Positions 1 through 64,000 of a stretch of DNA of 64,000 nucleotides are shown here, piece by piece; the stretch's first letter is position 1; each line of letters starts with the position of its first letter. Below the pieces are notes generated by a model. That model saw nothing but the letters and a program-made list of their open reading frames with translations. It was not told where the DNA came from and made no database searches. Source of the stretch: Polytrichum commune (taxonomy: Eukaryota > Streptophyta > Polytrichopsida > Polytrichales > Polytrichaceae); assembly GCA_950295325.1 (NCBI GenBank), contig OX485809.1, positions 1,552,001-1,616,000 of the forward strand, written 5' to 3'. A program made the position numbers and the translations under genes.

Positions 1-79
1 TTTGAGTCATAATTAATCTAATATTCCATCTGTATTGACTACTTTCACTTGTCTGTGTACACTTGACTACTGGCTGCAG

Positions 80-2686
80 GGAGTTGGAAATCAGAGCAGC
101 AGAAGAAAAGCGACTCAAGGGTGATCAGGCTCCTGAAACTATGGATGAATTTGAAGCTCTTGTCCGTACATCTCCCAACAGCAGCTTTGTGTGGATCAAA
201 TATATGGCCTTTATGTTACAGCTTGCAGATGTTGAGAAAGCAAGGGCCATTGCTGAAAGGTTTGTTTGCCACCATTGTTTAGTGGTAGTTTAATCCATTT
301 GTAAAATTTGTGGGTATATCTCTCACTCAGGAATGGGCTCAAGGTTCGAAGTTGTATGTTACTGCTAGTCTTCAGAATTCAGTGTCACCAGTGGTGATAC
401 ATTGATATAGAGGGAAATAATCTCCAAAGGTTGAATAATCATTGCTTCAGGCAATTTTGTTACTCAATTTGTGTGTTGTGACGGTGTATAAGTGGTTGGG
501 GCAGCTTAGTTTGTTACAACTGATTCTTTGGGATCCACTTATGGCATATTTGGATTTAGATTTCTGTTTTCTTCATACTCGTGAACTGCTGAGCTTGCTC
601 TCTGACAAGAATTTCTTGGAACTTGAACTTTCAAAAGTAACTTGCATTTGAGTTCAGAGTTGAAGGGGTTTAGGATGGATCATCAAATTGACAGCCATAT
701 TTCAATGGTTCAGGGCGTTGCAGACTATAAATTACAGAGATGAGGCTGAGAAGTTCAATGTGTGGATAGCCTATTTGAACCTTGAGAATGTCTACGGAAA
801 ACCTCCTAAGGTTCTTTGTTCTCTACCAGTACCTACTTATCACTGCATGTCCTAGAGATTGACTTCTATACCTTATGAAACTTTGAATCTGGATTTGAAA
901 TTGCAGAAGAGGACTCCTCTTTTGTATGTGCTATATTTGGTCGTAATTGTAAGGCTTACTATCTAAAATTGTTGTCAAGCAGGAGGCTGTGTTGGAGCTT
1001 TTTCAAAAGGCTTTGCTTTACAATGACACGAAGAAACTCTACTTTGCACTATTGGGTATTTATGAGAACCCAAAGCAGCCTCAGGGTGTTCAACATGACA
1101 TGGCTGACCAGTTGCTGAAGACCATGACACGCAAATTCAACACATCTGCCAAGGTGACATTCTTTGCTGCAAATTGGCTTGTAGATCAGTCAGTAACATT
1201 GTTTGTCGTAAATCTGGCTGCAATAAAGTGGGTTTCAGTTGTGGTAGCTTGTTGTCCAAGAATATCACTCAGTCATTACAAGGTCTACTGGTTCAATAAT
1301 TCTCAATGGAGTTTCCTGAGGTGTTTTCCTATAGGCAATGTTGGGACTGGGTCTTGTTAGGTTGTCTAAACAGTACCAGTTGATTGTTATGTCTGCATGG
1401 CTTAGAGATTGATGTGTACCAACAATGTCTGTTAGGGGGTGTTGACGTTGTTGAGGTTCATCATTGACATAATACCAGCATCTGCAAACATCGGGAATGG
1501 TTTACACTGAACTTGAATGTTGCTCCTCTTGACATATAGGTTTGGCTCAAGCAAATACAGAGCCTTCTGGCAAGAGGTATGGGAGATGCAGCACACAAGG
1601 CATTAGACCAGTCACTTCTCAGCCTCCCACGTCGTAAACACATCAAAGTCATCAGCCAGGCTGCCCTTCTTGAGTTCAAAATTGGATCTGTTGAGAGAGC
1701 TCGGTCTATGTTTGAGGGCATTCTGCGCAATTACCCAAAACGAACCGATCTTTGGAGTGTCTATCTTGATCAGGTGCCCCCTGCCCCTGAATGGTTTATA
1801 TCTGCCTTAAACCTCGTAAATCAATCCAAGGGAGCCTTATTGCATTTTCATGGCATGCAAGATTGTGATAATCATCATAGGCCTTGTCTTCCTCCACCGC
1901 AGATGATTCAACAGGAACAAACAACTGTTAATCTCGTAAATAGGATCATATCAGAGCCTATTCTTGAGGAATGTATATATTGACGCACATCAATGTTGGG
2001 CTATTTCAGGAAATTCGAGTAGGAGAAATTACTGTAATTCGAGCTTTGTTTGAAAGGGTGATCTGCTTAGAGCTTCCAGCCCGCAAAATGAAGGTGTGTA
2101 TCAAGACTAATTTCTGACCTTGAAGGTGCAACAGAACCATTATGTTATAATTCAGAAACCAAGTTCAAGATGTTGTTGTATTCATCTGTATCAAAGCCTG
2201 GAGCACTATGTTCCATGAAATAGAGCGATTTGTGTACCCAGTCAACAAAATTATGAGTAGAGCATATTATGAGTAGGTTCACTTGCATCCTTTTAACTCA
2301 TCTCTTGAGTAGAGCAACCAATGTCTTCAGTTCCTGAGGTTAGATATGATGTTTTTCGAAAGCTAGAGGATAACATCAAATTCAGACAAGGCTAGGAACT
2401 GCAATAAAGTCTGGGCCTGGTTTAGTATTTAGAAGTTATGATTCAGCGATTTCCAAAGATCTCGTGAAGGAAAGCTACATAGTAAGCAGTCAAAAGACTA
2501 GGTAGGTGTTAACGAAATGGTATATAATAGTGCAGTAACAAACACGTTTGGATGTTGGGAATCTTCTTCTTGGTGCAGTTTCTATTCAAGAAGTATTTGG
2601 ATTACGAGAAGCAACATGGGGATGTAGCAAGAGTGGAGCATGTGAAGAAAAAGGCTATGGAGTATGTTGAGACAAAGCTTGGCTGA
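80..2686 (+). CDS. RRP5: RRP5 (PDCD11 homologue), 3' part, six exons, partial at 5' end
   Basis: C-terminal 290 residues of the nucleolar pre-rRNA processing factor RRP5, which is known to act in both small- and large-subunit rRNA maturation. Exons read as 80-259, 714-810, 983-1153, 1540-1773, 2010-2093 and 2579-2686, all with GT-AG introns; the first junction splits an AGG codon and the others fall between codons. The joined protein is a run of HAT (half-a-TPR) helices: a [19 protein letters not shown] helix pair with WIKYM and [10 protein letters not shown], then [46 protein letters not shown], and a last [11 protein letters not shown] helix before the stop at 2684-2686. This is the known C-terminal HAT domain of RRP5; the N-terminal S1 repeats would lie upstream of the window. 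No frameshift or internal stop is seen, so the gene is probably functional. Exon edges come from splice consensus and frame continuity, not transcripts. Confidence 0.93.
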
Positions 2687-3250
2687 TTTTCTTTCTAGAT
2701 TTACTTATCTTAACTGCAGAGAATCATCAGTTCCAAAAGTGGGACCTAATTATTTTTGGACCTCATTTAAAGGCTTCAAGCTCGGCACCTAGTTATTTTC
2801 TGATCCCATAACATCATGTTCACCATTATATAAAGTTTCTCATCTGGGTAACTGTTTTATGTGAGGGGTCACCCTACTTTCATTGAAATGACTTCTGTAA
2901 TACGTGAGGGAAACTTCAACATTTGGGTATTTTTCTGTACTCATACAGTAATAGGAGTGTGTCACTTGCATTAGTTGGGGTCATAATCAGTTGGCTATTC
3001 ATTGAACAAGAACATCATGGTTTGAGTGCTAAAGTGGACTATCTTCCTCTCATCAGATCCAAGCTCCCAAAAACATGTGTGGAGCCTGTGATCGTTTTTA
3101 TGGAGTCTCCATTCAAGACGTTTCTGTATCTTGTGTATATATTAGGTTTAGTATCTTATATATATATATATTCTGTAAAGTACTCTGTGTAAGCAGCGAT
3201 AGTTGTTTGGGGCTTTGCCTCCACCTCTCTGCTAAGGTATATGTCCCTAT
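2687..3250 (+). other. RRP5 3' UTR and downstream flank
   Basis: AT-rich sequence after the RRP5 stop, with a short TA microsatellite near 3160. Part of it is presumably the 3' UTR. I see no clear AATAAA signal and cannot place the poly(A) site. The open frames here have no recognisable domain. Confidence 0.4.
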
Positions 3251-3430
3251 TATGGGCATGTCCAATTCCCACGACAGTTTTCAAATGAGCACATTGGTTT
3301 TCCCAATTGTGGACTATTGGACCTAGAATGGTGTATATTTTGAGCACTCTCATATGTATTTTGGGTTTCCATTCTTGTCATTAGAAGCTTTGCCACATAC
3401 TGCTCAAATGGAGGTGTCCAATTATTTTGA
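3250..3430 (+). repeat. Dispersed repeat family B, copy 1
   Basis: Shares with other copies a piece like GGACCTAGAATGGTGTATAT, then a stretch about poorly matching antisense of 'anchored' words such as CACATACTGCTCAAATG and GGTGTCCAATTATT. The same ordered blocks return near 6.1, 8.2, 9.4, 10.6, 10.9, 22.7, 24.2, 37.1, 37.9 and 41.8 kb. The class is unknown; no coding capacity. Confidence 0.6.
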
Positions 3431-4260
3431 TGTATTTTGATCCAACATCTTTGACAATGAGCGGGGAGGACCGGCAGTCCCATACAAATGAACTAACTAA
3501 TATGGACCATAAATTGGGTATAGTAGGGGGCAACCGGATGGGCATCCGATTATTTATGGGAGCAAACTAGATATCAACCGGACTTCATTTTGAAATAATG
3601 GATAATTGGGGGGTTAACTTACTAGTACCTCAGACATAAACCGTCCCCCTTGAGGACATTGGCTGATATTGGATGACCCCTGAGGGTATGGACCAGATTT
3701 CAACCGTGTATGAACCTGAGGGTCATGAGGGGGGAGTACTCCCCTAGATCACCATTTTTTGACTCTCAAGCATGGGAATCTTTTGCAGTCTCTCCTCTCT
3801 CAAGCACATAACTCTTTTGCAGCTTTGTTTTTGAAGTTTGCAAATTTGCCTTCATCTCCATTCATCTTAGGCCCTTCCATATTTTCCCCCTCTACCAATG
3901 ATTCATTTCAGCACTCCCTTATGTCCGCTTCCACATCGCAATTTTTTGCTTTAGATCTACCTCTAAAGCTTGCCACAACTTCTGCTACTAAACTTGTGTC
4001 AAAAACCTTGTGAGCTTACACTGTGTGTACCTAATATTTTAGGTGAGTATCCATTTCTTTCAGTTTGATCCATGTTGGATTGATGACAATGATGTCCTCG
4101 TGTTTAACTTTGTAATTCTCTTCTGTATAAAGATCACCTGTTCATTGTGAATATGGTGTTGTTGTGTTTCATGCTGACTACCTAATCTATAAACAATATG
4201 TTTTGTCTCAAAAGTGTATTGTAAAGGCCCATGTCCAATTGTGGCATTCACTTAGGGTTT
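3431..4260. other. Intergenic, no recognised feature
   Basis: Unremarkable AT-rich sequence. Open frames at 3759-4013 (+) and 4060-4251 (-) have no recognisable domain and no flanking signals of a gene. Confidence 0.4.
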
Positions 4261-4485
4261 GATGCAAGGAACTGAGAGAACCGACCTCTAGTTACAGATG
4301 AACCAGTTGAGAAATATCCGGCTGAAATTTAAGACTTCAGGAAAATTACTGAAGATTTCAGAGGAATCTATGGAATATAACTCAAATTGATAAATAAAAA
4401 CCCAAAAGATCAAAGCGTGTAACCAGTTGGACTTGGAAAACACTAGGATTTTAACAGATTATGCCCAGAAACCTCCCTTGACACT
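4261..4485 (+). repeat. Dispersed repeat family A (TIR MITE), copy 1
   Basis: About 210-230 bp element whose core reads GTTACAGATGAACC near the left end and TATGCCCA plus a C-rich block near the right end. Comparison of seven copies in the window suggests imperfect terminal inverted repeats close to AATGTCCGGGGAGAA. This copy has a decayed left terminus. No coding capacity; a nonautonomous DNA transposon is the best guess. Confidence 0.7.
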
Positions 4486-6060
4486 GGTTTGATGTATTTT
4501 GTGAGCATCTTAATGGGTCAAGAGAATATTGTGTTAAGATTGGGTGCAAGCCTTTGCATGTAAGGCTCATTGTGATTCGTCCACTCTTACCTGGCATTGT
4601 GCTCTAGGATTCCACATAGTGTGAGTAGCAACATAAGTTGGCCAATTTAGATTATATGTTGTAGATTTGACTTTCCTTGTATTCTTGTAGGGAAGTATAA
4701 TCTAACATGCAAATTGCTACTAACTTTTGTGAGTGTTGCAAGAAGGAACATGTTGGGAAGGAGTATTGTTTTTTGAATAGTGAATTATGGGGCACAAGGA
4801 CATGTGATTTCCTCAAATGAGACCTTGATGATTATGTGCGTGTATGAAGTGTCATTTTAGTTTTGGCGATAGTAAGTGGGATGTTAAATTTCCCAACAAG
4901 CATTTATGATTTTGATAAGAATTCTTATGTACAACCTAACAAATTTCTTTGATCTAAGCTCCAACACTTATTAGCTTATTGGGAAAGCACTACTTGGAGG
5001 AGGTGTCACATAGAGCGCTCAACTTGTATCAACAATTGTTTTGACAAATTTTCTTTTATAAACCCTATTCGTCTAGAGTCTTGGAATTGCTGCTTGTGTG
5101 GTGAGTGTGTGGTGATTTTGTGACAAAGTTAGGATGGGATTACAAAGTGTTGGATGCTTTATTTGTGATGATTAAAGATGTGGGTGAAAATGTGGTGTTA
5201 TTTGCTTAACTTTGCATCTTCTATGATAGATTGTTGATAGTATGATGATGGTCTCATATGTGTGACTTTTGGTTTTAGAGGGGTTAAGAATCCTTGGCCC
5301 CCAAGCAGCAATGTGGGGGGCTTTGTTAGGGATGATCCATGACAAGGATGTTGGGAATGAATTTTGAAATCTCAATTTTTTTTTTGGTTTTCTTTGTTTC
5401 CTAACCAAATGATCAAACAAAAATCCGGTTTTCTAACTATTTAGTTTTCAAGGGGTCTGGTTTTTAATTGAGAGGGGTAAACAAGTTGGAAAAAAATTTA
5501 CTTAATTTGTTTTGGATTCTCATATTCAACCTAGAATGTGACTGAGTTCGCTTTACCATGCAACTAATTTTATGAAGGTGGGATGCATGCACCAATAACA
5601 TAATTTGAAAATGAATGCACTGAGCCACCACAATTTGGTGATTGAGCTCCCAAAAAAATACAATGTCTGGCTCAACATGGGAGTGGCAAGGAACCTTACT
5701 TCAAGTAACAAGGGCATTTTTCACGGGAGGGTCTACATGGCTAATTTATGGGCAGGAGGATCTTGGGTTTTGAAATGCATGCAAATTCCCACAAACCCCA
5801 AATCGGTATTAGATTTTTCCTATCTCCTCCACACATTCTCAAGAACTTGAAAAAATACGAGTGTTGAAAAACTCCGACAAGAGCGCCTCAATCCCATAGA
5901 AAGTGTCTGTGTAAGACACATCTACTTGACCTTGATTGTTTTTGTCTTTGCCTCTTGCTCTCTAATTGTGTAGTACGCAGTCATTGCCACTAGAGTGTAA
6001 GGTAGACATGCATATTTCAGACTCCTACTTTTCAGTGCAAAATTGAAAATTAACATGCTT
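4486..6060. other. Intergenic, no recognised feature
   Basis: Low-information AT-rich DNA. The open frames here (for example 5172-5420 - and 5605-5850 +) have no recognisable domain, and I see no paired terminal repeats. Confidence 0.4.
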
Positions 6061-6061
6061 G

Positions 6062-6250
6062 TTAAATGGGGTCATACAACCCCCCCCCCCCCCAACCCCC
6101 AAATTTGTCGACCACTAAACCTAAAATGGTTAGCTCATTTTGAACACATAGTCCAATCTTTTTTAAACACTTGTCTTTTAGGTGTCTATTCTTAGATCCA
6201 CACATGACCACATACCACTCAAATATGGGTGTCCACATTATTGCTATGTT
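6062..6250 (+). repeat. Dispersed repeat family B, copy 2, with C14 tract
   Basis: Contains the blocks AACCTAAAATGGTTAGCTC-like, then CCAATCTTTTTTAAACACTTG, then CCACATACCACTCAAATAT and GGTGTCCACATTATT shared by family B. A run of 14 C lies at 6080-6093, where another copy (41.77 kb) also has a C run, so the tract is part of the repeat and has expanded. Confidence 0.65.
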
Positions 6251-6550
6251 GGAGTTAGGCATGTGTCCCTTACGACGCTCATGATGAGTCATTCTGACAA
6301 GTCTCCCATCTTGGTCTTTCACTTTCTTTGATCCTTCCTGATCATGAGCCCCCGACCCTGACTGCATCTGTGAGCAATGGGATTTCCCCCTGCATCTGGC
6401 CATGCTGCAAAGCAACGTTAAAACACGACAGGAGCTTCCTGCCTGTGCATCAAATCAAACATAGCCAATAGATTGACGTAGAACGACTGCCACTGTAACT
6501 AGGCAGGCTCCTGCTTATTGTGGCGTTGTGTGTTTGTAGTGTATCATCAA

Positions 6551-6752
6551 CCCCAGGAACAAGGAGGGAGACCCATCTGCCAGTTACAGATGACCTTGTT
6601 GAAGGTTCAAGACTTCAGGAAAATCACCAATCGTTTTTGGAGGAATCTATGGAACACACCTCAAATCGCTACAGAAAAAAACCAAAAGATCACACCATGT
6701 AACCGGCTGCACTTGGAAACTCTACGATTTCGAACGATCCTGCCCAGGCATT
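6551..6752 (+). repeat. Family A MITE, copy 2 (internal deletion)
   Basis: Starts with a GGAACAAGGAGGGAGACC version of the left terminus and continues CAGTTACAGATGA. It lacks about 30 bp around the GTTGAGTTTGAGAAAT block present in copies 3, 5 and 6. It retains GACTTCAGGAAAATCACC, GATCACACCATGTAACCGG and the right-hand TGCCCAGGCATT end. Confidence 0.65.
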
Positions 6753-6759
6753 GTATCAG

Positions 6760-7354
6760 CCTTGAAACTTTGTTCCCTTGCTTTCACTTGAGATCACTCT
6801 TCAATAACGAGTATACAATGACCCACAACATCCAGGTCCTCAAGACCATCACATTATTCAACAATCACTACAAAGTTGGGTGGGGCCGGGAACAAGTCAC
6901 GCAGTGTTTCGAACTACACTTGACGATTCTCTCTTACCAACCGATTTCAGCGTGGTAATTAAACTCGGGTGAAGCACTCTCACTAATATTCTTTAAAAAT
7001 GGGAATGACTCGTAACAGTTGAATAATGTTATGAATGATGTTGTGTCCTCACTTGTTGTCAGTATAATGGGCAAGTCAAATTTGTATAATACGGGAGTCA
7101 AAGTCGAGTCAGCTCAGTATTATCGCTTGCGTTCCCTGGCACTCTCTCTCTCTCCCCTTCATGAGTGTGTGTCAGACCAAACCCTTGAATGTTGGTACCC
7201 ACACTGCTACAATTCGCAACATGACGTGGTCCACATGCAGCCCTAAGTTAGTACCACTTGGGGAGGGATTGGTACTGATTGTATTGTTCTCACGTTTTCA
7301 CTAGATTCTTCAGAAATCGGAACAAAGGAAGGCGATGAGTGGGGAGAGCCGAGC
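6760..7354. other. Intergenic, no recognised feature
   Basis: No domain, repeat or paired terminus recognised. The open frame covering 6518-6958 overlaps family A and is a shadow of it. Confidence 0.35.
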
Positions 7355-7901
7355 GTTACACTAGTTTTGGTCTAATTAGTGTGGGTTGCCATTCAGAGTT
7401 ACATGTTGCTATGAATTTTTATCGACCGTATCAGTTTTCACCTACTATGGTGTATCATATTCTTCGGTGTGCATACTAACTACACTAAATAGGATATTTA
7501 GGGTTTCACACACTGAATACGAACGCATACACTAAATATCACTAGCACTATGGAAGTAAGTAACATTAAATGTAAACTCAAACACTAAATATCAACTATG
7601 GTAATATGTGGAATTTACATGTTTGAATTTAGTGTTCGTAAGGATATGGGAAAAAGTTTTAAAAAAACAATGATAAAAGGAGAATTCCAACATATCTTCT
7701 AGCATATCTTCTAATATTTATTGTCAAGAAAATTGAAAATTAGTGTTGAGCAGGGTAGGGTGGTAACAACATTAAATATTATCAAACACTAAATATCATA
7801 TTTAGTGTATTGATGTTATTTGGGTAAAATTTGATAAGATGTTATAGCACTACGTAACTCCAAATGGTGACACATGCTAATTAGACAAAGTAGTGTAGTT
7901 A
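7355..7901. repeat. Family C MITE, copy 1, TIRs about 45 bp
   Basis: Left arm from about 7366 reads GGTCTAATTAGTGTGGGTTG then CCATTCAGAGTTACATGTTG. The right arm, 7841-7890, carries the inverted version with ACTCCAAATGGTGACACATG and CTAATTAGACAAAG. A smaller copy with the same arms lies at 44604-44830. The interior is rich in ACTAAATAT words, including a near-perfect hairpin at about 7788-7810 (ACACTAAATAT, one base, then its inverse). No coding capacity. Exact edges and target duplication are uncertain because family A copy 3 abuts the right end. Confidence 0.75.
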
Positions 7902-8098
7902 CAGATAGACTGGTTGAGTTTGAGAAGTGACCTGTTGAAGGTTCAAGACGTCAAGAAATTTACTGATCGTTTTAGAAGAGTGTATGGGATATACCTCAAA
8001 TTAATAAAGAAAACCGAAAGATCACAACATGTAATCGGCTGGACTTGGGAACACTGAGATCTTGATTGAGTATGTCCAAAAATCTCCATGGGCATTGG
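7896..8098 (+). repeat. Family A MITE, copy 3
   Basis: Contains GTTACAGATAGACTGGTTGA, GTTGAAGGTTCAAGACGTC, GATCACAACATGTAATCGG and a right end near ATCTCCATGGGCATT. It sits immediately beside the right arm of family C copy 1. Confidence 0.7.
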
Positions 8099-8179
8099 TG
8101 TGTGGGTGTTATGAGGTTCGTTTTTCGTGTTCTCCAACTTCGACCGATTAGGTTCACACAGTGAAACTTGTGTTGTAGT

Positions 8180-8432
8180 AGTGGTGTGTGATCAAGTTTG
8201 GCTCCGAAAACGAATACCAAAAAGACATTTATTTCCAAGAGAGATTGGACTACATGCTCAAGATATGATAACCATTTTAGGTTCAATAGTCAACATAACC
8301 GGGGGGAACCTATATGACCACTTAATGAGCATGAGGATCTATCCTCATGTTCACATGAGCTCTGAAAATCATGAGTCAAATGACTACATGCACAATATGG
8401 ATTTGTTAATCATCTTGTACTAATGGCGTGTT
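8180..8432 (-). repeat. Family B, copy 3 (long copy)
   Basis: Inverse of the other copies: AAGAGAGATTGGACTACATG, then ACCATTTTAGGTTCAATAG, then TATATGACCACTTAATGAGC. It extends further than most, through AATCATCTTGTACTAATGG to GCGTGTTTCATAGCC. That distal block, as TATGAAACACGC on the other strand, also opens the copies near 36.97 and 41.62 kb, so the full family unit is at least about 400 bp. Confidence 0.65.
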
Positions 8433-8772
8433 TCATAGCCTATGCGAAGTGCCATGTGTAGGGAGAAAAAATGTCCAAATAACACACACCATATCTTTGA
8501 AAAGGAGCTTGCACCAGTTGCACCACCCAATTCTTAATATGAAACCAAATTGGACTCTTTTCAAAACCATCACAACATTACACAACAACGTGGACCCTCA
8601 AAATATGACAGTGGAATGATGGGAGTTCAATCTAAATATGGGTCTCCTTGCACAACTTTTCAAGCACCCCACTTTTATGTTTTGAGGGCCCACAAAATGA
8701 GAGTTGAACCCTAAGTGATGTTACGACCCTCATTACGTCATCTTAATCAATTTCAACTACTATGTACATGTA

Positions 8773-9000
8773 TAGTGACTGGGGAGGATTTGGGGCATAA
8801 TTGGTCTAAATCTTACTGTTTCCAAGTTCAACAGCTTACATGTTGTGATCTTTCACTTTTCCTTATACTAATTGGAGGTATATTCCATAGATTCCTCCAA
8901 AACAATCAGTAATTTTTTTCCTGAAGTCTTCAACTTGAACCGGTTATTTCTCAAACTCAAACTGGTTCATCTGTAACTAGCGGTTGCTTCCCCTGTTCAT
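8773..9000 (-). repeat. Family A MITE, copy 4, inverted
   Basis: Inverse orientation: starts GTGACTGGGGAGGATTTGG, passes CTTACATGTTGTGATC and GAAGTCTTCAACTTGAACCG, and ends GTAACTAGCGGTTGCTTCCC followed by CTGTTCAT. It matches the copies at 4.26 and 9.61 kb along its length. Confidence 0.75.
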
Positions 9001-9394
9001 GGACTAGGTACATGTGTGCTCTTGCATCGTAACCAACTAGGGTAAGTGGCCCTAAAACATAGCTTTTTAAAAAAACCCGATTACACAACTTCTCTTAGCT
9101 GTTAAACTTGCAATTAGTACAACTTAATTAGCATATCCAGACCGAAGCCATAAACCATTTTTGTCAAAATTAATGGAGGTCGTCCAAACATTTTGTATAA
9201 TATCAAAGTGAGGAGTGTTTTTCTTCCTAGAGGATTACATAGCATGCATTCCCACACAACTGTGTGGAAAGAAATGAAAAGGAAATATTGGTGTCCGTGC
9301 ACTGATGTGAATGTGAGCCCATTTTCTTTACATTGATCACGGGTATGCATGGTGTATTACCTTCTTCTCCGAAAGTGGGGTCTGTCCCACAATT

Positions 9395-9495
9395 GTGATA
9401 ACTATTGGATCTAGAATAAATAATTTTTTTACACAATCGTTCAATCTCTTGAAATCCGCAACTAAATTCATGCCACTCAAACATGGGGGTCCGAT
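9395..9495 (+). repeat. Family B, copy 4 (fragment)
   Basis: Contains TATTGGATCTAGAATAAATA, CGTTCAATCTCTTGAAATC and CATGCCACTCAAACATGGG, the ordered blocks of family B. Confidence 0.5.
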
Positions 9496-9609
9496 TAAGA
9501 TGAGTGACTGAATTATGTCAGATCACCTTATAACAAGCGGTCAATGTTCATTGACCCTTCCGTGCTCGAAAGGACAGCTTTCATGTTTCAACCCTTTGGA
9601 TCCACATCT

Positions 9610-9834
9610 ATGTCCGGGGAGAACCGGCGGTTAGTTATAGATGAACCGGTTGAGTTTGAGAAATAACCGGTTGAAGCTCGAGACTTCAGGAGAATTAGCG
9701 ATCATTTTAGAGGAATCTATAGAAGAATATACCTCAAATGAATGAAAGCAAAATTGGAAGATGTCAACATGTAAGCGGCTGGATTTAGAATCACTAGGAT
9801 CTTGACTGACTATGTCCAAAAACTTCCCAGACAT
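9610..9834 (+). repeat. Family A MITE, copy 5, best-preserved left terminus
   Basis: Starts ATGTCCGGGGAGAACCGG, which is the inverse of the right end of copy 6 (TTCTCCCCGGACA at about 20459-20471), so the family has terminal inverted repeats. The interior has GAACCGGTTGAGTTTGAG and GACTTCAGGAGAATTAG. The right end is AACTTCCCAGACATT. The 94-bp foldback at 9844 inserted within a few bases of this end. Confidence 0.8.
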
Positions 9835-9843
9835 TAATCCACA

Positions 9844-9937
9844 GATTTGGGCGAACCAACCCATACACTTGTTCCTTGTTGGATGCCTAAATCCTTGCTT
9901 CCAAGGAACTAGTGTATGGGTTGGTTCGCCCCAACCC
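9844..9937 (+). mobile_element. 94-bp foldback MITE with perfect 9-bp TSD (copy 1)
   Basis: The element runs from GATTTGGGCGAACCAACCC to GGTTCGCCCCAACCC. Its two halves are nearly complete inverted repeats (GAACCAACCCATACACT in the left arm, its inverse in the right arm). It is flanked by TAATCCACA at 9835-9843 and again at 9938-9946. A 9-bp target duplication is the hallmark of Mutator-like (MULE) transposition. It has no coding capacity and would need a transposase supplied from elsewhere. A second copy of the same length is at 53137-53230. Confidence 0.9.
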
Positions 9938-9949
9938 TAATCCACATAT

Positions 9950-10555
9950 ACAACGTTCATTAGTGGAGGGCTTAATTGTTCACATAGTAATCTAAGTTTG
10001 GTACGCTACTTTGAATACTTTTGAAGTGGCGTTTGCTTCATTGTCAAATTTCTTGTCACAATTTGAATCAAAGGTTTGTCCTAATTTTCACATGTGTTTA
10101 TCATAGGTGATAAGCAGGTTTGACACAAATTAAATCAAAGCTTAAGCAAAGTGCCATATGTCACCTCATAACATTAGCATTTCAACATCAATGTGCCGAA
10201 CTTGTTTTCCACCTACATTAGATATTGTACTTTGGAAAAACTTACTAAATCCATGTCTTCGTGCATGCAACTGAAACAAGTATATTTTCTTAGCACTAGG
10301 TACTAAGGTATGTGAGTTTTAGGTGGGGATCCTTCCTAATTGGATGCCTACATTTGAGTGGTATGTGGCAAAGCTTGAAGGTAGTTAAGAACGGACATTG
10401 TGTGATTCATGTTATCATAACATCATTCAACTACTACCAACCGTTCTATTCTAATAATATTTAATAACAATGTTTCACCCAAATTTATCAGTTTGAATTT
10501 GCTTATATTCCCGACCCCACCCAACTTAGTCACTTGGTTGAATAATGCTATGACA
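9950..10555. other. Intergenic with a scrap of family B
   Basis: Mostly unrecognised AT-rich DNA. About 10350-10372 carries CATTTGAGTGGTATGTGGC, the inverse of the family B right-end block. Confidence 0.35.
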
Positions 10556-10665
10556 GTGAGGTTCGACTATATGCTCAAACTTGATTAACCACTCTAGGTC
10601 CAATATTTACACAAGTGGGAGGCCCTATGTGACCACTTAAGACATAAGAGAACTTTGACTTTGAC
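10556..10665 (-). repeat. Family B, copy 5
   Basis: Inverse orientation: GGTTCGACTATATGCTCAAA, CACTCTAGGTCCAATATTT, CCCTATGTGACCACTTAAG. Confidence 0.55.
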
Positions 10666-10874
10666 AATGTCATGACTTTCGTAGTTTCAACTCTTTTTCC
10701 GAAATAAGTTGCAATGACAACTTGTGTGATTTGTAAATACGAACCACATGAGACATCTTTTAATAAGATCCAATGGCCAAATATGCATGTGGAGTTGGAA
10801 GTGCCAACAATAGGGTCACAAAGGTTATACAATATATGGGACTTGATTAAACAATACCCTATTTCAAACACCTA

Positions 10875-10990
10875 TGTTGGAGTGGTATATGGCAAGGCTA
10901 GTAGTCAAGAATGGACATTAAAAAGACACATGGTACAATGAGATTGGACTACATGTTCAAAATAAGTACACCATTCTAGGTTCAAAGAAA
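10875..10990 (-). repeat. Family B, copy 6 (fragment)
   Basis: Inverse orientation: GGAGTGGTATATGGCAAGG, CAAGAATGGACATTAAAAAG, GAGATTGGACTACATGTTC, CCATTCTAGGTTCAAA. Same block order as the copy at 8.18 kb. Confidence 0.55.
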
Positions 10991-11109
10991 ATGAAACACT
11001 TGTAGCTTGTACCAGCGGAATATGAGCCCATGAACTTTCTATTGATCATAACTTGCCATGATGCAATATAAGGTGTTATGCCTACCTGTCAGGAGGTGGG
11101 CTCCAGTAG

Positions 11110-11744
11110 AGTATCGTTTGGGTTGGGTGTCATGGGTGGGGGGGGGGGGGGGGGGGGGGGAACGGCCCGGTGCTTGCTTGTTGTCTAGTTTCCTTTTATT
11201 AAGGACTAGGTAGGTGAGGTATTTGATGACGGGTTTGGAGATTTTGGGTTGCTGAATTTCTCTATGGAGTGTTCATGTATGGGCCCCGCCCGTGATGGTG
11301 ATGAGGGGGTTTATTTTCCATCCATTAATTTGTAGCATGTTAATAAGTGGGTCATATTTAGTGTGGTTTTGATTGAGGGCTTGTTCTGGGAATTTGTCAT
11401 GGCAATATGCAAATTCTATGAATTGTAGGGTGTGGGTGGGGGCACGGGTGGGGGATGGAACTATGGGTGTTGGACTTTGGTTTGGGGCTCCTAATATAAA
11501 TAAGATGTTTGGCCTTAGTTTTGCTAGACAATGGCATGGTGGTTTTGCGCATGTGCACATGAGTAACCATTCCGGGATTGTCAAGCCGGGGGGCTTGTTG
11601 TTGAAGTTTCCTTATGGTCAGTGTGAAGCATCAGGTAAATTTGTTAGATTGTATTGATTGGGTGATAAGGTGTATTATTGTTTTGTGGCATGCCATTCGA
11701 AGGCGTTTTATGTGTTGGTTCTCACATGTAGATAGGAGGTGGGG
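11110..11744 (-). pseudogene. LINE ORF2 C-terminal end (- strand), distal to a solo LTR
   Basis: Read on the - strand, this continues the LINE protein whose upstream part ends at 12017. A stretch with EFAYCHDKFPEQALNQNH, YDPLINMLQINGWK and NPLITITGG is open over 11273-11584, followed by a lysine-rich tail. Removing the solo LTR and one GGGG flank joins the two halves in frame (TWP-HLLS), which shows that they were once one ORF. A C-terminal domain after RNase H is known in several LINE clades, but I cannot name the clade. A run of 23 G (11138-11160) marks the far end. Stops and frame changes make it a relic. Confidence 0.7.
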
Positions 11745-12016
11745 TTGTTAAAGGTAGAGCATTAGGTTGCTTGTAGTCATAGGATAGTGTTTGTTATATG
11801 ATTAAGAGTGAATAAGGTTTGAATAAACCCATATAGTTTGTGGGAAAGTGGGAGTTGAGATATCCCATATTCATTGTATGAACCAAAGAGGAAAAGTGCA
11901 ATAAAGGGCAAGGCAGGAAGCAGAGGTGATCATCTCACTCCAAGCATTGTTCATATGCCTTTGTGTATGCGTATTTGCTCGTGCAATGTGATCTTTAGTT
12001 CTATTATGCTTCAATA
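11745..12016 (+). mobile_element. Solo LTR of a Ty1/copia element inside the LINE
   Basis: Matches the copia 3' LTR at 34035-34315 along its length: TTAAAGGTAGAGCATTAGG at the start, ATCATCTCACTCCAAGCATT in the middle, GTGCAATGTGATCTTTAG near the end. There is no internal copia sequence beside it, so it is a solo LTR, presumably left by recombination between two LTRs. GGGG flanks both sides (11741-11744 and 12017-12020) and fits a short target duplication. The last few bases seen in the 34-kb LTR (ending TTTTTACA) are absent here. Confidence 0.85.
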
Positions 12017-13235
12017 GGGGCCATGTGTCTTGGGCGTATTTGGTGCAAAGTATGTAGTTGGAATTGGGGTATGTGGTGGGCCAAAAAATTATCTTTCCTA
12101 TGGTAGCCCATGGTGTGTATCTAAATATTAGAGTTTGAGTGATTTGGGCTTCCAAGATTCCTAAGGCCTTCCAGAATTAGTTGGATAGTGTACGGTGTAT
12201 TTGGTTGTTTGATAGCCATTTATCAACATATGGAAATTTGTTTTTTGGCCATCTTGGTTGCCCATTTCCAACGTTCTCTATTGGTGAATGTGTGGAGGTT
12301 GCGGATGGCTATGTCGTATCTAGCCATTGGGAAATTCGCTAGGCAATAAGGGGCAACATGTGCAATGTGTGTGCGCGGTGTATTTGTAGGCACCTTCATT
12401 TGCAAGCGCATCTGCTATTTCATTGCCGGCAATGCATTTGTGGGTTTTGACTTTGTAAATGGGGATTTTGTGTGGGGCCCAATATATTTGATGTACGATT
12501 GCTGCTATGAGTAGTGCATTGGGGTATTGTTATCAAGAGGGGTGTATTATGTGGTCTTTTATCAAGAGTATGCTACGGAGGTTGTCTATGAATATGTGTG
12601 TGTGTCTATTTGGGTGGTTTATGGATTTTATGGCAGTTAATATTACATTTGATTATGCTCAGAGGATGCTTTGGTGGTCGGTAGTCTCTCTAATTTTGTA
12701 TGTTATTGGTGGAGTTGTATATTTCAAACCATGTAATGTTGCCTTCCACTTGGCCTTTTGAGTTCTTGATGGGTAAGATGAATGAACCGTCCATGTATAT
12801 GCATTGGTGTGGGTCAATTTGAGGAGGTGGTTATGGTTGTATTAGGTTGGGAAGGGGGGTCTACTTTGGGTGCGGATTTCGGTGTAGTCAAAAATTTGAT
12901 GTTATATTGTGAGAGGCTAGGTTGGATTGGGTAGGTGTCCACGTGGATATCATGGGGGGGTTTTTTATGGCATATTGGAGTTCTTGTGGAGTTTGTATGT
13001 ATCATGGGGGATTTGGTTGGTTATGTATGAAAATTTATAAATGTGAGGGAGGAATCTGTGAATTGGTAATATTTTGGCCATTCTGGTGTCGGGTTGTAGC
13101 ATATAGTATGTGATGGGATGGTTGCAATTTTGTGGGTGTTAGTGTGTTGGCTAAGTGGGAGTTGTTGGGTTGACCAATCTTTGTGGTTGACTATTAGGAT
13201 GGTGGTTGTATGGTTGTCTTTTTTGGCAGCCATTC
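12017..13235 (-). pseudogene. LINE ORF2: connection region and RNase H domain (- strand)
   Basis: On the - strand the order is YNPTPEWPKYYQF (about 13070-13110), then YMDGSFILP (about 12775-12800), then FIDNL, then THKCIAGNEIADALAN (about 12390-12440). These match RNase H: an aspartate in DGS, a second in the FIDNL strand, and the GNExADxLA motif. The segment continues with WLSNNQIHRTLS-like and LEAQITQTLIFRYT (12155 downward) to the solo LTR. The frame shifts several times. RNase H is known in some LINE clades (for example I, R1 and certain plant L1 lineages); here it shows which way the element reads. Confidence 0.8.
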
Positions 13236-14035
13236 TAACCTAGTGGATAGACAAAAAGAGTGAAGAGAGAAAAAAAGAAGGAAAAGAGGCAATAGATAGG
13301 AGAGCGTAACTGAAAGAGTTAGCACAATGATTGAACGGACGGGTTAGGCCACTAGTTTGTAGGGACTATCATTGATTATTATGGAATGATGTGCGCAAGG
13401 GGCTTACCTTTGCGGCTAATTGAGTAGCCGGGCTATAGCCAAAACGAATCTTACCTGAATTGATCATTGCCTTGTTGTTGTACATGTGTGGAAGCATTGT
13501 AGCAGTTTTCTTACCTTGCGGGTGCCGGCCTTGGTCTTTTCATGGAAATTAACTTGGAAGTGAATAATGGAGGTTAGACCAAAGCAATCTTATGATGAAT
13601 TACAACTCAAAAAGATAGTAATTAAGGAATGGACTAATGCATGGCTCATGACAAAAGTCTTGAGAAGACTATTGCCTCCTGAATAGGAAAAAGGCTATTG
13701 CCAAGTTACAAGAGAATTGCCAAAAGTTGTTGAGCTTCACGACTCAATTAGAGGATGAAATTAGAGTGATAGGAGTCCACATGCATAGGACTGAATCACA
13801 CCAGACTATATGAAGCACAAATGAATAATCTTGAGAGAGGAGTGCATATGTAACCTCGTTGAGAGGGAATTGAAAGTGAAGAACCATAAATTATTATAGT
13901 TTTCCCATCCCAATATGACAACTAATCCTTATAAACACTATACCAATCTTCCTCGAGACCTAGTTCCCTTGTTTGTTTTATTTTTATGAGATTAGTGATA
14001 GTAAAAACCTAACTACAAGTTACTCTAATCATTTG
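13236..14035. other. Unknown 0.8-kb block replacing the LINE RT core
   Basis: The LINE reading ends on one side after RT motif FSQEGFRPQRNTIRQIQ (about 14045-14100) and restarts at about 13233. The catalytic RT palm (YxDD) that should lie between is missing. The replacing DNA is purine-rich on + (AAAAAAAGAAGG near 13270), has no recognisable domain and is not LINE-like in base use. It may be an insertion, an insertion with deletion, or a rearranged segment. Confidence 0.45.
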
Positions 14036-14505
14036 GATTTGTCTTATGGTATTACGTTGTGGTCTAAATCCTTCTTGGCTAAAATGAAGGAGTTTGTATT
14101 TTTCTCTATAGCTTGTGCGGATGGTTGTTAGGATACTAGTATATAGTTTGTATGTTGTGTTGCCTAGTGCAATGGGTCTATAGTTTGTGAGGAGTAGAGG
14201 GTCCTCTTTTTTTGTGGAGGAAGATGTGGTTTATAGCAATTTCAGTAGGTTGGGAATTCTTTTTGTTTGTAGCATTGTTGGAATAATAGGAAAAAATGTG
14301 TTGACAAGAGGATGATAGTGCTTTGATTTTTTCATTGGGGATGTTGTCGGGCCTTGGGGCTTTACCTTGAGCAAACATTTTGAGACAATTTTCATATACT
14401 TCTCAAGAGACGTAGTTGTATGTTTGAGTGTTTGGGGGGGGGGTGTGAGCCCAAAAGGGTGCTCACATTTAGTCTTAGACCCTTGAAACGTTAGTTGATG
14501 CACTT
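14035..14505 (-). pseudogene. LINE ORF2: N-terminal part of reverse transcriptase (- strand)
   Basis: On the - strand: GKAPRPDNIPNEKIKAL (open at 14178-14378), then LHKKRGPSTPHKL and a TYRPIALGNTTYKL block, then LLHFSQEGFRPQRNTIRQ. These correspond to RT motifs 0-2 of non-LTR elements (GxDxIPxE, NYRPIxL, QxGFRxxRST). A G10 tract at 14434-14443 disrupts the frame upstream. Confidence 0.8.
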
Positions 14506-16378
14506 TGAAGTAGCATGTTACTTCACAAAAATATAAAAAGAGTGAAATGTTAGTCTTAGAAGTACCATGTTGTAAGAGGCTAGGATGTGAGTTGTTATTG
14601 TGTTTTTACCTTCGGAAGGATTTGAGTGAATGAGGATAGGTAAGGAGAACTTGGATTGAGTAGTTAGTGAGTAGGCTAGTACAAATGGATGGAGACAACC
14701 AAAGTGACTCAAGAGGCAAGTGCATTCGAATTGGGATGAATGGAGGATCACATGGAGCGCACAAGTGGACCACCTCATCATGGCCACTTAATGGGGAAGG
14801 CCCAAGGAAGAATGCAAGGTGGAGGATAAGCAAATTCTCAAAGCACCAATCAAATCACGAGTTAAGCATCGTGGTTTGAATTAAGTGGTGAGCGACGATT
14901 TGGGAAAGTAAGGGGAGAAAGTTATGGCGGCGGAAAGCGAAGGAGGCTAAGTTTGGGTTGAAGCATCCCAAGTTTGGTAAAGTGTGGTAGGTAGAAAGCC
15001 AAGGCTAGTTAAATGTTCGAATTAGGATCCTTGTTGATCATTTGAGGGAGGAAGGCTTAGAAGATAGGATTGGCGCCTACTAAGTAGGAGGAAATCTCAA
15101 GGGCTTATCGTGAGCCTTGAGGGTGCTCACCCCCTCAAGCTTACTATATAATCCCTCATTCTTCCCTCACTCATCCTCTCTTTCCTTTGTGCTCCAAGGC
15201 ACCCCACGAGTTATAAGTGTGGGTGTGGGAAGCCATATTGGAGCACATGTGTGTGCTTAGTTTTTAGTTTGAGAGCCAAGGCTTGTTAGCCTTGAAGAGG
15301 GCTTGACCTCTTGGTAGAATTAGTGTTGACGTGAAGGATTTTAAAGTTAATTCATGATTCCAATTTGTGGTACTTTAAGTTCATGTTTTGAATACACGTG
15401 GTTGCAAGTTCCATGTTTAAGAGTTGAGCACTTGATGTTGTGATGAGTGCAAAAATATACTTGTGTGGATTAGTTAGTCTTAGTGAAGTTAGGAAATTCT
15501 CTCTCCCCCTCTCCTCTCTAGGATTTTAGGATTTTAGGATTAGAGAAGAATTGTGTGATTAGAAAGGGGTTGTTAGTAGAATTAGGAAAATTAGGTAGGA
15601 AGATTAGTTAAGGGCTTGAATAATTAGTGAGGTAGTTGGGGATTACAACTACAAAGTTGTGGGTTTATGAAGGAGCTGGGTTTATGAAGGAGCTGGGTTT
15701 GTTTAGTTAGAAGCTAAGGAGCTGGGTTTATGAAGGAGCTGGGTTTGTTTAGTTAGAAGCTAAGAAGCTGGGTTCATGAAGGAGCTGGGTTTATGAAGGA
15801 GCTGGGTTTGTTTAGTTAGAAAGTAAAGAGCTAGGTTTATGAAGGACCTGGGTTTGTTTAGTTAGAAGCTAAGGAGCTGGGTTCATGAAGAAGCTGGGTT
15901 TATGAAGGAGCTGGGTTTGTTTAGTTAGAAGCTAAGAAGCTGGGTTTATGAAGGAGCTGGGTTTATGAAGGAGCTAGGTTCATGTAATTAGAAAGTAAAG
16001 AGATGGGTTCATGAAGGAGCTTAGTAGATAGCCTACCTAATTAGCTCATAGACAAGTAGTTAGTTACATTATGCTAGTTAGTGTTATGTGTGGCTTTCAC
16101 AAGTAAATGTATTTGAGATTGACTATAGAGAATAGTGTTTTTTTTAACACTTGCATCCTCTCTTTAAAAATAAACCACGTGCACAACTTAATGGAGAATG
16201 TGGAGCACTCTCGCGATGGCAAGACAAAGGAAGCAAAGACCAAAGTTAAATCCAAGACCACTTGAAGGGTGAACCTTGCACTATGGACTCATCCAAGTCC
16301 AAATCCAATACCGCGGAGGAATGTGAGCCCAAACCCACTACTCGGACTACAGACGCTTAAGGGTGGGGGGTTTGGCCT
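14506..16378 (+). mobile_element. 1.9-kb insertion of unclassified repeat into the LINE
   Basis: LINE reading is interrupted between the RT start (14505) and the endonuclease-RT linker (16380). The insert has a TATA-like CTATATAATCCC at about 15145 followed by a C/T-rich leader, a minisatellite (15656-16022), and near its right end a short ATG frame (16191-16265) rich in lysine. The layout resembles an LTR or TRIM-type retroelement, but I find no paired LTRs or primer-binding site, so class and exact edges stay open. Confidence 0.45.
15656..16022 (+). repeat. Minisatellite of 18- and about 30-bp units
   Basis: Alternating units built on GAAGGAGCTGGGTTTATG (18 bp) and a longer form ending GGGTTTGTTTAGTTAGAAGC. 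About six higher-order blocks, with small substitutions such as TTCATG for TTTATG. All frames carry stops (TAG in the TTTAGTTAG segment), so it is unlikely to be coding. Confidence 0.9.
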
Positions 16379-18047
16379 CACAGGGGGGTTTGTTTAAGAT
16401 GATGCCGTTGGGAGTGTGCTATGGGTGTTTGGATACTATGCACACGCATGTGTTAGGGTGGTTTGTTGTGTCCTTGCCAAAAGTAGTTTGTCGTTGGAAT
16501 GATTTAAGTTGGGAGTGATGTATTTCATTTGCTATGTCTTTGGGGTTTGTTAGAATGTTACCGTCTAGGTCTCAAAGGCAGTTGAGGGGGTTGTTGTTTG
16601 TTGGTTGAAATCTTTCTTGTGGATTGTTTTGGTATCTTGTCTAGTAGGGTTCTATATTTGGTTATGGTAGCCTTGCAATTGATGGAAATTTGTTTTGAGG
16701 TGATTTTTTGGGCTTTAAATTTGGCAATTTTGTCAATGTTGGCTAGTTCTTGTATCCATTGGGCATAGTCGGTGGAGTTGTGGGGGAGGGGGGGGGGATT
16801 TGCCAGTTTTTAATTATTTTAAGGCTAGTATGTCAGGGTGGTTGGGTGTATGAGGGTGGTTTCATGTGGCTTGAACTACCTTGTGGATGCTATGGAGGAT
16901 TTTTAGTTGATTTTTCCATAAATTTTGTTGCTTTCTACAGAGGAAGCCACATTGTTTTTTTTGGCTTGGGTGGTGAGTGGAGGCGGGGGGGGGGGGGGCG
17001 GGGCAAGTTTTGTCATGCATGTTTGTTCGGTGCATTTGCTGAAGGAGCTTATGATTTCTTGAAATTTGTCATGTGCTTCCTTCCATTGGTGGGGGTGAGC
17101 TGCTTGTGGTGTAGTGTGTTTGTAAGATTGTCGATTTCTAGGTTATTGTCTTATAGGATCATTGAGTTTCTAGAATTTGGTTGGGGAGATGGGGCATATT
17201 GGTAGGTAGTGGTTTCTTGTTGGCGCTTATGACATTGGGGTGGAGTTGTAGGTAGACCGGGTAGTGGTCAAAGGTTTGGTTGTGGTTAATTCGTGTGTTG
17301 CTTTTGAGGGTAGCATTGTTGCAAAAATTGATGTAAAAACTATTTATAAGGCTTGTTGAGGTGTAGTTGTGGCCTCATTGTCGTGAAAAATATTCCTAGT
17401 TTTCTATGGCATGGAATCATGAGTTGAGTTTGTATTGGGTCCATTCGTGGTCTGCTTGTTGTTGTTGTTGTTATTTGGGGGGGGGGGGGTGTTATCCGCT
17501 GCATGTTCATCCTTTGAGGAGTTTGTCTTGGTTAAAATCCTTGGCTAGGATGATGTGGTGTGGTGTTGTGGATGGTGGTCTATTAGAACTTGGATTTGGT
17601 CTTGGATTTTGGTTAGGGGTTGTTTGTCGTCTTGGTGAGTTGGCATGTACATGCTTAGGATTAGTATGGGTTTTATGGGTTTGTTTGTGATCTTGAGTGC
17701 TTGCAGATATGGCAATATTGTGGTTGTTGTTGGGAGTTTGGTGATATTGTCATTGGAGTAGATGGACATTGTATCGTTGCTAGGATGCCACCTTTCGCCG
17801 GGGTGTATGTTGAGAATTGATTGTGGTAGTGTGGCTCAGTGTTGTTAGAGTTGTTGTATATGTAATTTGGAAATCTTCAGTCTATGTAGATTGTAGACTT
17901 GTTTTTGTGGAGTTTAGTTTCTTGTATGAGCATGATTTGTGGGTCATTGTGGTGTGTCTATAGAAATTCTTGAATGCCTGGAAGGTTGGAGCTAATATGG
18001 CATTTTTCCATCTAATTATGTCTAGGGTTGTGGTGTCATGGTTGTCC
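16379..18047 (-). pseudogene. LINE ORF2: APE endonuclease and linker (- strand)
   Basis: On the - strand: LPGIQEFL and IIMLQETKLHKNKS near 17900-17990 (the catalytic glutamate motif), ILILSMYMPTHQDDKQ (open at 17545-17769), HHIILAKDFNQDKLLKG near 17530 (LAGDFN with G changed to K), GHNYTSTSLINSFYIN near 17350-17380 and FDHYPVYLQLHPNVI near 17240-17290 (the SDHxPV motif, with S changed to F). A linker follows (ELANIDKIAKFKAQKITSKQ, about 16650-16740). This is an apurinic-type endonuclease of a non-LTR retrotransposon. G tracts at 16788-16797, 16985-16998 and 17477-17489 and several stops make it dead. Confidence 0.85.
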
Positions 18048-18319
18048 AAGCACTAGTAGAGAATTTTGCGTCCCGATCAACAAAAAAGTGTTGGTCGCGG
18101 TTGTTACTTAGGACGCGTTGACCTGGACACTCTGTAACACGGTTTTGTTGATCTGTTCTGTTGATCTGGTCATCAAAAGTTTACCAACAAAAATCAAAAT
18201 CAAAATCAATTTTTTTACTTTCCGGATTTTCCGGAAAATTTTATTTTTTACGGCCTGGATGTTCGGCAAAAAAAATTAATTTCAGACTACTACCACAGCA
18301 CAAACTACGTCCCCATCAA

Positions 18320-18440
18320 CTCCAACATACTCGCCTAGGCTTGCTAGGCTAGGCTAGAGGTCGTAGTTGCGGGCCAAGGGATTGGAACCCCAACCTTGGG
18401 CTTCCCACTTGGTGGTTCTAACCACCAAGTCAACACACTT
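18320..18440 (-). repeat. Possible tRNA-derived SINE head inside the CACTA element
   Basis: On the - strand GACTTGGTGGTTAGAACC resembles a pol III A box, and GGTTCCAATCC some 35 bases later is one base off the B-box consensus GGTTCGAATCC. Part of it forms an 11-bp hairpin (ACTTGGTGGTT, two bases, inverse) at about 18408-18431. No target duplication or poly(A) tail was found, so this is tentative. Confidence 0.4.
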
Positions 18441-18476
18441 TCTTGATATTAAGGGAGTGCTTTAAACCCTTTTATA

Positions 18477-18931
18477 GTTCACCCTCCATAAATGTTACAC
18501 CTATAAGTGTTAACCCTCTCTAAATGTTAACTTTCTTCTACTCCCCACATATTGCACACTATAAATGTTAAACGTGTTAATTGTTAACAAAATGGTACTC
18601 CCTTCTTTGTAAATTTAACTTTATAAATGTTAACAAATGAAATACAACCATGAGGTGGATGATAAAGACTACACATTCAATTACCAAAGAACCATTGATT
18701 CATACTTCACCCATGATTTGTAAACTTGATATTGAAATAAAGTTTTAATTGGGTTTGCAATTTTATGAATGGTATTCTCTCACAAGCACTCTTCACAATT
18801 GCTTATATTTATAAATGTTAAGATTTGTATATTGCTCAAAAAAATAATTTTATGATTGTTAGATGTTAACACCTTTATAAATGTTAACTTTGATCCACTC
18901 CCGGAGGTTAACATTTATAGAGGGTAGACTG
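18477..18931. mobile_element. Pogo/Emigrant-like MITE nested in the CACTA element
   Basis: Left end GTTCACCCTCCATAAATGTT and right end, inverted, CAGTCTACCCTCTATAAATG share the CCCTCTATAAATGTTA block. TA flanks both ends (18475-18476 and 18932-18933). Internal copies of TATAAATGTTAAC recur. The CTCTATAAAT-type subterminal repetition with TA duplication is a known feature of plant Emigrant/Lemi (pogo, Tc1/mariner superfamily) elements. Confidence 0.75.
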
Positions 18932-18949
18932 TATGTGAGGAACACTTCA

Positions 18950-19475
18950 AACCTATTTACAATATATTTTGATATATACTATTTAAATAAATTCTTAGTA
19001 TATACGTATATCCTAAAATAGATTATTTATGTATATTATGAAATATACTATTTATGTGTTTTTTGACACATACTATTTACGTATATTTTGACATGTTCTA
19101 TATACATATATTCTGAAATGTAGTATTTACTTATATTCTAAAATATAATATTAAAATATCTTCAAAAATATACTATAAATAATATATTGCAAGTTATACT
19201 ATAAATAATGTATTTCAAAATACACTATTTATAGTATAATATATCATATCATATTTTTAATATATTGCAGATTGTACTATTTATAGTATATTTTAAACTA
19301 TACTATTTATAGTATATTACAGATTATACTATTTATACTATGTTATGTAATATACTATTTATACTTTATTATGTAATATACTATTTATAATATAATCTGC
19401 ATACACTATTTATAGTATACCCTGCACTATATTATTTATAGTATAATTTGCAATATATTATTTACAGTATTTAGT
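18950..19475. repeat. AT-rich array of palindromic ACTATTTATAGTATA units
   Basis: At least a dozen partly palindromic units around TACTATTTATAGTATA. Spacing is irregular on the left and about 24-30 bp between 19220 and 19470. It lies within the CACTA element, next to the pogo-like MITE. No coding capacity. Confidence 0.85.
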
Positions 19476-19759
19476 AGTATTCAAGATTCCAAAAGATTCC
19501 AAAAGATTCGAATGGTTTAAAAAGATTTCAAAATACTCGAAAAAATTTCCAAAATGATAATGGAATATTCTAAAGATTCTAATTTTGCGTGAGTTTTGTT
19601 GATTTGGCCATTGTACTACTCGAATCAACAAAAAGTAGGCACCAAACTGTTGGTTTTGGCAAGAAGTTACAAATTCAGTGAAATAGGTCATTGCAGTGCC
19701 CAAATCAACACAAATCTGTTGATTTTCTGTTGATTTGGTCATGATTTTCTAGTAGTGAA

Positions 19760-19965
19760 GTTGTATGTGAGGTGTGTGGTGTGATTGGGTTGTGATTGGT
19801 GGCTGTGCCTGGGGTTGTATCCTTTTATATTGTAGGCACATTTAGTAATTTCTTGGATCAATTTTTTGTGGGATGCGAGGTAGCTCTTTGTGTAGGTTGT
19901 GTCTTGTGTTGTGGGGTCTCTTTTGGAAATTTTGATGGTCTCGAAGATAGCTAATGTCGGTTATT
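19760..19965 (-). pseudogene. LINE ORF2 region just upstream of the endonuclease (- strand)
   Basis: The - strand reads KISKRDPTTQDTTYTKSYL, HKKLIQEITKCAYNIKGYN and RHSHQSQPNHTTHLTYN up to the CACTA insertion; across the element the reading resumes with DIIRWKNAI. It is A/C-rich like the rest of the LINE. It has no own domain assignment. Confidence 0.6.
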
Positions 19966-20247
19966 TGAGGCCATTAGCTAACACTATCAACTCCTAAAAG
20001 CTTGCACGGCGCTGCCAATGCCGCTCCAAGAGTCTCGAGGCCAATTGCTGAATTGTGGCTTACTTCACTCATTCCCAACCCCTCAGCTTCACACTGAACC
20101 CAGCGAAACCCAGGCGTGAACCTCATCTAGTCAAAATCTGCAGAGGAGGGTTTCGAGAATTCGGTGTTGTGAATTTGGTGGGCAAGTAGTTGGATTTAGT
20201 CGGTGTAGATTTCAAGTCGCGGCCGATTTGGACTTCATTTGGTCTCA
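19966..20247. other. Unassigned segment between LINE and family A copy 6
   Basis: Slightly GC-richer than its surroundings. No domain or repeat recognised. The LINE reading stops near its left edge. Confidence 0.3.
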
Positions 20248-20474
20248 ATGGTCGGCGAGGACCGAGTGCTAGTTACAGGTGAACCGGTTGAGTTTGAGAA
20301 ATAACCAGTTCAAATTCAAGAGCGGCTTAGGAAAATTACCAATCCATTTAGAGTAATTTACAGAATATTCCTCAATCTGATTTTAAAAAAACAGAAAGAT
20401 GTGAACATGTAACCGGTTGGTCTTGAAAACACTAGGATGCCGACCGGTTATGCCCAAAATTCTCCCCGGACAGT
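20248..20474 (+). repeat. Family A MITE, copy 6, best-preserved right terminus
   Basis: Left end ATGGTCGGCGAGGACCG, core CTAGTTACAGGTGAACCGG, right end AAATTCTCCCCGGACAGT. The right end is the inverse of the left end of copy 5, which defines the family's terminal inverted repeats. Confidence 0.8.
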
Positions 20475-21790
20475 GGTTGGTGTGTGCAGAGCCTCAGGTG
20501 GATGAGATGCTAGCAAAAACTGAGTTCTTGACACTCAGAGCGACTTTTTGGCAGGCTACAGAAATTTGAGTTCAGGAAGTTTACTGAATGTACCGGCAGA
20601 CTAGTCGAAATTGCAGTGACTGGGAAATTCAGAGGACGAATTTCTGAGTACGAGTCTGAGTATTCCGGGTCTTAAACATGGGTAATTTAGCAGGATCTGC
20701 GAGTTAATTCAAACCAAAAGCAGGAATGCAGACTAGTTGAAATCTGCGCTACGAGGAAATGATATCTGAATGTGCCAATTGGATTGTGCAGAGTCTAATT
20801 GCAGGTTTGAGATGCTGGTTATTTGACTTGAATCAATCCCAAGAGTCTGGCAGACAGGTAGAATGAAGCCTCTGAGCTAAGTGAGTATCGAAATGAAGTG
20901 TCTGAGGTGAAGCGTGAACGTGCAAACTTCATCGCGGTGGCAAACTTCGTGGACTTTGAACTCTAGGCTGAGACCTCTCTCCCGCCAAATTGCAAGCTTG
21001 AGGAGGCATAATTCTAATGGCACTACATGTATTTGTTAAACCGATGTGGGAAGGCTTTACATTCTGTTGCATAGTATTTCAGCAGGTGCATAACATTACT
21101 GAGCGTTCCTCATGATATAACAATGAGATGCTTGAAAAGCTACGCCGGAAGACTCATATTCATATTGAACTCCCAACATCTCACTATTATATGTTAAGTA
21201 GTGTTATGTGTCTTCATATTAGCTAAAGCAATACACCTGTGTGAGCAGAGAGTTAAGTACCATAAACTAGCTTGAACTTCTTGTGTTCACGCTAGTGATG
21301 CAAAAAAACAACATAGTCAAGTGGTTCATGTGGTTTTGCTAATATATTCACTCTTAGGTAATGTTTGGTGGGCAAAGGACTTAAGCCATTGTTGATGGAC
21401 TAGTTGGGTCCTATTCATCAAAACTATTGGAGCCCTAGTGGTGTGAGTGTGTTGGTGTAGCAAGGAAGCCTAGTGGTCCTGGCAATGGCAATTGTGAGCC
21501 TAGCTATGTGGAGGGGGTCCAATGAAGTGGGGGGAAGTTGGTGCATTGTCATGGGTGCAGGGGAGGGAGACGGCAAGGTGTTGGGCTATGTTGTACATGC
21601 ATTGTTGAGACAATCGATTCATGGGATCATTACGCCTACCATTTGATGAACATGAAGAGTATGATGCTTGAGAGACACTTTGTTGATGCTTCCACTCGTT
21701 GGTTGGTGTTGAGGTTCATGCATGATGCTAGTGAGGCAAGCTTCCCGTCAATGTAGTGCCATTTCTTCACTCCAACATTGCTTTGGTACA
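20475..21790 (+). other. Unassigned; short charged reading frame at 20874-20966
   Basis: Mostly unrecognised. A frame at 20874-20966 reads ELSEYRNEVSEVKRERANF and then a stop after VDFEL; its charge pattern looks coiled-coil-like and it might be a captured exon or pseudogene scrap, but stops lie on both sides. No function assigned. Confidence 0.25.
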
Positions 21791-21804
21791 ACTCTTCTTC
21801 ACGA

Positions 21805-22376
21805 TCATGGGGTTGTTGGTTGCAGCTTTAGACATTGCTTGAATTTTTCCACAGCGGCTTCTCTAGCCAGAGCTTGGGCTAGGCGTATGGTGGTGCAATA
21901 AGGTTCTGTGTTGTTTATACTCCCTTTGTGCGGGACAAAGTCTATCCTCCTTCCCAACATGACAGCGGAGCTACGGATCCATTCCGTATACACGGTTGCG
22001 TTAAGACAATGTAAGTGGCACCACCCGGATTGTTTATCATCTACATGCCAGGAGGAGTTGCCGAAGGTGATGTCCACAATGTTGTTTTCTCCGAAAAGCT
22101 TCTTGATGGTCTTTATGATCATGGTTTGTGACTCCTTTTGGGGAGGTTGTCAGCGACAATGGTGATGCTAACCTGAAGCTCCAACGTGTTGCCAATCTCC
22201 TCATTGTGGGTCATGCTTACTTTGAGCTTCTCACGGTCAAATTTGAGTCCCCAACCCAAAAGTGAGTCCCGTGCTTTTTCAGATGCTAGTGTGAGGAAGG
22301 TGAAGTCTTTGGTGAGCTCCGGCTTGATGAGTGTTAAGAACTCAAGTTGCATGTCTTCATAGTAATTTTCTCTCAT
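21805..22376 (-). pseudogene. Possible LINE ORF1 fragment with RRM-like pattern (- strand)
   Basis: Two long - strand frames (22119-22376 and 21805-22122) join with one frameshift. The first has LTKDFTFLTLASEKARDSL and ends VSITIVADNLPKRSHKP; the second has IIKTIKKLFGENNIVDITFG, DDKQSGWCHLHCLNATVYTE and GRRIDFVPHKGSIN. A beta-strand, helix, then QSGWCHLHCLN pattern resembles an RNA-recognition motif, which is known in type II LINE ORF1 proteins. It lies upstream, on the same strand, of the LINE endonuclease, in the position expected of ORF1. The link to that same LINE copy is inference: 1.8 kb of unassigned DNA lies between them. No significant identity to a named protein is claimed. Confidence 0.5.
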
Positions 22377-22671
22377 GATATCCTTAAAGATGCTATCATA
22401 GGTTCAATACTTATGACAATTATGAGGGTCAATGTGATCAAGGAATGCAAAATGAAGAATCTTCACTTTAACCTTTTATAATTTTTGTATCTCCACTATG
22501 ACTTTAAAACTTGAAACGATAACCTCCAATACCAACCTAATCTCAAGTGCTAACCATGTGAGACAATTCATGATCCCATCCAACAACCCACAATGTAACA
22601 AATAGAGTTGGTAGTGTTCGCTACAGAGTATGCAGATTTTATTTTGTTACTATTCTTAATCAAACCCTTAT

Positions 22672-22945
22672 ATTTGATCGGTGTGTGGTTAGGTGCGGAT
22701 TAAAGAACATGCATCATAAAGACACATGTTCAAGGAGATTGGACTATGTCTTTAGATTTTAACTTCTCCACACTCAATAATGAATACATTTGAGAGGACC
22801 TATGTAATAAGTTAAGACATTGACAACATGCTCTTCCAATAACCAAAACTAGATCAGAGAACGTCCAATTTTCTTATGCTTCATCGTAGATTTGCTAATG
22901 CAACAAAAAACTTTGTTGTACAAGTCTAAATGGTAGAAGCTGGAG
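22672..22945 (-). repeat. Family B-related repeat, duplicated at 24188-24495 (copy 7)
   Basis: GGTGTGTGGTTAGGTGCGG, AGGAGATTGGACTATGTC, GAGAGGACCTATGTAATAAG, then a distal part (TTCATCGTAGATTTGCTAAT, GTTGTACAAGTCTAAATGG) not seen in other family B copies but matched at 24.2-24.5 kb. Confidence 0.6.
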
Positions 22946-22949
22946 AAGC

Positions 22950-23256
22950 TGGAGAACACCAACATATCTTAGGCTTGTGCCATGCTTATTACTACACTAA
23001 ATATTGTATTGAGTGTCACTTCCAATTTGAAATTACGCTATGCTATAACTATTTGTTGTACATCTCAATTGTTGCCAACAAAGGTCAAATTGGTTGTTTG
23101 GACATTAGAGAACATAAAATCTTTACTTGGTAAAAAATTACATAAATAATAAAACTGTATAGCATTGTATAACTGCAGAAAGTTAGTGACAGTAAATAAA
23201 ATATATAATGTAGACAGCAACCATTGAACACCAATGTCACTGCTCTTCTATAAATT
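22950..23256. other. Intergenic, no recognised feature
   Basis: AT-rich; the frame at 22930-23133 has no recognisable domain. Confidence 0.35.
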
Positions 23257-23458
23257 AATGTCCCTGGAAATTTTTGGGCATAATCGGTGGAGATCCTAGT
23301 GTTTCCGGTTCCAACCAGTTACATGTCGACATCTATTGGCATTTCTTTGTTAATTTGAGGCATAGTCCACGTTTTTCCTGAAGTCTTGAACTTCAACCGG
23401 CTATTTCTCAACCTCAATCGGTTCATCTGTAACTAGCAGCCGGTTCTCCTTGTACATT
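23257..23458 (-). repeat. Family A MITE, copy 7, inverted
   Basis: Inverse orientation from AATGTCCCTGGAAATTTTTG to CCGGTTCTCCTTGTACATT, including CAACCAGTTACATGTCGAC and CTGAAGTCTTGAACTTCAAC. Confidence 0.75.
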
Positions 23459-24187
23459 GCCATAGAGTAGAGGCACCCATAACTGATCCCTAAAGAGATT
23501 TTGCACGAGATCTAGAGAAGTACAAGGTGGTGCACATCATCCCTCATGTAGGAAGATAAAAATCAGGAGGATTTGGAAGAAAAAAAATCGATAATTTTAT
23601 TCTCTAAATTGAAACCACTGTGATTTTTGAAAACGAAGTTGGTCCGAACACATTACCAGTGTTTAGAGTATGCTCATTCCTCCTCACTTCAGCACTCGAT
23701 ACTAGAACGTGTGTCATGGCATTATTGATTCCGGACTTATCTAAATTTAGTCGTATCTTCATCGAAACTCCGGTACCCGACAGATTGTCGATGGGGGTCC
23801 TGATGGGGAACACGTGCCTCTACTATAGATTCAATCTCCCCCAAAGACTTCGATGAACCATAAAATAATTCGTTTCAATAGTACAACTGCATGAATCTGA
23901 GCGACCCTCGTGTTGGGAATCGGCAGAGGAGGCAGCAGTCATAAAGGGAGTAAGACCAAAAATCTATGGATGGCAAGTATGTGCAAGCTGTGTCACAAGG
24001 CATGAAGACAGCCATGTCAGGCCGGAGCGGGGGACAAGAAGTTAGTTGGGGCGTGATGATGGCATGGGTGTCTTGATGCGTGATGGCAATTGTGGACTAG
24101 CTTACTTGGGTGTGGATGTGCATGCATCCATTTTCATGAAGAAATCACCTAAGGTAGATGGGTCTTAAGTGGCTCGTTTTCTAGGTC
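23459..24187. other. Intergenic, no recognised feature
   Basis: No domain or paired repeats seen. Overlapping frames at 23604-23856 on both strands have no recognisable product. Confidence 0.35.
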
Positions 24188-24495
24188 GGGTCTCCAGATT
24201 TGATTGGTATGTGGTCTGGTGAGGATCAAAGAGCAAACATCGTAAAGATATCACATGTTTAGGAGAGATTCAGCGGCGTTTTCAAATGTTAGCAGCTACT
24301 CTACACTCGACAGTGAACACAATTGGGAGGACCTATGTATCCACTTGAGAAATCGACAAACATGCGCTTCCGATAACTATATCTAAATCAGCAGAGGTTC
24401 GATTTTCGATCCGATTTTTGCATATGTTTCATCATCTAATTGCTAATGCAACTCAAGTTTTGTTGTGTAAATCTAATCGATAGAAGCTAAAGAAC
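24188..24495 (-). repeat. Family B-related repeat, partner of 22672-22945 (copy 8)
   Basis: GATTGGTATGTGGTCTGG, TGGGAGGACCTATGTATCC, TTTCATCATCTAATTGCTAA and GTTGTGTAAATCTAATCG match the 22.7-kb copy in the same order over about 290 bp. Confidence 0.6.
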
Positions 24496-24534
24496 ATGAA
24501 AAATGAACCTAATAACACCCACGTACCTAATAAG

Positions 24535-25645
24535 TCTACTTGTGGCTTGATGGCCGTGAGGGAATGCCCCCCCCCCCCCCCCCCCCCCCGCCCTTCCTTT
24601 TACCTTTACCATGATGAAAGATAATGGGTAAGTGAATAATATACATCCTCTTGGAAACATTGAATTGCCTTCAAATATTGAACATAACTCTCCAAGGTTG
24701 ACCATTTTCACTCTTCAACTACTGTAAAATATGGTGAGGTTAAAAATTAGGGATCACGGAATGTGTAATACAGAAGGGTGGAAGCTAGGAGGCAACAGGC
24801 AACAGGCAACATTCGATTCCACGACTTCTTTGTACCAGATGGTATGCTATATATAGTACCATGAAGCATTGGCTCCCTCACTTGTACTTTGACCATGATG
24901 AAAGGTGGTGGGTGAATGAATACATCCTCTTAGAAACATTGAATCATCTTCAAATGCTCAACATAACTCTCCAAGCTTTAATGTTCTTCACTTTTCAACT
25001 ACCGTAGAACATAGTGAGGTGAAAAATTAGGATTGCGGAATGTGCAGTAGAGAAGGGGTTGAAGGACACTCGTATCTTCATCGCTCACTCGTACCTCATC
25101 CATGAGGATATGTAGTGGATGAATGAAAACATCCTCTTGGGAACATTAAGTTATCTTCAAACATTCAACATACCTCTCTAAGCATGAATATTTTTTTTTC
25201 ACTTTTCAATCACCATAGAACATAGTGAGGTGAAAGATTACGCTTGTAAAATGTGTATTTAGAGGAGGGGCCAAGTTAGGTAGGATTTGATCCCATGACC
25301 TCTTTGTACCGGAAAGTATAGTGAGCCCTAGTGGGTGACTATAAATGTGCATGCATTCTTGTGATGAGGTTGCATGTGGCTTCATGGCCGTGGAGAATCA
25401 TACCTTCACCATAATGAAAGATAGTGAGTGAGAAGACATCCTCTTGGAAACAATGAATCGTTTTGAAACATTTAGCAGATTTCTAGGTATCAATTTTTTT
25501 CACTTTTGAATCACCATCGATCATTGTGTGAGGTGAAGAATATGGATTTCTTAATGCATTGTAGAGGAGGGGTTGGAGGAGGCAAGGATTTATTTGCATG
25601 ACCTCCTTGTAGCATGAGTTATAGTGAGTGGGCCAATCATGACCC
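24535..25645 (+). repeat. Four-unit tandem array, units about 210-310 bp
   Basis: The block CATCCTCTTGGAAACATTGA returns at 24644, 24923, 25130 and 25437 (spacings 279, 207 and 307). Each is followed by AACATAACTCTCCAAG-like, CACTTTTCAA, and CATAGTGAGGTGAAAAATTA blocks. Units 1 and 4 also carry GTGGCTTGATGGCCGTG. Inverted, unit 3 has GGTACAAAGAGGTCATGGG and GGGATCAAATCC, slightly B-box-like, so a tRNA-related origin is possible but unproved. A run of 23 C (24567-24589) opens unit 1. Confidence 0.8.
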
Positions 25646-26345
25646 CAAAATTATGGGGGTGTGGTTGGAGATTCATGTGTCATATCCTAGAGCAATTTGC
25701 ATAAAATTTTAGATCAAGTTCATAGGTGGTGGATTCAGATGATAATGCGAACCTTGCTTTCATTTGTTGGACATGTGCGAGGTTCACAACTGATGGTGCA
25801 AACGAGTTGGAATGAGTAAGAAATTGGTGTAGTTTGTAATACACATATGCATCAAGGGAAGGTTAGGTATTTAGATTATCGAAAAGAAGACACTAAGTAT
25901 AAGCATACCAATCTCAACGCACACGTCATGCCTAATTATTATCATTTTACTGCACATCTATCACATGGGTAGGTTTACATATCTCTGAATTGCACGTGGC
26001 GTGTGCTTTGAAACTCATATTCTTGTTGTGATGTATTGGAGATGGAGTGCGTGAAGTATTTGAGTTCAACTCATGCTAACAAATTTTATGGGCCAAGATA
26101 GAGTATTATCTTCACCCCAACACAATTACATAGCATATTTAAGGTCCAGGTTTGCTAACCGTTTTTCCCAAACATCCAACTTGGTCGAGCTGCAATGATT
26201 TATGAAGAATTGTTGGCACACTTATAGTGCGACTAACTCATCGATGCAATATAGTGTGGTCCATGATATGCGTCATTGTCTTCATGCAACGGACTATAAA
26301 ATGAGGTAATTGCTCCTAAAAATTTCTCGCTTTATATAGTCTTTC
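25646..26345. other. Intergenic, no recognised feature
   Basis: Nothing recognised; borders a copia relic on its right. Confidence 0.35.
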
Positions 26346-26355
26346 ATCTCTAATG

Positions 26356-27071
26356 CTAAATCCATATAAATGCCACCTTTATGTCCATTTGGTGGATCTC
26401 CCAATCCATAGCTACTCCTAACGCGAGAATGCATCTAATGATGATAAATTTGGCCACGGAAGCAAACGTCTCGTTAAAATCCACTCTAGCCACTTGAGAA
26501 TATTCCTTTGCTACTGATTGCGCCTTATACCTAATAATTTCACCCAATGCATCATTCTTGGTGTGGAACATCCATTTGCATCCTACACTCTTGCGATCAT
26601 TTGGAAGGTTGGTTGATTCCCACGTACCATTGGCCATGAGCGAGTCGTACTCTTCTTGTATTGTGGCCTCTCATTTGCTCACATCACAAGATCTCAAAGT
26701 TTTGCACAAATTCAAAAGATCATCCAAAAATGTCACATTGACATGTTCTTCACCGTATTGGGGTAGAATGTGATTCTTCCACCATTCTCTAGGCGGATGT
26801 CATTACCTCTTAGGATATCTTCCATCTTTGCCGAATCTCTCAATGCGGTCATCATTCTCTGCTGGTATTTTGATTGCTTCGTCATTTGCAACCAAATGAT
26901 CTTCCACTTGTTCCTCGGGCTCCTTACCCTCATTACACAAAGATGATTTGGAAGATTCGTCCATAACAACCGCTCTAGGGCCTTCATTTCTCCCATTTGG
27001 ACGCATCTGTTGAGATAGTAATTGAGACCACCCAAAAGTAAAATTTGATTCAAAGGGTTAGACAAAATCAA
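26356..27071 (-). pseudogene. Ty1/copia pol fragment: linker and N-terminal RT (- strand)
   Basis: The - strand frame 26356-26637 reads NGTWESTNLPNDRKSVGCKW, then RYKAQSVAKEYSQVARVDF, FNETFASVAKFIIIRCILAL and DWEIHQMDIKVAFIW. These are the standard opening blocks of copia reverse transcriptase (GCKW, RyKArLVAkGysQ, etFaPVak, QMDVktAFL). Upstream (26733-27071) lies the variable integrase-RT linker in two overlapping frames. The RT stops right after the first catalytic aspartate (QMD). No LTR is attached; it is a truncated relic. Confidence 0.85.
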
Positions 27072-27193
27072 AGTAACCTAGAAGGCCTGGGAAGATGGCC
27101 GAAGCCAAAGGAATATTGTTGTGCACACAAGATGTGCTAAATCCATACATCAAATAAGCAGTTGAATATTTATTGGTGGCAATCATCTACGTG

Positions 27194-28260
27194 CACTAGA
27201 AGGAGAACACGAAAAAATGACTGGGGTTTCTTACTAAATCCGGTAGTAAAGTCCACTGATGACTAGCACCATTTCTAGTCCTCAATCTGGTCATGTCGGA
27301 CCAGTCGCTCCAGACAAAATGACTACGGTCAAATCGGACAATTTTTGTTCCCCATGAAGCGTTCCCCATGGGGTTTTGGGACCTCATTTTGGGACGCCCC
27401 TCAACGCCTTGTTCTTTCTCATTATATTTAGTTATTGATGTGTGACTATATATAGTCATATATAGTAATGTCATTTGATTGGAATTAATGATCACTACAT
27501 GACTGTAAGTAATGATGTTTTGTATTTGCATGACTACACGGTTTTCTCTGGCACTGTTAATTTGTGAAGTGCATTTGTTCATTAACAATTGCATTTAGTC
27601 ATGCTGCAACTAATAATAGTCATATGATACATGATTTCTTCCCAAAAGTAGATTCATTTGAAGCTTTACATTTTGAGAGGCTGGTGAATATTTTTGTGCA
27701 GTAGTCACTGTTTGAATTTAGATCATTATATGTAGTCATTATGTTTGTCAATAAATAGTATTATTATCAAAATTAACGGACTTTACAGTCATAACGATTA
27801 CGCTTTTGTTGTGTACATGGTCACTACACATTGACATTATTGACAAACATTTTGTACACCAACATATTGGAAAACGTAGTCATCATATATGAACACCTTA
27901 CAACAACATGTGACCAAGCATAGTCAAAATATTTCAATGATGTACTACAATTACACATGAATACATATGCTCATTTTACTGACTGGATATGGTCTTCGCA
28001 CAGGACTACAAATAATAACATTTTGAAATAACATTACATTTTGCATTCATGAATTTTCTTTTATAAGAAAACTAGGCGTAGTCATCAATGGGAATTACTT
28101 GACTACAACGCATGACTAAACATTGAGTTCCATGATGTAATATCATATAGACATTGCATTCAGACAATGCATATCATAGTACGATTGTTATATACTAAGT
28201 GCCATTACTTGCTGCAAAATATAATATGAATATGTTTCGTCGATATATTGATAAAATTCA
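27194..28260. repeat. Candidate CACTA terminus and field of AGTCAT/ATGACT repeats
   Basis: CACTAGAAGGAGAACACG at 27194 resembles a CACTA left terminus. About 20 copies of AGTCAT or its inverse ATGACT occur between 27220 and 28260, in both orientations (for example TAGTCATATATAGT near 27450 and GCATGACTAAAC near 28120), far more than chance. Subterminal repeats of this kind are where CACTA transposases bind. Together with the - strand ORF relic at 28.3-30.9 kb they suggest one decayed element whose right terminus I cannot find. Confidence 0.55.
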
Positions 28261-29289
28261 CTATAACAGATGACAAAACATATTCAATGCCTTGTCGGAA
28301 ATTCAGTAGGAGACATTGCACATCTACGTCTCGTCCACAAAGCAAAGTCCCACAATTCTTTGCAGATTGTTATTGCACACTCTCCACCCTGTATCCAACG
28401 TATATTTCATATACTTAACTACAGCTGCACACATGCATGGCGTAGAAACTCCGTCGGCCACAAGATGAAATTCCCCACAGCTTTCCCAATCTTCCGTATG
28501 ATGGGTCACCGTTTCCACACTTCTGAAAAACACATACTCATCATTTTCGTTTTTGGCTACCTCCACATATACACATCCTTCGTAAATTGGGACTTCATAC
28601 ACCGTTCTTCCTTGCACGTTTGTCACCTTCCCGTGTGCAACCAATTTACCTCCTCACCTACCTCATACCCCATAATTTCCACAACATCCTCTACGGAGAA
28701 TGTGGAGGGTGATTCCCCGATCACTATGACTTCTTACATTGCAAACAACACATGCATTAAAAACTTACGAATGCGACATGCAAGAAACACATGGCTGATG
28801 CCTGAAAACTATAAACAAGGTCAATGCTCGGTTAGGATGTTAACATTTTTTTAGGCTCCTCCTTCTTATTTCCGATGGCCGTCAACCATCTCGGCTACTT
28901 TCGCGCTTCTCACATTCATTTTCGGAGCTCTATGTTGCGCAATCTTCGTCCGTAGCCTCTTTTGCTCCCCCGCAGCTGCCCTGAGTTTAGTTGGACTCAC
29001 CTGCAACGCTCTTGCAACTTGGAGTTTCTCCACCTCTGATATGCGGGCTCTCTTCCTTCGACCTTTTCGATGCTCCTCTTGTTGTGATACTATGTCGCCT
29101 TCTTTTTCATCATCCTTCTCTTTTGTAGCTGCTTCCTCGCTCTTCTTTTCAGGTTCGACTGTCGTTTTCTCCCCATTCTGCAAAAACATTTCTTTGGTCA
29201 TTGTTATTTTATACAATCAACCTTAACCCCTATGAAGGAAAATTAATCAATATTTTCGGCATAGTCTGCATTTAGCTCAGCCAAAATGT

Positions 29290-29452
29290 CTGCTACTAGT
29301 CATTATTTTTTCAAAATGACTATTACTGGTCATTATATCTCCAATATGACTACTGCCAGTCCTTGCATTTCCAGTCATAACTACAACTAGTCATTACGTT
29401 GCAAACCATCACTACTACTAGACATTATATTATCAAATTTCATTACTACTGT
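29290..29452. repeat. About 30-bp tandem repeats, CTACTxxTAGTCATTA
   Basis: Five units beginning CTACTAGTCATTATTTTTTC, CTATTACTGGTCATTATATC, CTACTGCCAGTCCTTGC, CTACAACTAGTCATTACG and CTACTACTAGACATTATATT. They share the AGTCATT word with the 27.2-28.3 kb field and lie between coding pieces of the CACTA-type relic, probably in an intron. Confidence 0.75.
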
Positions 29453-29579
29453 AAGAGTGTATGCGGAGGCACGTTCTAAGGAAAAGTTTCTCACATTACT
29501 ATCTCCTTGCACTGCTCCAATGATCTTTTCCAAGGTTTTTAAGCTGTCCAACCTTCTTGTTTTCTCCTATGGGATCTCC

Positions 29580-29800
29580 GTGCTCTCTACCCCTCCAATA
29601 TTCTCCTTTGCGGTGGATAAGTTCTCCACCCCTCTAATGTCCTCATTCGCAGTGTCCAAGCTCTCCACCCCTCCAAAGTCGTCCTTCGCGGTGTCCAAGC
29701 TCTACACCCCTCCAATGTCCTCCTTCACAATGTCCAAGTTCTCCACCCTTCCAATGTTGTCCTTCACGGTTTGTGTGGTCTCCACTCCTCCAGCACCCAT
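29580..29800 (-). repeat. 39-bp coding minisatellite (13-residue repeats)
   Basis: Five consecutive 39-bp units of the type CTCCACCCCTCCAATGTCCT on +. On the - strand they encode 13-residue repeats such as VENLDIVKEDIGG and VESLDTANEDIRG. The unit length keeps the frame and the acidic, leucine-spaced pattern suggests a helical or coiled segment in the CACTA-type protein. Confidence 0.85.
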
Positions 29801-30929
29801 AATAAGTTTCATATTTTCCTCTAACCCTAGCATCCGCTTATGCAGGTCACGATCCTCATCCGCGTTCGAGACTCATCTGGCTCCTCTTCGAGATACGGAG
29901 GACATGTGGCTCGTGTCTACCCTCCGTTTTGCCTCTTCCCTCCGCGATTGAAGCTCTGCTTCGATCTCCGACCAGGTTGGCGCCTTCTCTAAGTTTGAAC
30001 TCTGTGGTCATACATTTTTTCCCACCCTTGCATTAGTGACTCCTGCATATTGATACAATGGACTTAAAAAAACCTAATCACATGAAAACTTCATAGTTTA
30101 GATGTTATCAAGTTGGTTGTCAAGTCTTCTTCACTTTGGCCCACCACCGACAGCCTCTTTACCTACGCACGATTTGTCTTCAACCGCTCGGCCTCCTTCA
30201 ACTTGCGGTCCTCCGATATTAACCGAGACAATTTACCCAGTGATCCTGCCAAATATGTTTCGGCTTTGCCTTCCCTGCTTGCAATGTCTTCTTCAGTTGG
30301 TACCGCTTGATTTTTAGCTGCCCTTTCAAAATTGCATGGAAGGCTTCTTCTGTGACTCGCCCAAGACCTCCCTCGTATTCAAACGTGTTGTCCACACATT
30401 GTTTTATGTTTAATAACATGGAGGTCTTATGTACGTTATAATTGTCCTCACTAAAATCCACATCTTGTGAATGTCCCCTTAAACAACTCAACCACAATGA
30501 CCGGTTTTGGCCACAGGGATTATCTTTCATGTCTACCTTTACGGTGTACCTTTTCTTCCCGCGCTGCTCCCTCACAAATACCTCGTCTTGTTGTTGTTTT
30601 GATATCCTACTCCTCCGACTCCGTTGTTCGGATACGTAGCTCCATAGTGTCGGATCCCTCTCAGCAATTGCGCCTCCGGATGATTGGGCATGTTGTGCAC
30701 TCTGAGTTCGCAACAGTGCACGCTTCGCGGTTAGAATCTCCACCTCCAACTCCACTATTTGCACTTGCAGAGGTTTCGCAGTTCCTTTGCCACCATCGCT
30801 ATCGTCGTCGTCTGCAAGGTTGTCGACGTTCGAGGACGGAATGATCAAATCATCGATGTCGACATCCTCCTCCAAGTAGTCGTGGTTGGTGTCGTCCTCC
30901 TCGTACGTGTCCTGCGACATTCTCACACG

Positions 30930-33220
30930 TTTATGTGCATCGTTCCTATTTAATGTTTGGGAAGGAGGTTTGGGCGCCTTGAACTTTGAGGCTCCACGTG
31001 GATGATTTGATCATGTTGGCAAGCAATGTAATTCAATTAAAGTGGCTCAAATTGGAGCTCAAGAAGGAATTTGAGATAAGTGTAGTGACAATTTTTTAAT
31101 TTTCTTAGTTGGAACAATATTTAAATATAAAAAATGTTTTTTTGAGCTTCACAAGTAGAAACAAATAGGTATGAAAGGGGCTATGGACTGAGAGTTTAGA
31201 AAGTAACTGAAAAGAGGTTATGTCTTGATTCTAGGAAGTTTCAGGGGCATATACATGCCATTGTCTGGTAGGAAATGGAGAGTTTTTTTGGAGAGTATAA
31301 CTTCGGGTAGATAAAGAAGGCGATAGGGAGAGATTTTGAAGAATTGTTAACTCGTTTCTGAGAAAGAATTGTAGAAATACCGAGGAGCGATTCCTCGAAG
31401 TTATTAGGATAGAATCTAAGCCATATCTTGATTGTCTTTTACCATCTAGGGTGTGTAATTGGTTAGGCCATAGCCTGTGCAGAGGAATTTTACATGTCGG
31501 CCGATATCTGGATATATGAATTTCAAAATTTATTGAAGTCTGAATTTCTCGTGGTCGAATTGCTACAAGTACAGGCTTTAAATCTTGAGTCATAAATGTC
31601 AACGAGAGGGAATGTATCCCAAGTCAATAGGTTGCGTGTATGAGTGTATGTGCATATGTTGTCTTCTCTCAAGAACTCGTTGAACTAAGCATGGATAATT
31701 TTAGATTATGATTTTTGGGAACCCGATTCCACTATAATTGCTTCATGAAGGCTGAACGAATGAGGATGTTAAATAAACCAAAAATTGAGACGTTTGCCTG
31801 AATGATAAGTGAAAGATGAGAAGGGAGAAGATACAAATTATGTTCAGGGACCATAGTTTGTCTGAATTAATAATTGCTAAGCCGAGAGTTGGTGTGGCTT
31901 CGTGTAGGAATTCTTCTATTATTCTAGGAATAATTACTGCAGAGATTGCAGGGATTGCTTGATTGCAAATGAGTATCTTTGTTATCAGATATGGAACTGC
32001 CTGATAGTGTTGACTGATACCTATGAGATAAATAAAGAGGCAATCATCTGAATTGGACAGTGTTCACTTTGAGAGAGAGAAAATCGATGTGCAATTAGGC
32101 AACTGACTGAGATAAGTTATCATTGTAAGGCAGGGCTTAAGCACTGAAATAATGTGGCAATCGGCTGAGAGGACACAAGGTCTTGATTTCATATGCAGGG
32201 CTAGGGGCTGGGAAACTAGAAGGGTCGAGACCATAGCATGCGTAACCTCACGGGAGGAACATCGGCTCAATTGATTGACAGAAACCGAACAATCATTGCG
32301 TAGGCCATAGACTCTAAAAGGATTCTTGGATCAGTTTTCAGAAGATGAAAAGACTTGGTCGTTGCTAGCTTAGTAGGTAAGTGGGACATATATGGTTTGC
32401 AACTCAAATAAATTTTATACGGACATAAGATGATCTAAGAGTAATCCTAAAATTGAATAATTGCAAGTGCTTGGCAATAGTCTTGTGATTGATCAATGAA
32501 GTGAACTTATGAACGACATCGGTTGAAATAATAATTTACTAAATTGAAACCTTAATTACAAATTTAAAGGGATAAAGTGATGAACCATATATTATGAAAG
32601 ATAGATATATATACGTGGTTTGGCTTATTGATGCAATCCGAGGATGCTATAGTTACTCTGGCCAAGACTGGGTAAGGACTATTGCTGGACAACATAACTT
32701 TAAAAAATAGAATAAATCAAAGAATCTCGACAATCCTAAAAGGATGACAACACTGCAAATTTCAAGTTGCACTAAAAGGGTTAATTAAATGCCAGATTAT
32801 TGACGATACCAAAGTGCCCTTGGCTTTGGTAAGCAAGACTTAAATGAGATACTTTTGCAAAAGACTATTGTCGATGGCGAGACCTATGCTTGTGCACCAC
32901 ACCTAGTCCAATTAAAATGAACTCACTGCCAGACTATTGCCTGGAAAATTAGAGTGAGGTGAGAGACTGCCATGATTGTATGCACTAACACGGAGAGATT
33001 ATTCCAGTTTTTATCCCTTACTCATAAACCAAGTGTTAGTCTTAATCTAAAATAAAGTGTGATAACCTTGTGTTTCTTTTAATAAATGTTATCTAAGACA
33101 CCTAGACGAAATACAAATCACCTTTTAAGTCTTCTCTAAGTGTTTCCCTGGGTTTGTTCTTAACCAAAATCTAAACCACAATAAGTGATCTCGGAGAATT
33201 ACATTATTGAATAAAGTGGA
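30930..33220. other. Unassigned 2.3-kb segment
   Basis: No domain recognised. The - strand frame 31231-31602 is not recognisable. Short phrases such as CAGACTATTGCC and GACTATTGTC recur at about 32680, 32793, 32863 and 32932 at irregular spacing. Confidence 0.3.
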
Positions 33221-33224
33221 ATTT

Positions 33225-33987
33225 GAGAATAGAGAAGCCCGTACCATCACCATGAACCAAAGAAGCTACATCAAGAAGGCCCTAAAGCGTTCAACATGGA
33301 AGAATGTAAACCGGTTGGAATTATGTTCGATGCGAATTCAAAATTATTAAAACTTTCGGAGTGTTCCATACAAAGCCAAGTAGGATCTCTCATGTATGCA
33401 ATGGTGGCCACAAGGGCCGATATTGCATTTGCGGTGGGTATAGTGAGTCAATTCATATCGAAGGTTGGTCCACCGCATTGGATGGCTCTGAAATGTATTA
33501 TGAGGTATTTGAAGGTTATTTTGGACTTCAAATTATGCCTCGGAGGCAAGGATATTGCCTTGAGAGGATTTTGAGATATGGATTGGGGGGAAGATGCAAA
33601 CGACCAGCGATCCATCACATGATACATATTTTTTGTTGGCGTTTCGTAAAGATCCAAGAAACAACCAAACATTGCATTGTTTATGACAGAGGCGGAGTAC
33701 ATAGCCACTAGCCATTGCACGAAGGAAGCAGTTTGGCTTAGGCAACTCTTGGCAGATGTGGAATCTGTGCAAGAAGGACCAACATTCATCATGTGCAACA
33801 ATCAAATATGCATAGCACTTGCAAAGAATCTCATACAACATTCTCGGACCAAATATATCAATGTACAACATCACTTCATTAGAGAGAAACTAGAAAACCA
33901 AGAGCTATGTTTGAAGTATTGTCCAACGAAAGATATGATAGCAGACATGCTAACCAAACACTTGCAAAGAACAGGCATCAAGCATTA
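33225..33987 (+). pseudogene. Ty1/copia pol C-terminal end: RT tail and RNase H (+ strand)
   Basis: Reads RTITMNQRSYIKKALKRFNM, QSQVGSLMYAMVATRADIAF, WMALKCIMRYLKVILDFKL, then after stops and frame changes (33573 and about 33680) TEAEYIATSHCTKEAVWL, FIMCNNQICIALAKN, KYINVQHHFIREKLEN and CPTKDMIADMLTKHLQ. These are the C-terminal RT and RNase H blocks of copia pol (SlmYa, RPDia, TEAEYxA, DNqxaialakNP, HIdvryHFIRe, DiltKpL). The catalytic DN has become NN in MCNNQ. The normal middle (CDADWAGD) is broken. The 3' LTR follows directly; the 5' part is missing before about 33220. Confidence 0.92.
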
Positions 33988-34034
33988 ACAAGGACAATGG
34001 ATTTAGAAGCCTTTGATTACTTGCAAAGTGGGAG

Positions 34035-34315
34035 TGTAGAAGGTAGAGCATTAGATTGCTTGTAATCAATAAAAATGTAATGAAAGAGGCATAACAAAGA
34101 ATAACGTCAGAATAAGGCTACAATGCTAGTCCAAAGAGGGATAAGAATTATCATATATTGTTTGTATGAATCAATGAAAAGAAGAAAAGCAATAAAAGGC
34201 AAAGCAAGGAGAAGATGGGATCATCTCACTCCAAGCATTATTCATATGCCTTTGTAATGTCTATATGCTTGTGCAATCTTATCTTTAGTCCTATTGATAT
34301 CCAATAATTTTTACA
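34035..34315 (+). mobile_element. Ty1/copia 3' LTR
   Basis: Preceded by a polypurine-type CAAAGTGGGAG and starts TGTAGAAGGTAGAGC; ends TTTTTACA (TG...CA). The 281-bp sequence is matched over nearly its full length by the solo LTR at 11745-12016, which confirms the boundaries at the left side. Confidence 0.88.
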
Positions 34316-34319
34316 TCAT

Positions 34320-34740
34320 CCCCGTTAACAGTAAATCTAAAACTTGTAAGCAGTATACTTGAGACTTGTAAACTGTGAACCATTCATGTTATAAACTTGC
34401 AATGATTTGCTTCAAGTTGTTGCAATTATATGTTATGTCTCTATGAAGTTTTACACTTGTATGGTTCCACAATAATATGAATGCATAGTATTTTTTTTGC
34501 CATATTTTTTTGCACCACTTTTGTAATGTATACTTTTGAATTAATATTTTTTTGGTTAAATGAATATAGCTGCCAAAAATTGCAATAATGTTGGAAATAT
34601 AACTCATAGTTGAGTGGATAAAAATAGGTCATTTTGGATAATTGAGTAATTATAGGGAGTTTTAACTCATGCCTTGGAGGTAAATAGCCCTGACACAAGT
34701 GCTCCTTATCTTCACATGATGCAAAAAAATCCTATAGAGT
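34320..34740. other. Intergenic, no recognised feature
   Basis: AT-rich DNA between a copia LTR and a tandem duplication; nothing recognised. Confidence 0.35.
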
Positions 34741-34744
34741 GACC

Positions 34745-35335
34745 TACCCGAGGACACAAGCTGCGATGAAGATGATGGATTCAAGGAAGGTTGAGATTGA
34801 CTCAATAAATGTTACCTACATTCTTAATGGTTGACACTTGACTAAGTAGTCCATTGGGAATGTTCCGGGGGGGGGGGCCGTAGTGAACGAATGACTTACA
34901 TGAATGAAAAATAATGATTTATATAGATCTCAAAGGTATAGTTGAATGCTCTAAAAAATAATTTGTAATTTCTAGCGTCCCCTCTTTGAAATGCTCAAGA
35001 GTACATTTATTTCTACCTACATGGAGGAGGGAAAAAGGAAGCATAAGAGAAGGCCTCGGGCATGGGCTGCAATGAAGATGCTAGGTTCCAATGAGGGTTG
35101 AGATTGACTTGATAAAATTTGCTTACACTCTTGATGGTTGACACATGGTCGAGGGGTTTATCATGAGGGAGGGGTGGGGCAATGAAAAAATTATTAACAT
35201 GGATGAAAAACAATCATTTACATAAATGGTTAATCTATAGTTGAATGGATTATAAATATATTTTAAATTGGCAACACCCCTCTGAAAAATGTTTAGAAGT
35301 GCATTTTATTCCTACCTTTGGGGAGGAGGAACAAT
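34745..35335 (+). repeat. Diverged tandem duplication, period about 306 bp
   Basis: Unit 1 has CTGCGATGAAGATGATGG (34761), GGTTGAGATTGACTC, CTTAATGGTTGACACTTG and CTACCTACATGGAGGAGG. Unit 2 has CTGCAATGAAGATGCTAGG (35067), GGTTGAGATTGACTTG, CTTGATGGTTGACACATGG and CTACCTTTGGGGAGGAGG in the same order. A G11 tract at 34867-34877 lies in unit 1. Confidence 0.8.
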
Positions 35336-35339
35336 GTTT

Positions 35340-35917
35340 GTGTAACCCCACCCCTCTCCTCGTAATTAACAACCTCTAGTCACATGTGATAACTAACTTC
35401 AAAACTACGTGACCTCCCCAAGGATCAGCCTCTGCAAGGTTAGCTTGGCCCACCAATTCTCACAAGTTACAAAGCATGTTTCTTTTTAAGGCTAGTCCCC
35501 ATTGTTTTTGTACATGTAAATTTAAACTTTGAGGAAGCGTGTGTGCCTCTATAGGTAAGCTCTCAAACTCGCCTTCTAGCCAACTCACTAAAAGTTTGAT
35601 CCGGAGACTTTACAAATTATTCTAAAAATCCTCATTCAAGCTCATTCAAATTTTGGCATCCCCAAACCGATCAAGCTCACTAGCCACATCAAATTTGAAA
35701 AACATGGGTTCTTTCATCCATCAAGGTAGCCCACTACTTAGGATGATATATATGTGAAATGAGGTTGCCTTTATAAGAGGTTGCCTTTGTGAGGGGTTGC
35801 CTCTACACCCATGCAAATTATCTTGAGTCAAAACCATATTATAACAACTTATAACATTGTTTATTAATCCATACTTTTAGCAACCACTGTAAGAATTGAT
35901 TGTTTTTTGTATTGTTG
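35340..35917. other. Intergenic, no recognised feature
   Basis: Nothing recognised except short direct repeats of GAGGTTGCCTTTATAAG / GAGGTTGCCTTTGTGAG near 35760-35800. Confidence 0.35.
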
Positions 35918-35920
35918 TTA

Positions 35921-36612
35921 GGGCCACTTCACACACGAGACTGAGAGCCCGTGACCAGTATACATTTCTTCTTCTTTTTTTCTTTTTTTGACAGAAGGTT
36001 GACAAGCCAATGCCAAAGCACAGGAGGCGGTTGACCACCTAGCAAGATTTCCGTCAAGTAGAGAGGAGATTTCACAGCCGGGAATCGAACCACCAACCTA
36101 TTCCTTGCAATTTGGGTATCTCTCCACCATCATCCGGTAGTTTAGGGTCGTCTCGGACCATGTGACCAGTACACTTCAAGCACTCTCATTGGTGGAAAAG
36201 GCGGAGCCGGTCCAAGTTCGTTTCCCACTACACTTGAGGGACCAACGCTTAAAGTCTACATGGATTCCACATGGCATCGAATGGATCATGTTTCATGGTC
36301 ACTTGGCCTATTTTCAAAAACCACCTCTTGGAGGTAGGCCTGACACAAAACCAGGAGACCAAGACACTCCCAACGCTCACAACCGTTGGTTTATTTTATT
36401 TTATCATCATGTGTGAGGACCTGCATGAATAGAAACTCATTGACATAGCATTTGATTGAGGGCATGGGCTCATATGACTTCACACTACACTTGAGGATCC
36501 GTGACCACACTACATGATTTCGGAGGTGTCTTACGACAACCTTTGGACACTTTCTTTTGGGCTGTCACAATCTCACGGTCACACGGCTCTCGGCTCATGT
36601 GTGAAGTGGCCC
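35921..36612. mobile_element. PIF/Harbinger-like MITE, TSD TTA
   Basis: Left end GGGCCACTTCACACACGAG; right end is its inverse (CATGTGTGAAGTGGCCC). TTA flanks both sides (35918-35920 and 36613-36615), as expected of PIF/Harbinger (Tourist-type) elements. The interior carries short repeats (CACTACACTTGAGG at about 36228 and 36484) and a SINE insertion. No transposase. A relative lies at 42743-43242. Confidence 0.85.
35961..36161 (-). mobile_element. tRNA-derived SINE inserted in the PIF-like element
   Basis: About 201 bp flanked by GTGACCAGTA at 35951-35960 and 36162-36171 (10-bp target duplication). On the - strand it has a perfect pol III B box, GGTTCGATTCC, about 65-75 bp from its 5' end, an A-box-like GATGGTGGAGAG upstream, and an A-rich 3' tail (CAAAAAAAGAAAAAAAG). 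This is the known layout of tRNA-derived SINEs. No second copy was noticed in the window. Confidence 0.82.
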
Positions 36613-36615
36613 TTA

Positions 36616-36960
36616 TTATAATGAAAACAAGCCTCCAAAGTCGTGTCCGGTGTGGATAAATTAGTGTGGGGCAACCTGATTGCAAATATCAGTGTAGACA
36701 TCACACATTTTGTACCAAAGTATTCGTCCTCGAGAATCATCCACCACGAAAGCAAGTCATGTGCTTTCTGTGGTGGCAGCTAATTTAACTTGACGTATGG
36801 TGTGAAGAATCATTGCCATTTAGTTAATCGTGTGGCCCAGCCCCTGCCCATACCGAGTGTCAGTTTCATGGACGTGTATCACGATATCATGGGCCACTTT
36901 TCTTTCCTTCCCTCCTTCCTTTCATGGCCGCATCTTCCACCCGGTTACTTTTCCCAACTA
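36616..36960. other. Intergenic, no recognised feature
   Basis: No domain or paired repeat recognised. Confidence 0.3.
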
Positions 36961-36964
36961 GCCC

Positions 36965-37275
36965 ACTTCTTCTTCTCCTAGGATATGAAACACGCGATTA
37001 GTGCTAGATAGTGAGTCAACTCATGTTGAGATCATAACCACTTTTCTCATACCTTTTGGAGCTCATTTGAAGTATTGTATTCAATGTATCGAAGTGAAGG
37101 ATTTTGCGTGCTCTTTAAGTGGTCATATGCGTTCTTCCCTCCCTCGATTATGTTGATTGTTGAATCTGGAATGAATTTTGTATTCTGAGCACACAATCCA
37201 ACCTCTTTTGAGCAAGTGTCTTTATGGTATTTGTCTGGAACCACACCAAACCACAAATCGTTCAAGTATACTAGG
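36965..37275 (+). repeat. Family B, copy 9 (long copy)
   Basis: Begins with GATATGAAACACGCGATTAG, passes GCTCTTTAAGTGGTCATATG and ends TGTCTTTATGGTATTTG plus GAACCACACCAAACCAC. It has both the TATGAAACACG end and the inner family B blocks. Confidence 0.6.
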
Positions 37276-37860
37276 TGTATGGTTAAAATAAGTAATGGAG
37301 CTGGGCACATTTTCCTTAATTAGGGGAGAAAAATGCGGACTTCGTGGATTTGAAGGGGAGAATAGGTGATTTCCTTCAGAGTGTGATTGACGGTTATTGA
37401 TGAAGGAGTAAGGAGGTCATACATGTCCACTCCAATCATGTTGACCACTAAGCCTATATTGATTAACATATTATGAAAACAATGCTTAAATATATAAGTG
37501 TCCGGATTTTTGTGTTTGATTTAGGCACGTCTACCTTAGTGCCGTATGGCTCAGTCTCTCTCTCTCCCTCAGTTAAGTTACGTCGCATAGCAATGTCACC
37601 AAATTCAAATGAACTTTGGATACGGCTCTTTGATATCGCAAGGCAAGGTGTGCACGATCGCATGACCCAAAGAAAGCTACCTTTGGGGTTGATGTTATAA
37701 AGACGGAGACTTTCAATTCCGCACGCATTTGCTGCTCATTGGATCATATTAGAAGTTGTCTTGGCTAACGAGCAATTGCAAATCACACCGATTGTCATTT
37801 CAAATCTCAAATAGGAATTGAGATGCAAAGCTATAAGAGGTTATAGTGACATTTTTTTTT
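37276..37860. other. Intergenic, no recognised feature
   Basis: Nothing recognised; opposed frames around 37463-37700 have no known domain. Confidence 0.3.
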
Positions 37861-37864
37861 TCTT

Positions 37865-38025
37865 TAAGTGGACACAAAGGCCCCTCTCAATTGTGTTGGG
37901 AATTGAACCTAGAATGGTGAATACATTTTTGGGCACATTGTCCAATCTCATTGCAACATTGTTTTTCTAAGTGTTCATTCTCAAGTACAAGTCTGCAAAG
38001 AGCTCGGAGGTGTCTAAATAAACTC
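37865..38025 (+). repeat. Family B, copy 10 (fragment)
   Basis: GAACCTAGAATGGTGAATAC, CATTGTCCAATCTCATTGC and TAAGTGTTCATTCTCAAG keep family B block order. Confidence 0.5.
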
Positions 38026-38284
38026 ATCCATTAGGAAGTTCAAAATGTACGGAGTTTTTTTATGATTCAGTTTATTATATTTTCAGTAGATTTTGACTAC
38101 AAAAGTGTCTTCATAGATCCCAAAATTGCTCTAACGGGTCTAGTTGAAATGAAGCGGTTGTCAACCCATTATTGCCCCAAGAACCCCATGGGATCTCTTT
38201 CAAAAAGAGAAGCCACAATAAATCCACACCATGGTTTCATCTAGGCCCCCCACTTGCCTTGGACTTATGTGTATGTTTGATCAA

Positions 38285-38885
38285 TTTTAATTGTCATTCA
38301 ACTTCAAATCCAAAGTGTCACGTAACATTTTTAAAAAGAAGAATGTTAATTGTCATCTACATTTTCTTTTAAATTGTCACTTCAATGTCACATGTCTAGC
38401 AGTACGTGTCACTTCAAATTCTAACATGTTGATAGACGTGTGGTTTTTTTTCTTCACAAGTCACACTATATGTCAAAATCTAAATTGTGCGTGTCAATTG
38501 ATCTGCATTTTTTTGTGTGCAAGTTCTTGGGTGTCAAATGTTTAAAACTTGCAAAAACTTTGTCAAAAATACACACTACATTGGACATAACATTATTCAG
38601 CCATGTGGGTCAGTTGCATGAACGTGGAATATGTCAAGTTTATTTTATGGGCTCCCCAAAAAAGGAAGAATATTCACTTATTATTCATACATTCAAGTTG
38701 ACACTTGGAAATTTGGGTGGAGTTATACTCCCAACACTATTCACATGATTCACTATTCATCATGGTATTATTTACAAGAAACATTGCTCACCCATATATT
38801 ATTCATTGAAACTTATATTTATAGCAACATTATCACTAAATATACCAACGCTATTCATACCAACCCTATTCATTATTTGTACCAG
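38285..38885. repeat. Clusters of TGTCA and ATTCAT short words
   Basis: About a dozen TGTCA words (TTGTCATT, TGTCACGT, TGTCACTT and similar) lie between 38285 and 38575, all in one orientation. Next, TATTCA/ATTCAT words recur about a dozen times between 38665 and 38880. Such word clusters resemble subterminal repeats of DNA transposons, but no termini were found. Confidence 0.45.
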
Positions 38886-39369
38886 TGTTGGTTTCTTCCT
38901 ATTGTCTAAGTACCTTCCCTTGACCGTAAAGGTCCATGTTGGATGCTAAATATAGAATGGAACACACCCATGTAGTTGAATATTGTTATGGAGATTCTTT
39001 TTATGTTTCAAAAATATGCAAGTGCAAGTTCCGTTTGAGTTTATTTTAATTCAAAGGAAAATGTAGCTCCATAGTGATTTTGAAGCTTGTAGAAGGTCAC
39101 CACCATTTGAATGAGGAAGCATAATTTCTTGCATGTGGGTGTTGGCTATTATAAGGATCAACCATCCTCAGTAGTGGCGTCAATACCTTGAACCAAACGT
39201 GCTTCAAAATTTGCATCCAAGCCCATTATGAGAGACACTCATCATTTGATTAATGAACTTTGACCACCTCTACAATAGGCTAATGAGTTTCAAATTTTGA
39301 ACATTCAAATTCTCACATGTATATAACAATTTATAATTTAATTAGGGGTCCTCAACCTGAAGAGCAATT

Positions 39370-40040
39370 ATGTTCTCCAGACAATTTTGTGGGGGCACCA
39401 CAAGTGGTATACAAATGATATACAAGTGGTATACCAATTGGCCACATCTCATGAAAATTTGGCAAAAAATCATTGCAACACTGGGTTACAACTATCATCG
39501 CAATTGGGGTGGAAAAATCCAAGGTACATAAGCATACATACGTTAGTTTTGCAGGAGGTTGAAATGCTCAAGCTGAGCAAGACCCCGCCATAGACACCCA
39601 AGCCTCCAACAACCAAGTTGTTAATGCAACTACCAAAAATGGGAGCAACACACACACCCTAATAGCACAATAAGGGCTTCCCTTGAACACTAAGATGGCC
39701 AATTCAATTGTGGTGGTGGGTACAAGAGCAACCAAGGGATAGGATCAACCAAGGCTAGCACCACGCGGATTTATACAATTGGAGTTTTATGGGTTTTTAT
39801 TTTAAAACCCAATCATTTGAGGTCCATCGAAATCTAGTTTTATTCGGTTTTTTGTATTAAACGAAAAAATCCAATGCATCAGCCAGAAAAACTTGGAGTT
39901 TTTCCACAATTATTGGCAGCTTTAATACATATGGCGGCAGCTGGAATAAAATCATGGTTTTATTTGCTGAAATTAGGTTAAAACCAAAAACCCAATGCAT
40001 CGGCCGGAAAAAATTGGGTTTTTTCCACCCTTGGGATCAA
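39370..40040. repeat. Short local repeats; paired AATGCATCxGCCxGAAAAA blocks
   Basis: GTGGTATACAAATGATATAC repeats itself near 39400-39440. Two copies of CAATGCATCAGCCAGAAAAA / CAATGCATCGGCCGGAAAAA, each followed by TTGGAGTTTTTCCA or TTGGGTTTTTTCCA, lie at about 39872 and 39992. It may be a small MITE; no target duplication established. Confidence 0.4.
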
Positions 40041-40129
40041 CAAGGAGTTAAGGCTATTGTGTGAGGTCTAGCTTGATGTGAAGTTGCCATGACATGGTCA
40101 ACTAGGAAATTGATAAGAAAAAGCAAAAG

Positions 40130-40760
40130 AAAAAAATTCTCCTAGATAAGGAAGACAAATTGAGTGTTGAAGGGAAAGAAATTGGACAAGGAGAAGGCCT
40201 TGAAGACGTAGCCCGAGATCATGGCGCACATTCAAGACCAAAGGATACGATACCTCCACAAGCAGCTATGTCTAAAATTGTAGAAGAGGGAGAAAAAACA
40301 ATAACCAAGGACATGGTCCGGGTGGCTGAAGGAGAAACGAAGGGAAGAAAAGCCTCAAGAATGAAGGTGAGAGCTAAACCATCTACCAAATGTGCAGCTT
40401 TGTCGCAAACCAAATGAAAATACGGGATTACGTTACTTTGGGGAGTTGTTCATGGTTTATTAATTGCCATGTTACTCTTCAATCGACTGAAGAGAAGGAT
40501 TTGAGAGAGAAAGCACATCCAATAGAATTGTCACTTGATGATGTAGACATGATAGATTCAGAGGATGAGCTAGAGGTAATTGCCAAACCTACAAGGAAGG
40601 GTGAACATAAATGTGTTTCTAATACCAATGAGGCTAGAACTACAACTATAACTCAAACCTTGGTCATAGCACATACTCGTAGTGCTTATGGAGGCACTCC
40701 TAGTCCATCTACACATAATCCATCTATTTCCTCTATCAAGTTCCCATACTTTGGATTCTA
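40130..40760 (+). pseudogene. Coding-like charged fragment, unrecognised
   Basis: Two + frames (40160-40417 and 40390-40761) give a highly charged protein: KIVEEGEKTITKDMVRVAEG, KGRKASRMKVRAKPS, then an acidic IELSLDDVDMIDSEDELEV. No domain recognised. The composition resembles the nucleic-acid-binding C-terminal part of some plant retroelement ORF1/gag proteins, but this is only a composition argument. Confidence 0.3.
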
Positions 40761-40769
40761 GAAAACTTC

Positions 40770-41620
40770 TAGGAAAAATAGTGAGTGGTGCCTCCCAATC
40801 CACGCTAGTTGGTTCAATGATGTTGGAGAAGATTTCAATATGCATAATGATGGAGAATGGTGTTAATGAGATCCCACTTATGTTGAAAAGATTGAGTTTG
40901 TAAAAATAGAATGTTTTTGTTGTCATATGATGTATGTGTGTGTTTAATTGCTTCATTCATGTCCTTATTGCTAGGTGGGAGGCGGGTGGAAGAGGAAGGT
41001 TTCTTCGGACGTTGGCAACCTTGGAGGCTTTGATCTAATAATTGTTGATTGGCTTCAAAGCCTACTTGTGCATAGTATCTCTTCCCCTCCCAATGTAAAC
41101 CCTATTTGAAATGAACACAAGGGCAAGAACATTGGCTATTCGGTTGAATGACCATAACTATTTCACATTGTTGTTTAGATCCTTATAGCAGGATGAGGAT
41201 TTGAAAGTCATGTGAGAATAGTAATTCATTTGATAGACATGATATTTAAGTAAAACCTAACTAAGTTTAGATCCATAAAAAAACCATGTTGGATGCTATC
41301 ATAGGATCCTCCAATAGAATTGTGTGTAGGATCCTCTGCTAGAATATGCAAAGTTGATTATGATAATATAATAGCAAATGTTTTGATTAAATGCTCATTA
41401 CTTATCATTTAGTTACATATAGTTAACAATATTAAAAAGTAGATATTTGAATGTTTCCATCATATTTTTCTACCATAACATTCAAGTTTGCAATGAGGAT
41501 TCACATATCTTTCATAAAATTCAGGTATATTGGAAGTGTCTCGAAGGATCCGCCCATAGAATTGAAACAACCCAGAAGTCTAAATTTTGTGAATATGTTC
41601 GAGTTTAGTTAAACACAAGT
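40770..41620. other. Intergenic, no recognised feature
   Basis: AT-rich; a short echo of GGATGCTATCATAGGATCC / GTGTAGGATCCTC occurs near 41290-41340. Nothing else recognised. Confidence 0.3.
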
Positions 41621-41624
41621 ATAT

Positions 41625-41925
41625 GAAACACGCAATCGGTGTGAGATGATTAACAAATCCAAATTGTGCCCATATGCATCTGCTTGATGACTTTTGGAAT
41701 CCATATGAATATCTTGATCAATATCCAAGTGAAGCTTCTCGTGCTCATTGAGTAGTCATCTAGGTCCCCCCCCCCCTCCCCCCAATCATATTGACTATTG
41801 AGCCTAGGATGGTCAACATATTTTGATCACATAGTTCAATCTCTTTTAAACAAATGTATTTTTTGGTGTCCGTTCTTAGAACCACACCTAACCACATACC
41901 ACTCACATATGGGTGCCCATATTAT
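41625..41925 (+). repeat. Family B, copy 11 (long copy) with C11 tract
   Basis: TATGAAACACGCAATCGGTG, GATGATTAACAAATCC, GAGCCTAGGATGGTCAACAT, TTCAATCTCTTTTAAACAAA and CCACATACCACTCACATATG. This is the most complete copy together with those at 8.18 and 36.97 kb. C11 at 41766-41776. Confidence 0.7.
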
Positions 41926-42074
41926 ATATTGTTGTGTTTGAAGTAGACATGTCTACCTTGCGCGGGGCATTTTTCATTTCCATACTACACAATGAGTTAA
42001 ACCCGTACCATTGCCCTTCCTATCATGTGGTAGCTACACCAAAGAGTCTTATTACCATGGGCTACAATAAATTT

Positions 42075-42368
42075 CTAGAGCCCACACTAATTTTAAACCC
42101 ACACTAAGTTTCTAGTAGAAAATTAGCATGGGCCACATTGATTGTTTTTCTAGGAAATCAATGTGCATGATTATTTTTACTTTGTGATACTTTCGTCGTG
42201 AAACTAATACTCAACGAGTTGGCCAGAACTCTTCAGGAAGACTTCGGAGAAGACCCGGGGTCTTGGAACCACAATGATTCCACCTTGACTACAAACTTAG
42301 TGTGGCTCACGTTAATTGTTATCCACGCTAATTTTGAGCCCACACTAAGAGGACTATTTAGTGTACTT
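42075..42368. repeat. Family D MITE, copy 1 (left end uncertain)
   Basis: Right end, inverted: AAGTACACTAAATAGTCCTC then TTAGTGTGGGCTCAAAATTA. Left part has inverse-related AGCCCACACTAATTTT and ACCCACACTAAG. It matches the element at 54257-54616 at its right end (AAGAGGACTATTTAGTGTA versus AAAAGGACTGTTTTGTGTA). Confidence 0.5.
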
Positions 42369-42742
42369 CCTCCGAGCAACCAATGAGTGTTCCCCCTTTT
42401 GAAAAAACTTCCGGTCATGTGGTTTGAGCCTCATTGGTGTGGGGTTTCCAAACACATGTGGTGCACTAGGAAAGCACGAATTCCTTACGACCGGAGCCCC
42501 ACATCATTGGTGTGATAAGCTAACGTCTCGATCCACCTTCCCTTCATGGATGCGCAACTCTAACTTAACCTAACTGACCCTTCTTTCCAGCCACTGGGAC
42601 ATTATTATTCTCCCATACGGATGGCTGATGGAGAGGAGTTATCAAGCTAGGCTGTGTCCTCACTCCTCCTCGGCCAAAGCGGGACCCACCTTTTTGATCG
42701 GGCCCCACCACTTCACACAACATGCATTGTGTTTAGGGTTGA

Positions 42743-43242
42743 GGGCCGCTTCACACTATAGCATGTGGTCGAGAGGCCGTCGGTCGATTTCCACCAATCA
42801 GATTGCAAGAAACCAAGAATTCGGTCTCTGGACCCTTCACGCTAAAGGCCAAAGTTTAAAGGCCGTCGCTCTCCACAATGCCAACATGGCAGTACTTTTT
42901 CATCAAGGCAACGGACTCTCAAAGAAAGTTTGGGTTAGGCAGGAATGGAAACCCAAACTATGGTCGAGTGGCCATCGATTTTTTTCATAAAAAAATTCAA
43001 AAACTGAGAAGATCTTGACCGTTAGATTGAAGGGGTTGTTTTGGGCAGGGAATAAAGTGGGATGCTCTTTATGGGTTTGGACTTTGGGCTTGACTTCTGG
43101 AGGCTTCACACTCTGCCCACACGAAAGCTCCAATTACTATATTTTATTGGCTATTTTTAGCCCATCTCTTTGGACTCTCAACAAAGTTTGTTCATTCAAC
43201 CCACAGTCTCTTGACTTGGACGAGCATAGTGTGAAGCGACCC
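42743..43242. mobile_element. PIF/Harbinger-like MITE, copy 2
   Basis: Left GGGCCGCTTCACACTATAGC and right, inverted, GGGTCGCTTCACACTATGC. TTA follows the right end; the left flank is TTGA, a decayed TTA. Same terminal family as the element at 35921-36612, about 500 bp. The interior is not similar to copy 1. Confidence 0.75.
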
Positions 43243-43620
43243 TTACAATACTATGAAGAAGTGCACCGGTCGGTCAAGAATTTCAACTCAAGCCACGGTT
43301 ATTTGAGGCAACAGTTGGTATGGCAGACAAGATGGAAAAATGATTATAATTGTTTTTTGTGTAAAAATTAGCCTCAAGTTGGAGTTCTCCGGAGACCAAG
43401 TTTCTTGTTGAGGGTTTGAGGTTTGCCCACAAAACTCGGTCTTCGGAAACTACCCTAGCAAAAATTGTTGTCATGTTGGCAACCATGTCATTTGTTCATT
43501 CATGCATGAAATTCACCACCGGAGAAGTCTCGGCTATAGTGTAAACCCAACCAATGAAGAACCCATTTCATAGCCAATTATGTTGCTCCATTCCCCTAAT
43601 ATTCATGATTGGTGCACTTC

Positions 43621-44361
43621 ATTATAGTCTAAATTAGCCCTTATTGTCGCCAATTTTATTTGCCTTGCTCAATGCTAATTGTAAACCACCCATGTAGTAT
43701 CACCAACACTTAATGTAAGCCTGATACTATTTGTCATCCCTTGTAAATCATTTTTTTTAAAAGGATATTATAGATCTACAATGTTGCAATTACTATCACT
43801 TATTGAGTTATTTTTTATACAAATCTAAATCATCCATGACATTGTTTCATTACAATTATGCTCGGATGCAAAATATATCAACCTTTGTTTCAATAATTGA
43901 CATAGATTTTATGCATTATGTTGTAGAAGAGTGGGCATGCAGAGCAAGCACACAACCGCACATCAACAACATCCCCGCGGAGCATGTAGGGTTTTGGACA
44001 ATGGATGAACTAAAAGTACGTTGGGATGACAACACTTGTAATGTTTACAAGCATTGGCATCCCAACTTACTTTTAGTTCATCCCAATGCCAATTATTGTA
44101 ACAAAGTTTGGTGATTTTTTCATCCTCACATATATGTAAATGAGATAATGTCATGGATGATTGGAATTTGGATGAAAAATCGCTTAGTAAGTGACAATAA
44201 TTGTAACATTGTAAATCTATAATGCTCAAATGTGTTTTTATAAGGAATGACAAATAATAGGTTTACAATTAGTGTTAGTGACACCACTCGGGCAGTTTAT
44301 AATTAGTAATTAGCAAGGCAGCTAGAATTGGTGGCACTAAATACAATATTTAGTGTATAAT
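43621..44361. mobile_element. 741-bp foldback element with about 270-bp inverted arms
   Basis: The left arm includes ATTATAGTCTAAATTAGCCC, TTGCCTTGCTCAATGCTAAT, ATACTATTTGTCATCCCTTG and AAATCATCCATGACATTG. The right arm carries the inverse of each, in reverse order (for example AAGGAATGACAAATAATAGG and CAATGTCATGGATG-like TAATGTCATGGATGATTGG). Arms extend about 270 bp with small differences. The loop holds its own 81-bp hairpin. Edges end in ATTATA / TATAAT. No coding capacity. A Mutator-type or Foldback class is possible; no target duplication established. Confidence 0.8.
44003..44083. repeat. 81-bp hairpin nested in the foldback loop
   Basis: GGATGAACTAAAAGTACGTT at the left and the inverse (TTACTTTTAGTTCATCC) at the right give a stem of about 26 bp. 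CAAT lies on both sides and could be a short target duplication. Confidence 0.75.
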
Positions 44362-44603
44362 CCAAGGTGAACACCCGGTCAATGTTATTGTAGCATGTAC
44401 TTTTCTTTACTTAGACAATGTGACCTCATAATCAACATCATTACTCTAGAGAAACCCCATGTGAGATGAATCAACTGCAAATACCGCTTAGTTGGGGCCC
44501 ACTAACAAACCCGCATGGCCGGTGAGTTGTGCTCTTAAGTGTCCATAGGTACATAGGCATGTACCTGCTGCCATAGCCAAAAGGGAACACTAAGCCCTTC
44601 AAG

Positions 44604-44830
44604 GTACACCACTTTGTCTAATTAGTGTGGGTTACCATTTGGAAATACGCATTGCTTCAACATTTTACTGAGAGTATTAATTTTAATCCAAATGACATAA
44701 GTAGAGAGTATGCACACTGAAGAATATGATATAGCTTAGTTCATTATTAATGATAATGGCGGTAAGAAGTTATAGCAACATGTAACTCCGAATGGTAACC
44801 CACACTGATTAGACAAAACATTGTAGTTAC
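44604..44830. repeat. Family C MITE, copy 2
   Basis: Left arm CTTTGTCTAATTAGTGTGGG then TTACCATTTGG; right arm, inverted, TTTTGTCTAATCAGTGTGGG then TTACCATTCGGAG. About 227 bp versus 547 bp for copy 1, so the interiors differ in length. Confidence 0.8.
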
Positions 44831-44839
44831 TAGCCGTGC

Positions 44840-46300
44840 GCGTAAGTAAGCCAAGGTATATATTCAAGATTGGTTTACACCATGGACCATGAAGTCGTCC
44901 CAAGACGTTGTAAGAACAATGATTGGTTATTGAACTCATCTCGGGACCACTTTGGTTTACACCAAGAATTTCAGCAAAGCTAGCGGTCTGGGATTGCCAA
45001 CAGGGCCCCATGCATCTAGTAGCCGCCACCACTAACTAGCTTTGTGGCATGACCAACTTGCTTGACCTTTAAAAAAAACCCCTAAACCTAAACCTAGTTG
45101 GTGGGGGGGGGGGCACAACTAATTTGAGCCCATATGCGTGATTTGCACCAGATTATTACTATATTCATTTGAAAAGTTTGTCAATGGGAGTCTAAAGCAA
45201 AACTTTAATGTTGAGTCCTGTCTAATAGCCCACCCACACTTACTAGTGTGTGTCGCAACCCTCGCTAGCTCCCCTTAACTAACTTGGTCATTTTTTCAAT
45301 TCTACCAAGGGTCACGAACGCTAACCCTTTGCATTCCACCACGCTAATGGTTAGCTCCCCATGTCGCGGACCTTATAATTCATAGGAGGGGAACCAACCC
45401 TCATACGTTGTTTTCGGGACTCACCCCTTAATCGGTAACCAATTCTTAGATGTGGACTTCCATCCACGGAAAACCAATCTTGTGTTGATCATCGCGTTGC
45501 CGGAGCAACAATACAACAACCTGAACCATACTAGGCAACTATGCCCTTACATTGGGCCAATGCCCATGAAGGCCATGCCGTTCGGCCTCGGGTGGGTTCG
45601 GCCACACTACCTCAACCGTATAGGCCTCTAGGACTTTTGGTAGGGCCCCTACCCCACCGTCAAGAAACCTTTTGTCTCTCTACCAAGTGTTGGGGCCAAT
45701 TAGACATTTTCCCTTAGTCGTTGGGGCTGGAAGCCCCCAGCAGCTTCAGAACATCATAACTTCCTTGTATGATGTCTGATGCTAACAAGCAACCACTCCA
45801 TCATCATCCACGTTCACGTAGATGTTGATGGACTCCTCACTCACCCCATTCAGGCAAGTATTGAGGAAGTTATGCCTGCTCAAACCTTGGCATTCCCAAG
45901 CCACTGCCGTACCAGGACGTTGTCCCAGGACAACGCCCCACTCAAATTGCCATATCTCCTAACTCGCACCTCCGATTGAGGTGTTCTTGAGCATTCTGGA
46001 ATCCACACCATAAGCTACTTATAGCTGATGGCCTACCCTTGTGCCTCCTAGTCTTTGTGGGTGGGAGGCGTTCCCAACGCCCGGGGCCCTCACCCACACT
46101 AGGATCATTGGGGCCCTCTCACCAACAGCGCCACAAGTCCTATGTGTCACTTTGGGGTCTCCCTTGTGCCAATGGTGTTTCAGAGAGGTGCGTGACAATG
46201 CGGGCCACCAGTGAACAGTGAGTACCAACACTGCTTGCAACCAATGGCCCCTGCAAGTAAGAATCATTCACTGGTGGCCTACACCAGTAAGTGTGGTTGG
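44840..46300. other. GC-richer unassigned segment, possibly LTR-derived
   Basis: Base composition is clearly higher in GC between 45220 and 46260 than around it. Phrases such as CATAACTTCCTTGTATGATG are of the kind often found in plant LTR retroelements, but no paired LTR or pol domain was found. G11 tract at 45103-45113. Confidence 0.3.
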
Positions 46301-49300
46301 GCTATAACTTACATCCGGGTGTGTCACCTACCAACAAGGTGTGATGGTTGATGAGAACTCTACTTCATCTATGGTTGGGACTCTATATTTAGAAATTTTA
46401 ATTGCAAGCTTGTGGTTTCAGTCACAGACCCTCCATTGGAATCCCCACCATTGTCCCAAATGTAAAATCATTGATGCTTACCACACCTTGAATCGTACAC
46501 TTGCAATTCAAACTGGTTGGCGGCCAAGTATCCAATTTTTAGGGTTGACATATCATATAGTTTTTTCTCTTACAATGTAGTTGAAAATGAGACACATTTT
46601 TGTGTTGGAGTGTCCCCTTGACGACTTCATTATAATTAAACTTCTGACCTTGTTTCATAAAGCAATACTAGGTGGTCTCAAGTCTATTCTTTTAATTGGA
46701 TTATCATGTTGGTGTTAATTGCTATCTCCAAAGGAGTTCACACAATACAACTCTAGGAAATGAGCCATTTTGACCCCATCTTGATGTAATTCTAGTCTCA
46801 TAAGCCTTTTGGCTTCTCGGACTTAAAAAACAATTTCATTACATTACATTATTAGTCGTAGTGCATGTTCCCACTACGTGAAAGTTCAAAGAGGATAACT
46901 AAAAATAGGCATGCTACAATGTCATCCCAAAAATTGATTGGCAAAGCAGGCCAAGGATAGAGACCCACCTCTTTGAGTTGGGCCCCCACCAACAGTACCC
47001 AAGGTGAAAATGCAGCTCATTATATCGTAGCATTTCCTTTTATAATACTATTTTAACCCCAAATTTCACATCAAATTCCTTGAATATGTTTACAACAAAG
47101 GCCATGTTCGTGGTGGTTTTTGTCACCAACCATTTTTTTGGGTGAATAAACATAGCCAAATTGAAAAAATATATAAAAGCATGTGAAAAACGTCACCTTT
47201 ACATTTCCTTGGTCACGACACTCGTTTATCCAACACCCTTGATATTACAACACATTTTTGCATGACCAAACTTTTTTGGTTCAAAACTCCCTCTATTATA
47301 TAACTACCACACTCGATAATGCGACATTTAGAATCTTCATTTTGTCATATTAAAGAGGTAATTAATGCTAAAATTATTTCATCCATGTTATGTACATCTT
47401 AAAAACATCAATTTCACTTGGGAACTGCTTGGGAACTTCACTTATCATTGGGAATTTAATGAGAATTAGGGCTCCTAGTGTAGAATGGACATGGTTTGGG
47501 TTAGAGTGGCCTCCTGCCTAATATGTTGCTTTGTACTCATGGTGATATAGTATCACTAGTGTCTTGATGCAAAACATCATCCATCATTGTTGTTTAGTTT
47601 CTTATTAGAGAACTCTTAACATTTTGGTGTTAATAGAATTATAAGAAGTGGTAACATGAGAGCTAAAAGAAGAAAGACACAAGAGCATGCATCTTCTATC
47701 ACTTAAGACATTAACATTCAAATCTCACTACCATTATAACTTATAAGGAAATGATTTGGTTTTACAGTAGCTAACATACTCTTTTGTTAAAGTACCTATA
47801 TGATTGAATTGATGCGAATACAAGTATGATTGAATAATATGAATACCTATATGATTGAATTGACATTCTGAAATTTAAAATATTTCGTAAATGATAAATT
47901 GAACTAAGAGCTTAACCTTCTTCGGGATACTTAATTGGGACCACAGAGAATTGCTTTGTTATCAACAATTAAGGAAATTGATCAAAGTCATTATGCTTAA
48001 TATGAGATGGATGGAACTTTAGGATATTGAAACACATTCTATAGCTCACTCCATCTTAGTTGTTTCTCACAATCAATTAGTCTTATATTGAGAGTGAAAA
48101 TGATTAAGTCTGAAATCTAACAAGTATTCAACTAAAATTAAACAATTAAGGAGTCTCAATTTAAAATACAATTAATGAATGATGGTGATTAATGTTTAAT
48201 TAAATATAATTTTAATAGTAGAAACCCCAAAACATTGAAGTCAACAAGATGGGACTGGTGCCCAAATTGTTCTTGGCTTCAAGTAAAAGAATAAGTGTTT
48301 ATAAGAAAATGAAAGTAGTAAAAATAAACTATAAATTTCATGATAGGGTATTATAACAAGCTTAATCTCCAAGAGCATCGGGAGGTCTCCCCATCTATAT
48401 CACTAGAAATCAAATACACTCAATAGAATATATAAAATGAAGCACTTGTGGAGAGTAAAATGGGATTTGGAAAATACAAATTCATTCATAATATCTCAAA
48501 TACAAGTTGTGCATTGAAATGAAAAGAAATAGATTTTAAAGTCCAAGAAGCCAAAAAGGGGACTAAAAGTACATTAAGATGGTATCAAACCAACTAATCC
48601 TCTAAAGCGGCAGAGTGCATTAGCCTCCGTGAGATAGAGGCTAATGTCAACTTGTTGGTTAAATTGAAAGTTAGACTTGAGGCTTCTTGTAACTATGTCC
48701 CCAAATAGTGATGGAAACTTATCTTTGATGGGGTTATATAGGGGACATTCCAACGCAAAATTGCAATGTCCAATAAACCATAAAACAAACTACAGTCTAG
48801 AAACATACAACAATCCTAGACATAATACTTCTACTAGTTCAACAAAAGGTCAAGAGGACTTTTGAAGACCCCTAGACTTTAAGAGATAGTAAGTAGAATT
48901 TGCTCAAATTGAGGCATGCTCGAGAGAAATAGATTTCAGAGAACAACTATATTCCAGTACTCAAATAATAGGTATGCGAGTGCTAAAATTAACATGAATG
49001 TACACTCAAACAAAAAAAAACTTTGGATTTAGTAATTCCAAACCATAGATGTTTGGAATTTGAGCAAAATGGAAGAGCACTTGCAATCAATTAAAAGGCT
49101 CAATTGCCTTAGTTAATCATCAAGGTATGTGCACATAATGATTCAAAGAGATATGGTTAGAATAATTACCAAAATCCAAAAGCATATGAGGTCAAATCGA
49201 TACAAGTGGAGGTCATCATTTGGAAAGAAGCCCCCAAAGTGAATCATACGAAGGACATCAAGAAGGTCAAATCACTCATCACATTACGCTTGAGTGCTTA

Positions 49301-50480
49301 TTTAAGATTTTCCCTCGTAAAGAGCAAACATACCAATTAAGAAACGTTTGAGATCAATAAACATACCCTCAATAATGAATGGTAAGTTTACAAGAAGAAT
49401 TTGAGATCATGAGTAATGAATCCAGGACGAGAGTTCAACAATTGACCTCATTAGGAGATAGTCATAAACACTCATGCTTGAAATTTAATGGAGTAAGTCA
49501 TACAAAATTCTTTTACCCTTAAAAAACACTTAACCCCAACATTAGGATTTTAGGGGAACATAACCTTGCAGACTTGGGCACATAACTCCATGTGAAATTT
49601 TAGAAAATTTTCTAAAGGGATAGATTTTGGAGAACCACATCAAAAGTATAGGACACCTATATATGTAACCTTGAGATATTGAAGAGAATTTTATTGGACA
49701 CCTAGGAGATACTATCATTCAAACTTAGGAATTAAGACATTTATTTACTATGTGTTTAGATTTCTATGCAAGGCGGATTACAACACTGACGAGTTCATTC
49801 ATGCTCCTACACATAGCTACAACGAGGTTATGTGAATACTGAAACTTGTTGGTGTTGTAGAGTGTGAGTAATGCTACAAGTGGTGTGTTCAAGCCCATAT
49901 TTAAGATTGCCATATGATTCCCTGAGAATGTCATAAAATGACATGTATTGTTTTCAATAATTTCATATAATAAAGACCAACAATGGACTACAAATTTTGT
50001 TAAATGATCCATGGTTATATGCCCCGGCCACACTTGGTGCAATCAAAATGTATCCATTTCACAACTAAATACTTGCAATTCATGTACTATCAATATTAAT
50101 CTATAACCCTCAAACCCATTAACATTTACTATATTTACCTAAATTGCTCACATGCATTTGCTCACTGCTATGTTATTACCCACCATTCAACACTCATTGG
50201 TCATCACTTACATCTTAGCTTCCCTCCATCGAACTACACGCCATACCATATCTAAGCCTATGGTATTGTTGCCTTTCCAAAAAGGGATGGCAAGCCCTAG
50301 TGCTTAGTTAGTGCATGCTAGTTGCCTACCCGGTCATGATTATGGCATGCATATCCCCTACAAGATTCATGCCCTAGTGAGATTGGTATCACCAAAGACC
50401 GACCAGACAGTTGCCGCCACATGCGAGCCTTAGCCAACAACTCCAAGAATATTAACAAATCTCAAACACTCATATGTTGG
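46301..50480. other. Intergenic, AT-rich; one inverted pair at 46.8 and 48.5 kb
   Basis: No gene recognised. AGCCTTTTGGCTTCTCGGAC (46802-46822) has an inverted relative, GTCCAAGAAGCCAAAAAGG (48540-48560), with similarity extending about 70 bp. The two could be opposite copies of one repeat or the ends of a decayed element of about 1.8 kb. Confidence 0.35.
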
Positions 50481-50786
50481 TTCATTGTGTCAGAATGAAA
50501 TATACTCAACTAAATATTGTCATTTTGTAAGACATTCCCAACATAAAAAGGGCATTATGCCCGTGTTATTTCCACCCTTGGTGGAAGAACGTACCATATC
50601 ATTACGTAGTAAGGGTGTAGAGTTGGGTGGGCCATGGACAAATATCACAAGATGTCGGGAATCAAAGCGAAGACTTGATGGGGGTGAACAATGCTAGCCT
50701 TAGAAAGAGGCCATGTTTGTAGAGTACGACTGGCTCTTTTCGAACATCATTAGTCTCGATTGAGTAATGTTATGACTGCTAAACAC

Positions 50787-51142
50787 CCCTCAGGCTAGAT
50801 CAAATTTCCATTCGGCTGGGCCCCGCCCCTCCCACGCCTCCTTCATTGGCCGGTCTTCCTGTCCGCACCTGCGTGGAAACTCTTCCTCGTTGGGAACCAA
50901 TGTGACAATACCCGGTCGTTGAAGCCAGTAAGCTCCTTTGGCATGTGAAGGAACTCCATCAACTAACTTGGGAATAATGAAAGCGTTGTCAACTTGAATA
51001 TTTGTAATTTTGATCGGGTATTGTCACATTGGTTCCCAACGAGGAGGAGTTCTCACGCAGGTGCGGGCAGGAAGACCGGATAGTGAAGGAGGTGTGGGAA
51101 GGGCGGTGCCCAGCCGAACAGAGATGTGATTTAGCCTGGGGC
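50787..51142. mobile_element. Mutator-type foldback MITE, 128-bp arms, perfect 9-bp TSD
   Basis: GCTAAACAC occurs at 50778-50786 and 51143-51151. The 356-bp element between has inverted arms of about 128 bp (left 50787-50914, right 51015-51142), including CCTCGTTGGGAACCAATGTG and its exact inverse. Loop of about 100 bp. Long TIRs with a 9-bp duplication define Mutator-like elements. No coding capacity. Confidence 0.93.
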
Positions 51143-51500
51143 GCTAAACACTGGTATACCAAACAAATACCCAAACAAATATAGTTGTCCAATTAAGAAA
51201 AGCAACCGAATAACACGTGCATCCCTTAGGAGGCACATGCTAAGTTATGTGGAGTGGAGGACACACGCGTGTTTCCCGCGGGCAAGGAAGGGACGGAATG
51301 GGCGTTGAGGATATATAGTACCAGCAGCAGGGTACTCAAAAATCTGGCCTACTTACGGACAAACTACACCGTACCCATGCCCTAGTTCATTGGAGGCATG
51401 TAAGTAATAAGTCACACTCTTTGAGCATACCAACAATTGATGCCTCGGGACCCACTCCCCCTTCCTATATAACAAGGCTGCCACTCCCACTTATTGCTGC

Positions 51501-51538
51501 AAGAAGAAGAAGAAGAAGAAGAAGAAGAAGAAGAAGAA
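51501..51538 (+). repeat. (AAG)n microsatellite
   Basis: About 12 uninterrupted AAG units. Confidence 0.97.
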
Positions 51539-51539
51539 C

Positions 51540-53110
51540 CAACACCCATGACTTAGCCACCTATCTAATATTCAAACTCCATGACACCAACCACTAAGGT
51601 AGAGGGTGCTTAAACCGACACTTTTAGCTATTGCACATACATAATATGGCTGCATGGTTGATATAAAAGAAATATATTTCATATTAGCCTTCGTTCTAAA
51701 CATAGGTAGAAAGAAAGGAAAATTAGTTTTAGCCTCGATTAGATATTTGATGAATATTCAAAGTCAAAACCACTAGCTTCTTTAAACCAATGTATAGGTC
51801 CCGTGTATGAGGACCTTGGATATGATGAGGGCCCCCACCTTCATTGCCAAGAACCAACACAACATAGTTTGGGTATTAGACCCAAGCTAGATCAAAGACC
51901 AACTAGTAACAGTGCACAAAGCCACATGGCCACCTCCATGATCCCACCTAGTTCGCTTGCAAAACCATCACCTTTCATCCTGGGTACCAACCCCCTTTGT
52001 GCTTTGTGGGCCTACCTCCATGACTTTGTGAGTAGAAAGGCTAATACCCCTCCCCCATGCAGTGTATAGAATGGCTAGAATAGGCATTGACAAGCCACCC
52101 TAAACCCACCTTGAACCAACCCGAGACAGAGTGGAGCCCGTTACCTACCCTACATGAAGATAGTGGAGGTCGCTATGAGGTGGTGCCAGTAATGACACCT
52201 AAAAGCATCACTTTGTGGGCCCATACACTGCTACACCATGGGGAACGCTTCAAGGTAGTAGAGTGTTGGTGATTGGGAGACATTTATAGGTGTTGGTTTT
52301 GGGCGAGGTGTTGATTTTAGCACCCTCTACCTTAGTAACTTCTAGTATTTTGAAACCTTCTCGCACTCAATAACTCTACGTCAGTGCTTCACCTGTGAAC
52401 CGTCCCTCTTTGCAATGTTGGGGCCTAAGAGCCTTAGGCATTTGAGCAATTCTATAATCTACTATGAAATGTATGTTCTTTTCTTAATACAAAAGTTGTT
52501 TATTGAGGAATGATACGAGTGTGGCTGACATTTAAATATATATTTGTAACATGGATACAACTTTCATTGTGTCCTTTGATGGTCAACACCAAATGAATAC
52601 ATACAAACAATATTGCGAGATCCTCTGAAAGTTTTGTTGTAAACACGTTGATTGAATGTGACCAAAACAAAATTGCATAATTCAACTAGAAAATACTGTT
52701 TTTTTGTTTTTTGTTTTCCTTCTTCTCTCCAACAATTTACCAATCTCCACAATTGAGAAGTTTAAGGCTCCCATTTTAACCCCTAGAGGCTTAAACAATT
52801 CTTTCCAATTACAAGTTGACTTTTTGGTTATAAAAGACATTTCACCTTTGCATAAACTTATGAACAATTAACTTGACCACATCGATATGGCTGTAAATAT
52901 TGAGCTTCATGATTTCAATTCAAGAAAAATTGACTTCAAGAATTCATAAGATAATGACATAATGTAGTGGAAGGTCTAACTTCTGTCAAAGTTGTCATGG
53001 AACTAATGTCTGTGCTTTCAATCTATGAAAATCCTACAAACAAAGTGCATTCCATGTGGATGTTATATGAAGAAAAGAAAAAAATCACTTTTTAGTAAGA
53101 ATCTATAGGC
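51540..53110. other. Intergenic, no recognised feature
   Basis: Frames at 51803-52272 (+) and 52500-52867 (-) have no recognisable domain and no gene signals. Confidence 0.35.
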
Positions 53111-53136
53111 AATGGATGCTGTCGAGGTGGTGGTGA

Positions 53137-53230
53137 GGGCTGGGGCGAAACAACCCGTACATTGGTTCCTTGGAGGCAAGAGTTTAGGTATCCAACAAGG
53201 AACGAGTGTATGGGTTGGTTCGCCCAAATC
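53137..53230 (-). mobile_element. 94-bp foldback MITE with perfect 9-bp TSD (copy 2)
   Basis: Inverse orientation relative to copy 1 at 9844-9937 and exactly the same length. Ungapped, 84 of 94 bases are identical by my count, and nine of the ten differences are transitions. TGGTGGTGA flanks it on both sides (53128-53136 and 53231-53239). It ends GGTTCGCCCAAATC on +. Confidence 0.9.
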
Positions 53231-53669
53231 TGGTGGTGAGACCCTTGCCCCGTCATTTCCCCCTCCCCCCCGCCCCCCAACACACACACATGTTATTGCT
53301 AGAAACTAAAAGTGTTTAATAAATAGGGGCAACATGTAGAATATTCCTCCCCAAAACAAATTTGCAACTCAATTATAAATGGAGGGCGAAAAAGTGGAAG
53401 GGTGGGGGCACTACAAGTGCAAAAGGTGGGTATAGTGGAAGAAACTTGGGGACGTAGCAAGCACGGAGCCAAGGTGATGAACATGGCATGGATGGGGGAC
53501 ATGATGGGGGTTATGGCATGGGTATGGACATGCATGCATATGGCTAGTATGCATGGGCATGGGAGAGGGGGGGGGGCTATATGGTTGCATGGGCTCATGG
53601 GTTTGGGTGGTCTAGATATTAATTAATATGAACATGTGCAACAGACCAGGACAGCATGTGTCCAAGCTA

Positions 53670-54086
53670 CACTGAATATACCATTTAGTGAGGGTGGTAC
53701 TAATTCAAGTCGCACGCACAATCTAGCCAATCCTCAAAGTTATTGAGGGCTAAAGTTGCTACTGAGTGACATTAAATGGATGACTACAGTAAATTCTATT
53801 CTTATTTAACATAGATTTCAAGAAAATGAGTGTGTGTTGGTGATTAGTGCGCGCCACATGCTTGTCAATGAATAGTGCCAAGAGCCAATACATTTAGTGA
53901 TTAATGCCAAGTGCCGGTCCTTTCATGCCAAGTGCTAGTACTTTAAGTGAATAGTTCCAGGTGTTGAGATGAACAATGCATCCTAGTCTTAGATCTAAGA
54001 TCTTTTGGTGGCACTAATTCACAGTGTAAAGGAATCTAGTATCACCTTCACTAATTTCCCACCCTCGCTAATTGGTATATTTAGTG
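53670..54086. mobile_element. 417-bp MITE with CACTRAATATACC termini, TSD TA
   Basis: Left CACTGAATATACCATTTAG then TGAGGGTGG; right, inverted, CACTAAATATACCAATTAG then CGAGGGTGG. TA flanks both ends (53668-53669 and 54087-54088), suggesting the Tc1/mariner superfamily. Although it starts CACT, a 3-bp duplication is not present, so it is not assigned to CACTA. Confidence 0.7.
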
Positions 54087-54256
54087 TAGTGTTTAAAAGG
54101 AAAAACTCATTGAGAATTTTATTGATGAAAAACTTTTATTTTTAAAAATTCCACTCACATTAGATTAAAAAAATTCTCTACCATCCATCCTCAAAGCAAA
54201 AAACATTGGTCATTTTGAGACACTTCAACATTTAGGGGTTCGGGGTTTTTGTGCAT

Positions 54257-54616
54257 AATACACTAATTAGTCCTATTTGTACAAATAGAAATTAGAGTGG
54301 GATTAATTGACGTGGGCCACCGTACTTGTCTAATTAGGGTGGGAAAAATGTGAGTCCAACACCATGGGTCTTCCCCTCGGTCTTTCTTGAGATTTATGAC
54401 CAACACCTTACATAAACTTCAATAATCACCTTACAAATAATCACCTTACATGAATGCAACATAAAATAAAATATCCACGCACATCCATTTCTTGAAAAAC
54501 AATTAATGTGCCCCCCACCCCACTCAATTTAAACTAGACATTGGCATAGGAAGAAAGTAAATGTGGGATTTAGAGAATTATTGTGACCCACATTAAAAGG
54601 ACTGTTTTGTGTAATT
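54257..54616. repeat. Family D MITE, copy 2
   Basis: Left AATACACTAATTAGTCCTAT; right, inverted, AATTACACAAAACAGTCCTT then TTAATGTGGG. It holds a TGTCTAATTAGGGTGGG piece resembling the family C terminus. Confidence 0.6.
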
Positions 54617-54849
54617 GACATGATGCGTGCATAACAACAATCATCTTGTTGATCTTCAAATTGCTCCTGCAAAAACTATTCAAGTGTTCAGCGTACATTA
54701 TTTATTTGAAGAGTATAATATTTTGTCATTAACTTGGACTTTGGTTCATGACACCTACCATGGGGGTGCATTAAATACACGCCCCTCTCAGGTTAGTTTC
54801 CATTGATCTTAATCGAGTCAATTGGGGTATCTAAGGTCACATTGGCTAC

Positions 54850-55137
54850 AAATTTACAATTTTAGATCAAATTTTAAAGATTTTTTTTGGATTGGGTATA
54901 GAATGGCTCTCTATGTTTTTGCCATGTCCCCTATATGTACGACTCTTGAAATAAAAAACAACAACTACTCCAAATGACCCCAGAAGTTGCCGTGTTGAAA
55001 GACTTCTTGATATACAAAGGTTGGCGCAAAAATATTTGACTTTGAGCCTCAACTTTCTAGCTGGGCAGATAAACCGGACAATCATTTTGGGACGAAAAAA
55101 TCTAGGAAGTAGGACAATCATTTTGGGATGGAGGGAG
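54850..55137. repeat. Stowaway-type MITE remnant (right terminus)
   Basis: Two direct copies of GGACAATCATTTTGGGA (about 55076 and 55112); the second runs into TGGAGGGAG followed by TA. Inverted this is CTCCCTCCxTCCCAAAATGA, the well-known terminus of plant Stowaway (Tc1/mariner) MITEs. The left terminus was not found, so it is partial and its left edge is arbitrary. Confidence 0.6.
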
Positions 55138-55142
55138 TATCA

Positions 55143-55335
55143 TATTTAGTGTCACTTACTATTTGGAGTTACACAATTGTGTATTTTTTTACTATTCATG
55201 TAATTTTTACCAAGTAATGCTGTTAATGTTTTGTAATGTTCAGACAACCAATTTGACATTTCTTGGGGAAATATATATAGCATTATGCAATTCCAAATAA
55301 TAAGTTATACTGAATACAATATTTAGTGTACTCCA
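55143..55335. repeat. Short MITE with TTTAGTGT termini
   Basis: Left TTTAGTGTCACTTACTATTT then GGAGTTACACAATTG; right arm has the inverse (GCAATTCCAAATAATAAG) and then AATACAATATTTAGTGT. It directly follows the Stowaway end. Confidence 0.55.
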
Positions 55336-58160
55336 AGAATTTGCCATGCAACAATGCACAACTAACAAGTGTAAACTACTTAATGGGTGGCTTAAATTGA
55401 AGGCATTGCATGGACTCGAATCCCATAGGAACTCCAAGGTTACGTTGCCTAAGGTTGGAATAATAATCAATTGGGTGACCTTCCTAGCACTTGATTTCCA
55501 ATGCACCCTACCACTTATGATCCGTCCAATCATAGAGGGGGTATCCATGTGAACCAGATATTTTCACTTAACCATGTGGGGGCCTAGGTAATAGGGGCTT
55601 GCCCTTGGGGGAGATAGATTAGCTAGCATGTCCATGCCCATTCAAGGTGTTCACCTTTGATAGGAGGCAGTAATCGTTGAGGGCACTGCAATTCTCACAA
55701 TCTTCGCTTTAAAATTACATATAGACTTAGACCAACTCGAAAGTGAAGCAACACCATCGTACACACTAGTGGTAACATCTGAGTCATCTGTTTTTTTTTG
55801 TTTCTAAATTATCCATATCGAAGTTTTGTTCAAGCAACTTGACATGATGGCTATATTACCATGTCTATCTTTTTTTAGAGTACTACACCGTTCATGGTAT
55901 TTAGTGTCACATACACTATTTGAGAAGGGCGTAAACTAGATATGTAGAGGACTCATGTGTCACATCTATTAATTGCAAAAATGAGACTATTTGTCAACAT
56001 TAGTAAAAATTTCAAGTGAAAAATTCATTTACATCATGACTTTTAGCGTAGCACATTGTAATACTTGAGATGATAGTTTTGTGTTTCAATATGCAACATG
56101 GAGATATTATTGAGCATATCAATGGCAAGTGTCACGTGTTTACAATTTAGTATGCAAGAGGAAGAAAAGTCTTGAGCATACTAATGCCAAGCTTCATTTG
56201 TGTACACTTTAGTCAGTTTGTAGACCATTGTGTAACCTAGCGATACACCTCATAACATTGTTGAACATACTCATGCCAAGATATTTGTAAGTGCATTTCA
56301 ACGCCAAGTGGCATGAGGTGACACTAGTGGTGAAGTTGTTTGATCATTGGTGTAACCTGGCAGACGCCTCATAGGGTAATTGACACTATTACACATGTAA
56401 CACTACATAACAAAGAAAGAAAAGAAAAATTAAGATGGTGTTATGTGCCGGCGTGAATTTGAACCTGTTGACCTTGAACTAATCATGGTTACATGTAACA
56501 GTGTAGCACTATTTGAGCTCCAATGGGATAGTAAATATTTGAAGAATATATTTCTTACTCGAGCATGTCCCACGGGGTCCCACGAGAACTCTTCTATTTC
56601 AAAGTGTTTGTCCTCGGGGCCAAGGAACAATGCCATAGGACGCCACTTTCTTCACAGTGATGAAATTATTACATACCGGCATACCTCTTATTCATCCAAC
56701 ATAAAAACCCTAATATAGTATGCATCCCAAAGGCAACTTTTCAGGGCTAATTAAGTTGAGGCCATTTGAGATGAATATATCCATTCACATATGAACAACA
56801 CATTCAATCACCTTACCAATGGATGAACTTACATAGACACCACATAGCTCTAGCCCTCATTCATGGTTCGAGCTTCGTGAGCTTTGATGTCCATGTAAAA
56901 CGCATCCATAAGAACGTGAAGACATACGGACCATTTCTATAGCATGTTTGGTTCTTTATTTCTTTATATTCGGACATCTTGAATCATGTGTGGCTTCAAT
57001 CGTCCAAATTAGTCAATCGGAGTCTTAATGGAATAAAGATGCCCTCAATCTATAAGCGGTTTGATTTCTCCCTAATCCTTTTCATCCATGATGGATGGGT
57101 TTGCATTGGTGCCACCTAGCCAACTATGGGGGTTGAAGCTTTGTGGTGTCTAAAAAAATGCATGTTTGGGAAGGTGCAAACACATAGAGTTGCTCTATAA
57201 TTTAAAATCTCTTGTTCTAGCTTAATTTGGATTGTAACAATGGCATAAGAATTATAAATTAGTTCACATTCGATTATGGTAAATATAGTGGGCACATGCA
57301 GCTGTGACTTATGCTTCGCATCCTATCATGTGGTCCACATTATGTAACATTCCAAATGAAAATAACGTGCAATGCTAGAGAGTCTTCAACCATTCACTAT
57401 GTTCTCATTCTTCCACTTCTAGTTTTGGATGATGTATAAATTGGAATAAACTGAGAGTGTGAATCCAAAGAGCATATACTTGTTTTCTAAATCCAAGAAT
57501 CGATTCTCTATACATCATAATTTAGAAACAAAACTCTGGTTTTTTTGACACGAAGAGCATCTTATCTTGCAATGGTCGTTGCGCTCAAATGCTTGAGACT
57601 CAAGAACATTTCTATAGAAAGAGCACGAGAATCTCTTACAAGACAGATGGTACGTTTGTGGAAAACAAGTAAGATTTGAAAGAGATATGGACATTTGAAA
57701 CAACTGGAGGTCTTTGTGAAATGTGAATGAGACCGATTTGTGAAAGCTCACAGAGCCCAAACGGATGAGACTTTGGAAACCATAACACAAGAAGCTCTAC
57801 AAGAAAGACTTATGTTTGTGAAAAACAAAGAAGAATGGAAGGAGATAGGAGATGATATTGTTTGAAGAAGCTCGAAGTGTTTCTTGAACATGTGATGTTA
57901 TATAGTGTGAGTTGGCACTCCATCATATATACTCCCCCCAATGATTTTAGTGAGGAATATCTCGTTAACAATGTGGCTCAAATTATTTCATGTTAGTTTA
58001 ATGTAGATAGCAAGATTATACAAGTTGGTTGAATGAGCCCTTAACCTACAAGTAGGAAGAGTTTGTTTTTACTATAGCTCCCTTCCTCCGTTTTGAAAGA
58101 CTTCACCTACTTATTAGATGCCACGAAGCCCAAGCCCTCTTATTTTAAGTCATTGCATGG
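55336..58160. other. Intergenic, no recognised gene
   Basis: AT-rich. Local half-repeats such as TTACAAGACAGATGGTACG and CTACAAGAAAGACTTATG (about 57636 and 57796) suggest a decayed duplication. No domain or paired termini recognised. Confidence 0.35.
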
Positions 58161-58802
58161 GCCTTGTCCGACATGGCAACCTTAGCTGAAACAGTGTTCC
58201 ATGAGTGCCCGTGTTTGTCTCATCGATTGTATTTAGTGGCTTTGTCCCTGTCCCACAAGCAAGGGCATGCAAGAGGGGGGGTTGGTCCAAACATAGGATG
58301 GATGTGGATGAAACCTTGGTCTATTTCATCCACAAGAATTAAATAGGTACCCCACTTGCTCATTGACGTTGAATTTTGGATTGACTTTAAGTTCAGCTAT
58401 AGTGCTCGAACATATTACCTTCGATATTTTGTTGGTTGAATTTGGAGAACTTCTCATGGACTTATACATTGATTTTCAAAACTAAGTCAATTAACAAAAT
58501 AATATATTTTGGGAAGCCGTATAATGGAAGAGTATTTATCTTTTTGTCAAATCATAAATCATGTCAACATCGCAACCAAGCTGACTATTATCCCTCTAAC
58601 GTTCAGCTTGAGTACTATAGCAACAAGAGAAAATCGCATTTCAAATGAACTTAGGTCAATTGACTCAGTTTTAGAAAAAATTTCATCAGTCACCTTCGAT
58701 TGCAAGAATAAGTTAATGGTGGTCGCCTAGGGTTCTTCCTCTCACTTATGGGTAGTAGTGTGATCTCTTAAAGTATTTTCTCTGACAAGGTTTTCTTTAC
58801 CC

Positions 58803-59779
58803 ATGAGAGCATTGCCAAAGGAGAAGAGGTTGAATGCTATAGGCATGTTGCAGCATGGGCGTAGCACATGTGAAGTCTTAAATTTGTTAGGTGTCTCTCA
58901 ATCTACATGCTTTGAGATCCGTAGAGAGTGTGTTCTTTATGTGTAGCCTTCAAGAGAAGGGCACCCAACAAGCATCACCATTGCTCAATGATGAGTCTGC
59001 ATGATAATGTTGTAGACGTGAGGAATGCTTTGAGTGAGCATTTGAATGTGGTAGTGAGCACCACCACAATGAGACCTGCACTTCCTGAAGCAGGTTTTGG
59101 GTCATCAGAGAAGCAAAAAAAAATTGTTGCTCACAGTCAAGAATGTGCATTGTAGGTTGAAATTTGCTCAACATCATCAAGATTGGACTATCCATGATTG
59201 GTATAGAATGATTTCTAGTGATGAGACTATATCAATCAATTTTAGTTTGATAGTCCCACTTGGTGTTGGGTGAGGGATGGAGACTCTCAAGTACAAGCTC
59301 ATCAAGTGAATCAGACAGTTAAATATGAAGATGGTGCAATTTTTGTGTGGGATTGTATGACTTCCCGTGGCATGGGTTACATGTGCAAGATAGAAGGGCA
59401 GGTGACACACACTTTATATCTTAGCGTTCTTCAAGATGGGGCCATGAGGACAATTCAATGGTGTTGTTTCAACCCTTCTCATGTCATGTTTTAGCATGAT
59501 AATGATCTTAAACATACTGCAAAATTGGTCAAAGCAATGATTGTCAATGCAAAATCTAGATATACTTACTTGGCCACCTCAATCACATGACCTAAATCCA
59601 ATTGAGTATGCGTGGGCACCTGTGAAACAAAAAAAATGAGTATCCAACACTAGCCAAAAGAGTGTGTGCAAGCTCCTTTCCATTTCATCAATTCTAACCA
59701 ATGTCAAGAGTTCTATCATAGCATGCCCAATCTTATCCAAGTTATTTTAGCTTCTAAAGGAGGGTGGACAAATTATTGA
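58803..59779 (+). pseudogene. Tc1-like (DD34E) transposase relic
   Basis: Near full length (about 325 codons) with several frame breaks. Starts at ATG 58803: RALPKEKRLNAIGMLQHGRS and STCEVLNLLGVSQSTCFEIR, a helix-turn-helix of Tc1 type. Then RLKFAQHHQDWTIHDWYRMI followed by SSDET (first catalytic D at 59220), YEDGAIFVWDCMTSRGMGYM, a HDNDLKHTAKLV block (second D at 59498), WPPQSHDLNPIEYAWAPVK (catalytic E), and a C-terminal CQEFYHSMPNLIQVILASKG to a stop at 59777-59779. Allowing one extra base in between, D and E are separated by 34 residues, the Tc1 signature rather than the DD39D of plant mariner-like elements. Frameshifts and stops make it inactive. TIRs are not established; a candidate right end (ATACACTG) lies near 59948. 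Confidence 0.85.
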
Positions 59780-61940
59780 TCTATCAGTAGATGTAGGTGA
59801 CAATATAGTTATGGGAGTTGATTGTGTCTACCCTCTTTCTTTATTTCAAATTTTAAGACTAAATTTGATTTGAGATGTTAAAATCGATTTGCATAAGCGT
59901 GTAGTGAGAGTTTTCTATTAGTGAATATACACTGAAGTCCTTTTTCCAATTGACATATCAAAATTATTCGAAAAATCCCCAACATTTTCATGTTGCTTGT
60001 ATTTATTTTGATATTTTTTCTGAAATTTCAAGGCATAAAGTTCAACGAACTAACACATGAAAATCTCCCATGAGAACAGTTGGATTCCAATTTGCATGTT
60101 TCACAATAAAGATAATGTCCTGTATCGTATGTTAACCCCCAACTTGGGGCACACTTTCATGTGCTAGTGCATGCATGTCACTAGATGACCATAAAAATGA
60201 CCCTCATTCACATATGAATTCACTATTTTTGGTCTTGAAATTACACATGACAACGTCCTATTCCTCACACCACCAAAAAAAACCCTACTAGATTGGCTCA
60301 CTAAACCAGCATAGCATTATTCAACTGATGAATTGTGTTCAATTGTTGTGACTTCAGATGTAGTCTAATGCAGTGAAATTTTGGCATCTAGATACTTTAT
60401 TCTCGGATCTACTACGAGATCCATGAACACAACTCATGAGCTGAGTAATATCATGACCCATTCAAACATTTCATGATGGATCACTTAGAATAACTCAACA
60501 AATCTTCATAATATACCTCTCATCACAAGCTATTATAGATATATGCAATTGTCACTACCAACATGACAATGAATTCCTAGTCAAGAGATTCATCAACAAT
60601 AGTCGAATTTGTTTTGGATCGGCCCTTGAATAGACAACTTATACAAACCTTAGAATTAGGAAGATGCCTAGTACATGATAGGTAATGGACCCAAAGACCT
60701 ATTTCTTCCAAATATGCACTAAACCCCCTCAAACCCATCGACATGTATGGCCTCATCTATTATCATCATGCAAGCAACCACATATTCACAAATTGGGCAT
60801 TCCTAGCCATCGTAAAGGAACAAACACAAAGAAACATCATCATTGATTTTCCGTTCATATCATATCGTACCTTCAAACATACATGAGAACAATCCCCCAC
60901 AAACAATGAAAGATGACTCCAATGTTGTCATTGGCGTGAATTATGGTGTTGCTTCAATTACAAGCTTGTTTAAGTTTATATGTAATCTTGAAACAGACAA
61001 TACAAGAACTAGAGACCCTGCAATGACTACTACCACCTTTTGGAGGTGAACATCTTGAACGAATGCAGACAAGTCAGCTAGCACCTATCTCCCCCAAAGG
61101 CAAAGCTCATAGGTTTCCACATGGTTGGTTGAAACTAGCTAGTTTTTCCAAATATCCCCATTGTGTTTGGATGGATCGTAGGTAATTGGATGCACCATAG
61201 ATCGAGTGCTAGGAAGGCCACCCATATGAGGTCTCAATCCGGGTACTCATGTGACTTAACCTCGAAGTTCGCATGGGACCATGTTAACGCCTTCGCTTTA
61301 AGCCACCCTTTACGAAACAATGTATTCCTATGACTCGTACCATGCATATGCTCTTCCACTAAAACAAAACAAAACAAAGAACTAGGATGGTAATAAGAAC
61401 ATGTTGTGGTAATGATATTTGAAGTGCTTGACCTCGTACATAAGCATACCATCAAAGACATCCTAGACCTCAAACTTCCAACTTCATGCATAAAATTCAT
61501 TCCTCATGGCCAATCTTCAACATAGAACAATAATTATCACATGTATATCATCCTTGATAAGTTGAATTGCACTTAACATATCACTATAATAAAGTAAAAT
61601 GTGGTAAAATCTTCGCATCCCATCGTCTCCCCCACCCCTCGTGTAGTCAAACATTCTAGTAGAGGATCCCATGGCAAATACCACAACTTCATTGAAACTC
61701 AAAAAGAATAAATGCCTTCCAACAAGATGTTTGTCTACTCCATGGAAGAATACAACCTGCAGTAACTTGCTTGATACCAAGCCTAACCTACAACCAATTG
61801 CTTTGAGCCACTCCTTAACTATGCACATTAGGATGATCATCTTTGTTCCTCAACATTCATATTAGTCATGTATTGTAGTCGGCACTTTCCTCTTTCACGC
61901 TCCAAAACGTTCTACTACAACAACAACAAAAAGCCATGAG
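59780..61940. other. Intergenic after the Tc1-like relic, no recognised gene
   Basis: 59780-59950 is probably the 3' flank of the Tc1-like element. Frames at 61234-61840 (-) have no recognisable domain. Confidence 0.35.
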
Positions 61941-61949
61941 GTCCACACA

Positions 61950-62510
61950 AAGAAATATAACAAACAACCTTGACATTGCATTTATTGGTGGTTGCCACAC
62001 CCCAAAAATCCCAGACCACACGAAGATATGCACCCAACCTCACCACCCCCCTAGACACCTTAGAATACAACCCCGTACCCAAATGGCCCAAATACCTACA
62101 CCAACACAAAAATCAATACACATCAACAAGTACCCCCCCCCCCGGAAACAAACAACTAATTCAAAACCTCACAACCAACATATTGGAACTTTACAACACA
62201 CATGTGAAAACCAACCCACACACAACCCACATTTATAGAATACAAAGGCAAATTCACAAAACTATGGTGAGCAACAACCAAAACCACCCCATCAACCTTA
62301 CATAGCAATACAACTCTTCTCCCTGACATGTTGCACCACATAAACACCCCTTAATACAACCCATAGCAATGCACAAACATAAATGGTTCCTTCATTCCGC
62401 TTGACAAACATGACATAGTCAACGTTGTTGGCTAAGGAGTATATAGTCCTAAAAATGACCTCCATGTTGCAGAAAGGTGTAAATACCCTTGTATCAATCA
62501 TGCTAAATAA
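61950..62510 (+). pseudogene. Second LINE fragment: connection region and RNase H start
   Basis: The + strand reads LDTLEYNPVPKWPKYLHQH (about 62055-62100), matching YNPTPEWPKYYQF of the LINE at 13.1 kb. About 295 bp later comes NGSFIPLDKHDIV (about 62385), matching YMDGSFILP there (280 bp after its own WPKY), and then GVYSPKNDLHVAER (about 62440), a usual RNase H continuation. The same order and spacing in two places shows one LINE family with two fragments in the window. A C11 tract (62133-62143) and stops break it. Confidence 0.6.
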
Positions 62511-64000
62511 GTTCAAAAACGTATGATTACTTGTGAAAGTAGAGGAATTAATTGATCTATTATAAACTAAACAAACTAAAAATAGCACACAAATATAAGT
62601 TTCAATGACAAAAAACTCTTTCAAATGGTAAGCCGCATACATTATAACCTCAATGATAATGAGGATTTTGTAGTATCACTTACTTCCAGGTTCATTACAT
62701 GCTTTATTAATATTCATTTATATGTTTTGGTTCCACTTCGGGAACAAATTCCCAGTGAATTGCTTATTTACTAAGGGGAAGTGAACATATATATTGAGTT
62801 TTAGGCCTTCAAAGTGAAGTGCACTCAGTTCGGGATATGTGAACAAACAACCTTTAAGAATGTAAGGACAAATTTTTTGGGGATTTAGATGGGGCGGGTA
62901 ACAAATATTGGTCAGGAACCCAAAACAAGTTTTGAAAAAACAATAGGACTGCGCAGCCCTGGCTGATCACGGCCCCCGGCCTTGACACCCCTTTCCCCCA
63001 TGATGGGGTCATGGCTCGGCTGGCTGGGACCCGCCCAAATTGCATGAGCTCTAACTCCAGCCACTGAACCACATACCAATCAAACATAGGGTCCGTTTAG
63101 GAAAATGAGCCACTTAGGACCCATCTACCTTTGATGATGTGCCCACAAAAGACATGGAGAAGGACCATGTGCACAAGATGTGAAAAAAGGTGGAACTAGT
63201 GCATGAGTAGGCTTATGTTGGGGGTGGTACAAAGGACTACCACGAGGGATGGAGATGGGATAAAGGAATGGTGACGTAAGTGTTTTGCGGCTAAATTAAA
63301 GCCACCCACCTTCCTATTTTGATCATGGCTGTCAACATCCCTCCAAAGCATTGAGGGGTAGCCCACTTGGGGATTGCGGCTCAAAGGACGGCCAACAAAG
63401 GATGGATGAAATCTTGTTCACAAAGTGATGCCACTAGTTATCATCCATTCCAAGCATGATGATACAATGTTGCATGTGTACCTATTGCATGGGATCCATG
63501 CAATTATGGCATGTTGCACACATGCATATGAATCAATATCATGGGTTTCCCCACCCCCCTAATAAGTCCATGCAACCATGTCCCTCCCTCCCCCCCTCCC
63601 CGCTGTCCTGTGTGTAGTATGCCATATGAATGTTTGTTCATGTTTGCCCTTCATGGAGATAGGTGTTAGTTGGCTTGTCTACACCCGTTCATGGTGTCCG
63701 AGAATTAATGGAGGAGTCTTCTTGTGCAATTATCTTGATGTAAGTGGAATCAAATCTTGAGTGCAATGCTTTGTAGTTCGAAGGGTATTGAATGTGACGA
63801 GTCCAAGTGGGGATGTGGGAATGATTGATTCTTTGTATGCTTTCTTTTCAATTGATCCGGTTGATTGATTTTCCCTTTATGTTTCATTTGACTTGCAAAG
63901 TGATTTTCTCTCTCGAGTACACGATGAAGGTAACAATCCAATTTCATCTTTTTGCTTATTTCTCATAGTTTTCAATTTGTCCCAATTTGAATCCTAATTT
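62511..64000. other. Intergenic, no recognised feature
   Basis: 62930-63110 is GC-richer with a possible family B scrap (GAACCACATACCAATCAAAC, about 63066). Nothing else recognised up to the window end. Confidence 0.35.

Follow-up and report, generated by a model that had tools for sequence, protein, structure and literature searches.

Positions 58803–59779 (+ strand) of the window, that is, of the whole 64,000-nucleotide stretch of DNA analyzed here, are a decayed Tc1-type DD34E transposase gene, identified by its motifs, its Pfam matches and its copies elsewhere in the genome. We are very confident that this gene belongs to a dead, 3'-truncated copy of a Tc1 (DD34E) cut-and-paste transposon resident in its host genome, which is most likely that of a moss. 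The original prediction, namely that a plant genome here contains the relic of a DD34E Tc1 transposase, was right, as judged from the motifs, the spacing of the catalytic residues and the genome copies.

The Transposase Gene and Its Decay

In three-frame translation, the relic starts at 58803 with an ATG and a helix-turn-helix (MRALPKEKRLN...), and the previously noted blocks SDET, HDNDxKHTA and WPPQSxDLNPIE are all present with the 34-residue spacing. The first catalytic D codon lies at 59220–59222 (SDET), the second at 59498–59500 (block HDNDLKHTAK), and the catalytic E codon at 59604–59606 (LNPIE, within the block WPPQSHDLNPIE), 34 residues past the second D, all on the + strand. Among the 29 Tc1-type copies read, window copy included, a D-to-E spacing of 34 was found in 25, i.e., in every copy that gave a motif, and no other length occurred; the motif script found no motif in L007, L024, L026 and L027, and L002 and L006 have V at the position of the catalytic E. 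DD34D mariner elements were rejected as a class for the relic, since they require D as the third residue and the relic has E in LNPIE.

It might be argued that the relic is a plant DD39D mariner-like element (PlantMar), which shares the superfamily and the plant hosts of the family described here (PMC7325037, in excerpt), misread through a frameshift. We give this almost no credence, as the window copy has 34 residues and E rather than 39 and D, all 24 further Tc1-type copies with the motif likewise have 34 residues, and the excerpted text of PMC7325037 reports PlantMar elements of the DD39D kind from flowering plants and a small number of oomycetes, with none in bryophytes.

Aligned to 257 residues of a relative, the relic frame carries five frameshifts and two in-frame stops, and the alignment with its sister copies shows short deletions besides. 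The frame is thus disrupted, as the original prediction had recognized by removing one extra base, but the damage is considerably worse than that. Seven pieces of the relic were searched against Pfam with matches reported at E up to 1, and four of them gave matches, every one below the curated cut-off. These include DDE_3 (E = 6.4e-5), a likely first helix-turn-helix at 58803–58925 (+ strand; HTH_23, E = 0.0017, 18.6 bits vs. a cut-off of 24.6, and E = 0.011 for a longer overlapping piece), and the likely end of a second helix-turn-helix at 59118–59183 (+ strand; HTH_Tnp_Tc3_2 positions 51–72 of 72, E = 0.0092, 16.7 bits vs. a cut-off of 31.5). In the relative L010, HTH_Tnp_Tc3_2 scores 46.8 bits, above the cut-off of 31.5, and HTH_23 scores 20.5, below 24.6. 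Chance resemblance is excluded by the genome search, in which the best sister copy was found at an E-value of about 1e-298.

Structure of the Element and Its Insertion Site

The host genome (408 Mb, 64 contigs) was searched with a DNA query of 1021 bases, and 40 of the 187 candidates were scored. At least 39 places beyond the window copy match with 76–83% DNA identity across the whole query or a part of it, the best sister being 81% identical over query bases 8–1019 of 1021. These copies constitute family A (window copy; L001–L008), whose anatomy was aligned from the eight best-scoring of the 40 scored copies (L001–L008). End patterns were found at both ends in six of the eight, the exceptions being the window copy and L003; in L003 the end patterns reported neither end, and the alignment shows the left end with one base missing. 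The terminal repeat of the family reads TACACTGACTCTCAAAACTGAGTCAA after TA, with its inverse at the other end. TA is present on both sides in five of the six two-ended copies (L005 has TG on the left), and the lengths between the TAs are 1546, 1581, 1584, 1588, 1588, and 1819 bp.

The window copy retains the TA target dinucleotide and the left terminal inverted repeat TACATTGATTTTCAAAACTAAGTCAA at 58465–58490 (+ strand), with four mismatches to the family end. On the right, similarity to the sisters breaks off at 59806–59807 (+ strand), where blastn of seven sisters stops at 59803–59811 in all seven, and comparison with six sisters that have both ends (blastn coordinates) indicates that 161–206 bp are missing, including the right inverted repeat. 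Of the inverted repeats that the original prediction suggested searching for around the gene, the left one lies at 58465, while the right one was lost with the 3' end; the target duplication is unreadable in the window copy because the right repeat is absent. Whereas 58803–59779 does hold the coding part, the element as a whole is larger, extending from about 58465 to 59806.

The insertion target, at 58424–58464 (+ strand), is part of a dispersed host repeat; this 41-bp piece has 37–39 of 41 bases alike in eight other copies. The left-flank search found at least 38 other places, some of them outside the 41-bp piece, and in all eight repeat copies that were fetched the repeat continues without the element. 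The insertion point reads TA in five of these eight copies and CA in three, the latter counting against a TA insertion site. These eight copies (L093–L100) are only about 70–82% alike mutually; the 41-bp core may serve a conserved function in this unnamed repeat. Among the best 40 of 340 candidates scored in the right-flank search, other matches were only up to about 175 bp long, some 500 bp from the break, and none spanned the right break at 59806.

A full copy was about 1.58 kb long. It comprised a TA target, inverted repeats some 25 bp in length and one transposase gene, whose product combined helix-turn-helix units, probably two, with an RNase H-like DD34E domain. By analogy with the family, the live transposase would bind the inverted repeats, excise the element and insert it at a new TA. 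The window copy was inserted into an older dispersed repeat, as seen on its left side only, after which frameshifts and stops accumulated and the right end was lost.

The Host Genome and the Possibility of a Misjoin

Family A copies are present on all seven large contigs (C1–C7), which make up 406 of the 408 Mb, and on two small ones, C32 and C59; the copies on these two have scores identical to those of copies on C2 and C1, of which they may be duplicates. Allowing up to three mismatches, the family A end pattern has 53 forward and 75 reverse occurrences genome-wide, 128 in total, compared with 0 and 0 for the control. The suggestion that further copies be sought in the same genome was therefore fruitful, and the chimeric assembly that had been raised as one explanation is very unlikely, because copies occur on all seven large contigs and the terminal repeat count is 128 vs. 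0. More generally, a relic that derives from a misjoin or from contaminant DNA is hardly conceivable for a family with at least 40 places on these nine contigs, for an insertion that sits in a repeat itself dispersed in the host genome, and for a contig that also carries two matches to the plant gene LEAFY.

LEAFY genes form a family that occurs in land plants and in some related algae. The LEAFY C-terminal domain has six matches in the host genome, two of them on C7, the contig of the window, and 0 matches in 14 control genomes. The best PDB match of one LEAFY copy (L015, on C1) is 4bhk, "FLORICAULA/LEAFY HOMOLOG 1" (218.7 bits), which we take to be a Physcomitrium protein, followed by PROTEIN LEAFY, 2vy1 (171.1 bits), presumably from Arabidopsis, and by three further chains (168.5, 166.2, and 111.9 bits). 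A moss is thus the most likely host, a reading that draws on one gene family and on the species presumed for one PDB chain. Taken together, the dispersed copies, the terminal repeats and the LEAFY matches indicate that the family is an old resident of its host, most likely a moss.

Related Families in the Host Genome

Scoring of the best 150 of 457 candidates from a DDE_3 search of the genome gave at least 149 matches, and the fetched copies were named as families A, B1–B4, C, and D. Family B1 (L010, L012, L013, L016, and L017) includes two copies without stop or frameshift, L010 and L016, and its larger pieces are 90–93% identical to L010 in protein. In family B2 (L019–L021), L019 is intact and the others have one stop each; all copies of B3 (L022, L023, and L025–L028) have stops or frameshifts, and both of B4 (L018 and L024) are broken. 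Family C (L011 and L029–L032) has the motif EDGAPVH or EDGAPLH, with L029 and L030 intact, and family D (L009 and L033–L035) is IS630-like.

Family A has a mean K2P of 0.180 over 28 pairs in the main part of its eight best-scoring copies; the window copy differs from its seven sisters by 0.184–0.207. Mean coding K2P is 0.055 in B1 (five copies), 0.027 in B2 (three copies), and 0.125 in B3 (six copies), and that of one C pair is 0.030. Based on these values, A is the old member, and younger members are found in B1, B2, and C. The C pair, L030 (C1:3572500–3575100) and L031 (C2:34857300–34859900), has long and nearly identical inverted repeats, which together with its coding K2P of 0.030 makes these C elements younger than family A.

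An inverted-repeat pair was found by script in 13 of 25 loci (an inner pair in L020), whereas the six B3 copies gave no pair. The ends are TACAGTGACTGTCAAAACTGAGTAC in B1, TACAATGACTTCAAGAAATGAGTCAATG with TACAGTGACTTCAAGAAATGAGTCTATG in B2, and TACAGTAGGG in L030 and L032 of family C; they read CAGT in B1, in B2 (one or both ends), and in C (L030 and L032). Family A ends in CACTGA, with CAGTGA in a few of the listed matches to its end pattern, and an end core TACA[C/G]TGACT...A.AA.TGAGT is common to A, B1, and B2.

Class Assignment and Phylogeny

A bacterial origin of the relic, as an IS630-type element, was weighed because such elements share the DDE motif and because 217 plasmid records match L010 weakly, several of them annotated as IS630, with the 10 listed being 23–30% identical. 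The scan of genome contigs gave 45 loci in bacterial or archaeal records and the phage collection one weak match; no relative was found in the viral contigs. By contrast, L010 matches SB100X, a reconstructed fish element (PMC4054914), at E = 3.7e-46 (best match to Mos1, 2.6e-6), and a profile of seven host transposases from families B and C matches it at 2.7e-70. SB100X (PDB 5cr4) and the host families have in common the DD34E catalytic domain.

The tree comprised 31 rows and 229 columns, with 26 of the 33 translated host copies (eight rows of A, three of B1, three of B2, four of B3, two of B4, four of C, and two of D), SB100X as the sole animal row, two bacterial IS630 rows and no fungal row. 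Five of the 45 bacterial or archaeal loci had been added to the first tree, with L036, L037, and L040 counted as IS630. In that tree, which included L040, A was joined to B1–B4 at 91/98, and no single branch set the rows then called IS630 apart. L040, which appears to be read in the wrong frame, was then dropped, and L036 and L037 were relabeled as metagenome-assembled genome (MAG) rows after falling on the Tc1 side. In the final tree, the Tc1 rows, SB100X, and the two MAG rows are split from the two IS630 rows and the two D rows at 100/100. Given this split of the two IS630 rows kept and the match to SB100X, the IS630 explanation of the relic can be set aside as having scarcely any probability.

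Within the 31-row tree, family A is supported at 100/100, and each of B1–B4 and C at ≥99/≥96. A groups with B1–B4 at 90/98, separate from SB100X but below the level starred by the tool, and with B2 and B3 at 80/89. Support for A and B with SB100X is 63/33; neither A with SB100X (p = 0.133) nor C with SB100X (p = 0.104) was rejected, and A, B, and C as one clade is borderline (p = 0.0495). We make no claim of one vs. two Tc1 lineages, owing to p = 0.0495, p = 0.104 and the support of 63/33, and with one animal row (SB100X) and no fungal row the tree is silent on a donor.

L036 (JAGXRD010000121.1) and L037 (VBAU01000189.1) are short bacterial-MAG contigs with transposases on the Tc1 side. They sit on long branches, with 37% of the columns filled in L037, and are perhaps eukaryotic DNA in MAG bins.

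Comparison With Known Plant Tc1 Elements

DD34E Tc1 elements were not reported from plants before 2014, when two families were described from Physcomitrella patens, PpTc1 (1,584 bp, 85 copies) and PpTc2 (1,709 bp, 22 copies), together with DD34E sequences, mostly fragments, in nine angiosperms including rice (Liu and Yang, 2014; PMC4054914). A DD34E copy in a plant is therefore not unexpected, contrary to what the original prediction held, and the overlooked plant Tc1 lineage that it offered as an explanation corresponds in substance to the case already published. Among the matches listed in our literature search, no report of Tc1 elements in mosses other than P. patens was found. The available text of a later study (2020) places both P. 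patens families nearer to fungal elements, with horizontal transfer suggested, and gives no significant matches in Marchantia, Arabidopsis or rice (PMC7466625); on rice, as far as this partial text goes, it disagrees with PMC4054914.

Family A resembles PpTc1 and PpTc2 in its host, most likely also a moss, and in having DD34E, a TA target and inverted repeats, and four of its six two-ended copies are 1,581–1,588 bp long, close to the 1,584 bp of PpTc1. By description, however, they are set apart: the PpTc elements are young, at about 2% from their consensus, compared with a mean pairwise K2P of 0.180 in family A, and have 33-bp repeats ending in CAGT. The CACTGA end of family A, in place of the CAGT terminus given as a trait of plant Tc1-like elements (PMC4054914), counts against membership of the PpTc type. 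Family A is thus new as a family, though old in age, and its kind is already known from a moss.

Age and Origin

At the rate of 1% per million years used in PMC4054914, which is uncalibrated for the host genome, the age of family A would be roughly 9 million years per copy, and since it derives from the eight best-scoring copies it would be biased towards low divergence. From this divergence, family A has presumably long been inactive, while younger relatives in the host genome keep open frames.

Tc1 elements move between hosts, and the relic might accordingly be one trace of a horizontal transfer that took place recently, with a fungus or an animal as the donor. The closeness of the two P. 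patens families to fungal ones, as given in the available part of PMC7466625, would agree with such a transfer. We consider it improbable, however, as family A is old by its mean pairwise K2P and many-copied, with at least 40 places, and the inverted repeats of B1 and B2, in the same genome, resemble its own. Horizontal transfer at some time, including an old one into mosses, is possible. The grouping of subfamilies A and B1–B4, without full support, and the presence of lineage C fit long residence and diversification in the host. As a speculation that we advance tentatively and hold to be rather doubtful, mosses might contain an old, self-sustaining Tc1 clade (A and B1–B4) that diverged within mosses into several subfamilies in the course of tens of millions of years, with A moving to a CACT end. 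If so, single transfers from fungi in recent times would not account for the Tc1 elements of mosses.

Taken singly, the window copy is a plain transposon relic, real but ordinary. The addition to what is known is modest, i.e., families A and B1–B4 plus C in a second moss genome, and several age classes in one genome offer a basis for distinguishing long residence from repeated transfer.

Other Observations

The longest stop-to-stop frame listed for the window, at 30219–31010 (− strand, 263 amino acids), has no Pfam match at E 0.01 over 262 amino acids.

Scoring of the best 115 of 453 candidates gave at least 127 genome matches for the IS630-like DDE family D, which reads LNxAE instead of LNPIE and has ends resembling TACTCCTTTGGTAAGATGA in L009 and L034. 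Its members are L009 (the same as L081, G000:C2:13107008–13108063), L033–L035, and L082–L092. The E is absent in 10 of the 12 copies read, and L082 is the only one to keep both D and the E; L009 has an open frame of 352 amino acids, yet without the first D and the E. In the tree, two family D copies fall with the bacterial IS630 rows, their support with L042 being 86/75.
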